Assembly (NCBI RefSeq): GCF_009834025.1
Contig: NZ_CP047156.1
Coordinates: 1,984,001-2,048,000 of the forward strand
DNA from: Epidermidibacterium keratini
GTDB taxonomy: Bacteria > Actinomycetota > Actinomycetes > Mycobacteriales > Antricoccaceae
DNA length: 64,000 bases
Reading direction: 5' to 3'
Made by a program: the position numbers and the translations under genes. Below, in pieces: positions 1 to 64,000 of the stretch (positions are counted from its first letter, which is position 1; each line of letters begins with the position of its first letter). The notes beneath the pieces are model-generated. The model searched no databases. It was not told the origin of the DNA and saw only the letters and a program-made list of their open reading frames with translations.

Positions 1-737
1 TCGGGATCTGCCTCCGTCACGAGGGTGCGAGCCGCAGCAGAAGCCGCGTCGGGACGGCCGGTCTGCACCAGCAGTAGGGCGCGCTCACCGGCCAGCCATG
101 CCGCGCTCGTCGCGTTAATCTCCGCAGCCGCATATTCGGCGTACTCCACAGCGCGAGCCCGGTCGTAGGTGCTCGAGAGGTAGACGTTCATGCGCGCGGT
201 CATCGCCGGCGTCGACTGAGCGGGGTCGGCCTGCCAGCGCTCCTGCCACTCGCGCACGGCCTCGCCGTCGCCGCGATGCGCCGCGACAAGGGCACGCGAG
301 AGGTAGATCTGACCGAGCGGCTCTCCGGCGGCCAGGTGCGCCTGCTCGAGCCGGTCGATGAGTCCAGTGATCTGCGGCAGGCTCGCCCGCGGCAGCTGCA
401 GCATCCCGTTGACGGTGTACGGCGCCAGGTCGATGATCTGCGCCGACAGCTCCGGCGCGATGAACTCGGCGTACTGCCGGCCCAGCTTCAGTAGCCGGGC
501 GTACGACGCGACGCCGTCCTGCCACTCGTTGCGGTCGAACTCCGAGCCCATCCGCACCATCGCCGCGAGCGCCATCAGGTGCGGGTAGTCCAGCTCGACG
601 GCCTCGTCGTAGACCGTCTGTGCCGCTGCCTCCATCTCGGGTCCGCTCGTTAAGTTGGTGGCGATCACCAGCTTGTCGTAGACGGCCTCGATCTGCTCGG
701 ACAGCGCTGCAGGCGGGTCGGCGTACGGGATGGGCAC
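1..737 (-). CDS. Helical-repeat (TPR-like) protein, 3' end cut by window edge
   Basis: The frame stays open from a GTG at 737 to the window edge, giving about 245 visible residues. The translation is alanine- and leucine-rich with repeated helix-pair character (for example LSEQIEAVYDKLVIATN and AQTVYDEAVELDYPHLMALA), which looks like a tetratricopeptide solenoid; this is a judgement from pattern, not a confirmed domain. The start lies four bases after the Hsp90 stop, so the two genes are almost certainly co-transcribed and translationally coupled. Its role is unknown, but the context suggests a partner of the chaperone. The other frames here lack coding character. The C-terminus is outside the window. 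Confidence 0.72.
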   Translation of the reverse strand, partial: MPIPYADPPAALSEQIEAVYDKLVIATNLTSGPEMEAAAQTVYDEAVELDYPHLMALAAMVRMGSEFDRNEWQDGVASYARLLKLGRQYAEFIAPELSAQIIDLAPYTVNGMLQLPRASLPQITGLIDRLEQAHLAAGEPLGQIYLSRALVAAHRGDGEAVREWQERWQADPAQSTPAMTARMNVYLSSTYDRARAVEYAEYAAAEINATSAAWLAGERALLLVQTGRPDAASAAARTLVTEADP

Positions 738-741
738 GGTC

Positions 742-2496
742 TCAGTCCTCAGTGACCGCGCGGTCTGCGGGATGCCCGGCGGCAGCGGTGATCAGCGTGC
801 GCAGTGCCTGGCTGAGCGTGGCGGACTCGTGTTCGGTCAGCGGTTCGCCGCGCATCAGCAGGGCGAGGGTGTAGATGGCGCGCATGCCCTCGCGGGCGAC
901 CGTGTCGTCGATGTCGCCGGCGAGGGCGCGCACCGGCGGGCTGGCGAGGTTGAGCACGATACGCGGCGGTGTGTGCTCCGGCTCGGCGATGAGGTCGCCG
1001 AGCAGGTCGTCTAGATCGTCATCGGCCTGGGCCGTCGTACTCGGCAGCAGCAGCGCGGGAATCGTCGACGGGGCAAACGTGCGAGGGTCGAGCTGCAGGT
1101 CAAGATGCGCCAGCGCGCTCGACCACACCTCCGACAGGCGGCGCACCAGAGCGGCATCGTCGGGTTCTGGCCGTGGCAGCGCAGCGGCAAACGACGCCAG
1201 GTCGAGCTCGGTGATCGACAGCCGTGGGTTGCGCGCGGCGACCTGCTGCAGGATCTCGCTCTGGTAGACGTAGCCGCCGTTGACCAGCACGTAGCCCTGC
1301 AGCTTGGCCAGCTCGCGCAGCGACTGGTACTGCGTCGTACGCCGCACGAAGTGCACCTGCGGGTAGGTGTGCAGCAGCTCGTCGAGCGGCAGCCAGCCGG
1401 CCGAGGACTCGACGTTGAGGTAGCGCGAGACGAAGTCCAGCATCTGCGGGTCGGTCACGGCCATCGCACTCAACCCGGTGGCGTGCACGGCCTGAAAATG
1501 CTCGAACTGCTCGGGCGCGTCGGCCGCCATCAGCTCGATGCCGCGCTGCACTTCGTGGCCGATTGCCTCCCGCGCGTCGGTGAGCAGGTCGTTCTCCTGC
1601 AGCGACTCGCGCGAGGCGGTGGGGCTAAGGTCGCCAGCGCTCGCGACGACCCGCACGAAGTTGGCCCAGTCCGGCACGAGCTGACCGTTGCGCGTCGACA
1701 GCAACATCCCCCGCGTGTAGACGATGTCGCCTGCGCGCTCGCCGGCGCGGCCCTTGGTGTCGGTCACGAACGCGACGCCGCGGATGCCGAGTACGTCGAC
1801 CCGGATCTCGAACGCATCGATCGGCAGGAAGCCGAAGGTCTGCTGGCAGAAGTCGAGCTGCTCGTCGTAGGGCAGCTCCCACGGCGGGGTCTGCTGCGAG
1901 ACCAGCTCGCCAGTCACAGTGATCGGTACGTCGAGGTAGCGGGCGAACTCGCTCGCCAGCCGGCGTACTCGCTCGATCGCGGTCCACTCGCGGTCTTCGC
2001 GGCGTGGATGGATGATCACCTCGGTGCCGGGCAGCTCGAGCCTGCGCTCGCTGTCGGTGACGGTGAAGGTGCCGTCGGCGTACCCGACCCAGCGCAGCGT
2101 CGGTGCGTCGGGCTCGCGGGCGCTGCGCGAGATGACCTCGATCTCGTCGGCGATCAGGAAGCACGACAGCAACCCGATGCCGAACTGGCCGAGGAAGTCG
2201 TTGCGGGCGGCGGTGAAGTCCTGGCGCTTGGAGGAGGCGCCGATGGTCGCGAGCAGCGAGCGCATCTCGTCGGCGGTGAGTCCGATGCCGTCATCGGCGA
2301 CGACCAGGCTGTGCTCGCCCGGACCTGGCTCGATGGTGATGGACCCGACCGCGTCCGGCTCGAGCTGGCGACGGGCGGTGATCGCGTCGCGACCGTTCTG
2401 GATCAGCTCACGCAGATAGACGCGGGGGCTGGAGTAGAGGTGATGGGAGAGGATGTCGACGATGCCGCGCAGGTTGACCTGGAACTGTTCACGCAT
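742..2496 (-). CDS. htpG: Hsp90-family molecular chaperone (HtpG-like)
   Basis: A 584-residue GHKL-type ATPase chaperone. The N-terminal nucleotide-binding motifs are intact: LIQNGRDA at residues 31-38 (the Asn that holds Mg-ATP), ADDGIG at 67-72 and FLGQFGIGLL at 101-110. The middle and C-terminal parts follow the short bacterial layout without a charged linker. I chose the ATG at 2496 because it begins MREQFQVNLRG, the usual N-terminal strand of the family, and follows an AGAGAGG ribosome site; an upstream in-frame start at 2610 would add 38 residues of poor quality. It is a little shorter than E. coli HtpG. It sits upstream of a TPR-like gene in the same operon and diverges from fdhA across 180 bp. 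Confidence 0.9.
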   Translation of the reverse strand: MREQFQVNLRGIVDILSHHLYSSPRVYLRELIQNGRDAITARRQLEPDAVGSITIEPGPGEHSLVVADDGIGLTADEMRSLLATIGASSKRQDFTAARNDFLGQFGIGLLSCFLIADEIEVISRSAREPDAPTLRWVGYADGTFTVTDSERRLELPGTEVIIHPRREDREWTAIERVRRLASEFARYLDVPITVTGELVSQQTPPWELPYDEQLDFCQQTFGFLPIDAFEIRVDVLGIRGVAFVTDTKGRAGERAGDIVYTRGMLLSTRNGQLVPDWANFVRVVASAGDLSPTASRESLQENDLLTDAREAIGHEVQRGIELMAADAPEQFEHFQAVHATGLSAMAVTDPQMLDFVSRYLNVESSAGWLPLDELLHTYPQVHFVRRTTQYQSLRELAKLQGYVLVNGGYVYQSEILQQVAARNPRLSITELDLASFAAALPRPEPDDAALVRRLSEVWSSALAHLDLQLDPRTFAPSTIPALLLPSTTAQADDDLDDLLGDLIAEPEHTPPRIVLNLASPPVRALAGDIDDTVAREGMRAIYTLALLMRGEPLTEHESATLSQALRTLITAAAGHPADRAVTED

Positions 2497-2676
2497 AAGC
2501 GCCTCTCTACCTGATTTGTTCGACCTGATTTGTGTCGCTGCCGTCATCACGACGGGCGCCGTGCTGGGGTGGTTCCTCGCCGGTGATGCCTCACGCCGGG
2601 CATGAGACACACATCAGACACACCAGTCTCGAACCAAGACGAGCGTAGGTTCCAGCGAGCATCTAGGCTCAGGGAT

Positions 2677-5600
2677 ATGGGACGCTTCAGCTTCCTCGAA
2701 TGGCCGGTGGTGCGTCAGTTCACCTCCGGCGATCACCTCGGGCGTGGACCCGCGGTGGCGTCACGGCGTACTCGTGAGATCGCGCCGCGTACGGCGGACG
2801 CCGACAGCGTCACCCAGAGCATCTGCCCCTACTGCGCGGTGGGCTGCGGGCAGCTGGTCTACGTCAAGGACGACAAGGTCATCGGTATCGAGGGTGATCC
2901 GGACTCGCCGATCTCGCGTGGGCGGCTGTGCCCGAAGGGCTCGGCGAGCGAGCAGCTGGTCAACTCCCCGGGCCGGCAATACAAGGTGCTCTACCGCGCC
3001 CCGCGCGCGAAGGACTGGGAAGAGCTCGATCGCGACAAGGCGATCGAGATGATCGCCGACCGGTTTATCGAATCGCGGCGTAACGGCTGGCAGGACCGCG
3101 ATGCCGACGGCAAGCCGCTGCGGCGCACGATGTCCATCGCGAGCCTCGGCGGCGCGACGCTGGACAACGAAGAGAACTACCTCATCAAGAAGCTCTTTAC
3201 CGCGGCCGGAGCTATCCAGATCGAAAACCAGGCCCGTATTTGACACTCCGCCACGGTTCCCAGTTTGGGAGCCTCGTATGGACGCGGCGGCGCGACGCAA
3301 ACCCTGCAGGACATGGCCAACTCGGACTGCATCGTGCTGCAGGGCGGCAACATGGCCGAGGCGCATCCGGTCGGGTTCCAGTGGGTCAGTGAGGCCAAGG
3401 CGCGTGGCGCGAAGGTGATCCACGTCGACCCGCGCTTCACCCGCACGTCGGCGGTCGCCGACAAGCACATCCCGATTCGTGCGGGCTCGGACGTCGTACT
3501 CTTCGGCGCGCTGATCAACTACGTGCTCGCCAACGATCTGTGGTTCCGCGAATACGTGCTCTCCTACACCAACGCGGCGACCATCGTCGGTGAGGAGTAC
3601 CGCGACACCGAGGACCTGCACGGGCTGTTTTCGGGATTTGACCCAGAGACCGGCAAGTACGACCCGACGACGTGGGCCTACGCCGCCCCGGACGGCGACG
3701 GCCGTGTTGACTCGCCGGGCGAGCAGGAGCACGGCGCGAGCGCGAGCGAGCGGGCCGCCGGTGACGAGCTCGGCTCGGGTGGGCCGTCGCTGGAGCATGC
3801 CGAGGTGCTGCGTGATGAGACGCTGCAGCATCCGCGCACCGTCTTCCAGATCCTGAAGAAGCACTACCAGCGCTACACGCCCGAGATGGTCAGCCAGATG
3901 TGCGGGATCAGCGAGGACGACTTCTACTACCTCGCGCGGGCGATCACCGAGAACTCCGGGCCCGACCGCACGACCTGCTTCGGCTACGCCACCGGCTGGA
4001 CGCAGCACACGTTTGGCGCGCAGTTCATCCGCAGCTGTGCGATTTTGCAGTTATTGCTGGGAAATGTCGGTCGGCCAGGTGGCGGCATCATGGCGCTGCG
4101 CGGGCACGCCAGCATCCAGGGCTCGACCGATATCCCGACGCTGTTCAACCTGCTGCCGGGTTACCTGCCGATGCCGCGCACCGGTCTGCACGACTCGCTC
4201 GATGACTACCTGACCTCGATCGCGTCCCCGCACCAGAAGGGCTACTGGACCAACGCGCGCTCGTACTTCGTCAGCCTGATGAAGGCGTGGTACGGCGACG
4301 CGGCGACGGCTGACAACGACTTCTGCTTCGACTATCTGCCCCACCTCGACGGACCGCACGGCACCTACCAGACCACGGTCGCGATGCTGGAGGACCAGGT
4401 CGAGGGCTACTTCGTGCTCGGGCAAAACCCGGCGGTCGGCTCGGCCAACGGGCGCATGCAGCGCATGGGCATGTCGCACCTGAAGTGGATGGTCGTGCGC
4501 GACCTCGCGCTGATCGAGACCGCGAACTTCTGGAAAGAGGGCCCGGAGATCGACTCCGGCGAGCTGAAGACCGAGGACATCGAGACCGAGGTCTTCTTCA
4601 TGCCGGCGGCCACGCACGTGGAGAAGGCGGGCTCGTTTACCCAGACGCAGCGGCTGCTGCAGTGGCGCCACCAGGCGCTGCCGCCGAAGGAGGACTGCCA
4701 GAGCGAGCTGAGCTTCTTCTACGAGCTGGGCCAGCTGATCCGCGCCAAGCTCGCCGACTCCACCGACCCGCGCGACCGGCCGCTGCTCGATCTCACGTGG
4801 GACTACCCGATGGTTGACGGAGAGCCCGACGCCGAGTCGGTGCTGCGCGAGATCAACGGCTACTACGTCGGCGGCGAGCGCGACGGGCAGACGCTCACGG
4901 CGTACACCGAGATGGCCGACGACGGCTCGACCGCAGGCGGCTGCTGGATCTACACCGGGGTGTACGCCGACGACGTCAACCAGGCCGCCCGCCGGGTTCC
5001 GCAAGGCGGCGGTGGGGTCTCCCAGCGCGAGTGGGGCTGGGCCTGGCCGGCTGACCGGCGCATCCTCTACAACCGGGCCTCCGCCGACCCGTCGGGCAAG
5101 CCGTGGAGCGAGCGCAAAAAGCTCATCTGGTGGGATCCCGACGCCGGTCGCTGGGTCGGCGACGACAACCCGGACTTCCCACTGGAGCGCGATCCTGCGG
5201 CCCGACCGGACCCGAGTATCGGCGGTCCCGAGGCACTCGCCGGTGACGACCCGTTCATCATGCAGGCCGACGGCAAGGGCTGGCTGTTTGCGCCGAAGGG
5301 ACTCGTCGACGGCCCGCTGCCGACGCACTACGAGGCGCAGGAGTCGCCGGTCGACAATGCGCTGTATCCGCAGCAGCAGAGCCCGGCGCGCATCATGTTC
5401 CCGCGCACCGACAACCTCGAGGCACCGAGCGCGGGTACGCCGGGCGACGACGTCTTCCCGTTCGTATTCACGACGTACCGGCTGACCGAGCATCACACCG
5501 CGGGCGGGATGAGCCGCTGGCTGCCCTACCTGTCTGAGCTGCAACCGCAGATGTTCTGTGAGGTCTCGCCGGAGCTGGCCGCCGAGCGCGGGCTGAGCAA

Positions 5601-6063
5601 CGACGGCTGGGCCACGATCATCTCGCCGCGTGCGGTGATCGAGGCGCGCGTGCTGGTGACTGACCGGATGCGCACGCTGCGGATCAACGGCCGCGACGTA
5701 CACCAGATCGGCCTGCCCTATCACTGGGGTCAGGGCCGCGAGGCTGTGGTCGAGGGCGATGCGGCCAACGACCTGATCGGGTTGGCGCTCGATCCCAACA
5801 CCCAGATCCAGGAGTCGAAGGTCGGCTCGTGCGACATCCGCGCGGGTCGCCGTCCGCGCGGGAGCGCCGCCAACGAGCTCGTCGACGACTACAACCGGCG
5901 TGCGGGAGTCACCATCGCCACCGACTCCGAGAGGGTGACCGAGCCCGACAAGGAGATCATCTACCCGCCGATCGAAGAGAACGCCGCGGGCGGCGAGGCC
6001 GGTGTCGAGGCAGGCGCCGACGAGGAGAACCCGAACGACGAGCCGGGGTACTCACGATGGTGA
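2677..6063 (+). CDS. fdhA: Formate dehydrogenase catalytic subunit, selenocysteine-containing
   Basis: A 1128-residue molybdopterin (or tungstopterin) bis-guanine dinucleotide oxidoreductase that oxidises formate to CO2. The N-terminal [4Fe-4S] site is CPYCAVGC, with Cys50, 53, 57 and 85 (RLCPKG). The frame is interrupted by TGA at 3241-3243, codon 189, in the context IENQARI-U-HSATV. This is exactly where FdnG/FdoG-type enzymes carry catalytic selenocysteine, and the downstream frame continues the same protein (ASYGRGGATQTLQDMANSDC). A hairpin follows the TGA and selB lies 5 kb away, so this is recoding and not a nonsense mutation. The C-terminal dinucleotide-binding domain ends near residue 1070. 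No twin-arginine signal is visible, suggesting a cytoplasmic active site. The start ATG at 2677 has only a weak ribosome site. Confidence 0.95.
3241..3273 (+). promoter_or_regulatory. UGA selenocysteine codon with bacterial SECIS-like hairpin
   Basis: After the TGA (3241-3243), bases 3255-3261 (GGTTCCC) pair with 3267-3273 (GGGAGCC) around the five-base loop AGTTT. One pair is T-G and the rest are Watson-Crick. The loop begins 18 bases after the TGA and has G at its second position, which fits the general bacterial SECIS geometry recognised by SelB. The hairpin is inside the coding sequence, as expected for bacteria. The fold was made by eye. Confidence 0.8.
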
Positions 6064-6091
6064 CCGGTGGTAGCGAGACGAGGAGGAGCTG

Positions 6092-7123
6092 ATGGGGCAG
6101 TTTTCCGGGCCGACCAACCCGGCGGCCGACGCGCACTGGCATGAGCACCAGCCGCGCAAGGGCTTCTTCACCGACACCTCGATCTGCATCGGCTGCAAGG
6201 CCTGCGAGGTGGCCTGCAAGGAGTGGAATCGCAACCCGCTCGATAGCGACCTCGAACTCACCGGCATGTCCTACGACAACACGGTCTCGCTCGGCGCGAG
6301 CACCTGGCGCCACGTCGCGTTTATCGAGCAGGGCGCCGATGAGATCCAACGCGCCCGCGAGTCCGGGCGGGCACTCGTCGACCTGGGGATGCCACAGGTC
6401 GGTCCTCCCCAGACACCCGATCCCGCTCTTGATCCAGCCGCCAAGACCGACGCGCTCGCGGCCGCCCGCCAGGCCGGTACGGCGACCGTGTCCACCGAAC
6501 CGCCGCAGACGCAGGAGTTTCGCTGGCTGATGTCTTCGGACGTCTGCAAGCACTGCACCCACGCCGGCTGCCTCGACGTCTGTCCGACCGGGGCGTTGAT
6601 CCGCACCGAGTTCGGCACCGTCGTCGTACAGGACGACGTGTGCAACGGCTGCGGCACGTGCGTTGCCGGCTGCCCGTTCGGCGTGGTCGAACGGCGTACT
6701 GACGGAACAGCCGGTCCGAGGCAGCGCGGGCAGTCCGAGCCGCGCAACGTCGGCGTCGCGCAGAAGTGCACGCTGTGCTACGACCGCATGGTCGACGGCG
6801 AGACGCCGGCCTGCGCCAAGACCTGCCCGACGACCTCGATCAAGTACGGCGATCACGCCGACATGCGCAGCCAAGCGCAGCAGCGGGTGCGCGACCTGCA
6901 TGCGGCCGGGATGACCGAGGCGCGGCTGTACGGCGCCAACGAAAACGACGGCGTCGGCGGCACGGGCGCGATGTTCCTGCTGCTGGACGAGCCGGAGGTC
7001 TACGGGCTCCCGCCAGACCCGCGGGTGCCGACCGCCGACCTGATGACGATGTTCAAGCGCGCCGGCCTCGCTGCCGCCGGGATGGCGGCGGCAGCGGCCG
7101 CCGCGTTCCTGGGAGGACGCTGA
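6092..7123 (+). CDS. fdhB: Formate dehydrogenase iron-sulfur subunit
   Basis: A 343-residue ferredoxin-type electron-transfer subunit (FdnH/HybA class). It has four cysteine clusters: CIGCKACEVAC at residues 32-42, CKHCTHAGCLDVCP, CNGCGTCVAGCP and CTLCYDRMVDGETPACAKTCP, enough for four [4Fe-4S] centres that pass electrons from FdhA toward the membrane subunit. An alanine-rich hydrophobic C-terminus (MTMFKRAGLAAAGMAAA) may anchor it. The start ATG at 6092 follows GAGGAG. The gene begins 28 bp after fdhA and its TGA overlaps the ATG of the next gene, so the three genes form one operon. Confidence 0.93.
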   Translation: MGQFSGPTNPAADAHWHEHQPRKGFFTDTSICIGCKACEVACKEWNRNPLDSDLELTGMSYDNTVSLGASTWRHVAFIEQGADEIQRARESGRALVDLGMPQVGPPQTPDPALDPAAKTDALAAARQAGTATVSTEPPQTQEFRWLMSSDVCKHCTHAGCLDVCPTGALIRTEFGTVVVQDDVCNGCGTCVAGCPFGVVERRTDGTAGPRQRGQSEPRNVGVAQKCTLCYDRMVDGETPACAKTCPTTSIKYGDHADMRSQAQQRVRDLHAAGMTEARLYGANENDGVGGTGAMFLLLDEPEVYGLPPDPRVPTADLMTMFKRAGLAAAGMAAAAAAAFLGGR

Positions 7124-8214
7124 TGACGTTTTCGGAGTTCGACGAGACCCGTCCGCCGCAGCCGCCACGCAAACGGCGTGGCGGCGGCCGGCGCCCCGGC
7201 GGTGCTCTGAAGCGGCGCCGCGATGACGGCACCGCCGAGCTGTCGATGGTGCCCGAGCCAGAGTTCACGTCGTACTACGGGCGCGCGGTGGTCAAGCCGC
7301 CGCCGTGGGAAGAGGAGATCGCGGCGTACCTCTTCCTCGGAGGCGTCGCGGGCGGCTCGGGGCTGCTGGCCTTTGGCGCGCAGCTGACCGGGCGCACGCT
7401 GCTGCGGCGCAACGCTCGTCTTGGCGCGCTCGGTGCTGTCTCGCTTGGCGCCGTCGCGCTGGTGAAGGACCTCGGGCGACCCGAGCGGTTCCTGAACATG
7501 CTGCGCACCATCAAGCTGACCTCGCCGATGAGCCTGGGATCGTGGATCCTCAGCGGGTTCAGCGGTGCGATGGGCGTCGCGGCAGTCGCCGACATCGACC
7601 GGATGACCGGCAAGCGGCTGCCGCTCGGACCGTTGCGGCCGATGCTGTACGCCGTCGAGGCGCCGGCCGGTGCGGGAGCCGCGGTGTTTGCGACCCCACT
7701 CGCGGCGTACACCGCCGTCCTGCTCTCCGACACCGCGGTGCCGACGTGGAACGACGCGCACCGCGACCTGCCGTTCGTCTTCGTCAGCTCGGCGAGCCTT
7801 GCCGCGTCGGGTCTGGCGATGGTGACCACGCCGGTGTCCGAGGCCGGTCCGGCGCGTCGGCTCGCGGTGCTCGGAGTGGTCGGTGACGTCGCGGCGACCC
7901 GCTACATGGAAAGCCGGATGGATCCGGTCACCGTCGAGCCGCTGCACGAGGGCAAGTCCGGGAAGATGATGAAGTGGGCCGAACGCCTCGCCGTACTCGG
8001 CGGCATCGGCACGCTCGTCGGCGGACGCAACCGGCTCGTCGCCGCAGCATCCGGGGTGTCACTCATGGCGGCGTCGGCGTTGACCCGCTTCGGGGTGTTC
8101 GAAGCCGGCATCCACTCGGCGAAGGACCCGAAATACACGATCGAGCCACAGCGCCGCCGCCTCGAGGCACGCCGCGCGGCGGGCGAGACCGGCGACTCCA
8201 TCACCACTGCCTAA
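7123..8214 (+). CDS. NrfD-type membrane subunit of formate dehydrogenase (quinone reductase)
   Basis: A 363-residue integral membrane protein of the NrfD/polysulfide-reductase C family, predicted to pass electrons from FdhB to menaquinone. The first 60 residues are polar and Pro/Arg-rich (RKRRGGG); the membrane part begins with EIAAYLFLGGVAGGSGLLAF, a family hallmark, and several hydrophobic helices follow. It replaces the b-type cytochrome FdnI of E. coli, as is usual in actinobacteria. The ATG at 7123 overlaps the fdhB stop (ATGA). The operon ends here, followed by a hairpin terminator. No fdhD or molybdenum-cofactor gene is nearby. Confidence 0.88.
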   Translation: MTFSEFDETRPPQPPRKRRGGGRRPGGALKRRRDDGTAELSMVPEPEFTSYYGRAVVKPPPWEEEIAAYLFLGGVAGGSGLLAFGAQLTGRTLLRRNARLGALGAVSLGAVALVKDLGRPERFLNMLRTIKLTSPMSLGSWILSGFSGAMGVAAVADIDRMTGKRLPLGPLRPMLYAVEAPAGAGAAVFATPLAAYTAVLLSDTAVPTWNDAHRDLPFVFVSSASLAASGLAMVTTPVSEAGPARRLAVLGVVGDVAATRYMESRMDPVTVEPLHEGKSGKMMKWAERLAVLGGIGTLVGGRNRLVAAASGVSLMAASALTRFGVFEAGIHSAKDPKYTIEPQRRRLEARRAAGETGDSITTA

Positions 8215-8227
8215 CCCCGAAAAAGAC

Positions 8228-8268
8228 GCTGCGACCCGAGCCATCGCAGAGATAACTCAGGTCGCAGC
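8228..8268 (-). terminator. Intrinsic terminator between convergent genes
   Basis: Bases 8228-8240 (GCTGCGACCCGAG) pair with 8256-8268 (CTCAGGTCGCAGC), 13 pairs with one G-T. On the minus strand the stem is followed by a T tract (GTCTTTTTCGG), the standard rho-independent layout for the small gene ending at 8287. It may also stop transcription from the fdh operon. The core TGCGACCTGAG recurs in the terminator at 9798-9838. Confidence 0.8.
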
Positions 8269-8286
8269 GCCGGGTGCTTCGCGTGC

Positions 8287-8592
8287 TTACACGCGTGGCG
8301 CCATACTGTCGTTCCACGTGGTACCCAATGGGTAGCTGCCGCCGAAGGCGTTGGCGCACACCGCGTATGCGGCGCCGTTATCGAGAGCCCACTGCTTGGC
8401 GTCCTCACACTGCTCTTGGGTGTCGTACCAGTCGATGCAGGCCGCCCCGCCGCTTCCCTCGATGTCAATACACTTGGGATTCCCCGGTAGCCCCGGTCCC
8501 TCCGCGCTCGCCGGTCCAGCGGCAAAAAGTGTTGCGCCACCGGCAATCGCGATGGCTCCGATGGTCTTCGTCGTCCTGCGTAGGAAACTCAC
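8287..8592 (-). CDS. Small secreted four-cysteine protein, copy 1
   Basis: A 101-residue protein with a Sec signal peptide: VSFLRRTTKT, then a hydrophobic stretch GAIAIAGGATLFAAGPASA, and likely cleavage after ASA. The mature part of about 70 residues has four cysteines (PKC, AAC, EQC, AVC), suggesting two disulfides, and ends SMAPRV. I chose the GTG at 8592 because AAGGAG lies just upstream and the paralogue at 9861-10175 starts at the same place. The two copies share almost identical signal-peptide DNA but divergent mature parts. The family is not recognised; a secreted inhibitor, toxin or envelope factor are all possible. Confidence 0.78.
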   Translation of the reverse strand: MSFLRRTTKTIGAIAIAGGATLFAAGPASAEGPGLPGNPKCIDIEGSGGAACIDWYDTQEQCEDAKQWALDNGAAYAVCANAFGGSYPLGTTWNDSMAPRV

Positions 8593-8716
8593 AGTCTCAC
8601 TCCTTGTAGTCGATGTCAGATGCACAAGGGGGCTGGTAGTACGTCGTCCTGAGACCGTCTTGTAGTTCCAGCGTCGCCGCAATCCAACATGCCTTTCACC
8701 ACTGCGTAGCACGCGG

Positions 8717-9712
8717 TTAACGCATCTGCAGGATCGTCCGGCCGAGCGCTGAGCGGTCCTCGATCGCGGCGTGAGCCTGGACTGCCTGCTCGAGCGGAAA
8801 CGTCTGACCGATCACCGCCCGCAGCCTGCCGTCGGCCAGCTCGGCCTGGGCGCGATGGCCGACCGCCTCCCAGTCGGCGGTCTGCGCGGTGATGTCGGAC
8901 AGGCTGAGCACGGTGATGTCGCGGGCGGCCGCCGCGTCAGCGTCGATTGCCGCGAAGTCGCCTGCGGCGGCGCCGTACCCGAGGAAGATGCCGCCGTCGG
9001 CCCCGGCGTTCAGCGCTTCGCCGCCGAGCGCACCGCCAGCGCCGTCGAAGACGACATCCGCGCCACCGCCGGTGATCTCGCGGACCTGCTTCTCCCACCC
9101 ATCGGCCCCGTAGTCGATGACGGTGTCGGCGCCGAGACGCTGTGCCAGCGAGAGCTTCTGCTCTCCCCGCGCAGCGGCGACCACCTTGGCACCGGCTGAT
9201 ACTGCCAGCTGGGTGAGTAGCGTGCCGAGACCGCCGGCGGCGGCCGTGATGAGGACCCAGGACTCCGGCTGCACGGCAGCACGATCGAATACCGCGAGCG
9301 CCGTCCTCCCGTCGGCCACCATCGCGACGCTGTGTGCGGTCGGCACATTGGCCGCGACTTCCATCAGCGTGCTGGTCTTGGCCAGCGCCTGCTCGGCGTA
9401 CCCGCCCGTGGGCAGGCCACCACCGATGCCGCTGGCGGCGGTGCGACTGACAACGCGCTTGCCGAGCCACCCGGCCTCGGCGTCATCACCCACGGCGGCG
9501 ACGACCCCACCGACGGCGCCGCCAGGGATGTAGGGCAGTTCTAGAGGGAAGAAGTCCAGACCCCAGCCGCTGCGTAGTCGCGTGTCGAGGAACATGACAT
9601 CGGCGGCCTCGACGTCGATGAGCACCTCGCCCTGACCGGGTTGTGGCGCCGGGAGATCGACGACCTCGAGGACCTCCGGGCCGCCGAACTTCTTGACCTG
9701 CACTGCACGCAT
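8717..9712 (-). CDS. Zinc-type alcohol dehydrogenase-like quinone oxidoreductase
   Basis: A 331-residue medium-chain reductase of the quinone oxidoreductase class, predicted to use NADPH to reduce quinones or enals. It has the N-terminal GroES-like domain (MRAVQVKKFGGPEVLEVVDL) and a Rossmann NADPH site, VLITAAAGGLGTLLTQLA, at about residues 140-160. No structural zinc cysteine cluster is seen, as expected for this class. The ATG at 9712 follows AAAGGAG; an upstream in-frame start would run through the promoter. A SoxR-type operator-promoter lies 34-64 bp upstream, which suggests induction by redox-active compounds. It stands alone between the two secreted-miniprotein genes. Confidence 0.88.
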   Translation of the reverse strand: MRAVQVKKFGGPEVLEVVDLPAPQPGQGEVLIDVEAADVMFLDTRLRSGWGLDFFPLELPYIPGGAVGGVVAAVGDDAEAGWLGKRVVSRTAASGIGGGLPTGGYAEQALAKTSTLMEVAANVPTAHSVAMVADGRTALAVFDRAAVQPESWVLITAAAGGLGTLLTQLAVSAGAKVVAAARGEQKLSLAQRLGADTVIDYGADGWEKQVREITGGGADVVFDGAGGALGGEALNAGADGGIFLGYGAAAGDFAAIDADAAAARDITVLSLSDITAQTADWEAVGHRAQAELADGRLRAVIGQTFPLEQAVQAHAAIEDRSALGRTILQMR

Positions 9713-9745
9713 TGCTGCTCCTTTGGCTGTTGCTGGTGTGCACCA

Positions 9746-9776
9746 AGCATGAAATCTCAAGCATGCTTGAGGTCAA
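9746..9776 (-). promoter_or_regulatory. SoxR-type (MerR-family) operator-promoter
   Basis: On the minus strand TTGACC (-35, 9776-9771) and CATGCT (-10, 9751-9746) are separated by 19 bp, the overlong spacer typical of MerR-family promoters. The spacer holds a perfect 16-bp palindrome, CTCAAGCATGCTTGAG (9756-9771), that closely matches the SoxR box CCTCAAG-N4-CTTGAGG. It drives the quinone oxidoreductase gene. SoxR itself is not in the window. Confidence 0.72.
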
Positions 9777-9797
9777 GCCCAGAATTGCGCGCAATGG

Positions 9798-9838
9798 TGT
9801 GCGACCTGAGCTACCGCAGTGGCAGCTCAGGTCGCACA
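9798..9838 (-). terminator. Hairpin terminator after the second secreted miniprotein gene
   Basis: A perfect 15-bp inverted repeat, TGTGCGACCTGAGCT (9798-9812) with 9824-9838, encloses an 11-base loop that can itself pair CC with GG. It follows the stop at 9861 on the minus strand. There is no long T tract. It shares the core TGCGACCTGAG with the terminator after the first copy, so the terminator seems to have been duplicated with the gene. Confidence 0.7.
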
Positions 9839-9860
9839 GGTTGCCTCGGTTGGTCGGCGG

Positions 9861-10175
9861 CTAGACGCGCGGCGCCATGTCATCAGCCCACGCCGTCTGC
9901 AGCGTCACCCACGGCTCGCCGAAGTACGTGATGCAGAACGAACCCGCCTCCAGAGCGCCATTGTCGATCGCCCACTGCTTGGCGTCCTGGCACTGCTCCT
10001 CAGTGTCGTACTTGTCTTCGCAGAAGGTCGTATTTTGTGACTCGTCGTAGGTGCATTGCGGGTTTACCGGGAGCCCCGGTCCCTCCGCGCTCGCCGGTCC
10101 AGCGGCAAAAAGCGTTGCACCACCGGCAATCGCGATGGCACCCAGAGTCTTGGTCGTGGTTCGGAGGAAGGTCAT
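9861..10175 (-). CDS. Small secreted four-cysteine protein, copy 2
   Basis: A 104-residue paralogue of the gene at 8287-8592. The signal peptide is nearly identical (MTFLRTTTKTLGAIAIAGG, cleavage after ASA). The mature part keeps the EGPGLP start, four cysteines (PQC, TFC, EQC, SFC), the block QCQDAKQWAIDNGA and the end DDMAPRV, but differs between these anchors. The ATG at 10175 follows GAAGGAAC. Bases 10072-10139 match 8489-8556 at 66 of 68 positions. The untranslated leader upstream is also alignable. Function unknown; export and disulfide folding are inferred. Confidence 0.8.
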   Translation of the reverse strand: MTFLRTTTKTLGAIAIAGGATLFAAGPASAEGPGLPVNPQCTYDESQNTTFCEDKYDTEEQCQDAKQWAIDNGALEAGSFCITYFGEPWVTLQTAWADDMAPRV

Positions 10176-10302
10176 TATCTCGTTCCTTCAGAGTCGACAT
10201 CAGATTCACTCGGGGGCTTTCGGTATGTCGTTGCGAGGTTGCCGCGCAGTTCCGAGTCGACCAAGATCCAGCACGCGTTTTACACGCGCTCGGGTGCGAG
10301 CC

Positions 10303-11022
10303 TCAGCCGGTGAGAGCGGAGACGACCGCCGCGACCGTGATGGTGTTGAAGATGAAGGCGATGACGGCATTGCCGGTGACGGTACGACGCATCTCCGGTG
10401 AGGTGACGCTGACGTCGGTGGTGCCAAATGTGGTCATCACCGACACTGCGAAGTAGATGTAGTCGGCCCACTCGACGCCTGCGCTGCCTGGAAAGTCGAG
10501 CCCCTTACCGTCCTCGACAAGGTTGTCGGCGTGGAACGCGACCGCAAACGAGATCATCACGCACACCCATGCGACGACGACCAGCGAGAGCGCGACGCCG
10601 ATGCGCGCGCTCGTCGGCAGTGAGGTGCCGCCGTACCCCGGCATCCAGACGACCGCGACGGCCATCGCGGCCGCCGAGATGAAGAGTGAGATCCCCGGGC
10701 CCGGTGCCGTACCGAGGATGTAGCGCTGCAGCACGGTTCCGCGACTGTCGCGGTGAGCCCACTCGCGCACCTCGGCGTCGGGCGCCTGCGAAAACACCTT
10801 GAGCGTAATGAGCATGTAGGTGACGAGATAGGCCAGGAGCACGATCACGCCGCCGTCGGCACCGGTGAAGACCGCGTCCTGGGCGCGCAGAATGATGACG
10901 ACGATTGCGGCGACGAGGGCCACTAGTAGCGACGTACCTGCGCGCCGGCGCTCCGAGAGCCATCCGTGATAGCGGTTGTGCTTCTCAGGCTTCTTCGTCG
11001 AACGTGCGGTGTCGGTAGCCAT
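10303..11022 (-). CDS. DUF1345-family membrane protein
   Basis: A 239-residue predicted inner-membrane protein. After a basic N-terminus ([14 protein letters not shown]) there are about five hydrophobic segments. The C-terminal block [21 protein letters not shown] followed by [16 protein letters not shown] is the recognisable DUF1345 signature. The loop resembles a two-helix potassium-channel filter but lacks a clear TVGYG, so I do not call it a channel. No function is established for the family. It is transcribed away from selB, with 115 bp between the two starts. Confidence 0.82.
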
Positions 11023-11137
11023 ACACGGACCTTAGGCCAGAACACGCGAATGCACAGCGCCGCACGCGGGCACATTAGGTTGGTCGTCGTCGTGTACAGA
11101 TCGCCGTGTCGGGTTAGTTGCGTGGGAGGGTGAGCGT

Positions 11138-12934
11138 GTGTATGTCGTCGCGACCGCCGGTCATGTCGATCATGGCAAGAGTGCCTTAGTACGAGCGCTC
11201 ACCGACATCGAGCCGGACCGCTGGGCCGAGGAACGCCGGCGTGGCCTGACGATCGATCTCGGGTTCGCGTGGACTACTTTGCCGTCAGGGCAGAGTGTTT
11301 CGGTCGTCGACGTGCCGGGGCATGAGCGGTTCATCGCCAACATGCTCGCCGGAATCGGGCCGGCTCCGGTGGTGCTGTTTGTGGTCGCGGCCGACGAAGG
11401 CTGGATGCCGCAGTCGAGCGAACATCGCGACGCGCTCGCGGCGCTCGGCATCGAGCGCGGGATCGTCGTACTCAGCAAGTCCGATCTGGTGAGCGATCTC
11501 GGGCCGGTGACCGCGCAGGTGCGTGCCGAGCTTGCCGAGACTGGATTGCGGGATGCGCCGATCGTGTCGGTGTCAGCGCGCACTGGCGCCGGCATGGCGC
11601 AGTTGCGCGACGCGTTGGGTCGGGCGCTTGCTGAGTCCCCCGAGCCGTCTGCGCGCGTTCGAGTGCGGTTATGGGTCGACCGCTCCTTTACCATCGCCGG
11701 TGCCGGCACCGTGGTCACGGGGACGCTGGCCGCCGGCCGAATCGAATCCGGTGACCGATTCGACGTACTTGGCGAAGAACGCACTATCCCGGTGACTGTG
11801 CGCGGTGTTCAGTCGCAGGAGCGATCCATCGAGTACGCCGAGCCGATTCGCAGGGTCGCGCTGAACCTGCGAGGTGTCCGATCCGACGACGTCCGCCGCG
11901 GGGATGCGTTGGTGCGACCGGGCGAATGGCGGCTGACCGACACCCTTGACGTACGTCGGGTCACTGGCCGTGACTATCGGTCTGTGCCAGCCGAACTGAC
12001 CGCGCATGTCGGCACCGCTGCGGTGCCCGCGCGGTTGCGCCCGCTGGATGCCGACGCGGCTCGGCTTACGCTCGCCCGGCCCCTGCCCCTGGTCGCCGGT
12101 GACCGGGTGGTCCTTCGCGATCCTGGTGCTCCAGGGTCGGAGGGTGCCCGGATCGTCGGTGGCGCAGTCGTTCTCGACACCGAGCCGCCTGAGCTTCGCA
12201 GACGTGGTGACGCGGCGCGTCGGGCCGCCGCACTGGACGAGCTCGAGGGGCCGGACCGGGTGCGCGCTGATGTTCAGCGGCGAGGCGCCGTACGCCGCAC
12301 TCACCTGCAGCGGCTGGGGTTGGACACTGAATCCGTCCCTGCTGGCGTGCGTGTGGTCGACGAGTGGTGGATCGCCGAGTCGCAGTGGACGACCTGGCGG
12401 GATGGCCTTGTGGCAGCGACTTTGTCACGCTTCGAGTCCGATCCGTTGGGTCCGGGGCTCTCCCAGGGCGCGGCCCTCGATTCGATAGGCCTGCCCGACC
12501 CCGAGCTCCTTGCCCCGCTGGCGGCGCAAGCGGAGGTTGAGCTAGCGGCTGGGCACCTGAGAATGCCTGGTACGTCAGCAGAGTTGGGCTCTGCTGCGGC
12601 GGCGGTTGCTGCCCTTGAGGACCGGTTGCGGGCGACGCCGTTCGCGGCGCCGGAGTCCGACGATCTCGTTTCGCTTGGCCTCGGCGCCCGGGAGCTGGCG
12701 GCCGCCGAACGTGCTGGTCGCGTGCTGCGGCTGCGCGATGGCGTCGTACTGCTGCCCGATGCTCCGGCGCTCGCGATGCGTGAACTGGCCCGGCTGCAGC
12801 AGCCGTTTACGACCAGTGCGGCACGTCAGGCGCTGGGTACGACGCGGCGGGTCGCGATCCCGCTACTGGAACACCTGGACGCGCGTGGGTGGACCCGACG
12901 CCTCGATGCCGGTCACCGCGAAGTCGTCCGCTGA
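11138..12934 (+). CDS. selB: Selenocysteine-specific translation elongation factor SelB
   Basis: A 598-residue GTPase that carries selenocysteyl-tRNA to the ribosome at a UGA followed by a SECIS hairpin. The G motifs are GHVDHGKS (residues 8-15), GLTIDLGFAW (36-45, the SelB-type switch I), DVPGHERF (58-65) and SKSD (113-116). EF-Tu-like beta-barrels follow, and a C-terminal region of about 220 residues carries the winged helices that bind SECIS RNA. The start is GTG at 11138. Its presence 5 kb from fdhA supports reading the TGA there as selenocysteine. selA, selD and the Sec tRNA are not seen in this window. Confidence 0.95.
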   Translation: MYVVATAGHVDHGKSALVRALTDIEPDRWAEERRRGLTIDLGFAWTTLPSGQSVSVVDVPGHERFIANMLAGIGPAPVVLFVVAADEGWMPQSSEHRDALAALGIERGIVVLSKSDLVSDLGPVTAQVRAELAETGLRDAPIVSVSARTGAGMAQLRDALGRALAESPEPSARVRVRLWVDRSFTIAGAGTVVTGTLAAGRIESGDRFDVLGEERTIPVTVRGVQSQERSIEYAEPIRRVALNLRGVRSDDVRRGDALVRPGEWRLTDTLDVRRVTGRDYRSVPAELTAHVGTAAVPARLRPLDADAARLTLARPLPLVAGDRVVLRDPGAPGSEGARIVGGAVVLDTEPPELRRRGDAARRAAALDELEGPDRVRADVQRRGAVRRTHLQRLGLDTESVPAGVRVVDEWWIAESQWTTWRDGLVAATLSRFESDPLGPGLSQGAALDSIGLPDPELLAPLAAQAEVELAAGHLRMPGTSAELGSAAAAVAALEDRLRATPFAAPESDDLVSLGLGARELAAAERAGRVLRLRDGVVLLPDAPALAMRELARLQQPFTTSAARQALGTTRRVAIPLLEHLDARGWTRRLDAGHREVVR

Positions 12935-12958
12935 CCGGTCGCGTGCCGGCCCGCCCGC

Positions 12959-13013
12959 CTGCGGTGGGACCGGACACCCTATGGCGTTCGTAGGGTGTCC
13001 GGTTCCACCGCAG
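12959..13013. repeat. Long palindromic element (a), CTGCGGTG family
   Basis: Arms 12959-12981 and 12991-13013 are 23 bp with one G-T pair, around a 9-base loop. The outer end is CTGCGGTGG and the closing end CCACCGCAG. It sits between the convergent selB and helicase genes, so it may act as a two-way terminator. Five other elements with the same ends occur in the window. Confidence 0.85.
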
Positions 13014-13026
13014 ATCGCGTGCGTGC

Positions 13027-15245
13027 CTACGCCCGAGCCTCGATCGCGAGCTCGGAGGGTCCGGGAGTCGAGGCGACCACGACGAGCTGTTGCGTGCACC
13101 GGGTAAGCGCGACGTAGAGGGTGTTCCACCCGCGTGGCCCGGCCGCGACGAGAGCGGGCTCGACGAGTACGACGGCGTCGAACTCCAGCCCCTTCGCCCC
13201 ACTCGCGCTCACCTCAACAACATCGCCTCCGCCCGAGTTTCCGTTATCGGTGGTCGATTCCTGACCGTCGGTGGTCGATCCATCCCCGTCGGTGGTCGAA
13301 CTATCCCTGTCGGTGGTCGAGCAGTGAGGGAGCGCTAGCGACCGAGCGGTTGTCGAGACCCCATCCGGCCAGATAACTGCCACCTGCCCGCCGGCGTACT
13401 CTGCCGCCAGCTCTTGCGCTGTGTTCCTAGCAATATCGGCAATCTCAGCAGGGAGTACGTCGATGCGGTACGGCGTGATCCCGTTGGAACGTGCGGCGCG
13501 GGGAGCCTCGACAGTGCTCGCGGCAGCGGCCAGGATAGGCGGCGTCAGGTCGATGACTTCCCGCGGCGTGCGGTAGCAGATCGTCAGGTGTCGCTCGTGC
13601 AACCGATCGCCAAAGAGCGGGCGCAGCATGACATCCCAGCTGGAGGCGCCGGCGACATTCGCGGTCTGGTTGACGTCGCCGACAATCGTGAACGATAGTG
13701 CGGGGCAGCGCCGTGCGAGGGCGCGCCACTGCATCGCCGACAGTTCCTGAGCCTCATCGACAATGACGTGACCGTAGGCCCAGGTGCGGTCCGAGGCGGC
13801 CCGTGCGCTGAACGTCTCCGCCGGCGTTGGGGTCGGTCCCAGCGAGGCGGGCGCGCCGACGAGTGCGGCGAGCTCGTCGAGGAGAGCCACGTCGGCGGGC
13901 GTCCACTCATTGGGGACATCTCGCGCGAGGGCGGCCCGGTCGGCGGGCGATAGCTCCGGGGCGAGTCGTTCTAGTGACACCGGATCGGTGAGCAGGTCGG
14001 CGAGTACGTCGCGCGGGTCGGGGTCGGCCAGATCTGTTCTAGCGCGGCCTCGACCTCTGGGTCAGCGACCAAGGCCGCGGCGATCGCCGACGAGTCCGTA
14101 GCGTCAAGCCGTCCGGTGACATCGGCGCCGATCGCGTCCGCGCGACGTGGAGCCACCCTGTCATCGCGGGCTAACGATCGGTCGACGACAGCAAGCACGT
14201 CTTCGAGACCCGCCTCGACCTCCTCGAGCGCCCGCTGCGACTCGGCGGCGACGCCGGCCGCGAGCGCTTCGGTGACGGCGTCGACGTACCGCTCGCGCTG
14301 GACGTGCAGCGCCTCGTCGCTAACCTCGATCTCGGTGATGATCCGCCGCATCTGCGTCTTATCGATGGTGATCGGCGTACCGGCCCATTCGGCGCTCAGT
14401 GCCGCTGGCTCGGGCCGTCGTTCGGCCACGGCGCGCGGGAGGATTTCTGCCCACACTGGGTCGCCCTTGATGCGCGCGGCAGCGTCCGTGTCCGTGCCGC
14501 CTGCCACGATGCCCGGAAGTAGGCGAGCCGGGCTGAGCGAGGCGACCTGGGTCTCGCCGAGGGAGGGCAGCACCTGGTCGATATATCTCAAGAACCGATC
14601 GTTTGGACCGACGACCAGCACGCCGCGCTGGGCGATTCGGTCGTGGGTAAAAAGCAGGTACGCCGCGCGATGGAGCGCGACGACCGTCTTGCCGGTGCCC
14701 GGGCCGCCTTGCACGACGAGGGCACCCTGCGGCGCCGCGCGCACGATCTCGTCTTGCTCGCGCTGCAAGGTCGCGACCACCTGCGTCAGCTGGCCGGTAC
14801 GCCGAGCATCGAGCGCGTTCAACAGCGCTGCTTCGCCTACGAGCTCGCCAAGTCCGGCCAGCTCGCCGGTGAGCGGTTCGTCGTCTACGCCGGTGACGAC
14901 GGACCCGTCGGTGGTGATGTAGCGGCGGCTGCGCAGACCTTGTGGGTCCGCCGCGGTCGCGGTGTAGAACGCCCGCGCGATCGGTGCCCGCCAATCCAGC
15001 ACGAGCGGGTCGCCGTCTTCGTCGCGGATCCCGACGCGGCCGATCCGCCACTGCTCGCGCTCGGTGGTGTCGATGCGACCGAAGACGACCGAGTCCGACG
15101 CTTCGCCGAGCGCGGTCGCGCGTTCTCGACTAGTCGGGTCGCCGCGCTGCGCGAGGTCGGCGATGAGGGTGTCGCGGCGGCGTACTGCCTCGTCGAGGTG
15201 GTGCTGTTCTTCTGCAATGGCGTCGCGGCGGCCTGCGTCGGTCAT
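13027..15245 (-). pseudogene. HelD-like superfamily 1 helicase/ATPase, interrupted by a frameshift
   Basis: About 739 residues if restored. The 5' part (ATG at 15245 after AAAGGAG, stop at 13971) carries the N-terminal coiled arm, the family block VLDWRAPIARAFY and Walker A GGPGTGKT near residue 180. The 3' part (13027-13980) carries the DEAQ box VIVDEAQELSAMQW and the UvrD-like end LYVALTRCTQQL. Reading must shift by one base at the G run 14020-14023 to join EQIWPT to DPRDVLADLL. One missing base explains it: either a sequencing error or a real lesion. HelD proteins recycle stalled RNA polymerase. A run of four seven-residue repeats (STTDRDS, STTDGDG, STTDGQE, STTDNGN) is inserted near residue 610. 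Confidence 0.85.
13249..13362. repeat. 21-bp tandem repeats plus GTCGAGACC element inside the helicase gene
   Basis: GGTGGTCGA starts at 13249, 13270, 13291 and 13312, an exact 21-bp period. It is followed by a segment ending GGTTGTCGAGACC at 13362. The same outer words, GGTGGTCGAG and GGTTGTCGAGACC, bound an intergenic copy at 18119-18200. In the gene the array is in frame and encodes four STTD-type heptapeptides. Confidence 0.85.
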
Positions 15246-15324
15246 CCGACTCCTTTCGTACAACGTACGAGAAGCAGGGTACGCCGACTTCGACGCGCGT
15301 GCCCAGTGCGTCGCTGTGGCTCGA

Positions 15325-15696
15325 TCATGGGAGGCGCGGTGCAGCGAGGGCGAAGGTCGCGATGATTCCGCCGACCAACATGGCGATGATGTCGGCGATG
15401 TCGAACTGCCCGCCGAGCACGAATCCCGAGCCCGGAACTACCTCTGCGATTCGCTGCGGCAGACCGGTGAGCTGCAACAGCTCCACCGCGCAGGCGAGTC
15501 CCGTGCCGATCAGCCCCGGCAGCCGGGCGCCGCGACCGGGCAGAATCAACCCCCAAACGCCCACCGCCGCTGCGGCGTACGCGGCCGATCCGATCGCGTC
15601 GGTGCCAGCGACGTCGCGGAACGGCTGCACCGCCAGCCCGATGACCAGGGCGGAAAGCAAGACGATGAGCGCGCTGCGGCGCGTGGGAGTCGGCAC
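15325..15696 (-). CDS. Small VanZ/DUF2809-like membrane protein
   Basis: A 123-residue protein with about four hydrophobic helices. The conserved-looking part is ELLQLTGLPQRIAEVVP followed by QFDIADIIAMLVGGI, where the acidic FD-x-x-D motif before the last helix resembles VanZ and DUF2809 proteins. No function is established. The start is uncertain: a GTG at 15714 is also in frame, but GTG 15696 has GGGA at a better distance. It lies downstream of, and in the same direction as, nothing obvious; the helicase gene is behind it and a palindromic element is in front. Confidence 0.6.
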   Translation of the reverse strand: MPTPTRRSALIVLLSALVIGLAVQPFRDVAGTDAIGSAAYAAAAVGVWGLILPGRGARLPGLIGTGLACAVELLQLTGLPQRIAEVVPGSGFVLGGQFDIADIIAMLVGGIIATFALAAPRLP

Positions 15697-15774
15697 CGAT
15701 TCATCCCAGCACACCCCGCGAGCGCGACCGGTCGGGGTCGCTGCGCGCGTCAGCTTGGGCGTGTGGCCTTGTTA

Positions 15775-15853
15775 CCGTGCAAAATCGCACCCCAGCAGGC
15801 ACCCCGCGACGAATATCGACGCGACCCCCGGTGTGCGGTGCGATTTTGCACGG
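15775..15853. repeat. Long palindromic element (e), CTGCGGTG family
   Basis: Perfect 17-bp arms, CCGTGCAAAATCGCACC (15775-15791) and its complement (15837-15853), enclose 45 bp containing CGCGACGAATATCGACGCG. Element (f) at 61182-61256 is a clear homologue, sharing both arms and the core. Here it lies in a divergent promoter region, so termination is not the obvious role. Confidence 0.85.
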
Positions 15854-15881
15854 CACTCGCCGGCCGCGGGCACGATACGTG

Positions 15882-16634
15882 ATGCGCATAATGGTCCGCG
15901 TGCCCCGCAAGTCGACCCGTGCGCCCGAGCCCGCCGCGCTCGTTGAGCTGCTGTGGAACCCGAGCACTGCGGTCGGGCGCAGCGGGCTGACGATCGAGGC
16001 GCTGACGAGCGCAGCCGTGCAGATCGCTGACGTCGACGGGCTCGAGGCGGTCACGATGCGTCGGGTCGCTGACGCTGCGGGCGTCGGTGCGATGACGCTT
16101 TATAGCTACGTTCCCGGTCGACCGGAGCTGATCGAGCTGATGGCCGATCGGGCGGCGAGCGAGGTGTACGCCGGTGTCGATTCTCCTGCTACACAAGGAA
16201 ACTGGCGAAACGGTATCGAGTACGTCGCCTGGACTAACTGGCGCTATCTGCTCGCCCACCCATGGGTGACCGACGTACCCCCGACCCGTCCCGTGCTCGG
16301 ACCCGGCGTGACCGGTAAATATGAGCTGGAGCTTGCCCCGCTCGACGGCATCGGTCTGGGCGACATCGAGATGGACCAGCTGCTGAGCAACACCCTCGGC
16401 CTGGTGCTGTCGGCTGCCCGATGGCAGCTCGGCCTGGATCGGGCGCGCAGCGAGAGTGGCCTTAGCGACGAGCAGTGGTGGCAGGTGATGCAGCCGGCGA
16501 TCGACGCGCAGATCGCGGCCAGGCAGTTCCCGATCGCGTCGCGGGTCGGAGAGACCGTCTCGTCGGCCGGCGAACCGGAGGCTGGGCTGCGCCGAGGGCT
16601 GGCGTGGCTGCTCGACGGAGTCGACGCGGGCTGA
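15882..16634 (+). CDS. TetR-family transcriptional regulator (C-terminal TetR_C type)
   Basis: A 250-residue repressor. The helix-turn-helix is LTIEALTSAAVQIADVDG followed by VTMRRVADAAGVGAMTLYSYV at about residues 30-75. The ligand domain has the GIEYVAWTNWRYLLAHPWVTD pattern seen in TetR regulators with the tetracycline-repressor-type C-terminal domain. The ATG at 15882 was preferred because upstream in-frame codons lie inside the palindromic element; ATG at 15891 is also possible. The target is unknown; the aldehyde dehydrogenase is convergent, six bases away. Confidence 0.82.
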   Translation: MRIMVRVPRKSTRAPEPAALVELLWNPSTAVGRSGLTIEALTSAAVQIADVDGLEAVTMRRVADAAGVGAMTLYSYVPGRPELIELMADRAASEVYAGVDSPATQGNWRNGIEYVAWTNWRYLLAHPWVTDVPPTRPVLGPGVTGKYELELAPLDGIGLGDIEMDQLLSNTLGLVLSAARWQLGLDRARSESGLSDEQWWQVMQPAIDAQIAARQFPIASRVGETVSSAGEPEAGLRRGLAWLLDGVDAG

Positions 16635-16640
16635 TTGCGG

Positions 16641-18077
16641 TTACGGACGGATGACGGCCATGCGGGTCACGGTCATCTCCTCGATCGCGAACCGTGGTCC
16701 TTCACGTCCAATACCGCTGTCCTTCACTCCGCCGTACGGCGCGATGTCGGAGCGGAACCCAGGTACGTCGTTGACCACCACGCCGCCAGCCTCGATCTGC
16801 TCGATCGCGTCGTACGCCGTTGCCAACGATTTAGTGAAGACCGCACAGTGCAGGCCGTAGCGCGAGGCGTTGACCGCGTCGTACGCCGACTGCAGGTCCG
16901 GCACCGTGCGCACGGCGACGACGGGGCCAAAAACCTCTTCGTCCCAGGCGTTCTCACCGTCGGGTACGCCGATCAACACCGTCGGGTTAAACGCCCGGCC
17001 GTCGACATCGCCACCCGCGACTGCCGTGGCACCGGCACGCACAGCAGAGTCGACCCATGCCTGCACGCGCTTGGTCGACCCTTCGTCGATAAGCGGTGCG
17101 ACGCGGGTGTCCGGTGATCGCGGGTCACCGACGACGACACGATCCAGCGCCGCGGTCAGGCGATTCATGAACTCCTCGCGTACGGCGTCCTGCACGATGA
17201 CCCGCTGCACCGAGATGCAGGCCTGACCGTTGGCGTAGTAGCCGCCGCGGATCACGGCATCCGCAGCAGCGTCGAGATCGGCGTCGGCGGCGACGATGAG
17301 AGCGGCGTTCGAACCGAGCTCGAGCACGACCTTGCGTGGTGCGGCAGCGCGGGCGATCTGGTGGCCGACCGCCGCCGAGCCGGTGAAGGACACCATGCCG
17401 ATCCGTGGATCGGTCGTGAGTGCCTCGCCGACCTCCGGGCCCCCGGTCACGAGCTGGATTCCTGCCGCGGGTCCGCCGGCCTCGACGAGCGCTTCGCGCA
17501 TGAGATGCACTAGCCAGATGGTCGCCAGTGGCGCCTGCGGCGGTGGCTTGAGTACGACGGGGCAACCGGCGGCGATCGCTGGAGCGAGCTTGTGCGCGGC
17601 GAGCAGCACGGGATAGTTGAAGCCGGTGATCCCCACGACGACACCGATCGGCTTGCGCGTCCAGAAACCGATCAGCCCGTCGCCGCTCGGCAGCGCATCC
17701 ATCGGCACGGTCTCGCCATGGATGCGCAAGACCTCTTCCGCCGCGGTGATGAGCGTCAGCGCCGAACGTGCCGATTCGACCTTGCAGTCGACCAGCGGCT
17801 TGCCGGTTTCCAAGACCAGTAGCTGCTCGAACTCTTCCTGCCGGGCAAGGAAAGCAGCGTGGGCGTTAAGCAAAGCTGCGCGTCGCACGTGGGAGGGCAG
17901 CGCGGCCATGGTGCGGCGTACGCCGAGTGCCTCGTCGATTGCTCGCCGCGCCAGGTCCGCGTCGCCGACCGGGTAGGAGTCGACCAGGGTCCCGTCGTAG
18001 GGGAAGTGGACCTCGGCAGTGTCGCTCGTCGTCACCCAGCCGTCGCCGATCGGCAGGCCCTCGGGAACCTCGTTCAT
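16641..18077 (-). CDS. NAD(P)-dependent aldehyde dehydrogenase
   Basis: A 478-residue member of the aldehyde dehydrogenase superfamily, oxidising an aldehyde to a carboxylate. Visible are the cofactor-loop block GITGFNYPVLLAAHKLAPAI, the catalytic Glu in VLELGSNAALIV, the catalytic Cys in YYANGQACISVQRV, and the C-terminal EEVFGPVVAVRTV. The pattern is closest to lactaldehyde/succinate-semialdehyde-like enzymes; the substrate cannot be fixed from sequence. The ATG at 18077 follows GGAGG. It appears monocistronic. Confidence 0.88.
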   Translation of the reverse strand: MNEVPEGLPIGDGWVTTSDTAEVHFPYDGTLVDSYPVGDADLARRAIDEALGVRRTMAALPSHVRRAALLNAHAAFLARQEEFEQLLVLETGKPLVDCKVESARSALTLITAAEEVLRIHGETVPMDALPSGDGLIGFWTRKPIGVVVGITGFNYPVLLAAHKLAPAIAAGCPVVLKPPPQAPLATIWLVHLMREALVEAGGPAAGIQLVTGGPEVGEALTTDPRIGMVSFTGSAAVGHQIARAAAPRKVVLELGSNAALIVAADADLDAAADAVIRGGYYANGQACISVQRVIVQDAVREEFMNRLTAALDRVVVGDPRSPDTRVAPLIDEGSTKRVQAWVDSAVRAGATAVAGGDVDGRAFNPTVLIGVPDGENAWDEEVFGPVVAVRTVPDLQSAYDAVNASRYGLHCAVFTKSLATAYDAIEQIEAGGVVVNDVPGFRSDIAPYGGVKDSGIGREGPRFAIEEMTVTRMAVIRP

Positions 18078-18118
18078 CGCACCTCCAGCGTTCTTACTTC
18101 GACAGTAGCGCGGGTGCG

Positions 18119-18200
18119 TCGGTGGTCGAGCCCTTCGACGGACGGTGCTCGTGCCTCGCACCTGCTCAGGACAGGCAGCAAGTGAGCGGTTGTCGAGACC
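18119..18200. repeat. Dispersed GGTGGTCGAG...GTCGAGACC element, intergenic copy
   Basis: The segment begins CGGTGGTCGAGCCCTTCGAC and ends AGCGGTTGTCGAGACC, with outer ends that are partly complementary (GGTGGTCGAG against TTGTCGAGACC-type). The same words bound the repeat inside the helicase gene. Small elements with these ends are common in actinobacterial intergenic DNA, from general knowledge. Confidence 0.7.
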
Positions 18201-18219
18201 TACCGCTAGCGTCGGGCGC

Positions 18220-18618
18220 ATGGCGACGATGACATGGCGCGGGGAGTTCACCAACGACGAGGTAAATGCGCTGCACGCTGCGGCGTTCGAGCATCGCGTC
18301 TTCGATGACGACTGGGTCGCCCAGGTCGACCGCTTCAGCCTCGGTTGGGTGACCGCACGCGACGGTGCCGGCGTCCTTGTCGGGTTCGTCAACGTGGCGT
18401 GGGATGGCGGAGTGCACGCGTTCATCCTCGACACCATGGTCGATCCGCGGAACGGTCGCGCGGGCATCGGCACAGAGCTGGTGCGCACGGCGACTGTCCA
18501 CGCGCGCGAGTCGAGGTGCGAGTGGCTGCATGCCGACTTCGAGCCCCACCTGCGCGACTTCTACTTCACTGCAGCAGGTTTTACCCCAACTGAGGCTGGC
18601 TTGATCGCGTTGAAGTAG
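18220..18618 (+). CDS. GNAT-family N-acetyltransferase
   Basis: A 132-residue acetyl-CoA-dependent acyltransferase. The central motif A is FILDTMVDPRNGRAGIGTEL, including the RxxGIGxxL pyrophosphate loop at about residues 85-92. The C-terminal strand is FYFTAAGFTPTEAGLIAL. It is short but complete for the family. The ATG at 18220 follows the repeat element. The substrate is unknown. It converges on the Nudix gene with no gap between stops. Confidence 0.85.
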   Translation: MATMTWRGEFTNDEVNALHAAAFEHRVFDDDWVAQVDRFSLGWVTARDGAGVLVGFVNVAWDGGVHAFILDTMVDPRNGRAGIGTELVRTATVHARESRCEWLHADFEPHLRDFYFTAAGFTPTEAGLIALK

Positions 18619-19092
18619 TTAGCCGAGCAGCTCGGCGAGGCGGTCCAGAAAGGGCCGTTGCCCGGTCATCAGCTTCTCGGGCGCTGCGTCGATGTCGAAC
18701 CAGGCGGCGCGGTCGATCTCCGGAAACTCCGCGAGACGTCCCGACCGCGGCGGCCACTCCATCTGGAAGGTGCCGGGCACGACCAAGGCAGGATCGAGGT
18801 CGCCCTCGACCGCCCAGACGGTGAGCTGCTTGCGGCCGCGGCCGCTGCGGTAGACGACCTCACCGAGCTCGAGCCACTGCCCGTCCGGAGCCGGCAGACC
18901 GAGCTCCTCGGTGAACTCGCGCGCCGCCGCAGCCCTCGCGTCCTCTTCGTCGGGCTCGTACTCGCCCTTGGGAATCGACCATGCCGCGGCGTCCTTGCGC
19001 GCCCACAGCGGCCCGCCCACATGCCCGAGCAGCACCTCGAAGCTCGGCGTACGCCGAAACAGCAGAATCCCCGCGCTAAAGCGCAAAGTCAT
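18619..19092 (-). CDS. Nudix hydrolase
   Basis: A 157-residue pyrophosphohydrolase. The Nudix box is present as GEYEPDEEDARAAA followed by AREFTEELGL. It has one residue more than the GX5E consensus between the Gly and the first Glu, and the REFTEELG catalytic core is intact. SIPKGEYEPDE just before it resembles the diadenosine-polyphosphate-like branch (SLPKG). The ATG at 19092 overlaps the stop of the response-regulator gene (ATGA), so it is probably the last gene of that operon. Substrate unknown. Confidence 0.87.
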   Translation of the reverse strand: MTLRFSAGILLFRRTPSFEVLLGHVGGPLWARKDAAAWSIPKGEYEPDEEDARAAAAREFTEELGLPAPDGQWLELGEVVYRSGRGRKQLTVWAVEGDLDPALVVPGTFQMEWPPRSGRLAEFPEIDRAAWFDIDAAPEKLMTGQRPFLDRLAELLG

Positions 19093-19724
19093 GTGACAAG
19101 TCCGCATCGGACTGCCAACACGGCGAGTTGGACGCGATTCGTGGTGTCGGTCTTGGTCAGGAGGCTGGCGACGTGTGTCTTGACTGTGGTCAGCCCCAGA
19201 TGCAGGCGAGCGGCGATCTCGGCATTCGTCTCGCCAATCCCGAGGGCCGCGAGGACGTCAATTTCTCGGTCGGTCAGGGTGTCGGGCAGCTCGGCGCGTG
19301 ACTGGGTGCTCATCGCACGGTCAACGATCCGCCGAAGCGTCTGCGGGCTAAACGGGCTCCCGCCATCGGCGGCCAGGCGAATGGCTGTCAGCAGATCACC
19401 CGACGACGAATCCTTGATCAGGAATCCGCAGGCGCCGGCGGAGAGGGCCGGGAAGAGGTGATCGTCGTCATCGAAGGTCGTCAGTACGACGACCCGCATC
19501 GCTGGCCAACGAGCGAGAATCTCGCGGGTCGCCTCGGTGCCGTTCATTCGTGGCATCCGTAGGTCCATCAGCACGACATCGGCGTGCGTGCGCGATAGGG
19601 TACTGAGCGCCTCGCGGCCGTCCCGCGCCTCGGCAACCACTGCGATGTCCTCGGTCGACTCGCACAGCATGCGTAGTCCCGCGCGGATCAACTCTTGGTC
19701 GTCCACCAATACGACGTCAATCAC
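19089..19724 (-). CDS. NarL/LuxR-family response regulator
   Basis: A 211-residue DNA-binding regulator. The receiver has DDQE (residues 8-11), the phospho-acceptor Asp in DVVLMDLRMPRM and the Lys in LIKDSSSGDLL. The C-terminal LuxR helix-turn-helix is LTDREIDVLAALGIGETNAE followed by RLHLGLTTVKTHV. The start is GTG at 19724, 11 bp from the stop of the histidine kinase gene upstream, its evident partner. Confidence 0.9.
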   Translation of the reverse strand: MIDVVLVDDQELIRAGLRMLCESTEDIAVVAEARDGREALSTLSRTHADVVLMDLRMPRMNGTEATREILARWPAMRVVVLTTFDDDDHLFPALSAGACGFLIKDSSSGDLLTAIRLAADGGSPFSPQTLRRIVDRAMSTQSRAELPDTLTDREIDVLAALGIGETNAEIAARLHLGLTTVKTHVASLLTKTDTTNRVQLAVLAVRCGLVT

Positions 19725-19734
19725 GACACGTCAA

Positions 19735-20925
19735 TCACGACGCGGCAAGGACGGTAGGTGCGGTTGGCGCAGCCGTACCGTCGGGGAGATAGGCAGTCAT
19801 TTTCCATCCGTCACTGTCTGGTCCAGCGCTGAGCGTGCCGTCAAGTGCGGCGACCCTCTCGCGGAGCCCAATCAGCCCAAAACCCGCGCGGTGACGACGA
19901 TCCGGAGTCGGCGTACAGCTATTGGCAATCGTAACGAAGCTCGCGTCCGCTTCTCGCGTGACGCGGACATGCACTGCGCCGTCCGGCGCACCGTGACGTG
20001 CAGCGTTGGTCACGCCTTCCTGCACGAGACGCAGGACGCAAAGCCCGCGGATTGCATCTACTTGGCCGATCCGGTGGTCAACCTCATCGTCGATCTGAAG
20101 CCCCGCGCGGCGCCCGGTCTCGAGCGCCGTACCAATCGCCCCGACGAGATCAGTCACCTCGATGATTCCTGCGCCCGCGCTCATGTCCGGGTCACGAAGT
20201 ACGCCGATCAGTCCGCGTAGGTCACTCAGCGCCGCGGAGGCTTGCCTCTGTACGTCGGTGAGGACAGCTCGAGCCGGCGGCGCGAGATCATCGAGTACGT
20301 CGACCGCTACGCCGACACGCAGCGCGATCGAGGCGACATGGTGGGCGATGACGTCGTGCAACTCCCGAGCGATCGCGGTGCGTTCATGGACTCGTGCGGC
20401 CTCCGTCTCCAGCTCTTGGCGCAACTCTGCCTCGGTGGCGCGTTCTTGAGCTACGTCCAACGACTCTTTGGTAGATCGCAGAAAGAGTCCGAGAAAGACT
20501 GGTGCTGCGACGACGCCAAGCAACGCATAGGCAAGTCCGCCGATAGAGCGGTCGCTGTACACGGTTGCATAGTGCAGGATCACGTACGTCACCGTTGCTA
20601 CGGCCGCGCCTGCGATCGTTGATCGCCTGCCGCGGCGGTAAACCAGCTCGATCAGCGACAGGACCAGTAGGACTTTGACCGGCACGAGCGGCGTACTGTC
20701 CAAGAGTTCACCGGCGATCAGGATGGTCGACTGGCCGACCACCACGCTGAGCGGAAATCGATAGCCGAGGATGGCGAGCATCCCGGCGCCCACGGCAGTT
20801 GACCACGTAATGCTGTTGGGATTTGCCATCACCAGCGCGACGTAACCGACCGCCGCCACGAGCGGCAGTAGTCGCACGATCGCCGCAGGCCAGGCGGCCG
20901 TGGCCGACGGGTCCGGAAGCTTCAT
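19735..20925 (-). CDS. NarL-type sensor histidine kinase (HisKA_3)
   Basis: A 396-residue membrane sensor. Four or five hydrophobic segments fill the first 150 residues, then comes the dimerisation box AIARELHDVIAHHVASIALR with the phospho-acceptor His, and a C-terminal ATPase domain with RLVQEGVTNAARHGAP (N box) and GFGLIGLRERVAAL (G box). There is no large extracellular domain, so it may sense within the membrane. The ATG at 20925 was preferred to one seven codons upstream. It pairs with the regulator at 19089-19724. Confidence 0.88.
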   Translation of the reverse strand: MKLPDPSATAAWPAAIVRLLPLVAAVGYVALVMANPNSITWSTAVGAGMLAILGYRFPLSVVVGQSTILIAGELLDSTPLVPVKVLLVLSLIELVYRRGRRSTIAGAAVATVTYVILHYATVYSDRSIGGLAYALLGVVAAPVFLGLFLRSTKESLDVAQERATEAELRQELETEAARVHERTAIARELHDVIAHHVASIALRVGVAVDVLDDLAPPARAVLTDVQRQASAALSDLRGLIGVLRDPDMSAGAGIIEVTDLVGAIGTALETGRRAGLQIDDEVDHRIGQVDAIRGLCVLRLVQEGVTNAARHGAPDGAVHVRVTREADASFVTIANSCTPTPDRRHRAGFGLIGLRERVAALDGTLSAGPDSDGWKMTAYLPDGTAAPTAPTVLAAS

Positions 20926-21093
20926 GACGCCAGCGTACTGACGCAAGGTCGCGGCACCCTCCTCCTTTAGGCCGAAGATTTCCGGCCATTGGGCACCTCA
21001 GTTCAGCACCTAGGACCGACGCGGGTGCAGGGCTTAAGCGCGCACAGTCGAAGCCACATCGGTTCACCCCAATGCTGCGATGGAGGCTGGCGA

Positions 21094-21765
21094 ATGGACA
21101 AGGCTGCGACGAGTGTCGCCAATCCCCAGGCGCGAATACGCGGTGCGAACGCGTTGTTCGTTCGTGAGTTCGTGCGCTCACCGATACGTACGGCGTCTGT
21201 GGTGCCGAGCTCACGAGCACTGGCGGCAATGATGTGCCGGCCGATCGAGCTAGCGACGCGATCTGGCCGCGACGGTACGGTCGTCGAGCTGGGCGCCGGA
21301 TCGGGCGCCTTCACCGAGCAGCTGCAACGTATCGCTGGCGATCGTATCCGCCATATCGCGTACGAGCTCAATCCCGCGTTTGCCACGCATCTGGCTCGCC
21401 GATATCCCGCTGTCGAGGTCATCACCGCGGACGTGGCTTTCCTCGACACGACGCTCGCTGACCGGGGCATCGAGCAGGTCGACTTTGTGGTGAGCGCGCT
21501 TCCGTGGTCGGCGTACGCCGGGATGCGGGGGCCTTCGCTGGTGCGCACCGTAAGCCGAATCCTAGGTGCGCAGGGCGTATTCACCCAGTTCACATATGCG
21601 TGGTCGCGCTGGATGCCCCCCGCCCGCAGGCAGCATGCCCTTCTTGCCGACTCATTTCGCGACGTGCAGACGGGGCGAACCGTGTGGGCGAACTTCCCAC
21701 CGGCATTCGTCTATACCGCCTCGGGCTCGAAGCTCATGTCAGGTCGTACGCCGTGGGCGCGCTAG
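21094..21765 (+). CDS. SAM-dependent methyltransferase (phospholipid N-methyltransferase-like)
   Basis: A 223-residue Rossmann methyltransferase. The SAM motif is VVELGAGSGAFTEQL at about residues 65-80, and a later acidic position is AYELNPAFATHLARRYP. The order FVREFVRSPIRTASVVPSS before the SAM motif is like PmtA-type phospholipid methyltransferases and KsgA-like enzymes. The ATG at 21094 follows GGAGG. Its last 13 bases overlap the proposed GTG start of the DedA gene, so the two are likely coupled. Confidence 0.82.
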   Translation: MDKAATSVANPQARIRGANALFVREFVRSPIRTASVVPSSRALAAMMCRPIELATRSGRDGTVVELGAGSGAFTEQLQRIAGDRIRHIAYELNPAFATHLARRYPAVEVITADVAFLDTTLADRGIEQVDFVVSALPWSAYAGMRGPSLVRTVSRILGAQGVFTQFTYAWSRWMPPARRQHALLADSFRDVQTGRTVWANFPPAFVYTASGSKLMSGRTPWAR

Positions 21766-22892
21766 AGGATCTGTTGACCGCTTTGCCTGCGTGGGCTGTC
21801 CTGCCACTGGGTTTCGTGCTCTTGGCGGTCGAGGCCGGAGCGTGGGTCGGGGTCATGCTGCCGGGGGCGAGCGCTGCGCTGCTGTTGGGGCTCTGGGCGC
21901 AAGCTCACGGCATACCCGCCGTGGTAGCGATCGTTGTTGTACTCCTCGGCACCCTGTTGGGTAGTCAGCTCGCCTACGCGCACGCCCGTCGATCTCGCGG
22001 ACACGAGATGTTGACCAAGGCGCCGTCGATCGCACGTCCGCTGGTGACAACGATGCAGGAGCGCGCTGGGATTCTGGCAATCAGATACCCACGCACAGTG
22101 GTTGCGGCCGGCAGACTTCTCGGAGGACTCCGCACCGCCACCCCGAAGATCGCCGGTCATGCGGGAACGTCGCGGCGCGTCTTTGTCGCATCAGACATCG
22201 CTGCTGCCACGGTCTGGTCAGTGGCCCTCGTCGGCATCGGGTATGTCGCCGCCCCGCTAGCAGCAAGCGTGGATCGTGCGCTGTCACTCGCTGTACTCGT
22301 TGTCGTGGTGGGCGTGGTGATCGTGGCTGGACGCGTCTGGATGGTCGGGAGCTCCTCCTTAGACGCCGAGGCCGGCGCTGGTTCCACCGGCGAGGAAGAT
22401 ACGGGCCGTCTCGGCGTAGATGTGGGCGCAGTTGACGATGTCGTCAACCCCGACCCATTCATCGGCCTGGTGCGCGATCCATTTGTCCCCGGGCCCGTAA
22501 ACGACCGAGTGCAGGGCGGCGTCGCGGACCAGGATGGTCCCGTCGGTGGTGCCCGGTACACCGCCGAAGCGCGGCTCCGCACCCATCACGTTGACATGGG
22601 CCTCGACGAGCGCGGTGACGACAGGTGTGTCGGTAGGCGTGTCGACTGGTGGTCGATCGTCGATGACATCCACATTCGCCTTGACGTCGCCCGCGAGTGC
22701 CGTCTCCTCAACCAGGTCGCGGATCTCGAACAGCAGCTCGGCGTGGTCAGTCGCCGGGGTGGTACGCACGTCGACCCAGAAGCTACAGGCGCGCGGGATG
22801 ACGTTCATCTGGTCGGAGTCGCCGGCATGGATGACCGTGGTCGTCAGGTAGTCAAATCCGAGGTGCTCGTGTTCGCCATTGTTGGTCTGTAG
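21753..22892 (+). CDS. DedA-family membrane protein with long antisense run-through tail
   Basis: The first 200 residues (to about 22350) are a DedA/SNARE-associated-type membrane protein: EDLLTALPAWAVLPLGFVLL, then GVMLPGASAALLLGLWAQ, the amphipathic RYPRTVVAAGRLLGGLRTATP and two more helices. No stop occurs where the family ends, and the frame stays open for about 180 more residues, antisense to the M20 peptidase gene. That tail is rich in Gly, Asp and Arg and looks non-biological. A one-base shift would give TAG at 22360. The start is GTG 21753 with a weak ribosome site. Confidence 0.65.
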   Translation: MGALEDLLTALPAWAVLPLGFVLLAVEAGAWVGVMLPGASAALLLGLWAQAHGIPAVVAIVVVLLGTLLGSQLAYAHARRSRGHEMLTKAPSIARPLVTTMQERAGILAIRYPRTVVAAGRLLGGLRTATPKIAGHAGTSRRVFVASDIAAATVWSVALVGIGYVAAPLAASVDRALSLAVLVVVVGVVIVAGRVWMVGSSSLDAEAGAGSTGEEDTGRLGVDVGAVDDVVNPDPFIGLVRDPFVPGPVNDRVQGGVADQDGPVGGARYTAEARLRTHHVDMGLDERGDDRCVGRRVDWWSIVDDIHIRLDVARECRLLNQVADLEQQLGVVSRRGGTHVDPEATGARDDVHLVGVAGMDDRGRQVVKSEVLVFAIVGL

Positions 22893-23576
22893 CTTCTCTT
22901 GTATATCCGCAATCCTGCCGATGATGCGGGCTGCGACCGGGATCGGGTTGCGGCCGTGCTGTGGCATCGCGCCGTGGGCCATCTTGCCGTCGACGGTGAC
23001 TTTCAGCCGGATCGCGCCCTTGGAGACTGCGCAGACCTCATAGTCCTCCGGCTCGCACACGACGACGCCATCGATCTGCTTCGCGAGCTCGGTCTGGGCG
23101 AAGTGTTTGGCGCCGAGCATCATGCCTTCTTCGTCCGCCAGCGCCGCAACGACGATTCGGCCCGGGAAGTCACCGCGCTGCTCGACGGCACGAGCGGCAT
23201 ACATCATCGCCGCAACGCCGGCTTTCATATCGGCCGAACCCCGGCCCAGTAACCGGCCGTCGCGGATTTCCGCGGCGTACGGGTCGAAGGACCACTCCGA
23301 CAGGTCGCCTTCGGTCACCACGTCGGTGTGGCCTTCGAACATCAGCGTGGGTCCGGGTGAGGCACCCTCGAGCACGGCGATGACGTTGGGCCGGCCCGGT
23401 GCGACTTCGACGAGCTGTGGATCCCAGCCCCACTCGCGCATCTTGGCGGCAACGGCATACGCCGCCTCAGCCTCGGTGGTCTGCTCCTCAGCGTCATACA
23501 CGCTGCGGATACGCACGAGCTCCTGGGTGAAGGCGATCAGCTCGTCGGCATCGATCTGCCAGTCATGCCTGGGCAT
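22359..23576 (-). CDS. M20-family metallopeptidase (ArgE/DapE/Acy1-like)
   Basis: A 405-residue zinc hydrolase that likely cleaves N-acyl amino acids or small peptides. Metal and catalytic motifs are MFEGHTDVV (His, catalytic Asp), GRGSADMKAG (bridging Asp) and ALADEEGMMLG (general-base Glu). A dimerisation domain lies in the middle (KVTVDGKMAHGAMPQHGRNP). The ATG at 23576 follows GGAGGAG and overlaps the end of the upstream ABC ATPase gene by 14 bases. It is the last gene of the peptide-transport operon, which fits processing of the imported substrate. Confidence 0.9.
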   Translation of the reverse strand: MPRHDWQIDADELIAFTQELVRIRSVYDAEEQTTEAEAAYAVAAKMREWGWDPQLVEVAPGRPNVIAVLEGASPGPTLMFEGHTDVVTEGDLSEWSFDPYAAEIRDGRLLGRGSADMKAGVAAMMYAARAVEQRGDFPGRIVVAALADEEGMMLGAKHFAQTELAKQIDGVVVCEPEDYEVCAVSKGAIRLKVTVDGKMAHGAMPQHGRNPIPVAARIIGRIADIQEKLQTNNGEHEHLGFDYLTTTVIHAGDSDQMNVIPRACSFWVDVRTTPATDHAELLFEIRDLVEETALAGDVKANVDVIDDRPPVDTPTDTPVVTALVEAHVNVMGAEPRFGGVPGTTDGTILVRDAALHSVVYGPGDKWIAHQADEWVGVDDIVNCAHIYAETARIFLAGGTSAGLGV

Positions 23577-24411
23577 CGGCCTCCTCCGGTTCATTTCCTA
23601 GTAATAGATCAGAAGTCTCGGCACCAGCAAGCGCCTTGCCGATTGTCGGGATCGCGGCGACAAGTCGACGGGTGTAGTCGGACTGCGGCTCGGCGTACAC
23701 CTGCTCGGTGGGTCCGATCTCAACCAGCCTGCCGTCCTTGAGTACGGCGACCCGCTCACACAGATGACGGACCACCGACAGGTCGTGCGACACGAAGACG
23801 AGAGTGAGGTCGCGGGTGCGCACCAGGTCGGTGATGAGGTTGAGCACCTGCGCGCGGACCGAGACGTCGAGTGCGCTGACCGGCTCATCGGCGATGAGAA
23901 TCTTCGGCTGCGGTGCGAGGGCGCGAGCGATCGAGATACGTTGGCGCTGTCCCCCGGAAAACTGGTGGGGATAACGGTCCGCGCCGTCCGAGCTGATCCC
24001 GACGTCACGCAGCAGTTTGTCGATATCGTCTGCGGTGTAAGGAATCTTCTGCGCTACCAGCGGCTCAGCGACAATGTCGCGAACCTTCATGTGCGGATCG
24101 AGGCTGCTCATCGGGTCCTGGAACACCATCTGCAGCTCGGCACGCAGCGCCTTGATGTGCTTGCCCGGCCTGCTGACGTCGATCCCACCGACGGTGATCT
24201 GTCCAGAGGTCGGTGCGTCGAGCCCGGCGATGATGCGCAGCAACGTCGACTTGCCCGACCCGGACTCGCCGACGATCGCAAACCGCTCGCCGGCCTGCAC
24301 CTCGAAGCTGAGATCGTCGATGCCCGTCACGACACCGGGTTCGGCGAAGAGGGACTGACGCGGCAGCGGATAGGTGCGGGTGAGCCCGGTGGCGGTGATG
24401 ATGGCGCTCAT
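23563..24411 (-). CDS. Oligopeptide/dipeptide ABC transporter ATPase (DppF-like)
   Basis: A 282-residue ATPase. It has Walker A GESGSGKST, signature FSGGQRQRISIARALA, Walker B ILIADEPVSALD and the oligopeptide-transporter C-terminal extension (AEPQSDYTRRLVAAIP). The ATG at 24411 overlaps the stop of the upstream ATPase gene (ATGA). Upstream of this ATG the frame is open through a 21-bp repeat array that is the coding end of the previous gene; that part is not counted here. It works with the DppD-like subunit, two permeases and the binding protein. Confidence 0.92.
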   Translation of the reverse strand: MSAIITATGLTRTYPLPRQSLFAEPGVVTGIDDLSFEVQAGERFAIVGESGSGKSTLLRIIAGLDAPTSGQITVGGIDVSRPGKHIKALRAELQMVFQDPMSSLDPHMKVRDIVAEPLVAQKIPYTADDIDKLLRDVGISSDGADRYPHQFSGGQRQRISIARALAPQPKILIADEPVSALDVSVRAQVLNLITDLVRTRDLTLVFVSHDLSVVRHLCERVAVLKDGRLVEIGPTEQVYAEPQSDYTRRLVAAIPTIGKALAGAETSDLLLGNEPEEADAQA

Positions 24412-25556
24412 CGCGCAGCTTCTCTCGGATCGCGCGCAATTTGTCTCGGATCGCGCGCAATTTCTCTCGGATCGCGCGCAATTTCTCTCGGATCGCGCGC
24501 AATTTGTCTCGGATCGCGCGCAATTTCTCTCGGATCGGCGGGAGTGGTGTCTGCGGGCAAGGGGTGCCAGCAGGCGTAGCCGGAGTTTCCGGAGGGTACG
24601 TCGAGCGGTTGCCCCGATCGGTCGGTCCACGGCGGTTGCGTGGCGCACTGTTCGGTGGCGAAGTCGCATCGGGTTGAGAAGACGCAACCCTCGGGAAACT
24701 TCCCGGCCGGCGGGACGCTGCCGCGGATCGCGACCAGGTGCCCCTCGTCGTCGACTTCTTCCAGATCCGAAGACCCCAGAAGTCCTGCGGTATAAGGATG
24801 TTTCGGGTCGGTGAAGACCTCGCGCACAGTGCCCGACTCGACGACGCGTCCGCCATACAGCACCAGGACGCGGTGGCACATGAGCGCGACGACGGCGAGG
24901 TCGTGGGTGATAAACAGCAGGGCGGAGTTGTGTTGGTCGACTTCCTGCTTGATGAGGTCGAGCACCTGGGCCTGGACGGTGACGTCCAAGGCGGTGGTCG
25001 GCTCATCGCAGATCAGCAGGTCGGGGTCGTTGGCGAGTGCGATCGCGACGACCACGCGCTGACGCTGACCGCCGGAGAGCTGGTGGGGGTAGGAACGTGC
25101 CGCTCGCTCCGGGTCGGGAAGTCCCACCTGGCCGAGCAACGCGAGTGCCTCGTCGTACGCCGCCTTCTTCGAGTCGCGGGTGCCGTGGATCAGCATCGCC
25201 TCGGCGATCTGGTTGCCCACCTTCATCGTCGGGTTCAGGGCGGTCATCGGCTCCTGAAACACCATGGCGATGTCCTGTCCGCGGACCTTCGACATCGCAG
25301 ATTCACTGAGCCCCAGCAGTTGTTTGCCCTGCATCGTGATCGACCCGCTGGCCTCGAGGTTGCCCGACAGCAGGCCGATGATCGACAGTGAGGTGATCGA
25401 CTTGCCCGATCCGGACTCGCCGATCAGCCCGACCCGTTCGTCGCCGTCGATGCTGAACGACACTCCGTCGAGCAGGTGGTAGGACGGCGTACGCACCGAC
25501 AGGTCGGTGACCTCCAAGACGCGACGCCCGGCGGCCGGGACCGATGGCTGGCTCAT
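24408..25556 (-). CDS. Oligopeptide/dipeptide ABC transporter ATPase (DppD-like) with heptapeptide-repeat tail
   Basis: A 382-residue ATPase with Walker A GESGSGKS, signature LSGGQRQRVVVAIALA, Walker B LLICDEPTTALD and the C-terminal oligopeptide domain including GCVFSTRCDFA and CATQPPW, cysteines typical of DppD iron-sulfur-type tails. After about residue 330 comes an unusual extension of seven-residue repeats, DPREIAR and DPRQIAR, encoded by six 21-bp units. The tail is absent from the family as I know it. ATGA overlaps join it to the genes on both sides. Confidence 0.92.
   Translation of the reverse strand: MSQPSVPAAGRRVLEVTDLSVRTPSYHLLDGVSFSIDGDERVGLIGESGSGKSITSLSIIGLLSGNLEASGSITMQGKQLLGLSESAMSKVRGQDIAMVFQEPMTALNPTMKVGNQIAEAMLIHGTRDSKKAAYDEALALLGQVGLPDPERAARSYPHQLSGGQRQRVVVAIALANDPDLLICDEPTTALDVTVQAQVLDLIKQEVDQHNSALLFITHDLAVVALMCHRVLVLYGGRVVESGTVREVFTDPKHPYTAGLLGSSDLEEVDDEGHLVAIRGSVPPAGKFPEGCVFSTRCDFATEQCATQPPWTDRSGQPLDVPSGNSGYACWHPLPADTTPADPREIARDPRQIARDPREIARDPREIARDPRQIARDPREAAR
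24418..24537. repeat. 21-bp tandem repeat array (six units) in the dppD-like 3' end
   Basis: TCGGATCG recurs at 24425, 24446, 24467, 24488, 24509 and 24530, an exact 21-bp period. The unit is TCGGATCGCGCGCAATTT plus CTC or GTC. Its complement begins GATCCGAGAGAAATT and resembles the 21-bp intergenic array at 39079-39161 (GATCCGAGCGTTATTT). It is read in frame as DPR(E/Q)IAR. Confidence 0.92.
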
Positions 25557-26431
25557 CGCGCCTCCGATAGCGTCACATCGAGCTTGTCGCGCAGCCCGTC
25601 ACCGAGCAGGTTGAACCCGATTACCGCCAGCGCGATTGCCGTGCCGGGGATGATGCCGAGGCTCAGTGCTTTGTAGAGCGTGGCCTGCGAGTCGAGCAGC
25701 ATGATGCCCCAGGTTGCGTTCGGCGGCGGCGTGCCCAGACCTAGGAAGCTCAGCGCCGCTTCGGCCAGGATCGCAATAGCGAAGGCGATCGAGGCCTGCA
25801 CGATGATCAGGCTGGAGATACCGCGCAGCACGTGACGCCAGGCGATCTGGAAGCTGCCGTGACCCGCCGCGCGCGCAGCCATGATGTAGTCCGTGCTCAA
25901 CACCTGCAGCGCGCCGGCGCGCGCGACGCGGGCAAACGCGGGAATGGTCGCGATGCCGATCGCCACCATTGAGATCAGCGTGCTCGCGCCATAGATCGAC
26001 TTGAGCATGATCGCCAGCAGCAGCGCCGGAAAGGCCAGCAGCAGGTCGTTGAAGCGCATCACGCTCTCGCTCACCCAGCGCCGCGACATGGCGGCCCAGA
26101 TCCCGAGCGGTACGCCGATCACCATGGCGATGCCCACCGCGACGATGCCCACCAGCAACGTCGTACGCGCACCCACCATCAGCCGCGACAGCACGTCACG
26201 GCCGCTGACGTCTCCACCCAGCCAGTGCTCAGCCGAGAACGGCGCGAACTGTGGTGCGACCGAGTTGAGGTTGGGCGGGTACGGCGTCCAGAAGATCGAC
26301 ACGATCCCGACGACTGCGATGAGCGTGACGATCGTGCCGCCGACGACTAGCGGCAGGTTAGTGCCTCGCCGGCGCTTGGTCGGGGCTGGCGGAGTCGTCT
26401 GCTCCGGTCCATCAGTGATCGCCCCGGTCAT
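25553..26431 (-). CDS. Oligopeptide ABC transporter permease (DppC-like)
   Basis: A 292-residue membrane permease. After a cytoplasmic TKRRRGTN stretch and a first helix (PLVVGGTIVTLIAVVGIVSI), a periplasmic loop contains EHWLGGDVSGRDVLSRLMVG, the usual DppC/OppC N-terminal block. The coupling (EAA) motif is in the region RVARAGALQVLSTDYIMAAR. It overlaps the ATPase gene by four bases and the upstream permease gene likewise. Confidence 0.92.
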   Translation of the reverse strand: MTGAITDGPEQTTPPAPTKRRRGTNLPLVVGGTIVTLIAVVGIVSIFWTPYPPNLNSVAPQFAPFSAEHWLGGDVSGRDVLSRLMVGARTTLLVGIVAVGIAMVIGVPLGIWAAMSRRWVSESVMRFNDLLLAFPALLLAIMLKSIYGASTLISMVAIGIATIPAFARVARAGALQVLSTDYIMAARAAGHGSFQIAWRHVLRGISSLIIVQASIAFAIAILAEAALSFLGLGTPPPNATWGIMLLDSQATLYKALSLGIIPGTAIALAVIGFNLLGDGLRDKLDVTLSEAR

Positions 26432-27375
26432 CGGTTGGTCCTCAGGCGAGGGTCGAGTACGACGTACAACAGCTCCACCAGAAGCGTGATGAACAACGTC
26501 AGCGTCACCAGCAGCATCACGATCGACTGCACGCCGATCAGATCGCGGTTGGCGACCTCGTTGAGCAGCATGTCCCCGAGGCCGGGGATGACGAAGACGC
26601 GCTCGATCACGACCGCGCCGACGAGCAGGGTCGCGAGCTGCAGTCCGAGCACCGTCACGACCGGGATGGAGGCGTTACGCAGTCCGTGCTTGACGATCGC
26701 GCGGTACGGCGTCAGGCCCTTGGCGCGCGCCGTACGCAGGTAGTCGGTGCGCAGCACGTCCAGGATCGCCGAGCGCACGTAGCGGCTCAGCACGGCACCC
26801 TGCACCAGGCCGAGCGACAGTGCGGGCAGGGTGATCTGGCGCAGGAACTGCACGAAATCATCCTGCGGCGCCGTATATCCGCCCACCAGGAACCAGCCGC
26901 TGCGTAGCGCTAGGAAGTTGATCAGGATCAGCGCGAGCACGAATGCCGGGATCGCGACGCCGATTTGCGAGAGCACCGACAGCACCAGCCCGGAAGGCTT
27001 GCCGTGGCGCACCGCCATGACGATCCCCAGCGGGATCGCGATCACGATGGCGATGACCATGCCGCACAGCACGAGCACGAGTGTGCGGTTGAACTTCTCG
27101 ACGATCTCCGGGGTCAGGTCGAAGTCGCCCACCCAGGAACGGCCGAAGTCGCCTTGTAGCAGCCCGCCGATCCACTCGAAGTAGCGCTCGGGCCATGGCC
27201 GGTTGAGACCAAACTTCTCCTCCAGCGCGGCGACCGACTCGGGGTCGGCGTTGATCCCCAGCGCGACCTGGGCGGGGTTGCCGGGCAGGAAGTTCATGAA
27301 CGCGAAGATCAGCAGCGAGGCGGCAAACAGCGTCACGACGAAGATGCCGATCCGGCTGAGGATCTTCAGCAGCAT
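26428..27375 (-). CDS. Oligopeptide ABC transporter permease (DppB-like)
   Basis: A 315-residue membrane permease. It starts with the typical LLKILSRIGIFVVTLFAASL helix and FLPGNPAQVALG, followed by the conserved LGLNRPWPERYFEWIGGLLQ-like periplasmic segment and the coupling motif YVRSAILDVLRTDYLRTARA. The ATG at 27375 (after GCGAGG) was preferred to a GTG two codons upstream. It forms the channel with the DppC-like protein. A palindromic element separates it from the binding-protein gene. Confidence 0.92.
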   Translation of the reverse strand: MLLKILSRIGIFVVTLFAASLLIFAFMNFLPGNPAQVALGINADPESVAALEEKFGLNRPWPERYFEWIGGLLQGDFGRSWVGDFDLTPEIVEKFNRTLVLVLCGMVIAIVIAIPLGIVMAVRHGKPSGLVLSVLSQIGVAIPAFVLALILINFLALRSGWFLVGGYTAPQDDFVQFLRQITLPALSLGLVQGAVLSRYVRSAILDVLRTDYLRTARAKGLTPYRAIVKHGLRNASIPVVTVLGLQLATLLVGAVVIERVFVIPGLGDMLLNEVANRDLIGVQSIVMLLVTLTLFITLLVELLYVVLDPRLRTNR

Positions 27376-27470
27376 GAGCACCTCGCTTTCGTCGCGACGT
27401 CAACGCTGGCAACCCTATAGGCATGGGCCGGCTTCGGACTTATCCACAGCCCGCGCCGTACCCCCGACCG

Positions 27471-27529
27471 ACCTGCGGTGGAACCTGTAACGCTAAATCG
27501 CGAATAGCGCTAGAGGTTCCACCGCAGGT
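27471..27529. repeat. Long palindromic element (b), CTGCGGTG family
   Basis: Arms 27471-27494 and 27506-27529 pair over 24 bp with two mismatches around an 11-base loop. Ends are ACCTGCGGTGGAACC and its complement. It begins five bases after the binding-protein stop, inside the transporter operon, where a stem could protect the upstream message or reduce downstream transcription, a common arrangement for binding-protein genes. Confidence 0.85.
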
Positions 27530-27533
27530 GAGA

Positions 27534-29051
27534 TCAGGCGGCGCGGAGGTCGTAGACGCGAGCCGACTCGACCAGGGCGTTCTGCTGGATTCCCTCGATG
27601 CCGTTCTTGGCCAGCACCAGGTTGGGCAGCAGGAACAAGAAGTCGGCCGCGGCATCCATCGAGATCGTCTGCGCCGCCTCCTGCATCTTGGCGATCTGCT
27701 GGTCTTCGGTTCCGGAGTCCGCGTCGGCAAACATCTGTTGTACGGCGGGATTGTTGTACGACGTGTAGTAGTCCGGGCCAAAGACGGTCGGCATGTCGCG
27801 CGGCTCGACGTGGGCCACGATCGACATGTCGTAGTCGCGGTTGGTGTAGACCGTCTGCAGCCAGGCGGCCGGGAACTCAAGCTCGTCGATCTGTGCGTTG
27901 ATGCCGATCTTCGACAGCTGGCTCTGCACCTCGGGACCGCAGGCGCGCGCGTAGGGCAGGGTCGGGATGCGCAGCCGCAGCGTGATGTCGCCAAGGCCGG
28001 TCTCGGCGAGCAGGTCCTTGGCCTTCTGCTCGTCATACGGGAAGTCGCCGGTGCGGTCTTCGTACCACGGGTCGGTCGGCGGGGCCATCGAGCCGATGAG
28101 GGTGCCGTAGCCAGCCCAGCAGTTGTCCATCAGCGCTTGCTTGTCGATGCCGTAGCGGATGGCCTGGCGGACCCGCGCATCGGCGAGCGGGCCCTGCGTC
28201 TGGTTCATCGACAGCACGACCTCACCGTTCGTGGTGCCCTCGATGAGCTGGTACTTGTCGGCGTTGGCTCCGCTGGTGAACTGCTCGATCGACTCCGGCG
28301 CCTGCACCGTGGTGACGATGTCGATCTGGTCGCCGAGTAGAGCGTTGTTCATCGACGTCGGATCCTTGAAGTACTTGAAGACCACCGTCTTGAAGTAGGG
28401 CTCATCGCCCCAGTAGTCGTCGTTGCGCTCCAGGGTGATCTGATCACCGCGGTTCCACTGCCCGAACGTGTAGGGCCCGGTGCCGACCGGTGCGTTCGCG
28501 AGATCAGCGACGCCCTCCTGTGTCATCATCGCGCCGATGCGCGTGGTCATCGCGTACAGCCAGCGGTTGGATGGCGTTGTCAGCTTGACGGTGAGCTCGG
28601 TGGGGCTGGTCGCGGTAGCCGACTCGACCACCTGCATCTGCTTGGCGACCGCCGTCGTCCAGTTGGACTTGACGTAGTTGATCGAGAAGGCCGCGTCGTC
28701 GGCGGTGAACTGCTTGCCGTTGCTGAACTTCGCCTGGTCGGTCAGCGTGAAGGTGTAGGTGAGCCGGTCATCGCTGACCTTCCACTCGGTCGCCAGCTTG
28801 GGGACGATCTCGCCGTTCTCGTCGACGGTGATCAGGGTCTCGTAGATGTTGTCCATAAGCACTTGAGGAATCGCCGCGCCGTCACCGGTGGTGAAGTCCA
28901 AGGTGGCTGGTTCGGCGATCAGACCGAGGGTGATGGTGTCGCCTTCGAAGCTGCCGTCGCCGGAAGAGCTTCCGCTGCTGGACGAGCAGCCGGTGACCGC
29001 GAGCGTGGCGGCGACCAGTGCGATGACGAGTTTCTTCCAAGCCTGGCTCAT
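27534..29051 (-). CDS. Peptide-binding lipoprotein of ABC transporter (SBP_bac_5 family)
   Basis: A 505-residue extracytoplasmic solute-binding protein. The lipoprotein signal is KKLVIALVAATLAVTGC, with the lipidated Cys near residue 22, followed by a Ser/Gly linker. The family-5 core is present, e.g. YNNPAVQQMF and RQAIRYGIDKQALMDNC. It would capture oligopeptides or related solutes at the cell surface. It is the first gene of the operon; 155 bp lie upstream before the next gene. Confidence 0.92.
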   Translation of the reverse strand: MSQAWKKLVIALVAATLAVTGCSSSSGSSSGDGSFEGDTITLGLIAEPATLDFTTGDGAAIPQVLMDNIYETLITVDENGEIVPKLATEWKVSDDRLTYTFTLTDQAKFSNGKQFTADDAAFSINYVKSNWTTAVAKQMQVVESATATSPTELTVKLTTPSNRWLYAMTTRIGAMMTQEGVADLANAPVGTGPYTFGQWNRGDQITLERNDDYWGDEPYFKTVVFKYFKDPTSMNNALLGDQIDIVTTVQAPESIEQFTSGANADKYQLIEGTTNGEVVLSMNQTQGPLADARVRQAIRYGIDKQALMDNCWAGYGTLIGSMAPPTDPWYEDRTGDFPYDEQKAKDLLAETGLGDITLRLRIPTLPYARACGPEVQSQLSKIGINAQIDELEFPAAWLQTVYTNRDYDMSIVAHVEPRDMPTVFGPDYYTSYNNPAVQQMFADADSGTEDQQIAKMQEAAQTISMDAAADFLFLLPNLVLAKNGIEGIQQNALVESARVYDLRAA

Positions 29052-29206
29052 AGCGGTCGGCTCCTCGGGATCAGCCCGCGCGCGGGGCAGCTGGCGGGTC
29101 AGTGCAAGAAACTGTTGTGCACCGTCAAGGGCACGTCAAGGCGCGGGTGGAGAACTTCACTGTTGCAGTTCGATATCGCCCCAGCGAGTACGCCGGACCT
29201 TTCGCG

Positions 29207-30418
29207 CTAGTCCTTTGCCTCGGCGTCTGCCGAGCGGCGTACTCGCTTGTGCGCTCTGTGCTCGCGGGGGCCGCGGCGCTCGCGTCGGCTGCGGACATCG
29301 GGCTGGTCGCCGACAAACGCCTGCAGCCATCGGCCTTTTTCGTCGTTGTCGACGAAGACTGCCTTGACCAGCAGCGACAGCGGGATCGCCAGGATCGCAC
29401 CGAGCGGGCCGAGCAGATATGACCACACGATCAGCGAGAGGAAGCTGGCCGTCGTCGTCAGCCCGACGCTGTCGCCGACGTACTTCGGCTGGATCAGCGA
29501 CTGGATGATGAAGTTCAGCGCCACGTAGATGACGATGACGAGCGCCATCGTGCCCGGTCCGTCATCGATGAGCGCGAGCAATGCCGGTGGCACCAGGCCG
29601 ATCACGAACCCGACGTTGGGGATGTAGTTGGTGACGAAGGCGAGCACGCCCCACAAGAACGCCGCGGGTACGCCGAGGATCACCAGCGCGAGGTAGTCGA
29701 GCACCGCGACGATTGCGCCGAAGACCGTCGAGACTAAGAAGTAGCGGCGGGTGCCGACTGCAAACTGCGAGAACGCGACCGTGAGCTCGAGGCGTCCCTG
29801 GCTCTCGCGGGCGAAGCGGTCGGTGAACGCCGCCGTATCCAGCGTCAGGAACAGCACGAGGATCGCGACCACGACGAGCAGGCCCGCGACGTTGAACGTG
29901 CCACCGAGGATGTCGCCGGCAAACGAGAGGATCGAGCCGAAGTCGATGCTCTGCAGCAGCGCGCTGAGCTGGTCGCTCTCGACTCCGAGGCGCGTCATGA
30001 GGTCCTGAGCCTGCACCAGCAGTGCATCGAGGCGGTCGGAGTACGTCGGCAGCAGCTCGACGAGCCGGGCAAGTCCCACCACGAGCGAGGCGATGATGGC
30101 GACGAGCACGAAGTAGATCGCGAGTACGACGGCGGCGTTGGCGAGCGCCTTCGGGCAGCCGCGGCCATGCAGCCAGTTGCGCACCGGGTAGCCGCAGATG
30201 GTCAGGCACAGTGCGAGAAACAGCGGCCCGACGATGTCTGACGTCGCGCGCAGGCCCGCGCCGGCGAGGACCATGCAGGCGAGCGTGAGCAGGATCAGCG
30301 TGCTGCGCGGAAGTGCGGTGCGCGGCTCAGACGCGCGAGACGCTGCACCTGGCGAGGACGCGCGAGGGGCTGCTGCATCCGGCGAGGGCCGGCGGGACTC
30401 CGGAACGTCGTCGGTCAT
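29207..30418 (-). CDS. AI-2E family (PerM/UPF0118) membrane transporter
   Basis: A 403-residue membrane protein. A disordered Ser/Ala/Pro-rich N-terminus (about 40 residues) precedes eight predicted helices. The family blocks are LWGVLAFVTNYIPNVGFVIG and LNFIIQSLIQPKYVGDSVGL. The C-terminal tail is highly charged (RSRRERRGPREHRAHKRVRR). Members export small molecules or ions; autoinducer-2 is only one proposed substrate. The ATG at 30418 follows GGAGGG; it is divergent from the HdeD-like gene. Confidence 0.9.
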   Translation of the reverse strand: MTDDVPESRRPSPDAAAPRASSPGAASRASEPRTALPRSTLILLTLACMVLAGAGLRATSDIVGPLFLALCLTICGYPVRNWLHGRGCPKALANAAVVLAIYFVLVAIIASLVVGLARLVELLPTYSDRLDALLVQAQDLMTRLGVESDQLSALLQSIDFGSILSFAGDILGGTFNVAGLLVVVAILVLFLTLDTAAFTDRFARESQGRLELTVAFSQFAVGTRRYFLVSTVFGAIVAVLDYLALVILGVPAAFLWGVLAFVTNYIPNVGFVIGLVPPALLALIDDGPGTMALVIVIYVALNFIIQSLIQPKYVGDSVGLTTTASFLSLIVWSYLLGPLGAILAIPLSLLVKAVFVDNDEKGRWLQAFVGDQPDVRSRRERRGPREHRAHKRVRRSADAEAKD

Positions 30419-30565
30419 CAGAACCCTCCGGTCGGCTGGCTCGGCGCTGCACTGCACCGTCGTACGGCGAGTGTGGCATGCCGGACTTTCACCATCGCTG
30501 ACCTGCGGTTTACGCTGGCTTTATGTCGCGTTGACCAAGCAGCGCGGGCGAGTGGGGGTTTGGCA

Positions 30566-31117
30566 ATGAATCTGTTCAAGAGCACCGGCAATGCGCTGAT
30601 CGTGCGGGGGGTTTTGACCGTCATCTTCGGCATCCTCGCCATGGTCTGGCCGGTCGCGACGATCGTCGCGTTTGCCGTGCTGTGGGGCGTGTTTGCGCTG
30701 GTGGATGGCCTGATGTCGTTTGGTGTTGCGTTCTCGTCGCTGATCTCCGGATGGGCGAGGGCGCTGTTTGTGCTGATGGGCATTCTCGGCGTACTCGCGG
30801 GTCTGTTCGTGATCTTCCGTCCGGTCCAAGGCGCCGTCATCCTCACCTGGGTGCTCGGGATCTGGCTGATCGTGCACGGCATCTTCGATATCGCCGCCGC
30901 GTTTGGCCATCAGCTGCCGATGCCGCGCTGGCTGATGGTGCTGACCGGCGTACTCGCCCTCATCGCCGGCATCCTGATCGTCGCCAACCCAGGTGCCTCA
31001 ACGGTGAGCCTGGCGGTGCTGCTCGCCGCGTTTGCCCTGGTCTGGGGCGTCACCACGATCATCGCGGGCTTTGCGATGCGGCGCCTGGATAAGCAGGTGA
31101 ACGCGCCGCAGGTCTAG
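30566..31117 (+). CDS. HdeD-family (DUF308) membrane protein
   Basis: A 183-residue protein with six hydrophobic helices in three similar pairs, e.g. VRGVLTVIFGILAMVWPVAT and VLTGVLALIAGILIVANPGA, the repeating DUF308 pattern. E. coli HdeD is linked to acid resistance, but the role here is unknown. The ATG at 30566 lies 8 bp from GGGGG. It converges on nadE five bases away. Confidence 0.88.
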   Translation: MNLFKSTGNALIVRGVLTVIFGILAMVWPVATIVAFAVLWGVFALVDGLMSFGVAFSSLISGWARALFVLMGILGVLAGLFVIFRPVQGAVILTWVLGIWLIVHGIFDIAAAFGHQLPMPRWLMVLTGVLALIAGILIVANPGASTVSLAVLLAAFALVWGVTTIIAGFAMRRLDKQVNAPQV

Positions 31118-31122
31118 CCGGT

Positions 31123-31953
31123 CTAGACGTCGTCCGGGGTGACCGGCAGCGCGCGCTTGTGGGCAGTGCGCCGGTACCAGTCGAGAATCTTCGCCTCGGC
31201 CTCGGCCGAGATGTCCTTGCCTTCGAGGTAGTCGTCAACGTCCTCGTAGCGCACGCCGAGCGCCTGCTCGTCCGGCAGCAGCGGCTTGTCGGTCTCGAGG
31301 TCGGCCGTCGGCACCTTGTTGACGATCCGGTCCTCGGCGCCAAGGTGCGCGGCGATCTGCTTGACCCGGCGCTTGGGCAGGCCGGCGAGAGGTAGCAGGT
31401 CGGCAGCACCGTCGCCGAACTTGGTGAAGAAGCCGACGATCGCCTCGGCGCCCTGGTCGGTGCCGATCACCAGCATGCCGCGAGCACCGGCGACGGTGTA
31501 CTGCGCGATCATCCGCTGGCGGGCCTTGACGTTGCCTTTCACGAAGTCGGTCAGCGTCGACTCGTCAGGCGTCGCGTCGCTGGCCATCACCTCGGCCCAC
31601 ATCGCGTCGGTGGCCGGGCCGACGTTGATCGTGGTCTGCTCGTCGGCCCGGATGAACGCCAGCGCTCGCTGGGCGTCCTCCTCGTCGAACTGCACCTGGT
31701 AGGGCAGGCGGATCGCGATGAACCGGGCATCGCCACCGCGCTCGCGGACCCGTTCGACGGCAAGCTGGGCGAGGCGCCCAGCGGTCGAGCTGTCGACGCC
31801 GCCGGAGATCCCGAGCACGTAGCCCTTGGCCCCGGTGCGCTCGAGATAGTCGGCCAGGAAGGCGATCCGGCGTTCGGTCTCGGCTGCCACCTCGAAATTC
31901 TGCGGTACGCCGAGGGCTTCGATGATCTCCTGCTGCTGCGCGCGATCGGTCAT
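31123..31953 (-). CDS. nadE: Ammonia-dependent NAD synthetase
   Basis: A 276-residue N-type ATP pyrophosphatase that amidates nicotinic acid adenine dinucleotide. It carries the PP-loop GISGGVDSSTAGRL near residue 52, the block VKGNVKARQRMIAQY, the ammonia-site region LVIGTDQGAEAIVGFFTKFG and the C-terminal KVPTADLETDKPLLPDEQAL. No glutaminase domain is attached, so it is the NadE type using free ammonia. The ATG at 31953 gives MTDRAQQQEII, the usual N-terminus of the family. Confidence 0.95.
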   Translation of the reverse strand: MTDRAQQQEIIEALGVPQNFEVAAETERRIAFLADYLERTGAKGYVLGISGGVDSSTAGRLAQLAVERVRERGGDARFIAIRLPYQVQFDEEDAQRALAFIRADEQTTINVGPATDAMWAEVMASDATPDESTLTDFVKGNVKARQRMIAQYTVAGARGMLVIGTDQGAEAIVGFFTKFGDGAADLLPLAGLPKRRVKQIAAHLGAEDRIVNKVPTADLETDKPLLPDEQALGVRYEDVDDYLEGKDISAEAEAKILDWYRRTAHKRALPVTPDDV

Positions 31954-32056
31954 GGTCACAGATCGTAGGCGCCGCACGTTACCGCCAGGTTGCCGCCGTA
32001 CTCGCCTGGTTATCCACCGTCCGCGCGGGTCGAGTTATCCACAGCCCTCGCGACTC

Positions 32057-32107
32057 GCGGTGCGTTACGCCCCGCTACGACGCCGATAGCGGGGTGGAAC
32101 GCACCGC
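32057..32107. repeat. Long palindromic element (c), CTGCGGTG family, overlapping a stop codon
   Basis: Arms 32057-32077 and 32087-32107 are 21 bp with two mismatches. The P450 stop codon (complement of 32075-32077) is formed by the inner end of the downstream arm, and the other arm encodes its last residues SAVRSTPLS. Element (d) has the same relation to another gene. Confidence 0.83.
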
Positions 32108-33373
32108 AGAACGGGCGGGGGTGACGCGGACCGGCAGGCGGCGTACGCCGCGGATCACCCGGGAGCGGCGGATCGGCACCTTGCCGGCAAGCTCGAGGCT
32201 GGGCATGCGCTCGGCAATGATGCGTACGGCGATCGTGGCCTCGAGGCGGGCGAGCGGCGCACCGATGCAGTAGTGGATACCGCTGGAGAAGGCCAGGTGG
32301 TTGCCGGCATCCTCGCGGGTGATGTCGTAGCTTTGCGGCTCGGTGAAGACCTTCGGGTCGCGACCGGCCGCAGCCACGATCGGGATGACCCAGCTGCCCT
32401 TGCGGATCCGCCGCCCGGCGACCTCGACGTCGGCTCGGGCGACGCGGGAGGTGAGCTGCACGGGCGGGTCGAAGCGCAGCGTCTCCTCGACCACGTTGGC
32501 CGCGAGCGCGGGCTCGGCGGTCAGCGCCTCCCACTGGTCGCGGTGGCGCATCAGCTGGTGGATCGAGTTGCCGATCAGGTTGACGGTCGTCTCAAACCCG
32601 GCGACCAGCAGCAGCGTGCACAGCGGCATCATCTCGTCGGCGGTGATCTGCTCGCCCTCGTGCTGCGCGAGCGTGGTGAGCATGTCCTCACGCGGCTCGC
32701 GACGGCGCTCTTCGATCAGCGGAATGAACATCGCGCGCAGCGCGTCACGCGCGGCGATGGCCTCGCGCACGTGCCGCAGCGACTGCGGCCCGTCGAGCAG
32801 GCCGCCGAGTGCGGTGCCGTAGCGCATGAACGCCTCGTCGTCGACCTCGTCGACGCCGAGCAGCTGGCTGATCACCGAGATCGGCAGCGGCGCGGAGATG
32901 AGCTGCTGAAGGTCGAAGCTGCCGGCGGCCTGGGCACGGTCGACGATCTCGTGCATCAGCGCCTCGATGCGTGTCTCGTACGCCGCCATCCGGCGCGGGG
33001 TGAAGGCCGGTGCTGCGACCCGGCGTACTCGCGTGTGGTCGGGCGGGTCCATCTCCAGCAGTGACAGGTCGATCTGCCGCTCGAAGGGGCCGACCTCATC
33101 GCGCCCGACGGTGCCGAAGTCGCGGCTGGCGAGCACCTGCTTGCACACGTCGTGCTCAGCGGTCGCGTAGACGCCGCGCGCGATCGCCGGCACCAGGGCG
33201 CCCTCGTCGCGGATGCGCTCGTACTGCGGGTAGGGATCGGCGTACCACGGGTAGATCGACGCGCGCGCCAGCGGCTTGCCCTGAATACGACCGGCGTACT
33301 GCACGACGCCCTTGGTCAGGTAGAGCATCGCGGCGAATCGGGCAGTGCGCTTCAGCTGCGCTAAGTCGGGCAT
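32075..33373 (-). CDS. Cytochrome P450
   Basis: A 432-residue haem monooxygenase. It has the I-helix oxygen motif VAGFETT, the ExxR pair EETLRFDPP, and the haem loop FSSGIHYCIGAPLARLE with the thiolate ligand at Cys369. It is soluble and bacterial class I-like, needing an external ferredoxin and reductase that are not adjacent. The last residues, ARSAVRSTPLSAS, come from a palindromic repeat and are unlike a normal P450 end. A divergent acyl-CoA ligase gene nearby suggests a lipid or aromatic acid pathway, but the substrate is unknown. Confidence 0.93.
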   Translation of the reverse strand: MPDLAQLKRTARFAAMLYLTKGVVQYAGRIQGKPLARASIYPWYADPYPQYERIRDEGALVPAIARGVYATAEHDVCKQVLASRDFGTVGRDEVGPFERQIDLSLLEMDPPDHTRVRRVAAPAFTPRRMAAYETRIEALMHEIVDRAQAAGSFDLQQLISAPLPISVISQLLGVDEVDDEAFMRYGTALGGLLDGPQSLRHVREAIAARDALRAMFIPLIEERRREPREDMLTTLAQHEGEQITADEMMPLCTLLLVAGFETTVNLIGNSIHQLMRHRDQWEALTAEPALAANVVEETLRFDPPVQLTSRVARADVEVAGRRIRKGSWVIPIVAAAGRDPKVFTEPQSYDITREDAGNHLAFSSGIHYCIGAPLARLEATIAVRIIAERMPSLELAGKVPIRRSRVIRGVRRLPVRVTPARSAVRSTPLSAS

Positions 33374-33469
33374 GTGACCCAGGTTACCCGCCGGTAGCGT
33401 CCGTGGGCATCTTCCGAGCCGGCGAGCGACTGGCTAAGAAGGAGGGACGTCCCGTCGGAAGGAACCCCT

Positions 33470-35080
33470 ATGCCTGCCCTGCCCCCGATCGAGAAGCGCA
33501 CCTTGTTCGAGGCCTACGCGCGGGTGCTCGCCCACAGTCCGGACAAGACCGCGCACGTCGGCGACGGGACGAGCTGGACGTTTCGCGAGAGCTTCGAGCG
33601 GGCGACCCGGATCGGGCGTGGGCTCGAGCAGCTCGGGGTACGCCGCGCCGAACCCGTTGCGTTGCTGCTGGACAACTCGGTCGACTTCGTGCACGTGTGG
33701 ACCGGTATCGGGCTGTCGGGGCGCATCGAGGTCCCGATCAACACCGCCAACCGCGGGACGTTCCTTAGCCACGTGCTGAACGACAGCCACGCGCGCGTGG
33801 TGATCATCGAGGCGGCGTACGCCGACCGGCTCGTCTCGGTCGCAGACGAGCTCACCGACCTTCAGACCGTCATCGTGCGAGGCGCGCACAACGAGTCTGT
33901 CGAGCAACTGCGCGGGAGCCTGTCGGTGGTCGACTTCGAGCAGATCGTGTCCGACGACGCGAGCCCGTTCGAGCCCGTCGCCCCGGACGAGCTGATCGCC
34001 TACATGTACACCTCGGGTACGACGGGGCCGTCCAAGGGCGTGCTCTGCTCGCACGTGCACGCCTACACCTACTCCTCGCGTGAGGACGTCGACAGACCTA
34101 CCGCCGACGACCGGTTCCTGGTGACACTGCCGATGTTTCACCTCGCCGCGCAGTGGTACGGCGTCTACATGGCGCTGATCCACGGCGCGACCTGTGTGAT
34201 CGAGCCGGCGTTCTCGGTGGGCCGGTTCTGGGATGTGGTGCGTGAGCACGACATCACGTTCACCATCCTGCTGGGCGCGATGGCCGAGCTGCTGCAGCAG
34301 CAGCCCCGCCGCGACGACGACGCCAGTAACCCCCTGCAGATCGCGTCGATGGCGCCGCTGGCCAGCGACGTCGCAGGCTTCTGCGAGCGGTTCGGGGTTG
34401 CGGCCAACTCCGTCTACGGGATGAGTGAGATCGGCGCGGTGCTTGGCGGCCTGGCAGACAACCTCGTGCCCGGGCAGGCCGGGTTTGCCCGGGACGGCTA
34501 TGAGCTGCGCGTTGTCGATTCCGACGGCGTGGATGTCCCGGTCGGCGAGGTGGGTGAGCTCTGGGTGCGCCCGGAGCATCCGCTGATGGTGCTCAGTGGC
34601 TATCACAACCTGCCGGACAAGACGGCCGAGACGATCGTCGACGGGTGGGTGCACACCGGCGATGCCATGCGCCAGGACGCTGATGGGCGTTACTTCTTCG
34701 CCGACCGGATGAAGGACGCGCTGCGCCGCCGCGGTGAGAACGTGTCGTCGTTTGAGGTCGAGAAGGTCATCAACACCCATCCGCAGGTCTACGAGAGCGC
34801 CGTCGTGGCGGTGCCTTCTGAGCTCACCGAGGACGAGATCAAGGCGGTCGTCGTCCCTCGCGCCGGCGAGCACATCGACTCCGTCGAGCTGACCGAGTAC
34901 CTCATCGAACGGATGCCCTACTTCATGGTTCCGAGATACCTCGAGTACGCCGATGACCTGCCCAAGACGCCGACCCAGAAGGTCAGCAAGCATGTGCTGC
35001 GCGCGAGCGGGCTGGATGGCGAGGTCTGGGACCGCGAGGCCGCCGGGATCGTGCTGCGTCGCGACGGCTCCCGCCGGTAG
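33470..35080 (+). CDS. AMP-binding acyl-CoA ligase
   Basis: A 536-residue adenylate-forming ligase joining a carboxylic acid to CoA. The P-loop YMYTSGTTGPSKGV lies near residue 180, the A5 motif is VYGMSEIG, the A7 region GWVHTGDAMR and the A8 hinge FADRMKDALRRRGENVSSFE, with the catalytic Lys in KTPTQKVSKHVL. The pattern resembles crotonobetaine/carnitine or medium-chain ligases. The start ATG at 33470 follows GGAAGG. It lies just before the phenylacetate operon but has its own stop and a 124-bp gap with an operator. Confidence 0.9.
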   Translation: MPALPPIEKRTLFEAYARVLAHSPDKTAHVGDGTSWTFRESFERATRIGRGLEQLGVRRAEPVALLLDNSVDFVHVWTGIGLSGRIEVPINTANRGTFLSHVLNDSHARVVIIEAAYADRLVSVADELTDLQTVIVRGAHNESVEQLRGSLSVVDFEQIVSDDASPFEPVAPDELIAYMYTSGTTGPSKGVLCSHVHAYTYSSREDVDRPTADDRFLVTLPMFHLAAQWYGVYMALIHGATCVIEPAFSVGRFWDVVREHDITFTILLGAMAELLQQQPRRDDDASNPLQIASMAPLASDVAGFCERFGVAANSVYGMSEIGAVLGGLADNLVPGQAGFARDGYELRVVDSDGVDVPVGEVGELWVRPEHPLMVLSGYHNLPDKTAETIVDGWVHTGDAMRQDADGRYFFADRMKDALRRRGENVSSFEVEKVINTHPQVYESAVVAVPSELTEDEIKAVVVPRAGEHIDSVELTEYLIERMPYFMVPRYLEYADDLPKTPTQKVSKHVLRASGLDGEVWDREAAGIVLRRDGSRR

Positions 35081-35167
35081 CGGACCCGCGCCGGCAGCGG
35101 ACCGCGCCGCCGAGACTTGCTACCGGCTGCGGCCTAGACAATCGCGAGCGGGCGCCGTACTCTCGTC

Positions 35168-35192
35168 TTAACCGACCGAACGGTCGGGCGGT
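35168..35192. promoter_or_regulatory. TetR-type operator upstream of paaA (probable PaaR site)
   Basis: CCGACCG (35172-35178) and CGGTCGG (35181-35187) form an inverted repeat with a 2-bp centre, inside TTAACCGACCGAACGG. It overlaps the region between promoter and the paaA ribosome site (AAGGAGG, 35194-35200). The same arms occur beside the PaaR-like gene at 50447-50468, so one TetR repressor probably controls both loci. Confidence 0.75.
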
Positions 35193-35204
35193 TAAGGAGG
35201 CGGC

Positions 35205-36176
35205 ATGACGACCCTGGACGACCACGCCACCGCGTCATCGAAGGACGGGCTGGCACACTTCGATGCCACCATCGCGGCCGGCGAGAAGATCGAGCCGCGC
35301 GATGCGATGCCCGAGGGCTACCGCAAGACGCTGATTCGCCAGATCGCCCAGCATGCGCACTCCGAGATCATCGGCATGCAGCCCGAGGGCAACTGGCTGA
35401 CCCGGGCGCCGAGCCTGGAGCGCAAGTCGATCCTGCTGGCGAAGGTGCAGGACGAAGACGGGCACGGCCTCTACCTCTACGCCGCCGCCGAGACGCTCGG
35501 CATGAGCCGCGACGAGATGCTCGACCTGCTGCACGCCGGCAAGCAGAAGTACTCCTCGATCTTCAACTACCCGACGCTGACGTGGGCCGACTGCGGCACG
35601 ATCGGCTGGCTGGTCGACGGCGCCGCCATCGTCAACCAGGTTTCGCTCTGCCGCACGTCGTACGGCCCCTATGCCCGCGCGATGATCCGCATCTGCAAGG
35701 AAGAGTCCTTCCACCAGCGCCAGGGCTACTCGATCCTGCTCGCGCTGGTCAACGGCACTCCCGAGCAGAAGGCGATGGCCCAGGAGTCGGTCAACCGCTG
35801 GTGGTGGCCGTCGCTGATGATGTTCGGCCCGTCGGACTCGGAGTCCGCGCACGGCGAGCAAAACATGGCCTGGGGTATCAAGGTCGCCTCCAACGACGAC
35901 CTGCGTCAGAAGTTCGTGGACATGACCGTGCCGCAGGCCGACGTACTCGGGCTCACCCTGCCCGACCCGGACCTGAAGTGGAACGCCGAGCGCGGGCACT
36001 ACGACTTCGGCGAGATCGACTGGACCGAGTTCAAGCGGATCCTGTCCGGCGACGGCCCGTGCAACGCCGAACGCATCGCCAACCGCAAGGGCGCCCACGA
36101 CGAGGGCCTGTGGGTTCGCGAGGCCGCGACGGCGTACGCCGCCAAGCAATCGGCACGACTGGAGGCCAGCGCATGA
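35205..36176 (+). CDS. paaA: 1,2-phenylacetyl-CoA epoxidase catalytic subunit
   Basis: A 323-residue di-iron oxygenase subunit that epoxidises the ring of phenylacetyl-CoA. It shows the iron-ligand helices, including [15 protein letters not shown] (ExxH), and [17 protein letters not shown], with the conserved block [17 protein letters not shown]. The ATG at 35205 follows AAGGAGG. It heads paaABCDE; its stop overlaps the paaB start. The TetR operator above it suggests induction by phenylacetyl-CoA, as known for PaaR/PaaX systems. Confidence 0.96.
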
Positions 36177-36496
36177 GCGAGCAGACCGAGAACCCCGAGG
36201 GCGGCTACGACTCGCCGCAGCGCTGGCCGCTGTGGGAGGTCTTCGTGCGCAGCCGCCGCGGGCTGTCGCACAACCACGTCGGCTCGCTGCATGCCGCAGA
36301 TGCCCAGCTGGCACTGCAGTCTGCGCGCGATCTCTACACCCGCCGCCAGGAGGGCGTCAGCATCTGGGTCGTGCCGTCGGCGCAGATCACCGCCAGCAGC
36401 CCGGAGGAGAAGGACGAGTTCTTCGAGCCGGCCGGCGACAAGATCTTCCGGTATCCGACGTTCTATCGGCTGCCTGCCGAAGTGGATCACATGTAA
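36173..36496 (+). CDS. paaB: 1,2-phenylacetyl-CoA epoxidase subunit B
   Basis: A 107-residue small subunit. The signature [20 protein letters not shown] and [20 protein letters not shown] are standard PaaB. It bridges PaaAC heterodimers in the epoxidase complex. The ATG at 36173 overlaps the paaA TGA, and the stop TAA shares its last base with the paaC ATG, so translation is tightly coupled. Confidence 0.95.
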
Positions 36497-37383
36497 TGGG
36501 CGTTCACGACGAGGAGATTCACGAGCAGCAGGTCATCGTCGGCGACAAGCCGGCTGAGATCGCCGCGCGTGTCGCCGCGGCGCCGCAGCGTGTCGAGCTC
36601 TATCCGCCACTGGTCGACGCGCTACTGCGGATGGGCGACGACGCGCTGATCTTGACGCAGCGGCTGATGGAGTGGAGCGCGAACGCGCCGATCCTCGAAG
36701 AAGACATCGCGCTGTCCAATACCGGGCTCGACCTGCTCGGGCAGGCGCGGATGTTCTACACGTACGCCGGCTCGCTGATGGATCCGCAGCGCACCGAGGA
36801 TGACCTGGCCTACTGGCGCGATGCCACGCAGTACCGGTGTGCGCACATCGCCGAGATGCCCAACGGCGACTTCGCGCAGACCGTCGCCCGCCAGCTCGCC
36901 GTGGCTATCTACCTGCAGCTGCTCTACACGCGGCTCGCGGAGTCGACCGACGAGCAGATCGCTGCTATTGCTCGGAAGTCGGTCAAAGAAGTCGCCTACC
37001 ACGTCGACCACTTCGCGACCTGGGTCTTGCGGCTCGGCGACGGCACGGACGAGTCGCACCGACGCATGCAGGCCGGCCTCGATGCGGTGTGGCCGTACGT
37101 CGACGAGCTGTTCGACGCCGATGCCGGCGTCGTACCCGCCGACGGGCGCACCGACGAGAAGTACGCCGAGCTTGTGGCGAGCGGCGTACTCATCGACACC
37201 AAGGCGCTGCGCGAGCCGTGGCTCGAGCAGCTGACTGCGATTATCGAGACCGCGACCTGCACGGTTCCGGAGACCAAGTGGCACGCGCGCGGCGGCCGCC
37301 GCGGACAGCACACCGCAGCGCTCGACCGGATCCTCGCCGAGATGCAGTCGATCGTGCGCGCCCACCCGGGGGCGACATGGTGA
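36496..37383 (+). CDS. paaC: 1,2-phenylacetyl-CoA epoxidase structural subunit
   Basis: A 295-residue ferritin-like subunit without a working di-iron site that stabilises PaaA. Typical blocks are LRMGDDALILTQRLMEW, ALSNTGLDLLGQARMFY and KSVKEVAYHVDHFATWVLRL. It carries a slightly extended N-terminus (VHDEEIHEQQVIVGDKPAEI). The start overlaps the paaB stop by one base; the stop overlaps the start of paaD. Confidence 0.94.
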   Translation: MGVHDEEIHEQQVIVGDKPAEIAARVAAAPQRVELYPPLVDALLRMGDDALILTQRLMEWSANAPILEEDIALSNTGLDLLGQARMFYTYAGSLMDPQRTEDDLAYWRDATQYRCAHIAEMPNGDFAQTVARQLAVAIYLQLLYTRLAESTDEQIAAIARKSVKEVAYHVDHFATWVLRLGDGTDESHRRMQAGLDAVWPYVDELFDADAGVVPADGRTDEKYAELVASGVLIDTKALREPWLEQLTAIIETATCTVPETKWHARGGRRGQHTAALDRILAEMQSIVRAHPGATW

Positions 37384-37961
37384 TCGACCTGGAAGCCCGC
37401 TCGCCGTTTGGCTACGGCGCCGCACCGGTCACGGCCGAGTTCGACGGAAGCACGGCCAAGGACCCCGCGCGGCTTGGCCCGGATGCGACGCCGTGGGAGA
37501 TCGCGGCAGATGTCAACGATCCGGAGATCCCATTGATCTCGATCGCCGACCTCGGCATCCTGCGCAAGGTCGACGCGGCAGACGACAAGTCGAGCGTGAC
37601 GGTGACGATCACCCCGACGTACTCCGGATGCCCTGCTATGAAGGCGATCGAGCGCGATCTGCACCGCGTCTTCACCAGCGTTGGCTACGACAGCGTGACC
37701 GTCGACGTCGTGCTGAGCCCGGCGTGGACCACGGACTGGATCACCGACGAGGGCCACCGCGCTCTCGAAGCCTCGGGGATCACCCCGCCGACGGGCACCC
37801 GTCCGGTCACCGGGCCGGTGTCGGTCGGACTGTCCGTGCGCTGCCCCTACTGCTCGTCGTTCGAGACCGAGGTGATCTCGCGCTTCGGCTCGACGTCGTG
37901 CAAAGCCTTGTATAAGTGCACTTCCTGCCTCGAACCGTTCGACTGGTTCAAGCCGCTCTAG
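37377..37961 (+). CDS. paaD: Phenylacetyl-CoA epoxidase assembly protein (MIP18/DUF59 family)
   Basis: A 194-residue protein with an N-terminal DUF59 domain (VNDPEIPLISIADLGILRKV) and a C-terminal zinc-ribbon-like part, CPYCSSFETEVISRFGST followed by YKCTSCLEPFDWFKPL, the usual PaaD layout. It is thought to help mature the iron-containing centres of the epoxidase or PaaE. The ATG at 37377 overlaps the end of paaC by seven bases. Confidence 0.94.
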   Translation: MVIDLEARSPFGYGAAPVTAEFDGSTAKDPARLGPDATPWEIAADVNDPEIPLISIADLGILRKVDAADDKSSVTVTITPTYSGCPAMKAIERDLHRVFTSVGYDSVTVDVVLSPAWTTDWITDEGHRALEASGITPPTGTRPVTGPVSVGLSVRCPYCSSFETEVISRFGSTSCKALYKCTSCLEPFDWFKPL

Positions 37962-37971
37962 GAGAGGCCCG

Positions 37972-39075
37972 ATGACCGCTCTCGCGCAGCCCACCGCGCA
38001 CACCACCTTCCACACCCTGCGAGTCGCCTCGGTCGACAACCCGACCGAGGACTCCGCCGCGATCACCCTCGACGTGCCCCCCGAGCTTGCCGAGACGTTT
38101 GCCTTCCGGCCCGGGCAGCACCTGACGCTGCGCACCAAGGTCGACGGCGTCGACGTACGCCGCTCCTACTCGATCTGCTGCTCGCCGGCCAGCGGCGTAC
38201 TGCGGGTTGCGGTCAAGGCCGTGCCAGATGGTGCGTTCTCGACCTACGCCACCACGGGAATCAAGGTCGGCGACGAAGTCGAGGTGCTTGCTCCCGCCGG
38301 CACCTTCACGACCGCGTTCGACCCGCAGCGCACGCGTCACTACGCGATGATCGCCGCCGGCTCGGGGATCACGCCGATCCTGTCGCTGGTCACGACGGCG
38401 CTGGAGACCGAGCCCGACTCCCAGGTCACGCTCATCTACGGCAACCGCAAGAGCAGCACAATCATGTTCTTGGAGGAGCTTGCCGACCTGAAGGACAAGT
38501 ACGCCGGACGCTTCCACCTGATCAACGTGCTCTCTCGAGAGCACACCGCCGTCCCGATGCTCAACGGCCGCATCGACCCTGAGCGGCTTGCAGAGCTCAC
38601 CGAGCTGCTGGTGCCGGTGGACTCGGTCGACGAGTGGTTCTTGTGCGGGCCGTTCGAGATGGTGATCGGCACCCGCGATTTCCTTGCGGCCAAAGGCGTG
38701 CCGAGCGGCGCGGTGCACTTCGAGCTCTTCCACGTCGAAGACAAGCCGCGCGAGCGCAAGGAGCGTTCCGAGGCCGGCAGCGCCCGGCCGGAGGATCTGT
38801 CGACGATCACGATGATCCTCGGTGGGCGCGATGCGAGCTTCGACCTGGAGCGCGACACCGTCTCTATCCTGGACGCGGCGCTGGAGGTGCGCGGCGACGT
38901 ACCGTTCGCCTGCACCGGTGGCGTGTGCGGCACCTGCCGCTGCAAGGTGACCGAGGGTGAGGTCGAGATGGAGGTCAACTGGGCGCTGGAACCCGACGAG
39001 ATCGATCGCGGCATCCGCCTGGCCTGCCAGTCCCGCCCACTCACCCCCACCGTCACCGTCGACTTCGACATCTAA
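37972..39075 (+). CDS. paaE: 1,2-phenylacetyl-CoA epoxidase reductase subunit
   Basis: A 367-residue electron-transfer subunit. Domains in order are an FAD-binding barrel (VRRSYSICCSP near residue 62), an NADPH domain (AAGSGITPILSLV; DEWFLCGPFEMV) and a C-terminal plant-type [2Fe-2S] ferredoxin (CTGGVCGTCRCKV with the fourth Cys in LACQSRP). It passes electrons from NADPH to PaaA. RBS GGAGAGG precedes the ATG at 37972. It is the last gene of the operon; a 21-bp repeat array follows. Confidence 0.95.
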   Translation: MTALAQPTAHTTFHTLRVASVDNPTEDSAAITLDVPPELAETFAFRPGQHLTLRTKVDGVDVRRSYSICCSPASGVLRVAVKAVPDGAFSTYATTGIKVGDEVEVLAPAGTFTTAFDPQRTRHYAMIAAGSGITPILSLVTTALETEPDSQVTLIYGNRKSSTIMFLEELADLKDKYAGRFHLINVLSREHTAVPMLNGRIDPERLAELTELLVPVDSVDEWFLCGPFEMVIGTRDFLAAKGVPSGAVHFELFHVEDKPRERKERSEAGSARPEDLSTITMILGGRDASFDLERDTVSILDAALEVRGDVPFACTGGVCGTCRCKVTEGEVEMEVNWALEPDEIDRGIRLACQSRPLTPTVTVDFDI

Positions 39076-39078
39076 CCG

Positions 39079-39161
39079 CGATCCGAACGTTAATCCCGCC
39101 GATCCGAACGTTAATCCCGCCGATCCGAGCGTTATTTCCGCCGATCCGAGCGAAACATTCC
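39079..39161. repeat. 21-bp tandem repeat array, intergenic
   Basis: Units start at 39079, 39100, 39121 and 39142, an exact 21-bp period, with nearly four copies. The unit is CGATCCGAACGTTAATCCCG plus C; later copies drift to GATCCGAGCGTTATTTCC. It begins four bases after the paaE stop and ends 16 bases before the methyltransferase start. The complement of the array at 24418-24537 shares GATCCGAG and the same unit length. Confidence 0.93.
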
Positions 39162-39177
39162 GTGGCATGCTCAAGTC

Positions 39178-39804
39178 ATGGCTCATTTCGACGATGCTGC
39201 GGCGACCTGGGACGACCCGGCCAAGCTTGAACGTGCCCAGCGGGCTTCGGCCCTGCTCCGCGAGCGACTCCCGCTGCGTACGACGGACCGGGTGCTTGAC
39301 GTGGGTGCCGGGACCGGGCAGCTGACCTTCAACCTGATCGATGCGATCGGCAGCGCGACCATCAGCGACTCGTCTGCCGGGATGATCGAGCAGGCACAGC
39401 TCAAGATCGAGCAGGGCAAGCTCACCGAGCGCGTCGAGGCCCGCCAGCTCGACCTCACCGATAGCGCCGACCAGCTCGAGGCAGAGTCGTACGACGGGGC
39501 CTGGAGCATGCTCGCCCTGCACCATGTCGATGACATCGAGCTGCTGCTGCGCCGGGTCCGCGACGTACTGCGCCCCGGCGGCTGGGTCGCGGTCATCGAT
39601 CTCGACGCCGACGACGACGGCGCCTTCCACGAGCACAACCCGGACTTCGACGGCCACCACGGCTTCAGCCGTGACGCCTTCGCCCAGTCGCTGCAGAACG
39701 CCGGTTTCACCGACATCGAGATTTCCGACGGCGGCATCGTCGACAAGGAAGTGCACGAGCAGATCCGCCCCTTCCCGCTGTTCTTGGCGATCGCGCGAAA
39801 GTAG
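39178..39804 (+). CDS. Class I SAM-dependent methyltransferase
   Basis: A 208-residue methyltransferase with SAM motif I VLDVGAGTGQLTF near residue 40, motif II around LDLTDSADQLE and ALHHVDDIELLLRRVRDVLR after it, a UbiE-like order. The substrate is unknown. The start ATG at 39178 lies only 16 bp beyond the repeat array, so part of its leader is repeat DNA. It is not clearly part of the paa operon. Confidence 0.85.
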   Translation: MAHFDDAAATWDDPAKLERAQRASALLRERLPLRTTDRVLDVGAGTGQLTFNLIDAIGSATISDSSAGMIEQAQLKIEQGKLTERVEARQLDLTDSADQLEAESYDGAWSMLALHHVDDIELLLRRVRDVLRPGGWVAVIDLDADDDGAFHEHNPDFDGHHGFSRDAFAQSLQNAGFTDIEISDGGIVDKEVHEQIRPFPLFLAIARK

Positions 39805-39946
39805 CCATCGTCGAAGCCGCAGAGAGCGCGTTGTGACGAGCCGGCGTGATTGGGTCGGATGACCCGAGGTTCTTGACTTTAGAATCAACTTCACCTGCAA
39901 TGTGACCTACGGCACCTCATGGTGCGAGTGAGACGGAGGTCGGCAG

Positions 39947-41299
39947 ATGGCGTTCACGTGGGCCCGCGAGCTGGACGAGTACCCCACCGGCGCGAAACGG
40001 CGGAAGTATCTGGCGATGGCGGTACTCGCCAGCCTGATCTGCTCCTACGAGGCAGCCATCGCACCGGTCGTGCCGCTGTTGCTCGAGGACCTCCAGATGG
40101 AGCTCACGACGTACGGCCTGATCGCGGCCGTCTCGCTGCTTGCCGGAGCCTGTGCCGGCCTGATCTCCGGACCGTTGTCGGACCGCATCGGCCGGGTGCG
40201 GATCCTCATCCCGCTGATGGCATTTACCGCGTTCCTGGCGTTCACGATGGTGTTCGTGAACTCGCCGACGAGCCTGGCGATCGTGCGCTTCATCCTCGCC
40301 TTCGTCGACGGCCTCGCCGTCGCGGTGACCGCGCCGCTCGTGCGCGACTTCTCACCGCGCATGGGCCGTGCGCAGGCGATGGGATTCTGGGCATGGGGTC
40401 CGGTCGGCGCCAACTTCATCTCCGCCGGCATCGCAGCGTTGACCCTGCCACTGTTTAACAACGCGTGGCACTCGCAGTTCATCATCATCGGCGTCCTGTC
40501 GCTGATCGCGTCGATCGTCATCGCGCTCAACATCGCCGACCTCTCGCCGCGGTTGCGGGCCGAGGTTCTGCAGACCGAGGCGAAGGTCATCGAGGACGCC
40601 AGCGATGAGAAGCCGGCGAAGGCATCGACACTGCTCAAGTCGCCGGTCGTGTGGGCGCACACCGTGGGCATCTCGTTCTGGCTGCTGCTCTACCTGACGG
40701 TGACCGCGTTTGGGCAGACGATGATCGTGCAGACCTTTGGCAAGACCGCGGCGGAAGCCTCGTTCATCATGTCGATGTTCTGGGTGCTCAACGTCTTTGC
40801 CCTGGTGTTCACCGGACGGCTGTCGGACCGCCTGCAGCTGCGCCGCATCTTCACCCTCGTCTTCACCATCGTCTCGCTGGTGCTGGTGGTCATCTTTGCC
40901 TTCATGATGGGCAATCCGAACACCTCGACCGCCGTACTCGCCGTCACCGGCGCGCTGATCGGCGGCACGATGGGCGCGGCCTACAGCCCGTGGATGGCGC
41001 TCTACTCCGAGAACTCCGAGGACATCGACCCGCGGTTGCAGGGTGTCACCTGGGGGCTGTTTAGCTTCATGACCCGCTTCGTCGCGATGCTCGTGGTGAT
41101 CGTGGCGCCGTTCGTAGTGCGCGCCGACGACGGCTCGTGGCAGACCTGGATCATCATCTGTGCCGTGTGCATGGCGCTGTTCCTCGTGGTGATGCTTTTC
41201 TTCAAGGGCCCGTGGACCCGCCGTCAGCTGACGGCTGCGGCCGAGGCCGCGGTTGAGAGGGAGCAGGCGCCGCGGGCGGCGACGCGCGTCGAGAGCTGA
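39947..41299 (+). CDS. Major facilitator superfamily transporter
   Basis: A 450-residue secondary transporter with twelve predicted helices. The loop 2-3 motif is GPLSDRIGRVRILIPL and its counterpart in the second half is FTGRLSDRLQLRRIFTL. It resembles sugar-acid or aromatic-acid symporters, but the substrate is not assignable. RBS GGAGG lies before the ATG at 39947. TTGACTTTAGAATCAA at about 39873-39888 may include a -35 box and an operator. Its last 98 bases overlap the convergent EamA gene. Confidence 0.88.
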   Translation: MAFTWARELDEYPTGAKRRKYLAMAVLASLICSYEAAIAPVVPLLLEDLQMELTTYGLIAAVSLLAGACAGLISGPLSDRIGRVRILIPLMAFTAFLAFTMVFVNSPTSLAIVRFILAFVDGLAVAVTAPLVRDFSPRMGRAQAMGFWAWGPVGANFISAGIAALTLPLFNNAWHSQFIIIGVLSLIASIVIALNIADLSPRLRAEVLQTEAKVIEDASDEKPAKASTLLKSPVVWAHTVGISFWLLLYLTVTAFGQTMIVQTFGKTAAEASFIMSMFWVLNVFALVFTGRLSDRLQLRRIFTLVFTIVSLVLVVIFAFMMGNPNTSTAVLAVTGALIGGTMGAAYSPWMALYSENSEDIDPRLQGVTWGLFSFMTRFVAMLVVIVAPFVVRADDGSWQTWIIICAVCMALFLVVMLFFKGPWTRRQLTAAAEAAVEREQAPRAATRVES

Positions 41300-42146
41300 T
41301 CGGCCGGGTCGCGAGTACGACGCCCGCCGCGCAGGTCACGAGGCCGACGACGCTGAGCCAACCCAGGGCGTCGCCAAACATCAGCCACGCCCACAGCATG
41401 GTCGTCGGCGGAGTGAGATACAGCAGCGTGCTGGCCATCGTTGCGCTGCCGTGGCGGACGACGTACTGGTAGCAGCCGTATCCGCCGAAGGTGGACAGTA
41501 CGACGAGCCATCCGACGGCGACCCAGAACTGGCCGTCGCCGCTGGGCATCAGCTGGCCGGTGACCGCGGACGCCACGACGTACACAACCGCGGTCAGCAC
41601 CGACTGGATGGTGAGGCTGGCCAGCAGGTGTACGCCGTGCCGCTGGCGGCGGGCGATGATCGTCGACGTCGCGAGCGAAAGCATGGACAGTACGACGATG
41701 CCGTAGGCCCAGAGAGGTGCGTTGCCGCTCAGGTCATGCGCGACGACGAGCGCGACGCCGATGAGGCCGAGGAGCAGCCCGATGCGCTGCCAGCCGGTCG
41801 TGTGCTCACCGAGCAGGCGCCCGGCGATGGCGGCGACGACAAGCGGCTGCAACGAGGCGACGAGCGCCGCCGTCCCGGATGCGACGCCCCGGTCGATTGC
41901 CAGGAACACCCCGGTCAGGTAGATCACCTGGCCGAACAGGCCGATGCGCAGCTGTGCGGCGATCTCGCCGCGTGGGACGCGGATGCGAGCGGCGAGGCAG
42001 ATCGGGACCAGGATCAGCGAGGCGACGATGAAACGCCACGTCAAGGTCGTCACCCAGCCGACCTGCGCGGCCAGGTGGGCTCCGATGAACCCGGAGCTCC
42101 ACAGCACAACCAGTCCTAGGGACGCGATGCTCAGGCGGGTCGACAT
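41202..42146 (-). CDS. EamA/DMT-family transporter
   Basis: A 314-residue drug/metabolite transporter with ten helices in two EamA repeats: LGLVVLWSSGFIGAHLAAQ at the start and YGIVVLSMLSLATSTIIARR in the second half. The tail (SRRASPPAAPAPSQPRPRP) is proline-rich and is encoded antisense to the end of the MFS gene, so the true stop may have been lost or moved. It is divergent from a TetR gene with a shared 54-bp region holding an operator. Confidence 0.87.
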   Translation of the reverse strand: MSTRLSIASLGLVVLWSSGFIGAHLAAQVGWVTTLTWRFIVASLILVPICLAARIRVPRGEIAAQLRIGLFGQVIYLTGVFLAIDRGVASGTAALVASLQPLVVAAIAGRLLGEHTTGWQRIGLLLGLIGVALVVAHDLSGNAPLWAYGIVVLSMLSLATSTIIARRQRHGVHLLASLTIQSVLTAVVYVVASAVTGQLMPSGDGQFWVAVGWLVVLSTFGGYGCYQYVVRHGSATMASTLLYLTPPTTMLWAWLMFGDALGWLSVVGLVTCAAGVVLATRPISSRRASPPAAPAPSQPRPRPQPSADGGSTGP

Positions 42147-42157
42147 GACAGGTAACC

Positions 42158-42171
42158 ATACCGGTCGGTAT
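42158..42171. promoter_or_regulatory. TetR-type operator between EamA and TetR genes
   Basis: ATACCG and CGGTAT form a perfect inverted repeat around GT (42158-42171), in a 54-bp divergent region. This position suits a repressor controlling both its own gene and the efflux gene. Confidence 0.65.
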
Positions 42172-42200
42172 AGTCATCCGAAACCCGGGTAGGAGATGAC

Positions 42201-42785
42201 GTGACCACGACGCAGCCCATTGACACCAACCGACCGCTTACGCCTGCGGGGGAGGCGATCTTGGAAAGCGCGTCGAGGCTGTTCTACTCGCGCGGCATCA
42301 ACGCCGTCGGCGTCGAGGCGATCGCGCTCGAGGCGCAGACGACCAAGAAGACGCTGTATGACCGGTTTGGCTCCAAGGACGGGTTGGTCACCGTTTATCT
42401 CACCCGGCGGCTGCGCACCTGGCAGCAGTACGTCGAGGACTACCTCACTAACAACCGCCGACGTCGCAAGTACGCCGCGCTGCTGCTGCTGGACGCGCTC
42501 GGGGACTGGCTCGAAGCCAACGAGCGCGGCTGCGGCTTCATCAACGCCTACGCCGAGCTTGCGGGGACCGGCGCGGCCGGGATCGACGTCATCCGCGAGG
42601 AGAAGCAGTGGGTGCGCCAGACCTACTCCCGGCTGTGTGCTGAGGATGGCCTGTCATCACCTGAGCGCCGCGGTGCGCAGCTCGCGCTCATTCACGAGGG
42701 CGCGATGGTCGCGCTCGCGGTCGGCGATGAGCCGGACGCGATCGAGGTGGCCCGCGCTCTCGCTCAGACGGTGCTGCGCGGCTGA
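42201..42785 (+). CDS. TetR-family transcriptional regulator
   Basis: A 194-residue repressor. The helix-turn-helix is YSRGINAVGVEAIALEAQTT with KKTLYDRFGSKDGLVTVYL (about residues 35-72). The C-terminal ligand domain has ERGCGFINAYAELAG, seen in TetR regulators beside efflux genes. The start is GTG at 42201 after AGGAGA. It probably controls the divergent EamA transporter through the inverted repeat at 42158-42171. Its 3' end overlaps the amidase gene by 22 bases. Confidence 0.88.
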   Translation: MTTTQPIDTNRPLTPAGEAILESASRLFYSRGINAVGVEAIALEAQTTKKTLYDRFGSKDGLVTVYLTRRLRTWQQYVEDYLTNNRRRRKYAALLLLDALGDWLEANERGCGFINAYAELAGTGAAGIDVIREEKQWVRQTYSRLCAEDGLSSPERRGAQLALIHEGAMVALAVGDEPDAIEVARALAQTVLRG

Positions 42786-44224
42786 ACTTGCGCTGGCAGA
42801 GCGCTGAGGGTGTCGGCGGGTTCGGTGATCAGTGGCCAGGGGCGAGCTTGCTCAAGCTCGTAGGCCAGCGCAAGCAAGATGCGCTCCTCGCCCGGGCCAG
42901 CGCCGAAGTGCATGCCGATCGGCATGCCGATATCGCTGCGGCCTAAGGGAAGTGAGATCGCCGGATCTCCGGTCGCGTTCTGTAGCGGCGTGTAGGCGAC
43001 GTACTGCAGCAGCCGTGAGAAGTGCTGGTCAAAGTCCTGACCCGGCGCGATGTAGCCGAGCTTCGGTGTGGTGTGCGCGAGCGTCGGGCTGAGTACGACG
43101 TCGTAGTCGCCGCAGCGCTGTGACCACAGTCGCGACGAGCGCCGCAGCCGACGTACCACGCCGGGCAGCTTCGCGCGATTGGTCATGAACGCATCAGCGA
43201 GGCCGGCGGTGAAGGTGTCGACGCGGGTCGGGTCAAACGACGGGTCGAAGATCCGCTGGCCACCGCCGCGCAGCAGCGCCGCGAGCATCTGCCAGTAGAT
43301 GGAGAAGTCTTCGACGAACTGCTCGTCGACCAGGCTGTCCATCTCGCGGACCTCGTGGCCGAGGTTGCGCAGCAGCTGCGCGGTGTCCTCGAGTGCGGCG
43401 CCGACCTGGGCGTCCGGCGAGGTGACGGGGGAGTCGCGATGCAGCCCGATCCGCAGCCGGCGCGACGACGGTCCGGTCACGTCGCCGATCGGCGGAAGGC
43501 GCCGTGGCCGGTAGGTGCGCTCGAGCTCGCGGTAGAACGCAGCGGTGTCGCGCACCGACCGCGTCACGACGCCCTCGGCGATGATCCGCACCGGCATGAT
43601 CGTGTGGACGAGGTCGTCCGGCGTGCGTCCGCGCGTCGGCTTGAGCCCGACGAGCCCGCAGGCGGCAGCGGGGATCCGGATCGACCCGCCGCCGTCGTTG
43701 GCGTGCGCGATCGGCACTACGCCGGCGGCGACGAAGGCCGCGGAGCCGCCCGAGCTGGCGCCGGAGGAGTACGCCGGGTTCCACGGGTTGCGAGTCGGTG
43801 GGGCATCGACGTACTCGGTGGAGGCGTTGAACCCTAACTCTGGCAGTCGACTCTTGCCGAGAGGTACGACGCCCGAGCGCAGAAAATGCTTCACGAACGG
43901 GCTGTGGTGGCGCGCCGGCGAGGCGGTCCAGGCGGCGCTGCCGTGGTTGGTCGGCTGGCCGGCGAGGTCGACGTTGTCCTTGATGAGCGTGGGGACCCCG
44001 CCGAAGAAGCCCGACCGCGGCAGCCGCGCGTTCAGGCGTGCGGCCTCGAAGTCCTCGTGTGCCATCGCGTTGAGGGTCGGCCCGAGCGCCTCGGCGCGCG
44101 CGATCGCGGCCTCGACGAGCTCGACGGGGCTTATCTCTTTGCGAGTGAGCCGGTGCGAGAGCTCGACCGCATCGGAGGTGCCGAGTGCATCAGAAGTGAA
44201 CGAGGTCACTCTCGGTTCTGCCAT
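42764..44224 (-). CDS. Amidase (amidase-signature family)
   Basis: A 486-residue Ser-cisSer-Lys hydrolase. The triad fits Lys82 (VPTLIKDNVDLAG), cis-Ser157 (GASSGGSAAF) and Ser181 (NDGGGSIRIPA), with the normal 24-residue spacing between the serines. It hydrolyses carboxamides; the substrate is unknown, and it lacks GatB/GatC neighbours, so it is not the tRNA amidotransferase. The ATG at 44224 begins MAEPRVTSF. It converges on the TetR gene. Confidence 0.9.
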   Translation of the reverse strand: MAEPRVTSFTSDALGTSDAVELSHRLTRKEISPVELVEAAIARAEALGPTLNAMAHEDFEAARLNARLPRSGFFGGVPTLIKDNVDLAGQPTNHGSAAWTASPARHHSPFVKHFLRSGVVPLGKSRLPELGFNASTEYVDAPPTRNPWNPAYSSGASSGGSAAFVAAGVVPIAHANDGGGSIRIPAAACGLVGLKPTRGRTPDDLVHTIMPVRIIAEGVVTRSVRDTAAFYRELERTYRPRRLPPIGDVTGPSSRRLRIGLHRDSPVTSPDAQVGAALEDTAQLLRNLGHEVREMDSLVDEQFVEDFSIYWQMLAALLRGGGQRIFDPSFDPTRVDTFTAGLADAFMTNRAKLPGVVRRLRRSSRLWSQRCGDYDVVLSPTLAHTTPKLGYIAPGQDFDQHFSRLLQYVAYTPLQNATGDPAISLPLGRSDIGMPIGMHFGAGPGEERILLALAYELEQARPWPLITEPADTLSALPAQVQPRSTV

Positions 44225-44235
44225 GCCGAGGCATG

Positions 44236-45018
44236 CTACTCCCGAGTAACTTCATCCGCCAAGCCGGCTCGCGCGGGCATCGAAGATGCCACCTGAGCAA
44301 GCGGTTCGAGCCGCTCGTCGATGAACCGCAGAGCGGTCTGCGGATCGCTTGGCCCCTCGCGGACGGTGAGGATCTGGTTGCCGATCAGCTTCCAGGAAAA
44401 CGGCGGTGCGGCCATCAGGTCGGCCTGCACCGGCTCGCTGAGCACGGCCGCGGTGAACTCGTCGTCGTACCCGCTGACCCGGAAGCGGTCACCGAAGGCG
44501 ACTGCCTTGGGGTCCACGACGGTGACCGCCACGTCCGGCAGCACGTCGATCTCGCGGTCCGGGCGCAGTGCGACAAGACCGATCGTGTCGACGCGACCGT
44601 CGCGGTGGTACTGGAAGGCGCAGTAGTGGATGCGGTCGCGCTCGCCGAAGATCGCGTTGCGGGCGTGCCCGGGCGCTCCGTCAAACGGCGGCTCGCCGGT
44701 CTCCTCAAGCTCGTCGGTCAGCTCGGGCAAGGTGGCGGCATAGCTCAAACCATCTGGCACGTCGATCGCGACACCCTCCGGCAGCGCGGTCTCGAACGCA
44801 TCCCAGTCACGTCCGTGGTCGGCTGCCTCGCGGCGGGTCCAGATCAGGTAGGCGAGTACGCCGATCGCGCCGAGCCCGCACAAGACAGCCAGCCAGCGCA
44901 TGGCGCTGCCGGTTTGCCCGGTCGAGAGTGCCAGGAAGAACGCGCAGCCAAAACCGAGCCCGATCACCAGCCAGTCCAACGTCCCTAACCGCCTGAGTGC
45001 GTCGCGCACCTGCGACAT
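44236..45018 (-). CDS. Hypothetical membrane-anchored protein
   Basis: A 260-residue protein I do not recognise. Two hydrophobic helices lie near the N-terminus (LDWLVIGLGFGCAFFLALS and MRWLAVLCGLGAIGVLAYLI), followed by a charged linker and a cytoplasmic or outside domain of about 180 residues with a mixed alpha/beta character. The ATG at 45018 was preferred to a GTG/ATG at 45090 because GGGGCGAG lies just upstream. It ends 12 bases before the amidase start, so the two may be co-transcribed. Confidence 0.7.
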   Translation of the reverse strand: MSQVRDALRRLGTLDWLVIGLGFGCAFFLALSTGQTGSAMRWLAVLCGLGAIGVLAYLIWTRREAADHGRDWDAFETALPEGVAIDVPDGLSYAATLPELTDELEETGEPPFDGAPGHARNAIFGERDRIHYCAFQYHRDGRVDTIGLVALRPDREIDVLPDVAVTVVDPKAVAFGDRFRVSGYDDEFTAAVLSEPVQADLMAAPPFSWKLIGNQILTVREGPSDPQTALRFIDERLEPLAQVASSMPARAGLADEVTRE

Positions 45019-45313
45019 CTCGCCCCACTTCCCGTCCGCGCCATAAAGCCACCGTGTGTCGCCGTCAAGTATCGCCGAGCACGTCGGCACGCGTGGGAGG
45101 TTTGCGTATGGCCGGCGCCTCGAAATCGCAACGATTTATCCCGCCCCAGGTCATCGGGTACGCCGCAGCTCGCGAGCGTTGACAAGGCATCGAACGCGGG
45201 CGGTATTCGGGCAGGAATCAATGCCTGCCGGCCACGATTGGTGAGACATCGTTCACGTCCTCGTCATGGGGGAGGCGTTCCGGTGTCACAGGTCGGTCCC
45301 CTAACGTGGTTGT
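45019..45313. other. Divergent intergenic region, 295 bp
   Basis: No gene is convincing here. TTGACA at 45179-45184 with GGTATT 17 bp downstream (45202-45207) is a reasonable promoter for the secreted nuclease/phosphatase gene at 45314. No tRNA, riboswitch or strong hairpin was recognised by eye. Confidence 0.4.
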
Positions 45314-46543
45314 ATGACCTCTCGTGCCCGACTAACTGCGGCCAGCATTGGCATCGCCGTCGGCGCGATCCTCGCTCCCGCCGTCAGCCCGGCGGCGTAC
45401 GCCGTCCCGACTGATCAGCAGCACCAGTCCCAGCAGGTGCGCTTCGCGCAGTTCAACGCCTCGCTCAACCGAGCGAGCGAGGGGCAGCTCGTTGCCGACC
45501 TGCAGACCGGCACCAACGAGCAGGCACAGAACGTCGCCGAGACCATCCAGCGCGTCAACCCCGACGTCGTACTCGTCAACGAGTTCGACTACGTCGAAGG
45601 CGGCGCGGCGGCCGAGCTCTTCCGCGACAACTACCTGGCTGTCGGGCAAAACGGCGCAGCGCCGGCCGACTACCCGTACTACTACATCGCCCCGGTCAAC
45701 ACCGGTGTCCCGTCCGGGCTCGACCTGGACAACTCCGGCACGGTCGGCGGCGGCAACGATGCCTACGGCTTCGGGGAGTTCCCCGGCCAGTACGGCATGG
45801 TCATCTACTCGAAGTACCCGATCCAGACCGACCAGGTCCGCACCTTCCAGAACTTCCTCTGGAAGGACATGCCCGGCAACCGGATGCCGCTGGACTACTA
45901 CTCGCCGGCGGCCCAGCAGGCGCTGCGGCTGTCGAGCAAGTCGCACTGGGACGTGCCGATTCAGATCGGCAAGAAGACCGTGCACCTGCTGGCCAGCCAC
46001 CCCACACCGCCGGTCTTCGACGGTCCGGAAGATCGCAACGGGCTGCGCAACGCCGACGAGATCCGGTTCTGGCAGGACTACGTGGGCTCGCCGGCCAAGT
46101 CGACCTACATCTACGACGATGCCGGCGACAACGGTGGACTGAAGCCGGGTACGCCGTTCGTGATCGCCGGCGATCTCAACTCCGATCCCCAGGACGGCGA
46201 CTCGATTCACAGCGCCATCCAGGGCCTGCTCGACAGCCCGCGCGTGGACTCCTCGGTCACGCCGAGCAGCCAGGGCGCCATCGAGCAGTCGGCGAGCCAG
46301 GGCGGCATCAACTTCGAGCACCAGTCGCCGGCGGCGTACGACACGGCCGACTTCTCCGAGCCTCCGGGCAATGTCCGCTCGGACTACGTGCTGCCGAGCA
46401 AGGGGTTGAAGATCGAGGACGCGCAGGTGTTCTGGCCGACCTCGACCGACCCGCTCTCGCGGCTGACCGGGGTATATCCCTTCCCGACCAGTGATCACCG
46501 CCTGGTCTGGGTCGACCTGAAGGTCCCCGGCAACAAGCAGTAG
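45314..46543 (+). CDS. Secreted endonuclease/exonuclease/phosphatase-family protein
   Basis: A 409-residue secreted metal-dependent phosphodiesterase. The Sec signal peptide runs ARLTAASIGIAVGAILAPAV to AYA (cleavage near residue 30). EEP-fold motifs are RFAQFNASL, the catalytic Glu in VLVNEFDYV, VIAGDLNSDP (Asp and Asn) and PTSDHRLVWVDL (Asp-His). It could act on extracellular DNA, phospholipids or phosphate esters. The start follows the ATG at 45314; a promoter candidate lies upstream. Confidence 0.9.
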   Translation: MTSRARLTAASIGIAVGAILAPAVSPAAYAVPTDQQHQSQQVRFAQFNASLNRASEGQLVADLQTGTNEQAQNVAETIQRVNPDVVLVNEFDYVEGGAAAELFRDNYLAVGQNGAAPADYPYYYIAPVNTGVPSGLDLDNSGTVGGGNDAYGFGEFPGQYGMVIYSKYPIQTDQVRTFQNFLWKDMPGNRMPLDYYSPAAQQALRLSSKSHWDVPIQIGKKTVHLLASHPTPPVFDGPEDRNGLRNADEIRFWQDYVGSPAKSTYIYDDAGDNGGLKPGTPFVIAGDLNSDPQDGDSIHSAIQGLLDSPRVDSSVTPSSQGAIEQSASQGGINFEHQSPAAYDTADFSEPPGNVRSDYVLPSKGLKIEDAQVFWPTSTDPLSRLTGVYPFPTSDHRLVWVDLKVPGNKQ

Positions 46544-46563
46544 CGCGCCGCATAGCATCGGGG

Positions 46564-46575
46564 TTAACCGACCGA
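46564..46575 (+). promoter_or_regulatory. Possible PaaR half-site before the alpha/beta hydrolase gene
   Basis: TTAACCGACCGA here is identical to the left half of the paaA operator (35168-35179) but lacks the mirrored half. It lies 14 bp before the hydrolase start and may also serve as leader sequence. Support is only the 12-base identity. Confidence 0.3.
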
Positions 46576-46588
46576 GGGGGAGCGCCCG

Positions 46589-47647
46589 ATGCCCGACGCC
46601 GATGCCGCTGAGTTCACCAGCCAGATCGTCAAGACGCCGCGCCTGAACATCAACGTCTGGACGAGCGGCCCGCAGGACGGCGTACCGCTGCTGCTGGTCC
46701 ATGGCAACCTCACGACCGGCGGGTTCTGGAAGTACGTCGCGCAGCAGCTGCCCGACGACGTACGGGTGATCGCCCCGGACCTTCGCGGGTTCGGCAAGAC
46801 CGAGCGCAAGCCCATCGATGCCACCCGCGGTCTCGGGGTGATGGTCGATGACCTGCGCGCCCTGCTGGAGAAGCTCGGGCTGACCAGCGGGATCAACGCC
46901 GCAGGCTGGTCGATGGGCGGTGGGGTGCTGCAGCAGTACCAGCTCACCTACCCCGAGGATCTGGTCTCGCTCACCTTGTTGGCGCCGCTGTCGCCGTACG
47001 GCTTCGGTGGCACGAAGGGCGCCAACGGTGAGCCCTGCACCAGTGACTTCGCGGGCTCCGGTGCCGGCGGCGCGGCGCCGGAGTTCGTGCGCCGGCTGCG
47101 CGAGAAGGACACCTCGGAGAATGACCCGACCAGCAGCCCCGCCGTCATATTGAAGACCTTCTATGGACCCGGCGACAACGACGACGTCGACGTCGACTTC
47201 CTCGTCGAGCAGATGCTGACGACCGCCGTGGGTGATGACTTCTATCCCGGCAACGGCACCAAGTCGACCAACTGGCCGCTGCTGGCGCCGGGAGACCGCG
47301 GCGTACTCAACACCATGTCACCGAAGTACTTCGATGCTTCGGCCCTGGTCGGGTGCGAACCTAAGCCGCCGGTCACCTGGATTCGCGGGACCGCTGATCA
47401 GGTCGTCAGCGACCGGTCGATGTTTGACTTCGGAACCCTCGGCGAGCTTGGCGTGATCCCCGGCTGGCCCGGAGCTGCGGTGATGCCGCCGCAGCCGATG
47501 GAGGCGCAGACCCGCGCCGTCCTTGAGGCGTACGCCGATCACGGCGGCACGGTCAAGGAGGTCGCGCTCGAGGGTGTGGGGCACGGTCTGCCGCTCGCGG
47601 CGCCGAAGCGGGTCGCCGAGGAGATCGCGGCGATCATCGTCCGCTAG
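46589..47647 (+). CDS. Alpha/beta-fold hydrolase
   Basis: A 352-residue hydrolase. The oxyanion-hole block is LLLVHGNLTTGGFW, the nucleophile elbow GWSMGGG (Ser near residue 111) and the catalytic His in LEGVGHGLPLAAP. The cap between is large. A thioesterase, esterase or C-C hydrolase are all possible. The ATG at 46589 follows GGGGGAG. It is 72 bp upstream of an isochorismatase-like gene in the same direction. Confidence 0.87.
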   Translation: MPDADAAEFTSQIVKTPRLNINVWTSGPQDGVPLLLVHGNLTTGGFWKYVAQQLPDDVRVIAPDLRGFGKTERKPIDATRGLGVMVDDLRALLEKLGLTSGINAAGWSMGGGVLQQYQLTYPEDLVSLTLLAPLSPYGFGGTKGANGEPCTSDFAGSGAGGAAPEFVRRLREKDTSENDPTSSPAVILKTFYGPGDNDDVDVDFLVEQMLTTAVGDDFYPGNGTKSTNWPLLAPGDRGVLNTMSPKYFDASALVGCEPKPPVTWIRGTADQVVSDRSMFDFGTLGELGVIPGWPGAAVMPPQPMEAQTRAVLEAYADHGGTVKEVALEGVGHGLPLAAPKRVAEEIAAIIVR

Positions 47648-47719
47648 GTCACACCCGGCAGTTTGGCCTTAGGGTGGGCCCGGACGGATTTTGCCCACCG
47701 CACGAGAGGACGTCCCGAG

Positions 47720-48361
47720 ATGGCCAAAACGCAACCCGAACCGGTCCGCGACCCGAAGGGCGACCATCTGCTGACGCCGCAGAACTGCATCGTTGCGCTG
47801 ATCGACTACCAGCCAGAGCAGTACTCGACGATCACCTCGACCACCAAGGAGGTCATCGACCTCAACGTGGTCGCGCTGGCCAAGCTCGCCGCGGCGTACT
47901 ACGTCCCGGTTGTGCTCAGCACCGTCGGTGTCGACCTCGGCGTCAACCAGGGCACCGAGCAGGCGATCCGCGACGCGCTGCCGGGAGTGGAGGAGATCGA
48001 CCGCACCGGCGTCAACGCCTGGGAGGATCCGGACTTCCGCGCCGCGATCGAAGACTCCGGGCGCCGCAAGGTCGTCATCGCCGGGCTGTGGAGCGAGGTC
48101 TGTCTGACGTTCCCGACCCTGGACATGCTCGCTGAGGGATACGAGGTCTATCCGGTCGCCGACGCGGTCGGGGGCATCAGCCCGGTCTCGCACGAGCGTG
48201 CGTTCGAGCGCATGACGATGGCCGGTGCCCAGCCGATCAACGCGATCTCCTTCGGCGCCGAGCTGATGCGCAACTGGGCACGGGAGGACTCCGACAACCT
48301 GCGCGAGGTCATGAACTGGTACTTCCCCAAGGCTCGCGACCTCGCCAAGCGCTCCTCGTAA
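47720..48361 (+). CDS. Isochorismatase-like cysteine hydrolase (YcaC type)
   Basis: A 213-residue hydrolase of the isochorismatase-like fold. Catalytic positions seen are Asp29 (ALIDYQPEQY) and Cys128 (AGLWSEVCLTFP), with the segment RTGVNAWEDPDF where the catalytic basic residue lies. The pattern matches the YcaC-like branch rather than true isochorismatases. Substrate unknown. The ATG at 47720 has CGAG upstream; an earlier in-frame start adds 19 poor residues. It converges on paaK. Confidence 0.87.
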   Translation: MAKTQPEPVRDPKGDHLLTPQNCIVALIDYQPEQYSTITSTTKEVIDLNVVALAKLAAAYYVPVVLSTVGVDLGVNQGTEQAIRDALPGVEEIDRTGVNAWEDPDFRAAIEDSGRRKVVIAGLWSEVCLTFPTLDMLAEGYEVYPVADAVGGISPVSHERAFERMTMAGAQPINAISFGAELMRNWAREDSDNLREVMNWYFPKARDLAKRSS

Positions 48362-48379
48362 CGGCCCGCGCAGAGCGGA

Positions 48380-49705
48380 CTAGGTGAGCAGCCCCGGGAA
48401 CGGGCTGTTTTCGCCAGAGCGCCAGCGCTGCACGCGCACGGCCTTGCCGACCTCGGTGCGCGGCAGGCCGCCGGGCTCGGCGAGCACGACCTGGCAGGAG
48501 ATCCCGAGCCGCTCCTTGAGCTGGCCCTCCAGCTCCTTGAGCAGCCCCGGGACGTCGCTGACCTGCGGCGTCGGCTCGGTCACCGCGATGAGTGACGGCA
48601 TCGTGCCGCGCTCGTCGATGACCAGGGTGTACGCCGTTGCAACGCGGTCATCGCCAAGCAGGACGGCCTCGATCTCGGACGGGAAGACGTTGACTCCACG
48701 GATCACCAGCATGTCGTCGGAGCGCCCGAGGATGCGCGACATGGTGATGAGCGTGCGTCCCTCGGGGTCCTCGATGCGTTGCAGCGAGGCGAGATCGCCG
48801 GTGCGGTAGCGGACCACCGGCACCGCCTCCTTCACGAGCGTGGTGAAGACGAGCTCGCCCACCTCGCCCTCGGCGACCGGCTGCCCGGTCGCCGGGTCGA
48901 TGCACTCCGGGTAGAAGAAATCCTCGTTGATGAAGAGATGGCCCGGTGTGTGCCGGCCCTCAAAGGCGATGCCTGGACCCTGCAGCTCGCACATCCCGTA
49001 GATGTCGCGCGCCAGGATGCCCAGGCCCTTCTCCAGCGAGGCGCGCATCCCTTCACTCCACGGCTCGGCGCCGAAGATGCCGACCTTGAGGGAGTTGGCC
49101 TCCGGTGCGATGCCCTCGGCGGCCATCGCATCGGAGATCGTCGCGGCGTACGACGGCGTACACAGCAGTACCTCGGGTTCGAGGTCGCGGATCAACGTGA
49201 CCTGCCGCGAGGTCTGGCCTCCGGAGACCGGGACGGTGCACGCGCCGAGGTGCTCGATGCCCTGGTGTAAGCCGAGCCCGCCGGTAAAAAGCCCGTAGCC
49301 GTAGGCGTTGTGCACCATCGTGCCGGCGCTGGCACCCGCCGCGTCAAGCACGCGTGCGTTGGTGCGTCCGAAAACTTCGAGGTCGCCTTCGGTGTAGGCG
49401 ACGATCGTCGGGCGCCCCGATGTCCCGGACGTCGCATGGATCCGGCGCAGCTCGGAGCGGTCGACGCACAGCATGCCGAGCGGGTAGTACTCGCGCAGCT
49501 CGGCCTTGCCGACGGTGGGGATCTCGTGGAGGTTGTCGAGGGTGACCTGCTGCGGGTCGATCCCAGCCAGCTGCGCGCGGTGCTGCGGCGATGCGTCACG
49601 GACGCGGGCGATCAGTGCCTGGAGGCGGCGCTGTTGTTCCTCGCGGCGTTGCTCGACCGGTTGGGTCTGCAGGTCGTGGTCGAACATGCGGGGTGCCTTC
49701 GCCAT
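48380..49705 (-). CDS. paaK: Phenylacetate-CoA ligase
   Basis: A 441-residue adenylate-forming ligase making phenylacetyl-CoA from phenylacetate, the first step of the pathway that PaaABCDE continues. The family motifs are HATSGTSGRPTIVAYTEGDL (P-loop type), YGYGLFTGGLG, YGMCELQGPGIAFE and the hinge RSDDMLVIRGVNVFPSEIEA. The ATG at 49705 follows AGAGGA. It lies just downstream of a TetR gene in the same direction, probably one operon. Confidence 0.95.
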   Translation of the reverse strand: MAKAPRMFDHDLQTQPVEQRREEQQRRLQALIARVRDASPQHRAQLAGIDPQQVTLDNLHEIPTVGKAELREYYPLGMLCVDRSELRRIHATSGTSGRPTIVAYTEGDLEVFGRTNARVLDAAGASAGTMVHNAYGYGLFTGGLGLHQGIEHLGACTVPVSGGQTSRQVTLIRDLEPEVLLCTPSYAATISDAMAAEGIAPEANSLKVGIFGAEPWSEGMRASLEKGLGILARDIYGMCELQGPGIAFEGRHTPGHLFINEDFFYPECIDPATGQPVAEGEVGELVFTTLVKEAVPVVRYRTGDLASLQRIEDPEGRTLITMSRILGRSDDMLVIRGVNVFPSEIEAVLLGDDRVATAYTLVIDERGTMPSLIAVTEPTPQVSDVPGLLKELEGQLKERLGISCQVVLAEPGGLPRTEVGKAVRVQRWRSGENSPFPGLLT

Positions 49706-49751
49706 CGGCGGGATCCTCTCGGGACGTCGGTGATCAGCGGGGTACGGCGTA

Positions 49752-50351
49752 CTAGGTCCTGCGGCGCAAGCCATCGAGGGCGAGCGCGGTGATCTGGTCT
49801 TCGATGGCCTGCGGGTCGAGGTCGCCGCCGGGGCGGTACCACTCGATGAGCGAGTTGATAGCGCCAAAGACGATGCGCGTGACGAGGCCCGGGTCGAGGT
49901 CATCGCGCAGCTGGCCCGCGGCGGCGGCAGCGGTGATGAGGGCGGTGACCCGTCGGTCGAAGGCACGCCGGTGCTCGATCGCGCGACGTTCGGTCTCGGA
50001 GTTGCCGCGCACCCGCAAGAACAAGGTGACGCCGTCGACGTTGGCCATCAGGGCCGCAGCGGTCCGGCGGATGACCGTCTCGACGGCCGCCAGCGGCTCG
50101 CCGCCGTCGCTGCGCAGCTGCTCTGCCGGGACGATCGCGGCATCGAGGTCGGCGACGGCGCGGTCCAGCACCCGCGCGAGCATCGCTTCCTTGCCGGAGA
50201 AGTGATGGTAGATCGAGGACTTGGTGATCCCGGCGGCCGCCGCGACGGCATCCATCGACGTGCCGTCGTACCCGCGCTCGTTAAAGAGCCGGACCGCGAC
50301 CTGCAGCAGCGAGGTGCTGTCGTGCTGGCGCCGACGGGTCGCGGAGGTCAT
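49752..50351 (-). CDS. paaR: TetR-family regulator, probable PaaR
   Basis: A 199-residue repressor with helix-turn-helix ERGYDGTSMDAVAAAAGITK followed by SSIYHHFSGKEAMLARVL. The C-terminal domain includes RVRGNSETERRAIEHRRAFD. Its position directly before paaK and the perfect inverted repeat upstream (50447-50468), matched at paaA, support the PaaR role, where phenylacetyl-CoA would release repression. The name is an inference from context. The ATG at 50351 begins MTSATRRRQHD. Confidence 0.82.
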   Translation of the reverse strand: MTSATRRRQHDSTSLLQVAVRLFNERGYDGTSMDAVAAAAGITKSSIYHHFSGKEAMLARVLDRAVADLDAAIVPAEQLRSDGGEPLAAVETVIRRTAAALMANVDGVTLFLRVRGNSETERRAIEHRRAFDRRVTALITAAAAAGQLRDDLDPGLVTRIVFGAINSLIEWYRPGGDLDPQAIEDQITALALDGLRRRT

Positions 50352-50446
50352 CGCGGCATACTCCTTCGATCGGCCGGCACCACATTTGCTTGGCGCCCTG
50401 GTGCCGGGGGCATACGGTGTGAGGGCGCACCACCGTACGACCAAGG

Positions 50447-50468
50447 CTACCGACCGTTCGGTCGGTAG
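50447..50468. promoter_or_regulatory. TetR-type operator (probable PaaR site) between paaR and the EthD-like gene
   Basis: A 22-bp near-perfect palindrome with arms CTACCGACCG and CGGTCGGTAG around TT. Its inner 16 bases differ from the paaA operator only in the two central bases. It lies in the divergent region and could control paaR-paaK on one side and the EthD-like gene on the other. Confidence 0.8.
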
Positions 50469-50534
50469 CTCCGAGTTTGCCGGATCGTGCTCTAAAAAGC
50501 CAGAGCCGGCCGCATGCCTGAGGAGTATGTGCAG

Positions 50535-50846
50535 ATGAGCGTTTCGTTCTTCGCGATCTACCGAGTGCCCGAGGACAAGGCGGCGTTTGACAAGTCCTAC
50601 TTCGAGCAGCACGTGCCGATCGTGGCGAAGTGGCCGGGGATCGTGGAGACCCGCATCCACAAGGTGACCCAGCCGCTCGGCGGCTCACCGGAGCTGCACG
50701 TGATCACCGAGATCGTCTTCGCCTCAAAGGAGGACGCCATGGCGGCGCTGGGCTCTGAGCCGGGCAAGGAGTCGGCGCAGGATCTCGCGAGCTGGGGCGG
50801 CGACAAGTTCATCACGCTGATGCTCGCCGAGCCGGTCGAGCTCTAG
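50535..50846 (+). CDS. EthD-family small protein
   Basis: A 103-residue dimeric alpha+beta-barrel protein of the EthD type. Family features are FFAIYRVPEDKAAFDKSYFE followed by HVPIVAKWPGIVETRIHKV. Such proteins are often found with aromatic or ether degradation genes as accessory or isomerase-like enzymes. The ATG at 50535 follows GAGGAG; an upstream in-frame start at 50514 is possible. The PaaR-type operator upstream suggests it belongs to the phenylacetate regulon. Confidence 0.82.
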   Translation: MSVSFFAIYRVPEDKAAFDKSYFEQHVPIVAKWPGIVETRIHKVTQPLGGSPELHVITEIVFASKEDAMAALGSEPGKESAQDLASWGGDKFITLMLAEPVEL

Positions 50847-50857
50847 CTGAGTTGTCC

Positions 50858-50916
50858 ACCTGCGGTGCGTTTCACCCCGCTAATGGCCCGATATCGGGGC
50901 AAAACGCACCGCAGGT
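50858..50916. repeat. Long palindromic element (d), CTGCGGTG family, overlapping a stop codon
   Basis: Arms 50858-50879 and 50895-50916 pair over 22 bp with two mismatches. Ends are ACCTGCGGTGCG and its complement. It lies between convergent genes. The TAG stop of the small minus-strand gene (50880-50882) abuts the downstream arm, and the upstream arm encodes its last residues PAVRFAPIS. Confidence 0.85.
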
Positions 50917-51104
50917 CGTGGGCTGGCGTCGATGCAGGGCTCGTCGCTCTCCCAGGCCGAGTCGGGCAGTACGCCGAGCTCGGCGTACTGGCGCTCGGCA
51001 TCGCGGTCGCGACCCCCGGCCAGTGCCTGGCCGGCCAGCGGCGCCCAGGTGGCGGCACGAAACAGCAGATCAGTAATGCGGCGAATGTTCATTTCGGTCG
51101 ACAT
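50880..51104 (-). CDS. Small hypothetical protein
   Basis: A 74-residue frame from ATG 51104 (MSTEMNIRRITDLLFRAATW...) with good G/C third-position bias and no recognised domain; an internal Met at 51092 is also possible. The C-terminal dozen residues (RPAVRFAPISGH) come from palindromic element (d). It is divergent from the LysR gene, 80 bp away. Real coding is likely but not certain. Confidence 0.55.
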   Translation of the reverse strand: MSTEMNIRRITDLLFRAATWAPLAGQALAGGRDRDAERQYAELGVLPDSAWESDEPCIDASPRPAVRFAPISGH

Positions 51105-51184
51105 AGCTCTACGGTCCGCCGTAGCATTGCTTAGCACAAGCGAATCTTTCTTATGCACTGATTAGCCACTCTGAAGGGTGGGAA

Positions 51185-52099
51185 ATGCTCGACACCAACC
51201 GACTGCGGGTGTTCCGCTCTGTCATGGCCAGCGGCTCGATCCAGGCCGCTGCGGCGAACCTCGGCTACACCGCCTCGGCGATCAGCCAGCAGATCTCAGC
51301 ACTGCAACGCGAGACGGGTCTTAGCCTCTTCGAGAAGGCCGGCCGCGGGATCGCGCCCACCCCCGCTGCCGAGGCGCTCTATGCGCGCAGCGAGGAGCTG
51401 ATGAGCGAGTTGACCAAACTCGGCACGGTGGTCGATGACCTTCGCGAGGGGCGGTCGAGCTCGCTGACGGTCGGCTACTTTGCCTCGGCCGGCGCGACCT
51501 GGATCCCGCAGATGGGGCGGGCCCTCATGGCCGAGCTGCCGGACCTGCGACTGAACTTCCTGCTCACCGAAAGCCGGGGCGCACGGGTGCCGGTAGACAT
51601 CGAGCTCATCATCGAGCACGCCGAGTCGACCGCACCGCCGGACGGTTTTTCGCGGGTTCCGCTGCTCGACGACGACTACGTGCTTGCCGTGCCGTGCTCG
51701 CATGAGTTCGCCTCGCGCGGCGTACTCCCGCTCTCTGAGCTGGCCGGGCAGAAGCTTGTGCAGTTTGACGCCATGGCCAACCCATGTCAGATCGTCGCGC
51801 AGCGGGCCTGCGAGGCGGCGGGGTTCTCACCGGTCTACTCGGTGCACTCCGAGGACCACTACACCGCGCTCGCGTTCGTCGCCGCCGGGATGGGAATGGG
51901 ACTCATCCCGCGGCTCGCCACCACGAACCTGCCGCCGGGTGTCGTCCTCGTCGAGGTCACCGACCCGACGCCCGTGCGGTGGATCTCGCTGCTGATCCGC
52001 GAGTCGGCCGTGCCTAACCTGGCCGCCGAACGTGCGGTCGAGATTCTGCAGCAGATCGTCGCCTCGTCCGACGCGCTCGAGGTGCCCTCGGCGGTCTAG
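51185..52099 (+). CDS. LysR-family transcriptional regulator
   Basis: A 304-residue regulator. The N-terminal winged helix-turn-helix is LRVFRSVMASGSIQAAAANL with YTASAISQQISALQRETG, followed by a periplasmic-binding-type effector domain (VGYFASAGATWIPQMGRAL). The ATG at 51185 follows GAAGGGTGGG. GCTT-AGCAC-AAGC at 51129-51141 in the divergent gap could be its binding site. The effector and target are unknown. Confidence 0.9.
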   Translation: MLDTNRLRVFRSVMASGSIQAAAANLGYTASAISQQISALQRETGLSLFEKAGRGIAPTPAAEALYARSEELMSELTKLGTVVDDLREGRSSSLTVGYFASAGATWIPQMGRALMAELPDLRLNFLLTESRGARVPVDIELIIEHAESTAPPDGFSRVPLLDDDYVLAVPCSHEFASRGVLPLSELAGQKLVQFDAMANPCQIVAQRACEAAGFSPVYSVHSEDHYTALAFVAAGMGMGLIPRLATTNLPPGVVLVEVTDPTPVRWISLLIRESAVPNLAAERAVEILQQIVASSDALEVPSAV

Positions 52100-52184
52100 C
52101 TGGCGGCGTTAACTACCAGCTGCGCCGCGGCGAGTACGCCGTACCTCGCGCTAGCGCGCTCACACGTGGGGCAGCGAGTTGTTC

Positions 52185-52400
52185 CTAGCGCCGGGGCGGA
52201 TCGTCGTCGGGAATCTCGCCGAGCTCGAAAAGCCCGTTGGCCACGGTGTAGGACTGCTCGCTCGCCGGACTTGGGCCACGGCGCTTCTCGCGCGCTCGGA
52301 ATGCCAGCACGAGAAGCCAACCGAGGATCCCCATGACGCCGGCCGCGAGGATCAGAAAGCCCAGAATGAGCAGCACGGTGAGCAGCACGCTGTTGGGCAT
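52185..52400 (-). CDS. Small membrane protein
   Basis: A 71-residue protein with one long hydrophobic segment or hairpin (SVLLTVLLILGFLILAAGV, then GILGWLLVLAFRA), a basic stop-transfer RAREKRRG and an acidic tail (GEIPDDDPPRR). No family recognised. It lies downstream of the anti-sigma gene in the same direction, after a gap of 79 bp. Confidence 0.7.
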   Translation of the reverse strand: MPNSVLLTVLLILGFLILAAGVMGILGWLLVLAFRAREKRRGPSPASEQSYTVANGLFELGEIPDDDPPRR

Positions 52401-52479
52401 GCCGGCCAGCCTAGTCGCGTTTGCTCCGCGCTCCCTCGAGCGGCTGTGCAGCTCTCGACTCCGGCAGCCCTTTGCCGAG

Positions 52480-53247
52480 TTAGCTCAGAGCGATCGCGCC
52501 GATGACCGTCGTGGGCGTCGACGAGCCGCCGGCCGGCTCGATGCTCAGCGCCACTGAGTCGTACTTCGTCGCGTCACCCTCCAGCAACACCTGGACCTTG
52601 CCATCCTTCGGGGTGGGCATGACACCGGCGCTGACCGGCTTCCCGTCGTCCAGGTACCACGCCTGGTAGTCCTGGCCCTCCGGCGCTGGTTGCATGTTTT
52701 CGGCTGTGAGCACGGCTTTGTCTTCGGACTGGCTCACCGTGATCGTCATCGACGAATCGCCGACGGTCGCTTGGTACTCGTGCGCATCCGAGGCCTGCAT
52801 GACTCGCTCGGTCGCGGTCAGCTGCGGTGGGTTGTCGCCGGACGGCGATGACCAAGGGCTCCAGATGACAACACCGATTGCGACTACCGCAGCCGCGACA
52901 GCGGCCAGAAATCGTCGAGAACGGTTGCGGCGCTTGCCTTCGCGGATGTCGGTCACGGTCGAACCGCTGCTTGTCGATGTCGACGGTGTCGTTGCGTCGG
53001 TCGGCTCGGTGGACAGCGGAGGCAGCGGGCGTACGCCGGAAATCGCCTGCAGCACGTTCGAGCGCAGCTGTGCTGGCGGCGCGGCGGTGACTGCCGCGGC
53101 GAGCTGGGCGACCGGCTCGCGAAGGCTCGCCACGTCAGCCTGGCAGTCATCGCAGTTGCTGAGATGATTCTCGAACTGCTCCCGCTCAGTGTCGGTGAGC
53201 GCGTCGAGGACGTAGGCCCCGGCGAGCGCGTGCGTGTCGGCGTTCAT
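52480..53247 (-). CDS. rskA: Anti-sigma-K factor
   Basis: A 255-residue membrane anti-sigma factor. The zinc-binding anti-sigma motif HxxxCxxC is present at His28, Cys32 and Cys35 (ENHLSNCDDC). A Ser/Thr-rich linker, a basic stretch (REGKRRNRSRR), one transmembrane helix (FLAAVAAAVVAIGVVIW) and an extracytoplasmic RskA domain (QAWYLDDGKPVSAGVMP) follow. It would hold SigK inactive until proteolysis. The start overlaps the sigK stop by four bases. Confidence 0.92.
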   Translation of the reverse strand: MNADTHALAGAYVLDALTDTEREQFENHLSNCDDCQADVASLREPVAQLAAAVTAAPPAQLRSNVLQAISGVRPLPPLSTEPTDATTPSTSTSSGSTVTDIREGKRRNRSRRFLAAVAAAVVAIGVVIWSPWSSPSGDNPPQLTATERVMQASDAHEYQATVGDSSMTITVSQSEDKAVLTAENMQPAPEGQDYQAWYLDDGKPVSAGVMPTPKDGKVQVLLEGDATKYDSVALSIEPAGGSSTPTTVIGAIALS

Positions 53248-53852
53248 GACGTAAGTCCCAAGGTGTCGCGAAGACGGATCAAGCCGTCCCTGATTCGAGT
53301 CTTTGCGGTGCCGAGCGGAATCTCCAGCAGCTGGGCCACTTCGGTGTGGGTGTAGCCGCCGAAGTACGCCAGCTCGATGGCGCCGCGTTGAGTGTCGGTA
53401 AGTGCTTCGAGCGCCCGGCGTACTCGACTCGACTCCATCCGGGTCTCGACTTGCTCGCTCGTGGAGTCGAACTCGCGGTCGCGAGTCGCTCCGTAGGTGT
53501 TCTCGCGGCCGGTTGACGCTTCGGCCGAGCGCACCCGGTCGACGGCGCGGCGATGGGCGATCGTCATCATCCAGCTCAGTGGGCTGCCGACGTTTGCATC
53601 GAACCGAGCGCTGTGCCGCCAGATCTCCACGAAGACTTCCTGGGTGACCTCTTCGGCCTGAGCGCGATCTCGGATCACGCGCAGGACGAGCCCAAACAGG
53701 CGCGGCGATACCGCGTCGTAGAGCTCGGCAAACGCCGGCTCGTCCCCGCGGGCTGATCTGCTGAGCAGCCGCGCGAGGTCCGGCCCCGAGGGGGCGGCCC
53801 CCTCAGGCGACTGGTCGTCGCCCGAGGGGACCGCACTGAGGTGCGCCATCAT
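53244..53852 (-). CDS. sigK: ECF RNA polymerase sigma factor, SigK type
   Basis: A 202-residue group IV sigma factor. Region 2 includes RDRAQAEEVTQEVFVEIWRH and SPLSWMMTIAHRRAVDRVRS; region 4 is LEALTDTQRGAIELAYFGGY followed by THTEVAQLLEIPLGTAKTRI. The start is the ATG at 53852 (or the next codon). It is coupled to rskA by a four-base overlap and follows a fasciclin lipoprotein gene, an arrangement like the SigK regulon of mycobacteria (MPT70/MPT83). Confidence 0.92.
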   Translation of the reverse strand: MMAHLSAVPSGDDQSPEGAAPSGPDLARLLSRSARGDEPAFAELYDAVSPRLFGLVLRVIRDRAQAEEVTQEVFVEIWRHSARFDANVGSPLSWMMTIAHRRAVDRVRSAEASTGRENTYGATRDREFDSTSEQVETRMESSRVRRALEALTDTQRGAIELAYFGGYTHTEVAQLLEIPLGTAKTRIRDGLIRLRDTLGLTS

Positions 53853-53876
53853 CCGTCCTATTGCTGGGGAAGCCGG

Positions 53877-54536
53877 TTATGCCGGAAGCAAAACCTGGTC
53901 GATGATGTAGACCGTAGCGTTCGCGGTCTGCACGTTGCCACAGACGACCTTCGCGTTGCCGACGGTGAAGTCCTCACCCGAGCCGGTCACGGTGATCGTG
54001 GTGCCGGCCAGGGTCTGGTGGTCACCGGCGAGCTGGTCAGGCGAAAGCTTGCCCTGAACCACGTGGTTGGTCAGGATCGTGGTCAGCATGCCCGACGGGT
54101 CGGCCATCGCCGCGTTGAGCGCATCCGGTGGTACGGCGGCAAAGGCGTCGTTGGTCGGCGCGAAGACCGTGATGTCCTGGGTGGTGTTCAGCGTCTCAGC
54201 GAGTCCCGCAGTCTGAACCGCGCTGACCAAGGTGCTCAGCACCGGGTTGTTGCTCGCAGCAGTCGCGACCGGGTCGGTCGCCATGCCCTGGAACGATCCC
54301 GGACCATCGGCGGGTACGGCGGAGCAACCCGGTCCGAACGGCTCGGACATCGCCGAGTCGCTGCCGGACGCGCTTTCCGAGCCGCTCGAGCTCGAGGTCT
54401 CGTCGGCCATGGACGACGTGGTGCTCGAGTCGCCGGAGCCGCTCGAGGAGCTATCGGAACCGCTGCAGGCGGCGAGTGAGAGGGGAAGCGCCAGCGCGAA
54501 CGCGGCGACTGAGGCGCGACGAAGTTTGGTAGCCAT
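53877..54536 (-). CDS. Fasciclin-domain lipoprotein (MPT83/MPT70-like)
   Basis: A 219-residue surface lipoprotein. The signal is RRASVAAFALALPLSLAAC, with the lipidated Cys near residue 24, then a Ser-rich linker of about 45 residues. The FAS1 domain has NPVLSTLVSAVQTAGLAETL, DITVFAPTNDAFAAVP and YIIDQVLLPA, the conserved H1 and H2 regions. Such proteins are adhesive or host/surface-interacting. It ends 24 bp before sigK and is probably under SigK control. Confidence 0.92.
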   Translation of the reverse strand: MATKLRRASVAAFALALPLSLAACSGSDSSSSGSGDSSTTSSMADETSSSSGSESASGSDSAMSEPFGPGCSAVPADGPGSFQGMATDPVATAASNNPVLSTLVSAVQTAGLAETLNTTQDITVFAPTNDAFAAVPPDALNAAMADPSGMLTTILTNHVVQGKLSPDQLAGDHQTLAGTTITVTGSGEDFTVGNAKVVCGNVQTANATVYIIDQVLLPA

Positions 54537-54684
54537 GTGGCTCGACTCCTTGTCGATGGGGGCGGGTGTTTGTTTGTCTGTCTGTTACGCCGGGGATTCG
54601 CCGCCGCTGCCGCATCGGATTGGACTTTGCTTAAATATCTGGAAAGTTTTAATCCACCGAGCCGCGTAGGGGTGAGGCTGCGAG

Positions 54685-56301
54685 CTACGCGATCATCGTG
54701 ACGATCGAGTGCCAACCGGTTGCGCCGCTGGGAAACGGCGTCGCTTTCGCATCGGTCTGCGTCTCGCCGGTCGTGTCGGTTGCCCTGGAGGACAAGGTAT
54801 GTCGGCCGGGCGTGGCATCCCATTCGATGTACCACTGGCGCCAGTAGTCGATCCCAGCGTCCGGCCCGAGGGTCGCCTCCTGCCATTCGCCATCGTCGAC
54901 CCGCACTTCGACCTTCGTGATCCCACGCTGCTGTGCCCAGGCGACACCGCCGATGATCGTCGGGCCGGCCGGGTTGGTCTCAAGCCCGCGGGGAGTGTCG
55001 ATGCGCGACTGCGTCAGGACCGGCGCGTCGATCACCCAGTCGCGGTCCGTCCAGTACGCCGACTCCTTGGCATACGTGGTCGCGGTCATCGAGGTGATCC
55101 ACTTCGTCGAGCCGACAAAGCCAAACAGGCCAGGGGTTACCAGGCGCACGGGGAACCCGTGGGTGGGCGACAGCGGTTCGCCGTTCATCGCGACGGCAAG
55201 CAGGGCGTCCCGGTCGTCGGTGAGCGCCTGGATCGGCGTGGAGATCGTGATTCCGTCATCGGCGCTGCTGAGGATCTGATCGACACCCTTGCCGACGCCC
55301 ACCTGGTCGAGCAGCTCGCGGACCGGGACGCCGAGCCACCGCGCGGCGCCGACGTACCCGCCGCCCACCTCGTTGCTGACGCACGTCATCGTGATGTCCT
55401 TCTCGATCATCGGCATCTCGAGCAGGTCGGCGTAGCTAAGCGTGAGCGGTTTGTCGACGTCACCGTCGATGGTCAGCTGCCAGGTGTTCTGGTCGATGCG
55501 CGGCACGCTGAGCGCGATGTCGACGCGATAGAAGTCGTCGTTAGGGGTGACGAACTTAGAGATTCCGTCGTACTTGGTCTCCAGGCCCGCCGGCAGAGGG
55601 GCGAGCGAGTTCGTCGGCTTCGGCAGGTCCTTGGCCGTGATCGATGGCGCGGCGGGCGCGCCGACGCGCTGGCCGAGGAACCCGAGGGCGGCCGCGCCGG
55701 CGGTCGTACCTGCAGCGGCGATGAGGAACTTGCGCCGGTCGGCGGCCCACAGAGCGCCGGTCTCCCGCGCGTTGTGATCGGTCGGCGACTCGGGAAGCTC
55801 CTCAGCAGTGCCTTCTTCGGATGTCGCGTCGGAAAGCAAGAATCGCTTATGCAGTAGGAAAAGTAGGCCGCTCATTGTGGCGGCGGCGATGAGTGACGGC
55901 ACGGCGTCGACGATCCGCCCGGTGGGGCGGGTAGCGGCGATGACTGCGCCGATGAGGATCAGCGCCGCACCGAGCACGAGTGCGAGCCGCAGCTTGGTCC
56001 GGGCGAGTACGCCGACCGCAGCTGCGAGCACGAGGCTGACGACCGTGACTGAGGCGATCAGGACCGGCTTGTCGGCGTTTCCGAACGTCGAGACCGCCCA
56101 CTCCTTGACCGGCGTCGGCGCGAGGTCGATGACGTAAGAGCCGACCGCGAGCAAGGGCGAGGCCGGCGGGTAGAGCAGCCCGGCGACGACGTGGCCGACT
56201 CCCATAGCAGCAAGCGCTGAGACGACCCCAGCGACGGCGTACGCCCACCGTGGCGCTCGGCGCGCCGCAGCGGCGTCTGGGCGCTGATCGGTGATCGTCA
56301 T
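54685..56301 (-). CDS. Membrane-anchored molybdopterin oxidoreductase (sulfite-oxidase/YedY-like)
   Basis: A 538-residue protein. The first 160 residues contain four to five hydrophobic helices. A twin-arginine-like motif, DRRKFLIAAAGTTAGAA, follows, and then a catalytic domain of the sulfite-oxidase fold with the molybdenum-ligand Cys in ITMTCVSNEVGGGYVGAARW. The C-terminal immunoglobulin-like dimer domain starts near TIIGGVAWAQQRGITKVEVR. The electron donor is unknown. It lies upstream of the fasciclin-sigK-rskA genes in the same direction with 148 bp between. Confidence 0.9.
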   Translation of the reverse strand: MTITDQRPDAAAARRAPRWAYAVAGVVSALAAMGVGHVVAGLLYPPASPLLAVGSYVIDLAPTPVKEWAVSTFGNADKPVLIASVTVVSLVLAAAVGVLARTKLRLALVLGAALILIGAVIAATRPTGRIVDAVPSLIAAATMSGLLFLLHKRFLLSDATSEEGTAEELPESPTDHNARETGALWAADRRKFLIAAAGTTAGAAALGFLGQRVGAPAAPSITAKDLPKPTNSLAPLPAGLETKYDGISKFVTPNDDFYRVDIALSVPRIDQNTWQLTIDGDVDKPLTLSYADLLEMPMIEKDITMTCVSNEVGGGYVGAARWLGVPVRELLDQVGVGKGVDQILSSADDGITISTPIQALTDDRDALLAVAMNGEPLSPTHGFPVRLVTPGLFGFVGSTKWITSMTATTYAKESAYWTDRDWVIDAPVLTQSRIDTPRGLETNPAGPTIIGGVAWAQQRGITKVEVRVDDGEWQEATLGPDAGIDYWRQWYIEWDATPGRHTLSSRATDTTGETQTDAKATPFPSGATGWHSIVTMIA

Positions 56302-56379
56302 GGAAGTAGTTCGGTGTCTCGTCGTGTCCGGATTGGCAACGCGTCCCGTGACAATGTGGGTGCTCGTTACGCTTGATGG

Positions 56380-57189
56380 GTGACTGCGTATGCCGCCTCA
56401 TTCCTGCCCACGTGGCTCAACCCGGAAATCTTGCTGATGAAGCTCGGACCCTGGGTCGTGCTGGGCGTCTGCGCGATCCTGTTTGCCGAGTGTGGGCTGC
56501 TGGTGGGGTTCTTCTTGCCAGGTGACACGTTGCTGTTCTTCACCGGCATATTTCACGCGTCCGGGATAATCACGACGTCCTTGTGGCTGCTGTTCATCTA
56601 CATGGTCGCGGCGGCGTTTGCGGGCAACATGGTCGGTTACGGAATCGGCTACAAGCTCGGGCCGGCGGTGTTCTCCCGGCCCGATGCGAGGCTGCTGAAG
56701 CCGGAATACATCGAGAGATCCGCTGCGATGTTTGAGAAGTACGGCAAGCCGGCGGTCGTGCTCAGCCGGTTTGTCCCGGTCGTGCGCACCATCACCCCGC
56801 CCATGGCCGGTGCTTCGAAGATGCACGGGCGGATCTACGCGCTCTACTCGTTCCTCGGCGGAATCCTGTGGGTCGTGTCGATAACGCTGCTCGGCATCTG
56901 GCTCGGGCAGGTCGCGTTCATCCGCGAGAACCTCGACCTCATCATCGTGGGAGCCGTCGCGGTCGTGGTGCTCGCCACCGCGGGCCCGGCGATCTGGCAC
57001 CTCATCGAACGGCGCCGGCGGCTTGCAAAGATGACCCCGCAGCAGCGAGCGGCCGAGCGGGCGCAGATCGAGGACCGGGCAACGGTCGAGGCCCCGGATG
57101 AGCTGGGCGGCTACGACCCCGAGAAGCACGGTGCGACTCCGCAGCAGCACGGCCCTGGCGATGACGTGCCGCCGCGCGAGGATCGCTGA
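56380..57189 (+). CDS. DedA-family membrane protein
   Basis: A 269-residue membrane protein. It has the family N-terminal block FAECGLLVGFFLPGDTLLFF, the GNMVGYGIGYKLGP region and the amphipathic re-entrant motif FVPVVRTITPPMAGASKM, with Arg and Pro residues thought to matter for lipid or proton-coupled transport. The cytoplasmic tail is charged (RRRRLAKMTPQQRAAER). The start is GTG at 56380. Its last 188 bases overlap the convergent DUF998 gene. Confidence 0.9.
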   Translation: MTAYAASFLPTWLNPEILLMKLGPWVVLGVCAILFAECGLLVGFFLPGDTLLFFTGIFHASGIITTSLWLLFIYMVAAAFAGNMVGYGIGYKLGPAVFSRPDARLLKPEYIERSAAMFEKYGKPAVVLSRFVPVVRTITPPMAGASKMHGRIYALYSFLGGILWVVSITLLGIWLGQVAFIRENLDLIIVGAVAVVVLATAGPAIWHLIERRRRLAKMTPQQRAAERAQIEDRATVEAPDELGGYDPEKHGATPQQHGPGDDVPPREDR

Positions 57190-57814
57190 GGCGCGCGCCG
57201 ATGAGTGCCACCGCGAGGGCGTAGTCCAGCAGCATGACCCGCTGCGGTACGCCGCGCCACTGTGAGATGCCCAGGAAGTCCGGAGCGAAGGTTGCGATGA
57301 TCGTCAACGCCAAGACCACGGCGGCGATCACCAGCAGCACCGTCAGTACGCCGCTGGCCGCCCGACTGGTTGCCAGCACCGCGCAGATCAGGATCGCGAG
57401 GAGCGCAAACGCCGTCCCCGCCGCATAGCGGTGAATCTGTGCGCTCAGCGAGAGCGGTCCGTTGCCGACATCGGTCGGGAAGACGACGACGAGCACGAGG
57501 GTGAGCGCGGCGCCGTACGCCGCCCATCGGCCCACTCGAGGCAGCCGGTCGGCGAGAGCGACGCAGGCGGCCGCGAGCGCCGTACACCCGAGGCCAAACA
57601 GCCCAGCAGACAGGCGATGTACGCCGTACATGCTCATCGTCTGGTCGATGGGGTCGACTGCCCCGATCGCGACCACGTGGACCAGTGCCATGGCGATGAT
57701 CGAGATCAGTGCAAGCGGTGCGGCAAAAGAGGCGAGGGTCCAGGTAGCGGTTCTCGAAGCAGGCGGGCTCGTGGCGGTGGTCTGGGTGGCGTGGCTGGCC
57801 AACGTGATCGACAT
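57002..57814 (-). CDS. DUF998-family membrane protein with antisense C-terminal tail
   Basis: A 270-residue frame. Residues 1-200 are a six-helix membrane protein: FAAPLALISIIAMALVHVVA, MYGVHRLSAGLFGLGCTALA and TIIATFAPDFLGISQWRG, the DUF998 layout. After RLSDPRAAARHRQG there is a 60-residue Pro/Arg/Ser-rich tail that is antisense to the DedA gene and probably does not reflect function. ATG 57814 was chosen over an upstream start. Function unknown. Confidence 0.72.
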   Translation of the reverse strand: MSITLASHATQTTATSPPASRTATWTLASFAAPLALISIIAMALVHVVAIGAVDPIDQTMSMYGVHRLSAGLFGLGCTALAAACVALADRLPRVGRWAAYGAALTLVLVVVFPTDVGNGPLSLSAQIHRYAAGTAFALLAILICAVLATSRAASGVLTVLLVIAAVVLALTIIATFAPDFLGISQWRGVPQRVMLLDYALAVALIGARLSDPRAAARHRQGRAAAESHRASRGRSRPAHPGPRPLPGPRSAPARPLAAAGSSLQAAGAVR

Positions 57815-57955
57815 GCCAGCAGACTCGGCGGCAAGTGGCACCCGGCGCATCGCACTGCAGCGGGCACCTGAGACTCACTCACCGGTGCTAGTGCGCAGCG
57901 CAAAGTCGTACTTGAGGGTGATGTTTCGCGACGTGACGCCGTCTACCGTGAACTC

Positions 57956-59269
57956 GTGCGATTCCTTACCAGCAATGACCAGGCCGAGCGGCGGTCGGCG
58001 ACGCGACTGCTGTCGCGAGCCCGGGTCGTCACCGGTGCCTTCCCCGCTACGTCTCCCAACGACACTGCGCGCAGCGGAGGCGCCGGACACCCGCGTGCCC
58101 GGATCACCTTCGGGGTGCTCATCACGATCGCGGTCATTCTTTACGCCGTGCAGGCGCCCGTGCTCGGTGCGGCGTACGGCGCCGGTGCGTTCGGGATGCT
58201 GCTGGCGCTGCCGGGCTCGATCGCCGTCGTCCTCGCCCGCACCAACGCCCCCGCGGCGGTCGGGCTCGTGCTCGCCGGGACAATCGTGATCGCGCTGACC
58301 GTCCACCGGGCCGAGAGCCTCCCGTTTCCGTGGACCGTGCCGGCGATGCTTGCGATGTTCGTGTGCTGCCTGATCCTCGGGTACGCCGTGGATCTGCGGC
58401 AGGCCAGCTTGACCTGGGGCGTGACCCTGGCGATCACGGTGCCGCTCGAGTTCGTTCGGATGGGCCGCCTCACCGACCCGTGGTACGTGCTTGTCTCAGT
58501 CGGCACGTGCGCCGTACTGCTCGGCATCGGCATCCGGATGCTCCGCGCTTCTGAAGCACGGGCCGACGCCCAGGCCGAGATCGGTGCGCAGGAGCGGGAG
58601 CGGCGCGAGATCCTCGAAGAGAAGGCAAAGATGGCGCGCGAGCTGCACGATGTCGTCGCCCACCACATGTCGGTCATCACGGTGCAGGCCGCGTCGGCGG
58701 AGTACCGGCACGCGGGGCTGCCGGCCGACGTGCGTGACGAGTTCCGGGCGATCAGCGAGCAGAGCCGCAGCTCGCTTGCCGAGCTGCGCCGAATCCTCGG
58801 CGTACTGCGCGGAGACGATGCGGCCCTGGCGCTGGCGCCGCAGCCGGGAGTGGGCGACCTGCCGCGCGTCATCGAGCATGTCGAGCGGGCCGGCACTCCC
58901 GTCGAGCTCGTGGTTGCCGACCTTGACGGGTTGGCCGAGTCGGTGTCGATCGCGACCTACCGGATCGTGCAGGAGTCGCTGAGCAACGTCGTGCGGCACG
59001 CGCCCGGTGCGCGCGCTCGCATCGTGATCGACCGTACGCCGTCCGCCATAGAGCTCACCGTCACCAACACGGCAGGTCAGGGCATTATCGACGCTTTCCC
59101 CAGCGGTGGTCACGGGATCCGCGGAATGAAGGAGCGCGCCCTCGCGCTCGGCGGCACCCTGAGCGCGGGCCCCCGGGCCGACGGCGGCTTCGTGGTGAGC
59201 GCCTGGCTGCCGCTGCAGCCGATGAGCGGTGAGCGTGCCGATGTCGAGTACGCCGGTGGCAGGCGGTGA
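57956..59269 (+). CDS. NarL-type sensor histidine kinase
   Basis: A 437-residue membrane sensor. Basic N-terminus, then about six hydrophobic helices to residue 200, a short coiled stretch (EIGAQERERREILEEKAKMA), the HisKA_3 box ARELHDVVAHHMSVITVQAA with the phospho-acceptor His, and an ATPase domain with YRIVQESLSNVVRHAPG and GHGIRGMKERALAL. The start is GTG at 57956. It overlaps the next gene (TGA/GTG), its cognate regulator. Confidence 0.9.
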   Translation: MRFLTSNDQAERRSATRLLSRARVVTGAFPATSPNDTARSGGAGHPRARITFGVLITIAVILYAVQAPVLGAAYGAGAFGMLLALPGSIAVVLARTNAPAAVGLVLAGTIVIALTVHRAESLPFPWTVPAMLAMFVCCLILGYAVDLRQASLTWGVTLAITVPLEFVRMGRLTDPWYVLVSVGTCAVLLGIGIRMLRASEARADAQAEIGAQERERREILEEKAKMARELHDVVAHHMSVITVQAASAEYRHAGLPADVRDEFRAISEQSRSSLAELRRILGVLRGDDAALALAPQPGVGDLPRVIEHVERAGTPVELVVADLDGLAESVSIATYRIVQESLSNVVRHAPGARARIVIDRTPSAIELTVTNTAGQGIIDAFPSGGHGIRGMKERALALGGTLSAGPRADGGFVVSAWLPLQPMSGERADVEYAGGRR

Positions 59270-59925
59270 GCACCAAGGTCCTCATCGTTGACGACCAGCA
59301 GATGGTGCGGGCGGGGTTCGGCGCGCTGCTCGACGCGCAGGCGGATATCGACGTGGTCGCCGATGCCGCTGATGGAGCGGCCGGGGTCGCGGCCGCGCGC
59401 TCACACCGCCCAGATGTGGTGCTCATGGATGTGCGCATGCCGGTGATGGATGGGCTCGAGGCGACGCGCCAGATCCTCGCGGGCTCTGACCCGCCGCGCG
59501 TGGTCATGCTGACGACCTTCGATATTGACGATTATGTATATACCGCGCTTCGGCTTGGTGCCAGCGGTTTCTTGCTCAAGGACGCTCCGCCCGCCGACCT
59601 GATCTCAGCGGTGCGCATCGCGGCCGAGGGCAACGCGCTGCTCGCGCCGACCGTGACGCGGCGGATGATCGAGCAGTTCGCGCGCTCGCAGCCCGCGACG
59701 GCGCCATCGGTCGAGCTCAACGCGCTTACCGCCCGCGAGCTCGACGTACTCCGCCTCGTCGCCAAGGGGCTCTCGAACGCCGAGATCGCCGGATCGCTGG
59801 TGGTGGCTGAGCAGACGGTCAAGACGCATCTGGGCCGGGTGTTCACCAAGCTCGGGCTGCGCGACCGGGCGCAGGCGGTGGTCTATGCCTACGAGTCGCG
59901 GCTCATCACCGCCGGCGACGGTTAA
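59266..59925 (+). CDS. NarL/LuxR-family response regulator
   Basis: A 219-residue regulator. The receiver has VDDQQMVRAG, the phospho-acceptor Asp in DVVLMDVRMPVMDG and the Lys in LLKDAPPADL. The DNA-binding domain is LTARELDVLRLVAKGLSNAE followed by GSLVVAEQTVKTHLGRVF. The GTG at 59266 overlaps the kinase stop. It probably controls nearby transport or membrane genes, but no site was identified. Confidence 0.92.
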   Translation: MSTKVLIVDDQQMVRAGFGALLDAQADIDVVADAADGAAGVAAARSHRPDVVLMDVRMPVMDGLEATRQILAGSDPPRVVMLTTFDIDDYVYTALRLGASGFLLKDAPPADLISAVRIAAEGNALLAPTVTRRMIEQFARSQPATAPSVELNALTARELDVLRLVAKGLSNAEIAGSLVVAEQTVKTHLGRVFTKLGLRDRAQAVVYAYESRLITAGDG

Positions 59926-59955
59926 CTGGCATTCACCGGTGCCTACGATGAGTCA

Positions 59956-61161
59956 ATGTTGGAGCGGCGTACCCCGGTAGCGACTCGGCGGCTGATCATG
60001 CTCGGCCCCGCGTTCGTGGTAGCGACCGCGTTTATCGACCCGGGCAACGTCGCGACCAACGTCGTGGCTGGCTCGGAGTACGGCTACCTGCTGGTGTGGG
60101 TCGTGGTGACGGCGTGCGTCGTCGGCGCCTTCGTGCAGTACCTGGCCGCCAAGCTCGGCTTCGCGACCGGACGCTCGCTCGCGGCGGCTTGCCGTGAGCG
60201 CTACCCGCGGCCGGTCTCCTATGCGCTGTGGGTGATCGCCGAGCTGATCATCATCATGACCGACGTTGCGGAGTTCGTCGGCGGCGCGCTTGCGCTCTAC
60301 ATGCTGTTCGGCGTACCGCTGATCGCCGGGACGGTCATCATCGCGCTGTCCACCATCATCGTGATCGCGCTGCGCGTGCGCGGTCGGCACATCTTCCCTG
60401 CCTTCGCGATCGCGCTGCTCTTTGCCGTCGCGGCGTCGATCGGCGTACTGCTGTTCCGAGTCGGGCTGGACTGGGGCGGTGCGGCTCGCGGTCTCGTGCC
60501 CGGCTTCGCCGACGGTGGCAGCGTGCTGCTCGCCGCGGGCATCGTCGGCGCCACCGTGATGCCCCACGCGCTGTTCTTGCACTCGACCCTGGCCAAGCCG
60601 AGGGCGGCAGGCGACGAGGCACGCTCCTTCATCGCGACCACCGTCCGAGGCGTACGCCGAGACGTCGTCGCCGCGATGGCGGTCGCCGGCCTGGTCAACG
60701 TCGCGATCCTGCTCGTTGCCGTGCAGATCCCGGCGGCGTCCGGCACGACATTGCCCGGGGCGCAGGACTTCCTGAGCGCTCAGCACGGCAGCGTGTTCGG
60801 GGTGGTCTTCGGGACTGCGCTGCTCGCGTCGGCACTTGCCTCCGCGTGCACCGGCGTCTACAGCGGGCAGACCGTAATGGCCGACTTCCTCGGCGTACGA
60901 GTGAATGTCTGGCTGCGCCGAGTGCTCACCGTGCTGCCGTCACTGGTCATCGTGATGCTGGTATCCAACCCGACGCAAGCCCTCGTGCTCAGTCAGGTCG
61001 GGCTGAGCGTGCTGCTGCCGTTTGCGCTGATCCCGCTCGTGCATCTCACCTCGGACGGCGCGTTGATGGGCCAGCTGCGCAACCGTCTTGCCACGACGGT
61101 GCTTGCCGGTGTGGTTGCCACGCTGATCATTGCGCTCAACGTCGTACTGCTCGTCGTCTAG
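59956..61161 (+). CDS. mntH: Nramp-family divalent metal transporter
   Basis: A 401-residue, eleven-helix proton-coupled Mn/Fe importer. The TM1 metal motif is FIDPGNVATNVVAG (DPGN) and the TM6 motif GATVMPHALFLHST (MPH), both intact, with the consensus transport loop in the region VFGTALLASALASACTGVYS. The ATG at 59956 lies 30 bp after the regulator gene. No Mn riboswitch or MntR box was recognised upstream. A palindromic element follows the stop. Confidence 0.9.
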   Translation: MLERRTPVATRRLIMLGPAFVVATAFIDPGNVATNVVAGSEYGYLLVWVVVTACVVGAFVQYLAAKLGFATGRSLAAACRERYPRPVSYALWVIAELIIIMTDVAEFVGGALALYMLFGVPLIAGTVIIALSTIIVIALRVRGRHIFPAFAIALLFAVAASIGVLLFRVGLDWGGAARGLVPGFADGGSVLLAAGIVGATVMPHALFLHSTLAKPRAAGDEARSFIATTVRGVRRDVVAAMAVAGLVNVAILLVAVQIPAASGTTLPGAQDFLSAQHGSVFGVVFGTALLASALASACTGVYSGQTVMADFLGVRVNVWLRRVLTVLPSLVIVMLVSNPTQALVLSQVGLSVLLPFALIPLVHLTSDGALMGQLRNRLATTVLAGVVATLIIALNVVLLVV

Positions 61162-61181
61162 ACGTCCTAGCCGTCAGTCGC

Positions 61182-61256
61182 GTGCAAAATCGCACCCCTC
61201 CCGGGGCTCCGCGACGGATATCGGCGAGCTCCCCCTTCTGCGGTGCGACTTTGCAC
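61182..61256. repeat. Long palindromic element (f), CTGCGGTG family
   Basis: Arms 61182-61196 (GTGCAAAATCGCACC) and 61242-61256 pair over 15 bp with one mismatch and enclose 45 bp containing GCGACGGATATCGGCG. It is homologous to element (e) in arms and core. It lies between the Nramp stop and the LysR start. Confidence 0.85.
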
Positions 61257-61283
61257 AGCTATGACGGCGTCTAGGCTCGCGGA

Positions 61284-62168
61284 GTGATCAGTACGTCGGA
61301 GATCGAGTACGTGCTCGCCCTGGAGGCGCACCGCTCGTTTACCTCTGCGGCCCAGGCGCTCGGTATCTCCCAACCGGCGCTGACCGTCGCGATCGGAAAA
61401 CTCGAAAAGAAGCTGGGGTTCTTGCTGTTTCGACGCACCGGCTCCGGGGTCGAGCTCACCTCTGCCGGCGAGGCGTTGCTGCCGGACGTGCGCCGTGCGC
61501 GTGATGCAGTGCGCGTGGTCGAGTACGCCGCCGAGCAGGTGGCCGACGCCCGGCTGGGGGCGTTGCGGATCGCGTGTCGGCCCACCCTCGCTCGAGAGCC
61601 CGTGGCACGACTGGTGGGTGGTTTCTTCGGGGAGTACGGCGCTCTGGAACTGGAGATTGCCAATATCGGGTGGCACAGCAGCGCTTATCGGATGCTCCGC
61701 GCCGGCCTGGGCGATGTGGCGATCACGACCGCCGATGACGATCTAGATGGGCTCGAGGTCGAATCACTCGGCGACCTTCCCCTGGTGGCGGTCGTCCCGC
61801 CGGACGCCGAGCTTGGCGATGAACCGAGCCTGGAAGAGGTCATCGAACTCGGGCTGCTCAGCATGAGCGGTTACGGCGTCATCAGTCGCGCAGTGGATGT
61901 CGCGATCGGCTCCCACCGGGTCGCGGAGGCGACGATCCTGCAGTCGGACTACCAGGCGCTCTTGACCGAGCTGGCCCGTCAGGGGCGCGGCGTTGTGTTC
62001 GTGCCGGAGGCGACCGGTCTGACCTACCAACGACTGGGCGCGCGGGTGGTCGTCACCGCGCGGCAGCCGGTGGTGCAGGTCGTCGCCGGGCACCTGGCAG
62101 GTCACCGTCCGCCTGCGATCGAGCGGTTCCTGGACCACGCTCACCGGCACTTCGCGGTCCCGCGATGA
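61284..62168 (+). CDS. LysR-family transcriptional regulator
   Basis: A 294-residue regulator. The helix-turn-helix is YVLALEAHRSFTSAAQALGI with SQPALTVAIGKLEKKLGFLL, followed by an effector domain (GALRIACRPTLAREPVARLV). The start is GTG at 61284, just after element (f). It overlaps the next LysR gene by four bases, so the two are co-expressed. Confidence 0.88.
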   Translation: MISTSEIEYVLALEAHRSFTSAAQALGISQPALTVAIGKLEKKLGFLLFRRTGSGVELTSAGEALLPDVRRARDAVRVVEYAAEQVADARLGALRIACRPTLAREPVARLVGGFFGEYGALELEIANIGWHSSAYRMLRAGLGDVAITTADDDLDGLEVESLGDLPLVAVVPPDAELGDEPSLEEVIELGLLSMSGYGVISRAVDVAIGSHRVAEATILQSDYQALLTELARQGRGVVFVPEATGLTYQRLGARVVVTARQPVVQVVAGHLAGHRPPAIERFLDHAHRHFAVPR

Positions 62169-63103
62169 CGACCTCACGGATCGAGCGACGCCATCTCGCC
62201 GCGATCGCAGCGCTGCGCGGCGACGGAGGTTTCGCCAGGGCCGCGGAGCGGCTGTTTGTCACGCCGTCGACACTGGCAGCAACCTTGCGTCAGCTAGAGC
62301 GGATGATCGGCAGTCGGCTGGTGGAACGCACCAGTGGGGGAATGCGGCTCAATGCGCGGGGCCGGGAGGTCGCCGAGACCGCTGCCGAGGCGCTGCGCGC
62401 GATGGACGGCGTCCTGCAGGACGCGCGACGATCCTCGATGTCCGAATCCGGGTCGCTCTTCGTGCAGATGACCCCGATGCTGGCCGAGGGCCTCGGCGCT
62501 GACCTGCTGGCTTCCTTGATGGCCGCGCGTCCGCAGCTGCGTCTGGCAGTGCGCGCCCTGCGCCGGCCGATCGTGGCCAACGTCGCGCTCGCGGTAGCGG
62601 CTGGTGAGGTGGATGTCGGGCTGACCGAACACCTCGTCCGCCCACCCGACGGGTTGGTGCACGTGCCTCTCGGGACGGTCGAGATGGCATACGTCTTTCC
62701 AGCCGCTACCGGTATCCGGCCGCGTCGTACGACGCTGAAGCATCTCGAGCAGTTCGGGCTCATCGTCGCGCCGTACTTCGAGTCCAGTGACGTCTACGCC
62801 GAGCTGCGCACCCGCTCGTCGACGATCGACACCGTCGTGCGCGCCCGTGTCGCCGAGCGGCCCGCGTTCGTGGAGCTCGCGCTCGGTGGGATCGGCGGAT
62901 TTCTGTCGGAGTTCCCACCGCGTGCCGAGCTGACAGAGCTGGGCCTGCACGTGGCCCGGTTTGCCGAGCCCATCATCCGTCGGTTCGCGACCGTCGCGCG
63001 GGCCGACGACCGCCGCACCATGATCACCGACGTGCTCGCCGCGTCCGAACAGCTGGCCCAGTCGACGGTACGCCGCAGATCCGGCGACGACGCCTCCCTA
63101 TAA
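62165..63103 (+). CDS. LysR-family transcriptional regulator
   Basis: A 312-residue regulator. The N-terminal helix-turn-helix is IAALRGDGGFARAAERLFVT with PSTLAATLRQLERMIGSRLV; the effector domain begins near SGSLFVQMTPMLAEGLGADL. The ATG at 62165 overlaps the upstream LysR stop. It lies 113 bp before an MFS gene in the same direction, its most likely target. Two LysR genes in tandem overlap are unusual and might form a joint switch. Confidence 0.88.
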   Translation: MTTSRIERRHLAAIAALRGDGGFARAAERLFVTPSTLAATLRQLERMIGSRLVERTSGGMRLNARGREVAETAAEALRAMDGVLQDARRSSMSESGSLFVQMTPMLAEGLGADLLASLMAARPQLRLAVRALRRPIVANVALAVAAGEVDVGLTEHLVRPPDGLVHVPLGTVEMAYVFPAATGIRPRRTTLKHLEQFGLIVAPYFESSDVYAELRTRSSTIDTVVRARVAERPAFVELALGGIGGFLSEFPPRAELTELGLHVARFAEPIIRRFATVARADDRRTMITDVLAASEQLAQSTVRRRSGDDASL

Positions 63104-63216
63104 ACAAAGTCTATATCGGGACCGAATAACCATAGATTGACGCTCATTTCGACGGGTGGACATACTCACCGTCCATACCGGGAGGCCCGGCACAGCAGAG
63201 AACCTGGAGCGTCGAT

Positions 63217-64000
63217 ATGGCGACAGCATCCCCCTCGCGCGCAGCGAGCACAGCGAGCCCGCACCTCATCGTGCTGATGCTGTTCGCGTTCATGATGGTC
63301 AACTTCGCCGACAAGGTCGTCGTCGGGCTGGCTGGCCCCGAGATCATGCGCGACATGGGCATCGACGCTGAGCAGTTTGGGCTGGCGCAGGGCAGCTTCT
63401 ACTGGTTGTTCCCGGTGGGCGCGATCCTCGGCGGCTACCTCGTGCGGCGAGTGCACCCACGAGCGCTGCTCAGCGGCGTCGCCTTGCTGTGGATGCTCAG
63501 CCTGGTGCCGATGATGTGGACCAATGACTTCGGGGTGTTGCTGGCGACCCGCCTGCTCCTTGGGTTCTCCGAAGGCCCGGCGATGGCGCTCGCGACCGTC
63601 GTGGTGCACACGTGGTTCACCGCCGAACGTCGCACGGTCCCGACCTCGATCGTGACGGCGGGAGCTGCGGTCGGTCCACTCGTTGCCGCCCCGGTCCTGA
63701 GCTACTTCATCGCCGCCCACCACTGGCACACCGCGTTCGTCGTACTCGGCGTCGTCGGAGCGCTATGGGTCGTTGCCTGGCTGTTCATCGGCGACACCGG
63801 CCCGCACGCTGCGTCCACCCTCGCCACCGCCGGCGCAGCCGAGCTGCCGCCGGACCTTCCGGCGCGGCGCGTGCTCCGCACCGGGACCTACCTCGGTGTG
63901 GTCGTGCTGTTCTTTGCGGCGTACTGCAACGTCTCGGTCAAGACCGGCTGGATGCCGGTGTACCTGCGCGAAGGCCTCGGCTACGGACCGCAGGAGGCAG
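63217..64000 (+). CDS. Major facilitator superfamily transporter, 3' end cut by window edge
   Basis: At least 261 residues are visible from the ATG at 63217. There are seven or more helices; the first is LIVLMLFAFMMVNFADKVVV, and the RLLLGFSEGPAMALATVVVH segment resembles the anion:cation symporter (ACS/GudP-like) family. It could carry organic acids. The gap upstream holds TCTAT and ATAGA words that might be LysR sites. The C-terminus is outside the window. Confidence 0.85.
   Translation, partial: MATASPSRAASTASPHLIVLMLFAFMMVNFADKVVVGLAGPEIMRDMGIDAEQFGLAQGSFYWLFPVGAILGGYLVRRVHPRALLSGVALLWMLSLVPMMWTNDFGVLLATRLLLGFSEGPAMALATVVVHTWFTAERRTVPTSIVTAGAAVGPLVAAPVLSYFIAAHHWHTAFVVLGVVGALWVVAWLFIGDTGPHAASTLATAGAAELPPDLPARRVLRTGTYLGVVVLFFAAYCNVSVKTGWMPVYLREGLGYGPQEA

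What the first reader, a model, noticed from the sequence alone, without database searches (positions are those of the whole stretch)
9746..9776. SoxR box with 19-bp spacer at a quinone oxidoreductase gene
A perfect palindrome CTCAAGCATGCTTGAG sits between TTGACC and CATGCT with the overlong spacer diagnostic of MerR-family activation. In Streptomyces, SoxR controls quinone and redox-active-compound genes, so the regulon logic fits. It also lies between the two secreted miniprotein genes.
Basis: partly seen in the sequence, partly recalled or inferred. Interest (0 to 1): 0.5.

Follow-up and report, generated by a model that had tools for sequence, protein, structure and literature searches.

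The report
SoxR-type promoter of quinone reductase gene

Summary
On the minus strand the sequence reads TTGACC, a 19-bp spacer, then CATGCT (9776 to 9746); the perfect 16-bp palindrome CTCAAGCATGCTTGAG overlaps the end of TTGACC and fills most of the spacer. It points at a quinone oxidoreductase-like gene (8717-9712, minus strand).

The genome has two genes above the curated SoxR cut-off, both with the four-cysteine motif. A -35-plus-box pattern matches 11 times (control 2); nine of these matches are eight promoters. One lies between soxR1 and a divergent MFS gene; one precedes an MFS gene that overlaps soxR2. The rest precede an ABC transporter, an NmrA-like oxidoreductase, an aldo/keto reductase, this gene and two less clear ones.

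The box is a footprint: 34 of 54 homologues in other genomes of the class have it upstream (3 or fewer mismatches; reversed and coding controls 0). Among 39 hits at 4 or fewer mismatches, 34 have A2 and T6 of the -10 at spacer 19, none at other spacers tested.

SoxR control of a quinone oxidoreductase is published for Streptomyces. This is a new member of a known kind, in a genome that is probably not Streptomyces. Binding and induction are untested.

The parts
9771..9776 (-). -35 element TTGACC
   Evidence: Read directly; TTGACC in nearly all of the 39 homologous promoters found, but TTGA and CC were part of the selection
9755..9772 (.). SoxR-type box, 18 bp CCTCAAGCATGCTTGAGA on the minus strand; perfect 16-bp palindrome at 9756-9771
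   Evidence: found upstream of homologous genes
9746..9751 (-). -10 element CATGCT, after a 19-bp spacer
   Evidence: Read directly; A2 and T6 at spacer 19 in 34 of 39 homologous promoters, 0 of 39 at each other spacer from 14 to 25
9718..9724 (-). Likely ribosome-binding site AAAGGAG
   Evidence: Read directly, 5 nt before the ATG
8717..9712 (-). Quinone oxidoreductase-type gene (MDR superfamily, 331 aa, no cysteine), the likely target
   Evidence: Pfam ADH_N, ADH_zinc_N, ADH_zinc_N_2; best NCBIfam match is the PIG3 quinone oxidoreductase family, below cut-off; best solved match is a probable quinone reductase Qor, 4rvs; 0 cysteines
9798..9838 (-). 18-bp hairpin, perhaps the terminator of the upstream miniprotein gene; no T-run after it
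   Evidence: -41.6 kcal/mol for the folded 66 nt, z -7.17; not called as a terminator by the T-run scan; a related hairpin with a T-run is at 8225-8271, after miniprotein 1
9861..10175 (-).
   Evidence: No Pfam or NCBIfam family; 66% identical to miniprotein 1; no match at E 1e-4 in the 60 other genomes searched; secretion not tested
8287..8592 (-). Miniprotein 1, downstream of the oxidoreductase gene; possible read-through target
   Evidence: Paralogue of miniprotein 2; the 124-nt gap before it folds no better than shuffles (z +1.56)

Best explanation
The element is a SoxR-dependent promoter of a quinone oxidoreductase-like gene. A SoxR dimer sits on the palindrome between -35 and -10, which are 19 bp apart and so too far apart for the polymerase. 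When redox-cycling compounds oxidise the [2Fe-2S] cluster, SoxR distorts the DNA, brings the two elements into register, and the gene is transcribed. The enzyme would then reduce the quinone or dye while transporters of the same regulon pump it out. Shown here: the promoter layout, its conservation, two SoxR genes, and about eight like promoters in the genome. Inferred from known SoxR and MerR proteins: binding, cluster, redox switch, inducer, enzyme activity, export, and which of the two SoxR proteins acts here.
For: Layout and palindrome. Two SoxR genes over the curated cut-off; C-x2-C-x-C-x5-C motif; best solved match for both is E. coli SoxR 2zhg, E 4.9e-42 and 5.9e-42. Regulon: 11 pattern matches (9 of them in eight promoters), control 2; one between soxR1 and an MFS gene; one 58 nt before an MFS ORF whose end overlaps the start of soxR2 by 26 nt. 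Specificity: within 1500 bases a box is found at soxR1 and at 0 of 14 other MerR-domain places: (soxR2 also has none within 1500 bases; its box is 1574 bases upstream). Footprint: 35 of 55 upstream regions including the window's own (19 of 29 in the order, 16 of 26 in the class), 0 of 55 reversed, 0 of 55 coding, 0 of 1100 shuffles. Spacer 19 in 34 of 39. Boxes within 80 bp of soxR, divergent, in 6 of 32 SoxR loci. Co-occurrence: all 34 class genomes with the enzyme have SoxR, against 107 of 212 without it. Literature: SoxR binds the promoter of a S. coelicolor quinone oxidoreductase gene (PMC4146615: abstract, passages, discussion); SoxR of S. maltophilia binds a CTCAAC-type box (PMC4411124, passages).
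Against: One relative, G028, has the enzyme with a box (2 mismatches) but no SoxR at E 1e-35. Most homologous boxes have CTCAAC, not CTCAAG, arms (position 11: C 23, G 11 of 39), and the exact -35-plus-CTCAAG form was found in only 4 of 61 genomes while 45 of 61 have SoxR. 20 of 55 upstream regions lack a box at 3 or fewer mismatches, 15 of 55 at 4 or fewer. In this genome only 5 of the 8 promoters have both A2 and T6 in the -10. 26 of 32 SoxR loci have no box within 80 bp. The co-occurrence test ignores ancestry and genome size, scored only the best 8 (enzyme) or 15 (SoxR) candidates per genome, and assumes that the two calls drew the same 246 genomes. No binding or expression data.
Confidence: 0.9

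Rival explanations
1. Another MerR-family activator, sensing aldehydes, drugs or thiols, uses the same box and controls the gene.
For: The genome has 16 MerR-domain matches. The arms vary among relatives. G028 has box and enzyme without SoxR at E 1e-35. In G016 a MerR-like ORF flanks the enzyme gene.
Against: Within 1500 bases no box is near the 14 non-SoxR MerR-domain places, and one is at soxR1; another heads the transcription unit of soxR2. A MerR-like ORF was found beside 1 of the 30 enzyme genes scanned (own included; the 26 class loci were not scanned), and that one has no box. 34 of 34 class genomes with the enzyme have SoxR. Co-occurrence of other MerR proteins was not tested.
Confidence: 0.07
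2. The palindrome is a chance repeat with no function.
For: 15 of 100 shuffles of the window hold at least one match with up to 3 mismatches; with one mismatch allowed the bare palindrome is only 9 against 4 in the genome.
Against: A like box at the same place in 34 of 54 homologues, 0 in reversed and coding controls, and an exactly conserved spacer.
Confidence: 0.01
3. The palindrome is the operator of an unrelated dimeric repressor such as a TetR- or MarR-type protein.
For: Palindromes are common operators. One box precedes a 154-aa ORF that looks MarR-like by eye but has no Pfam match.
Against: A repressor operator needs no 19-bp spacer; the conserved spacer and the link to soxR point to MerR-type activation.
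Confidence: 0.02

Closest known systems
SCO0320ext / SLI_0274 / SAV_4018 quinone oxidoreductase genes of Streptomyces (PMC4146615)
   Same: Quinone oxidoreductase gene with a SoxR box in its promoter; SoxR shown by gel shift to bind the S. coelicolor promoter (paper, passages and discussion).
   Different: The S. coelicolor gene is frameshifted and only 23 percent of homologues in a survey of 55 Streptomyces species have a box (paper); here the gene is an open frame in a 4.02-Mb genome with two SoxR genes. Orthology was not tested.
soxR-mfsA head-to-head pair of Stenotrophomonas maltophilia (PMC4411124, passages)
   Same: SoxR gene divergent from an MFS gene with the box at the MFS promoter, as at soxR1 here; SoxR there binds a CTCAAC-type box.
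   Different: Gammaproteobacterium (recalled); the box at soxR1 here has CTCAAG arms.
E. coli soxRS
   Same: Box CCTCAAGTTAACTTGAGG (as quoted in PMC4411124) in an overlong spacer, with soxR divergent from its target.
   Different: The gene divergent from soxR1 is an MFS gene, not soxS, and the transporter and enzyme genes carry boxes themselves, as in Streptomyces.

Membership tests
SoxR-activated promoter | 18-bp inverted repeat close to CCTCAAGNNNNCTTGAGG | tested here: met
   13 of 14 fixed positions; perfect 16-bp core
SoxR-activated promoter | Box between -35 and -10, which are 19-20 bp apart | tested here: met
   Spacer 19; conserved -10 at spacer 19 in 34 of 39 homologous promoters
SoxR-activated promoter | SoxR encoded in the same genome | tested here: met
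   Two genes over the cut-off
SoxR-activated promoter | SoxR binds and oxidised SoxR activates | not testable with these tools
   Needs gel shift and expression assays
SoxR regulator (soxR1, soxR2) | MerR-type DNA-binding domain | tested here: met
   PF13411, PF00376, PF09278 in both
SoxR regulator (soxR1, soxR2) | C-x2-C-x-C-x5-C cluster motif | tested here: met
   CIGCGCLSMKSC and CIGCGCLSMKAC, aligned with 2zhg
SoxR regulator (soxR1, soxR2) | Redox-active [2Fe-2S] cluster | not testable with these tools
   Needs purified protein
NADPH:quinone oxidoreductase (MDR superfamily) | GroES-like plus nucleotide-binding domains | tested here: met
   PF08240, PF00107, PF13602 over their cut-offs
NADPH:quinone oxidoreductase (MDR superfamily) | No zinc site | tested here: inconclusive
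   No cysteine in the protein, which fits; other ligands not examined
PIG3 quinone oxidoreductase subfamily (TIGR02824) | Curated cut-off of 296.8 bits | tested here: not met
   150.1 bits; so not filed as PIG3

The most novel reading that the evidence does not exclude
The two SoxR paralogues divide the regulon by box arm. SoxR1 (GNQRR in the wing, beside a CTCAAG box) would take sites such as the one in the window. SoxR2 (TNHRL in the wing, headed by a CTCAAC...GTTGAG box) would take others, giving two redox responses in one cell. Read-through from the oxidoreductase gene might also make one orphan miniprotein redox-inducible.
Probability: 0.15. Interest if true: 0.5.

Novelty: new member of a known kind. 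Interest (0 to 1): 0.25.

Why it matters
It predicts a SoxR regulon of transporters and redox enzymes, of the kind worked out in Streptomyces, in a smaller actinobacterial genome with two SoxR genes. It shows that this box recurs before this enzyme's homologues across the class, and gives a clean 19-bp-spacer footprint for choosing further targets.

Tried and rejected
One search scanned loci before turning those of minus-strand matches; it is superseded and used for no count. The single genome-contig scan found one relative only (Nocardia higoensis, 59%), so named species could not be surveyed; its upstream region has a box with 3 mismatches but was left out of the counts. A link between arm base and SoxR wing residues was looked at in 32 SoxR loci (30 of the 49 places, plus two loci of the own genome); too few have a box nearby to decide, and for one locus (L091) my pattern read no protein. 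Chance, another MerR protein and a repressor operator were considered and rejected as stated under rivals.

What was counted. Order set: 29 places in 22 genomes, own included. Class set: 40 places matched, 30 got loci, 4 of these were already held; 26 were scanned and 10 were not. I had seen the order set before I fixed the box criterion; the class set I had not seen. The two genome samples share a few genomes (G000, G023, G059, G030 among those with the enzyme), so the two co-occurrence tests are not independent.

Papers. Searches: (3 papers; 34, 15 listed), on 'two SoxR' (2), on SoxR, Mycobacterium, quinone oxidoreductase and MerR (6), on 'SoxR box' (3), on SoxR, Rhodococcus, Nocardia and quinone (1), (26, 12 listed). 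In these listings I saw no SoxR regulon worked out in an actinobacterium outside Streptomyces. Three listed papers were opened in passages: PMC3534580 names a soxR homologue in Arthrobacter sp. Rue61a and presumes a regulon against exogenous redox compounds; PMC13405713 speaks of a soxS/SoxRS response to an Arthrobacter gene, not of an Arthrobacter SoxR regulon; in PMC5288332 the terms sought came up only in the reference list. PMC5045206 (passages) covers metal-sensing MerR proteins. The other listed papers were seen as titles and abstract starts only. Subscription journals are mostly not held.

Full report
Observation. The palindrome CTCAAGCATGCTTGAG is at 9756-9771. Read on the minus strand the stretch is TTGACC, 19 nt, CATGCT; 33 nt further on is the ATG at 9712 of a 331-aa gene with AAAGGAG 5 nt before it. 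Within the window alone chance is not strongly excluded (15 of 100 shuffles hold a match at up to 3 mismatches), so I turned to the genome and its relatives.

The regulator. The genome (4.02 Mb, one contig) has two genes over the curated SoxR cut-off, at 2231266 and 74003 (186.8 and 181.7 bits; next best MerR protein 45.6). Both have the cysteine motif, CIGCGCLSMKSC or CIGCGCLSMKAC, and match E. coli SoxR (2zhg) best among solved structures. Of 14 control genomes the model exceeds its cut-off in 1, E. coli.

The regulon. CTCAAGNNNNCTTGAG occurs exactly 4 times in the genome; with one mismatch 9 sites, against 4 for the reversed pattern. TTGACCTCAANNNNNNTTGAG with up to 2 mismatches gives 11 matches, against 2 for the reversed pattern. 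Nine of the 11 make up eight promoters, one palindrome being matched on both strands. The other two have 2 mismatches each and look like chance, one by eye lying within a response-regulator gene. The eight promoters precede: an MFS gene (72427-73968) whose end overlaps the start of soxR2 (73943) by 26 nt; an aldo/keto reductase; an NmrA-like or epimerase-like NAD(P)-binding protein; the window's oxidoreductase; a DUF5318 gene whose start is uncertain; an ABC transporter; a 154-aa protein without a Pfam match; and an MFS gene divergent from soxR1. All eight have T6 of the -10 at spacer 19, five of eight A2 as well. Of the 26 loci held for MerR-type genes (16 places, some loci overlapping, 1500-base flanks) only the two that show soxR1 hold a box; the box of the soxR2 unit is 1574 bases before soxR2 and so outside its locus.

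The footprint. Criterion: TTGA (up to 1 mismatch) directly before an 18-mer with at most 3 of 14 mismatches to CCTCAAGNNNNCTTGAGG, within 200 bases upstream. It is met by 19 of 29 homologues in the order (22 genomes, own included) and 16 of 26 in the wider class; with 4 mismatches allowed, 24 and 16. The same regions reversed, and coding sequence, give 0 of 55 each at both limits; shuffles give 0 of 1100 and 3 of 1100. I had seen the order set before fixing the criterion; the class set is the clean test. In the 39 hits outside this genome (4 or fewer mismatches) A2 and T6 of the -10 lie at spacer 19 in 34, and in 0 at each other spacer from 14 to 25. This is the strongest evidence for MerR-type activation. 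The commoner arm in relatives is CTCAAC (23 of 39), and the exact -35-plus-CTCAAG form is in only 4 of 61 genomes; SoxR of S. maltophilia binds a CTCAAC-type box (PMC4411124, passages). Six of 32 SoxR loci have a box within 80 bp upstream, pointing away; G040 adds a further case at 50 bp.

Co-occurrence. All 34 class genomes with the enzyme at E 1e-55 have SoxR at E 1e-35, against 107 of 212 without it (26 of the 34 also checked by handle, 26 of 26; Fisher p 1e-9). In the order sample it is 21 of 22 against 24 of 39 (p 0.005). The samples overlap a little, ancestry and genome size are not controlled, the searches scored a capped number of candidates per genome, and I assume the two class calls drew the same 246 genomes. 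G028 is the exception: enzyme and box, no SoxR.

The enzyme. It has the ADH_N and ADH_zinc_N domains, no cysteine, and resembles quinone reductases best; activity is not shown. The four other genomes of its family have no match at E 1e-40; the nearest homologues (63% and 59%) are in another family, and Nocardia higoensis has one of 59%. Gain by transfer with its promoter, or loss in relatives, are both possible.

The neighbours. The two miniproteins are 66% identical; their upstream stretches and following hairpins are alike too, and the oxidoreductase gene lies between the two modules. The hairpin at 9798-9838 may stop transcription from the upstream module, though it lacks a T-run. The stretch between the oxidoreductase gene and miniprotein 1 folds no better than shuffles, so read-through is possible but untested.

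Comparison. In S. coelicolor SoxR controls an ABC transporter, redox enzymes and a quinone oxidoreductase, SCO0320ext, whose promoter SoxR binds (PMC4146615). The set found here is similar in kind, with two MFS genes added.

Noticed in passing
8200-8720 and 9780-10300, minus strand: Two copies of a module (upstream stretch, miniprotein, hairpin) flank the oxidoreductase gene; the proteins are 66% identical and had no match at E 1e-4 in 60 other genomes.
   Followed up: partly
L002 and L104 (genome 72369-74437): Second SoxR gene, overlapping the end of an MFS gene that has a CTCAAC-type box; its wing residues differ from SoxR1 (TNHRL instead of GNQRR).
   Followed up: partly
L102 (genome 2231209): soxR1 is divergent from an MFS gene with a box between them, like soxR-mfsA of S. 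maltophilia.
   Followed up: yes
L105, L097 and L102: At the aldo/keto reductase, NmrA-like and soxR1-divergent MFS genes the ATG begins only 6-7 nt after the -10, so the mRNA may be leaderless; several relatives' enzyme genes look the same.
   Followed up: no
L053 (G028): Oxidoreductase gene with a box (2 mismatches) in a genome without a SoxR match at E 1e-35.
   Followed up: no
10303-11022, minus strand: DUF1345 protein gene next to the miniprotein module.
   Followed up: no
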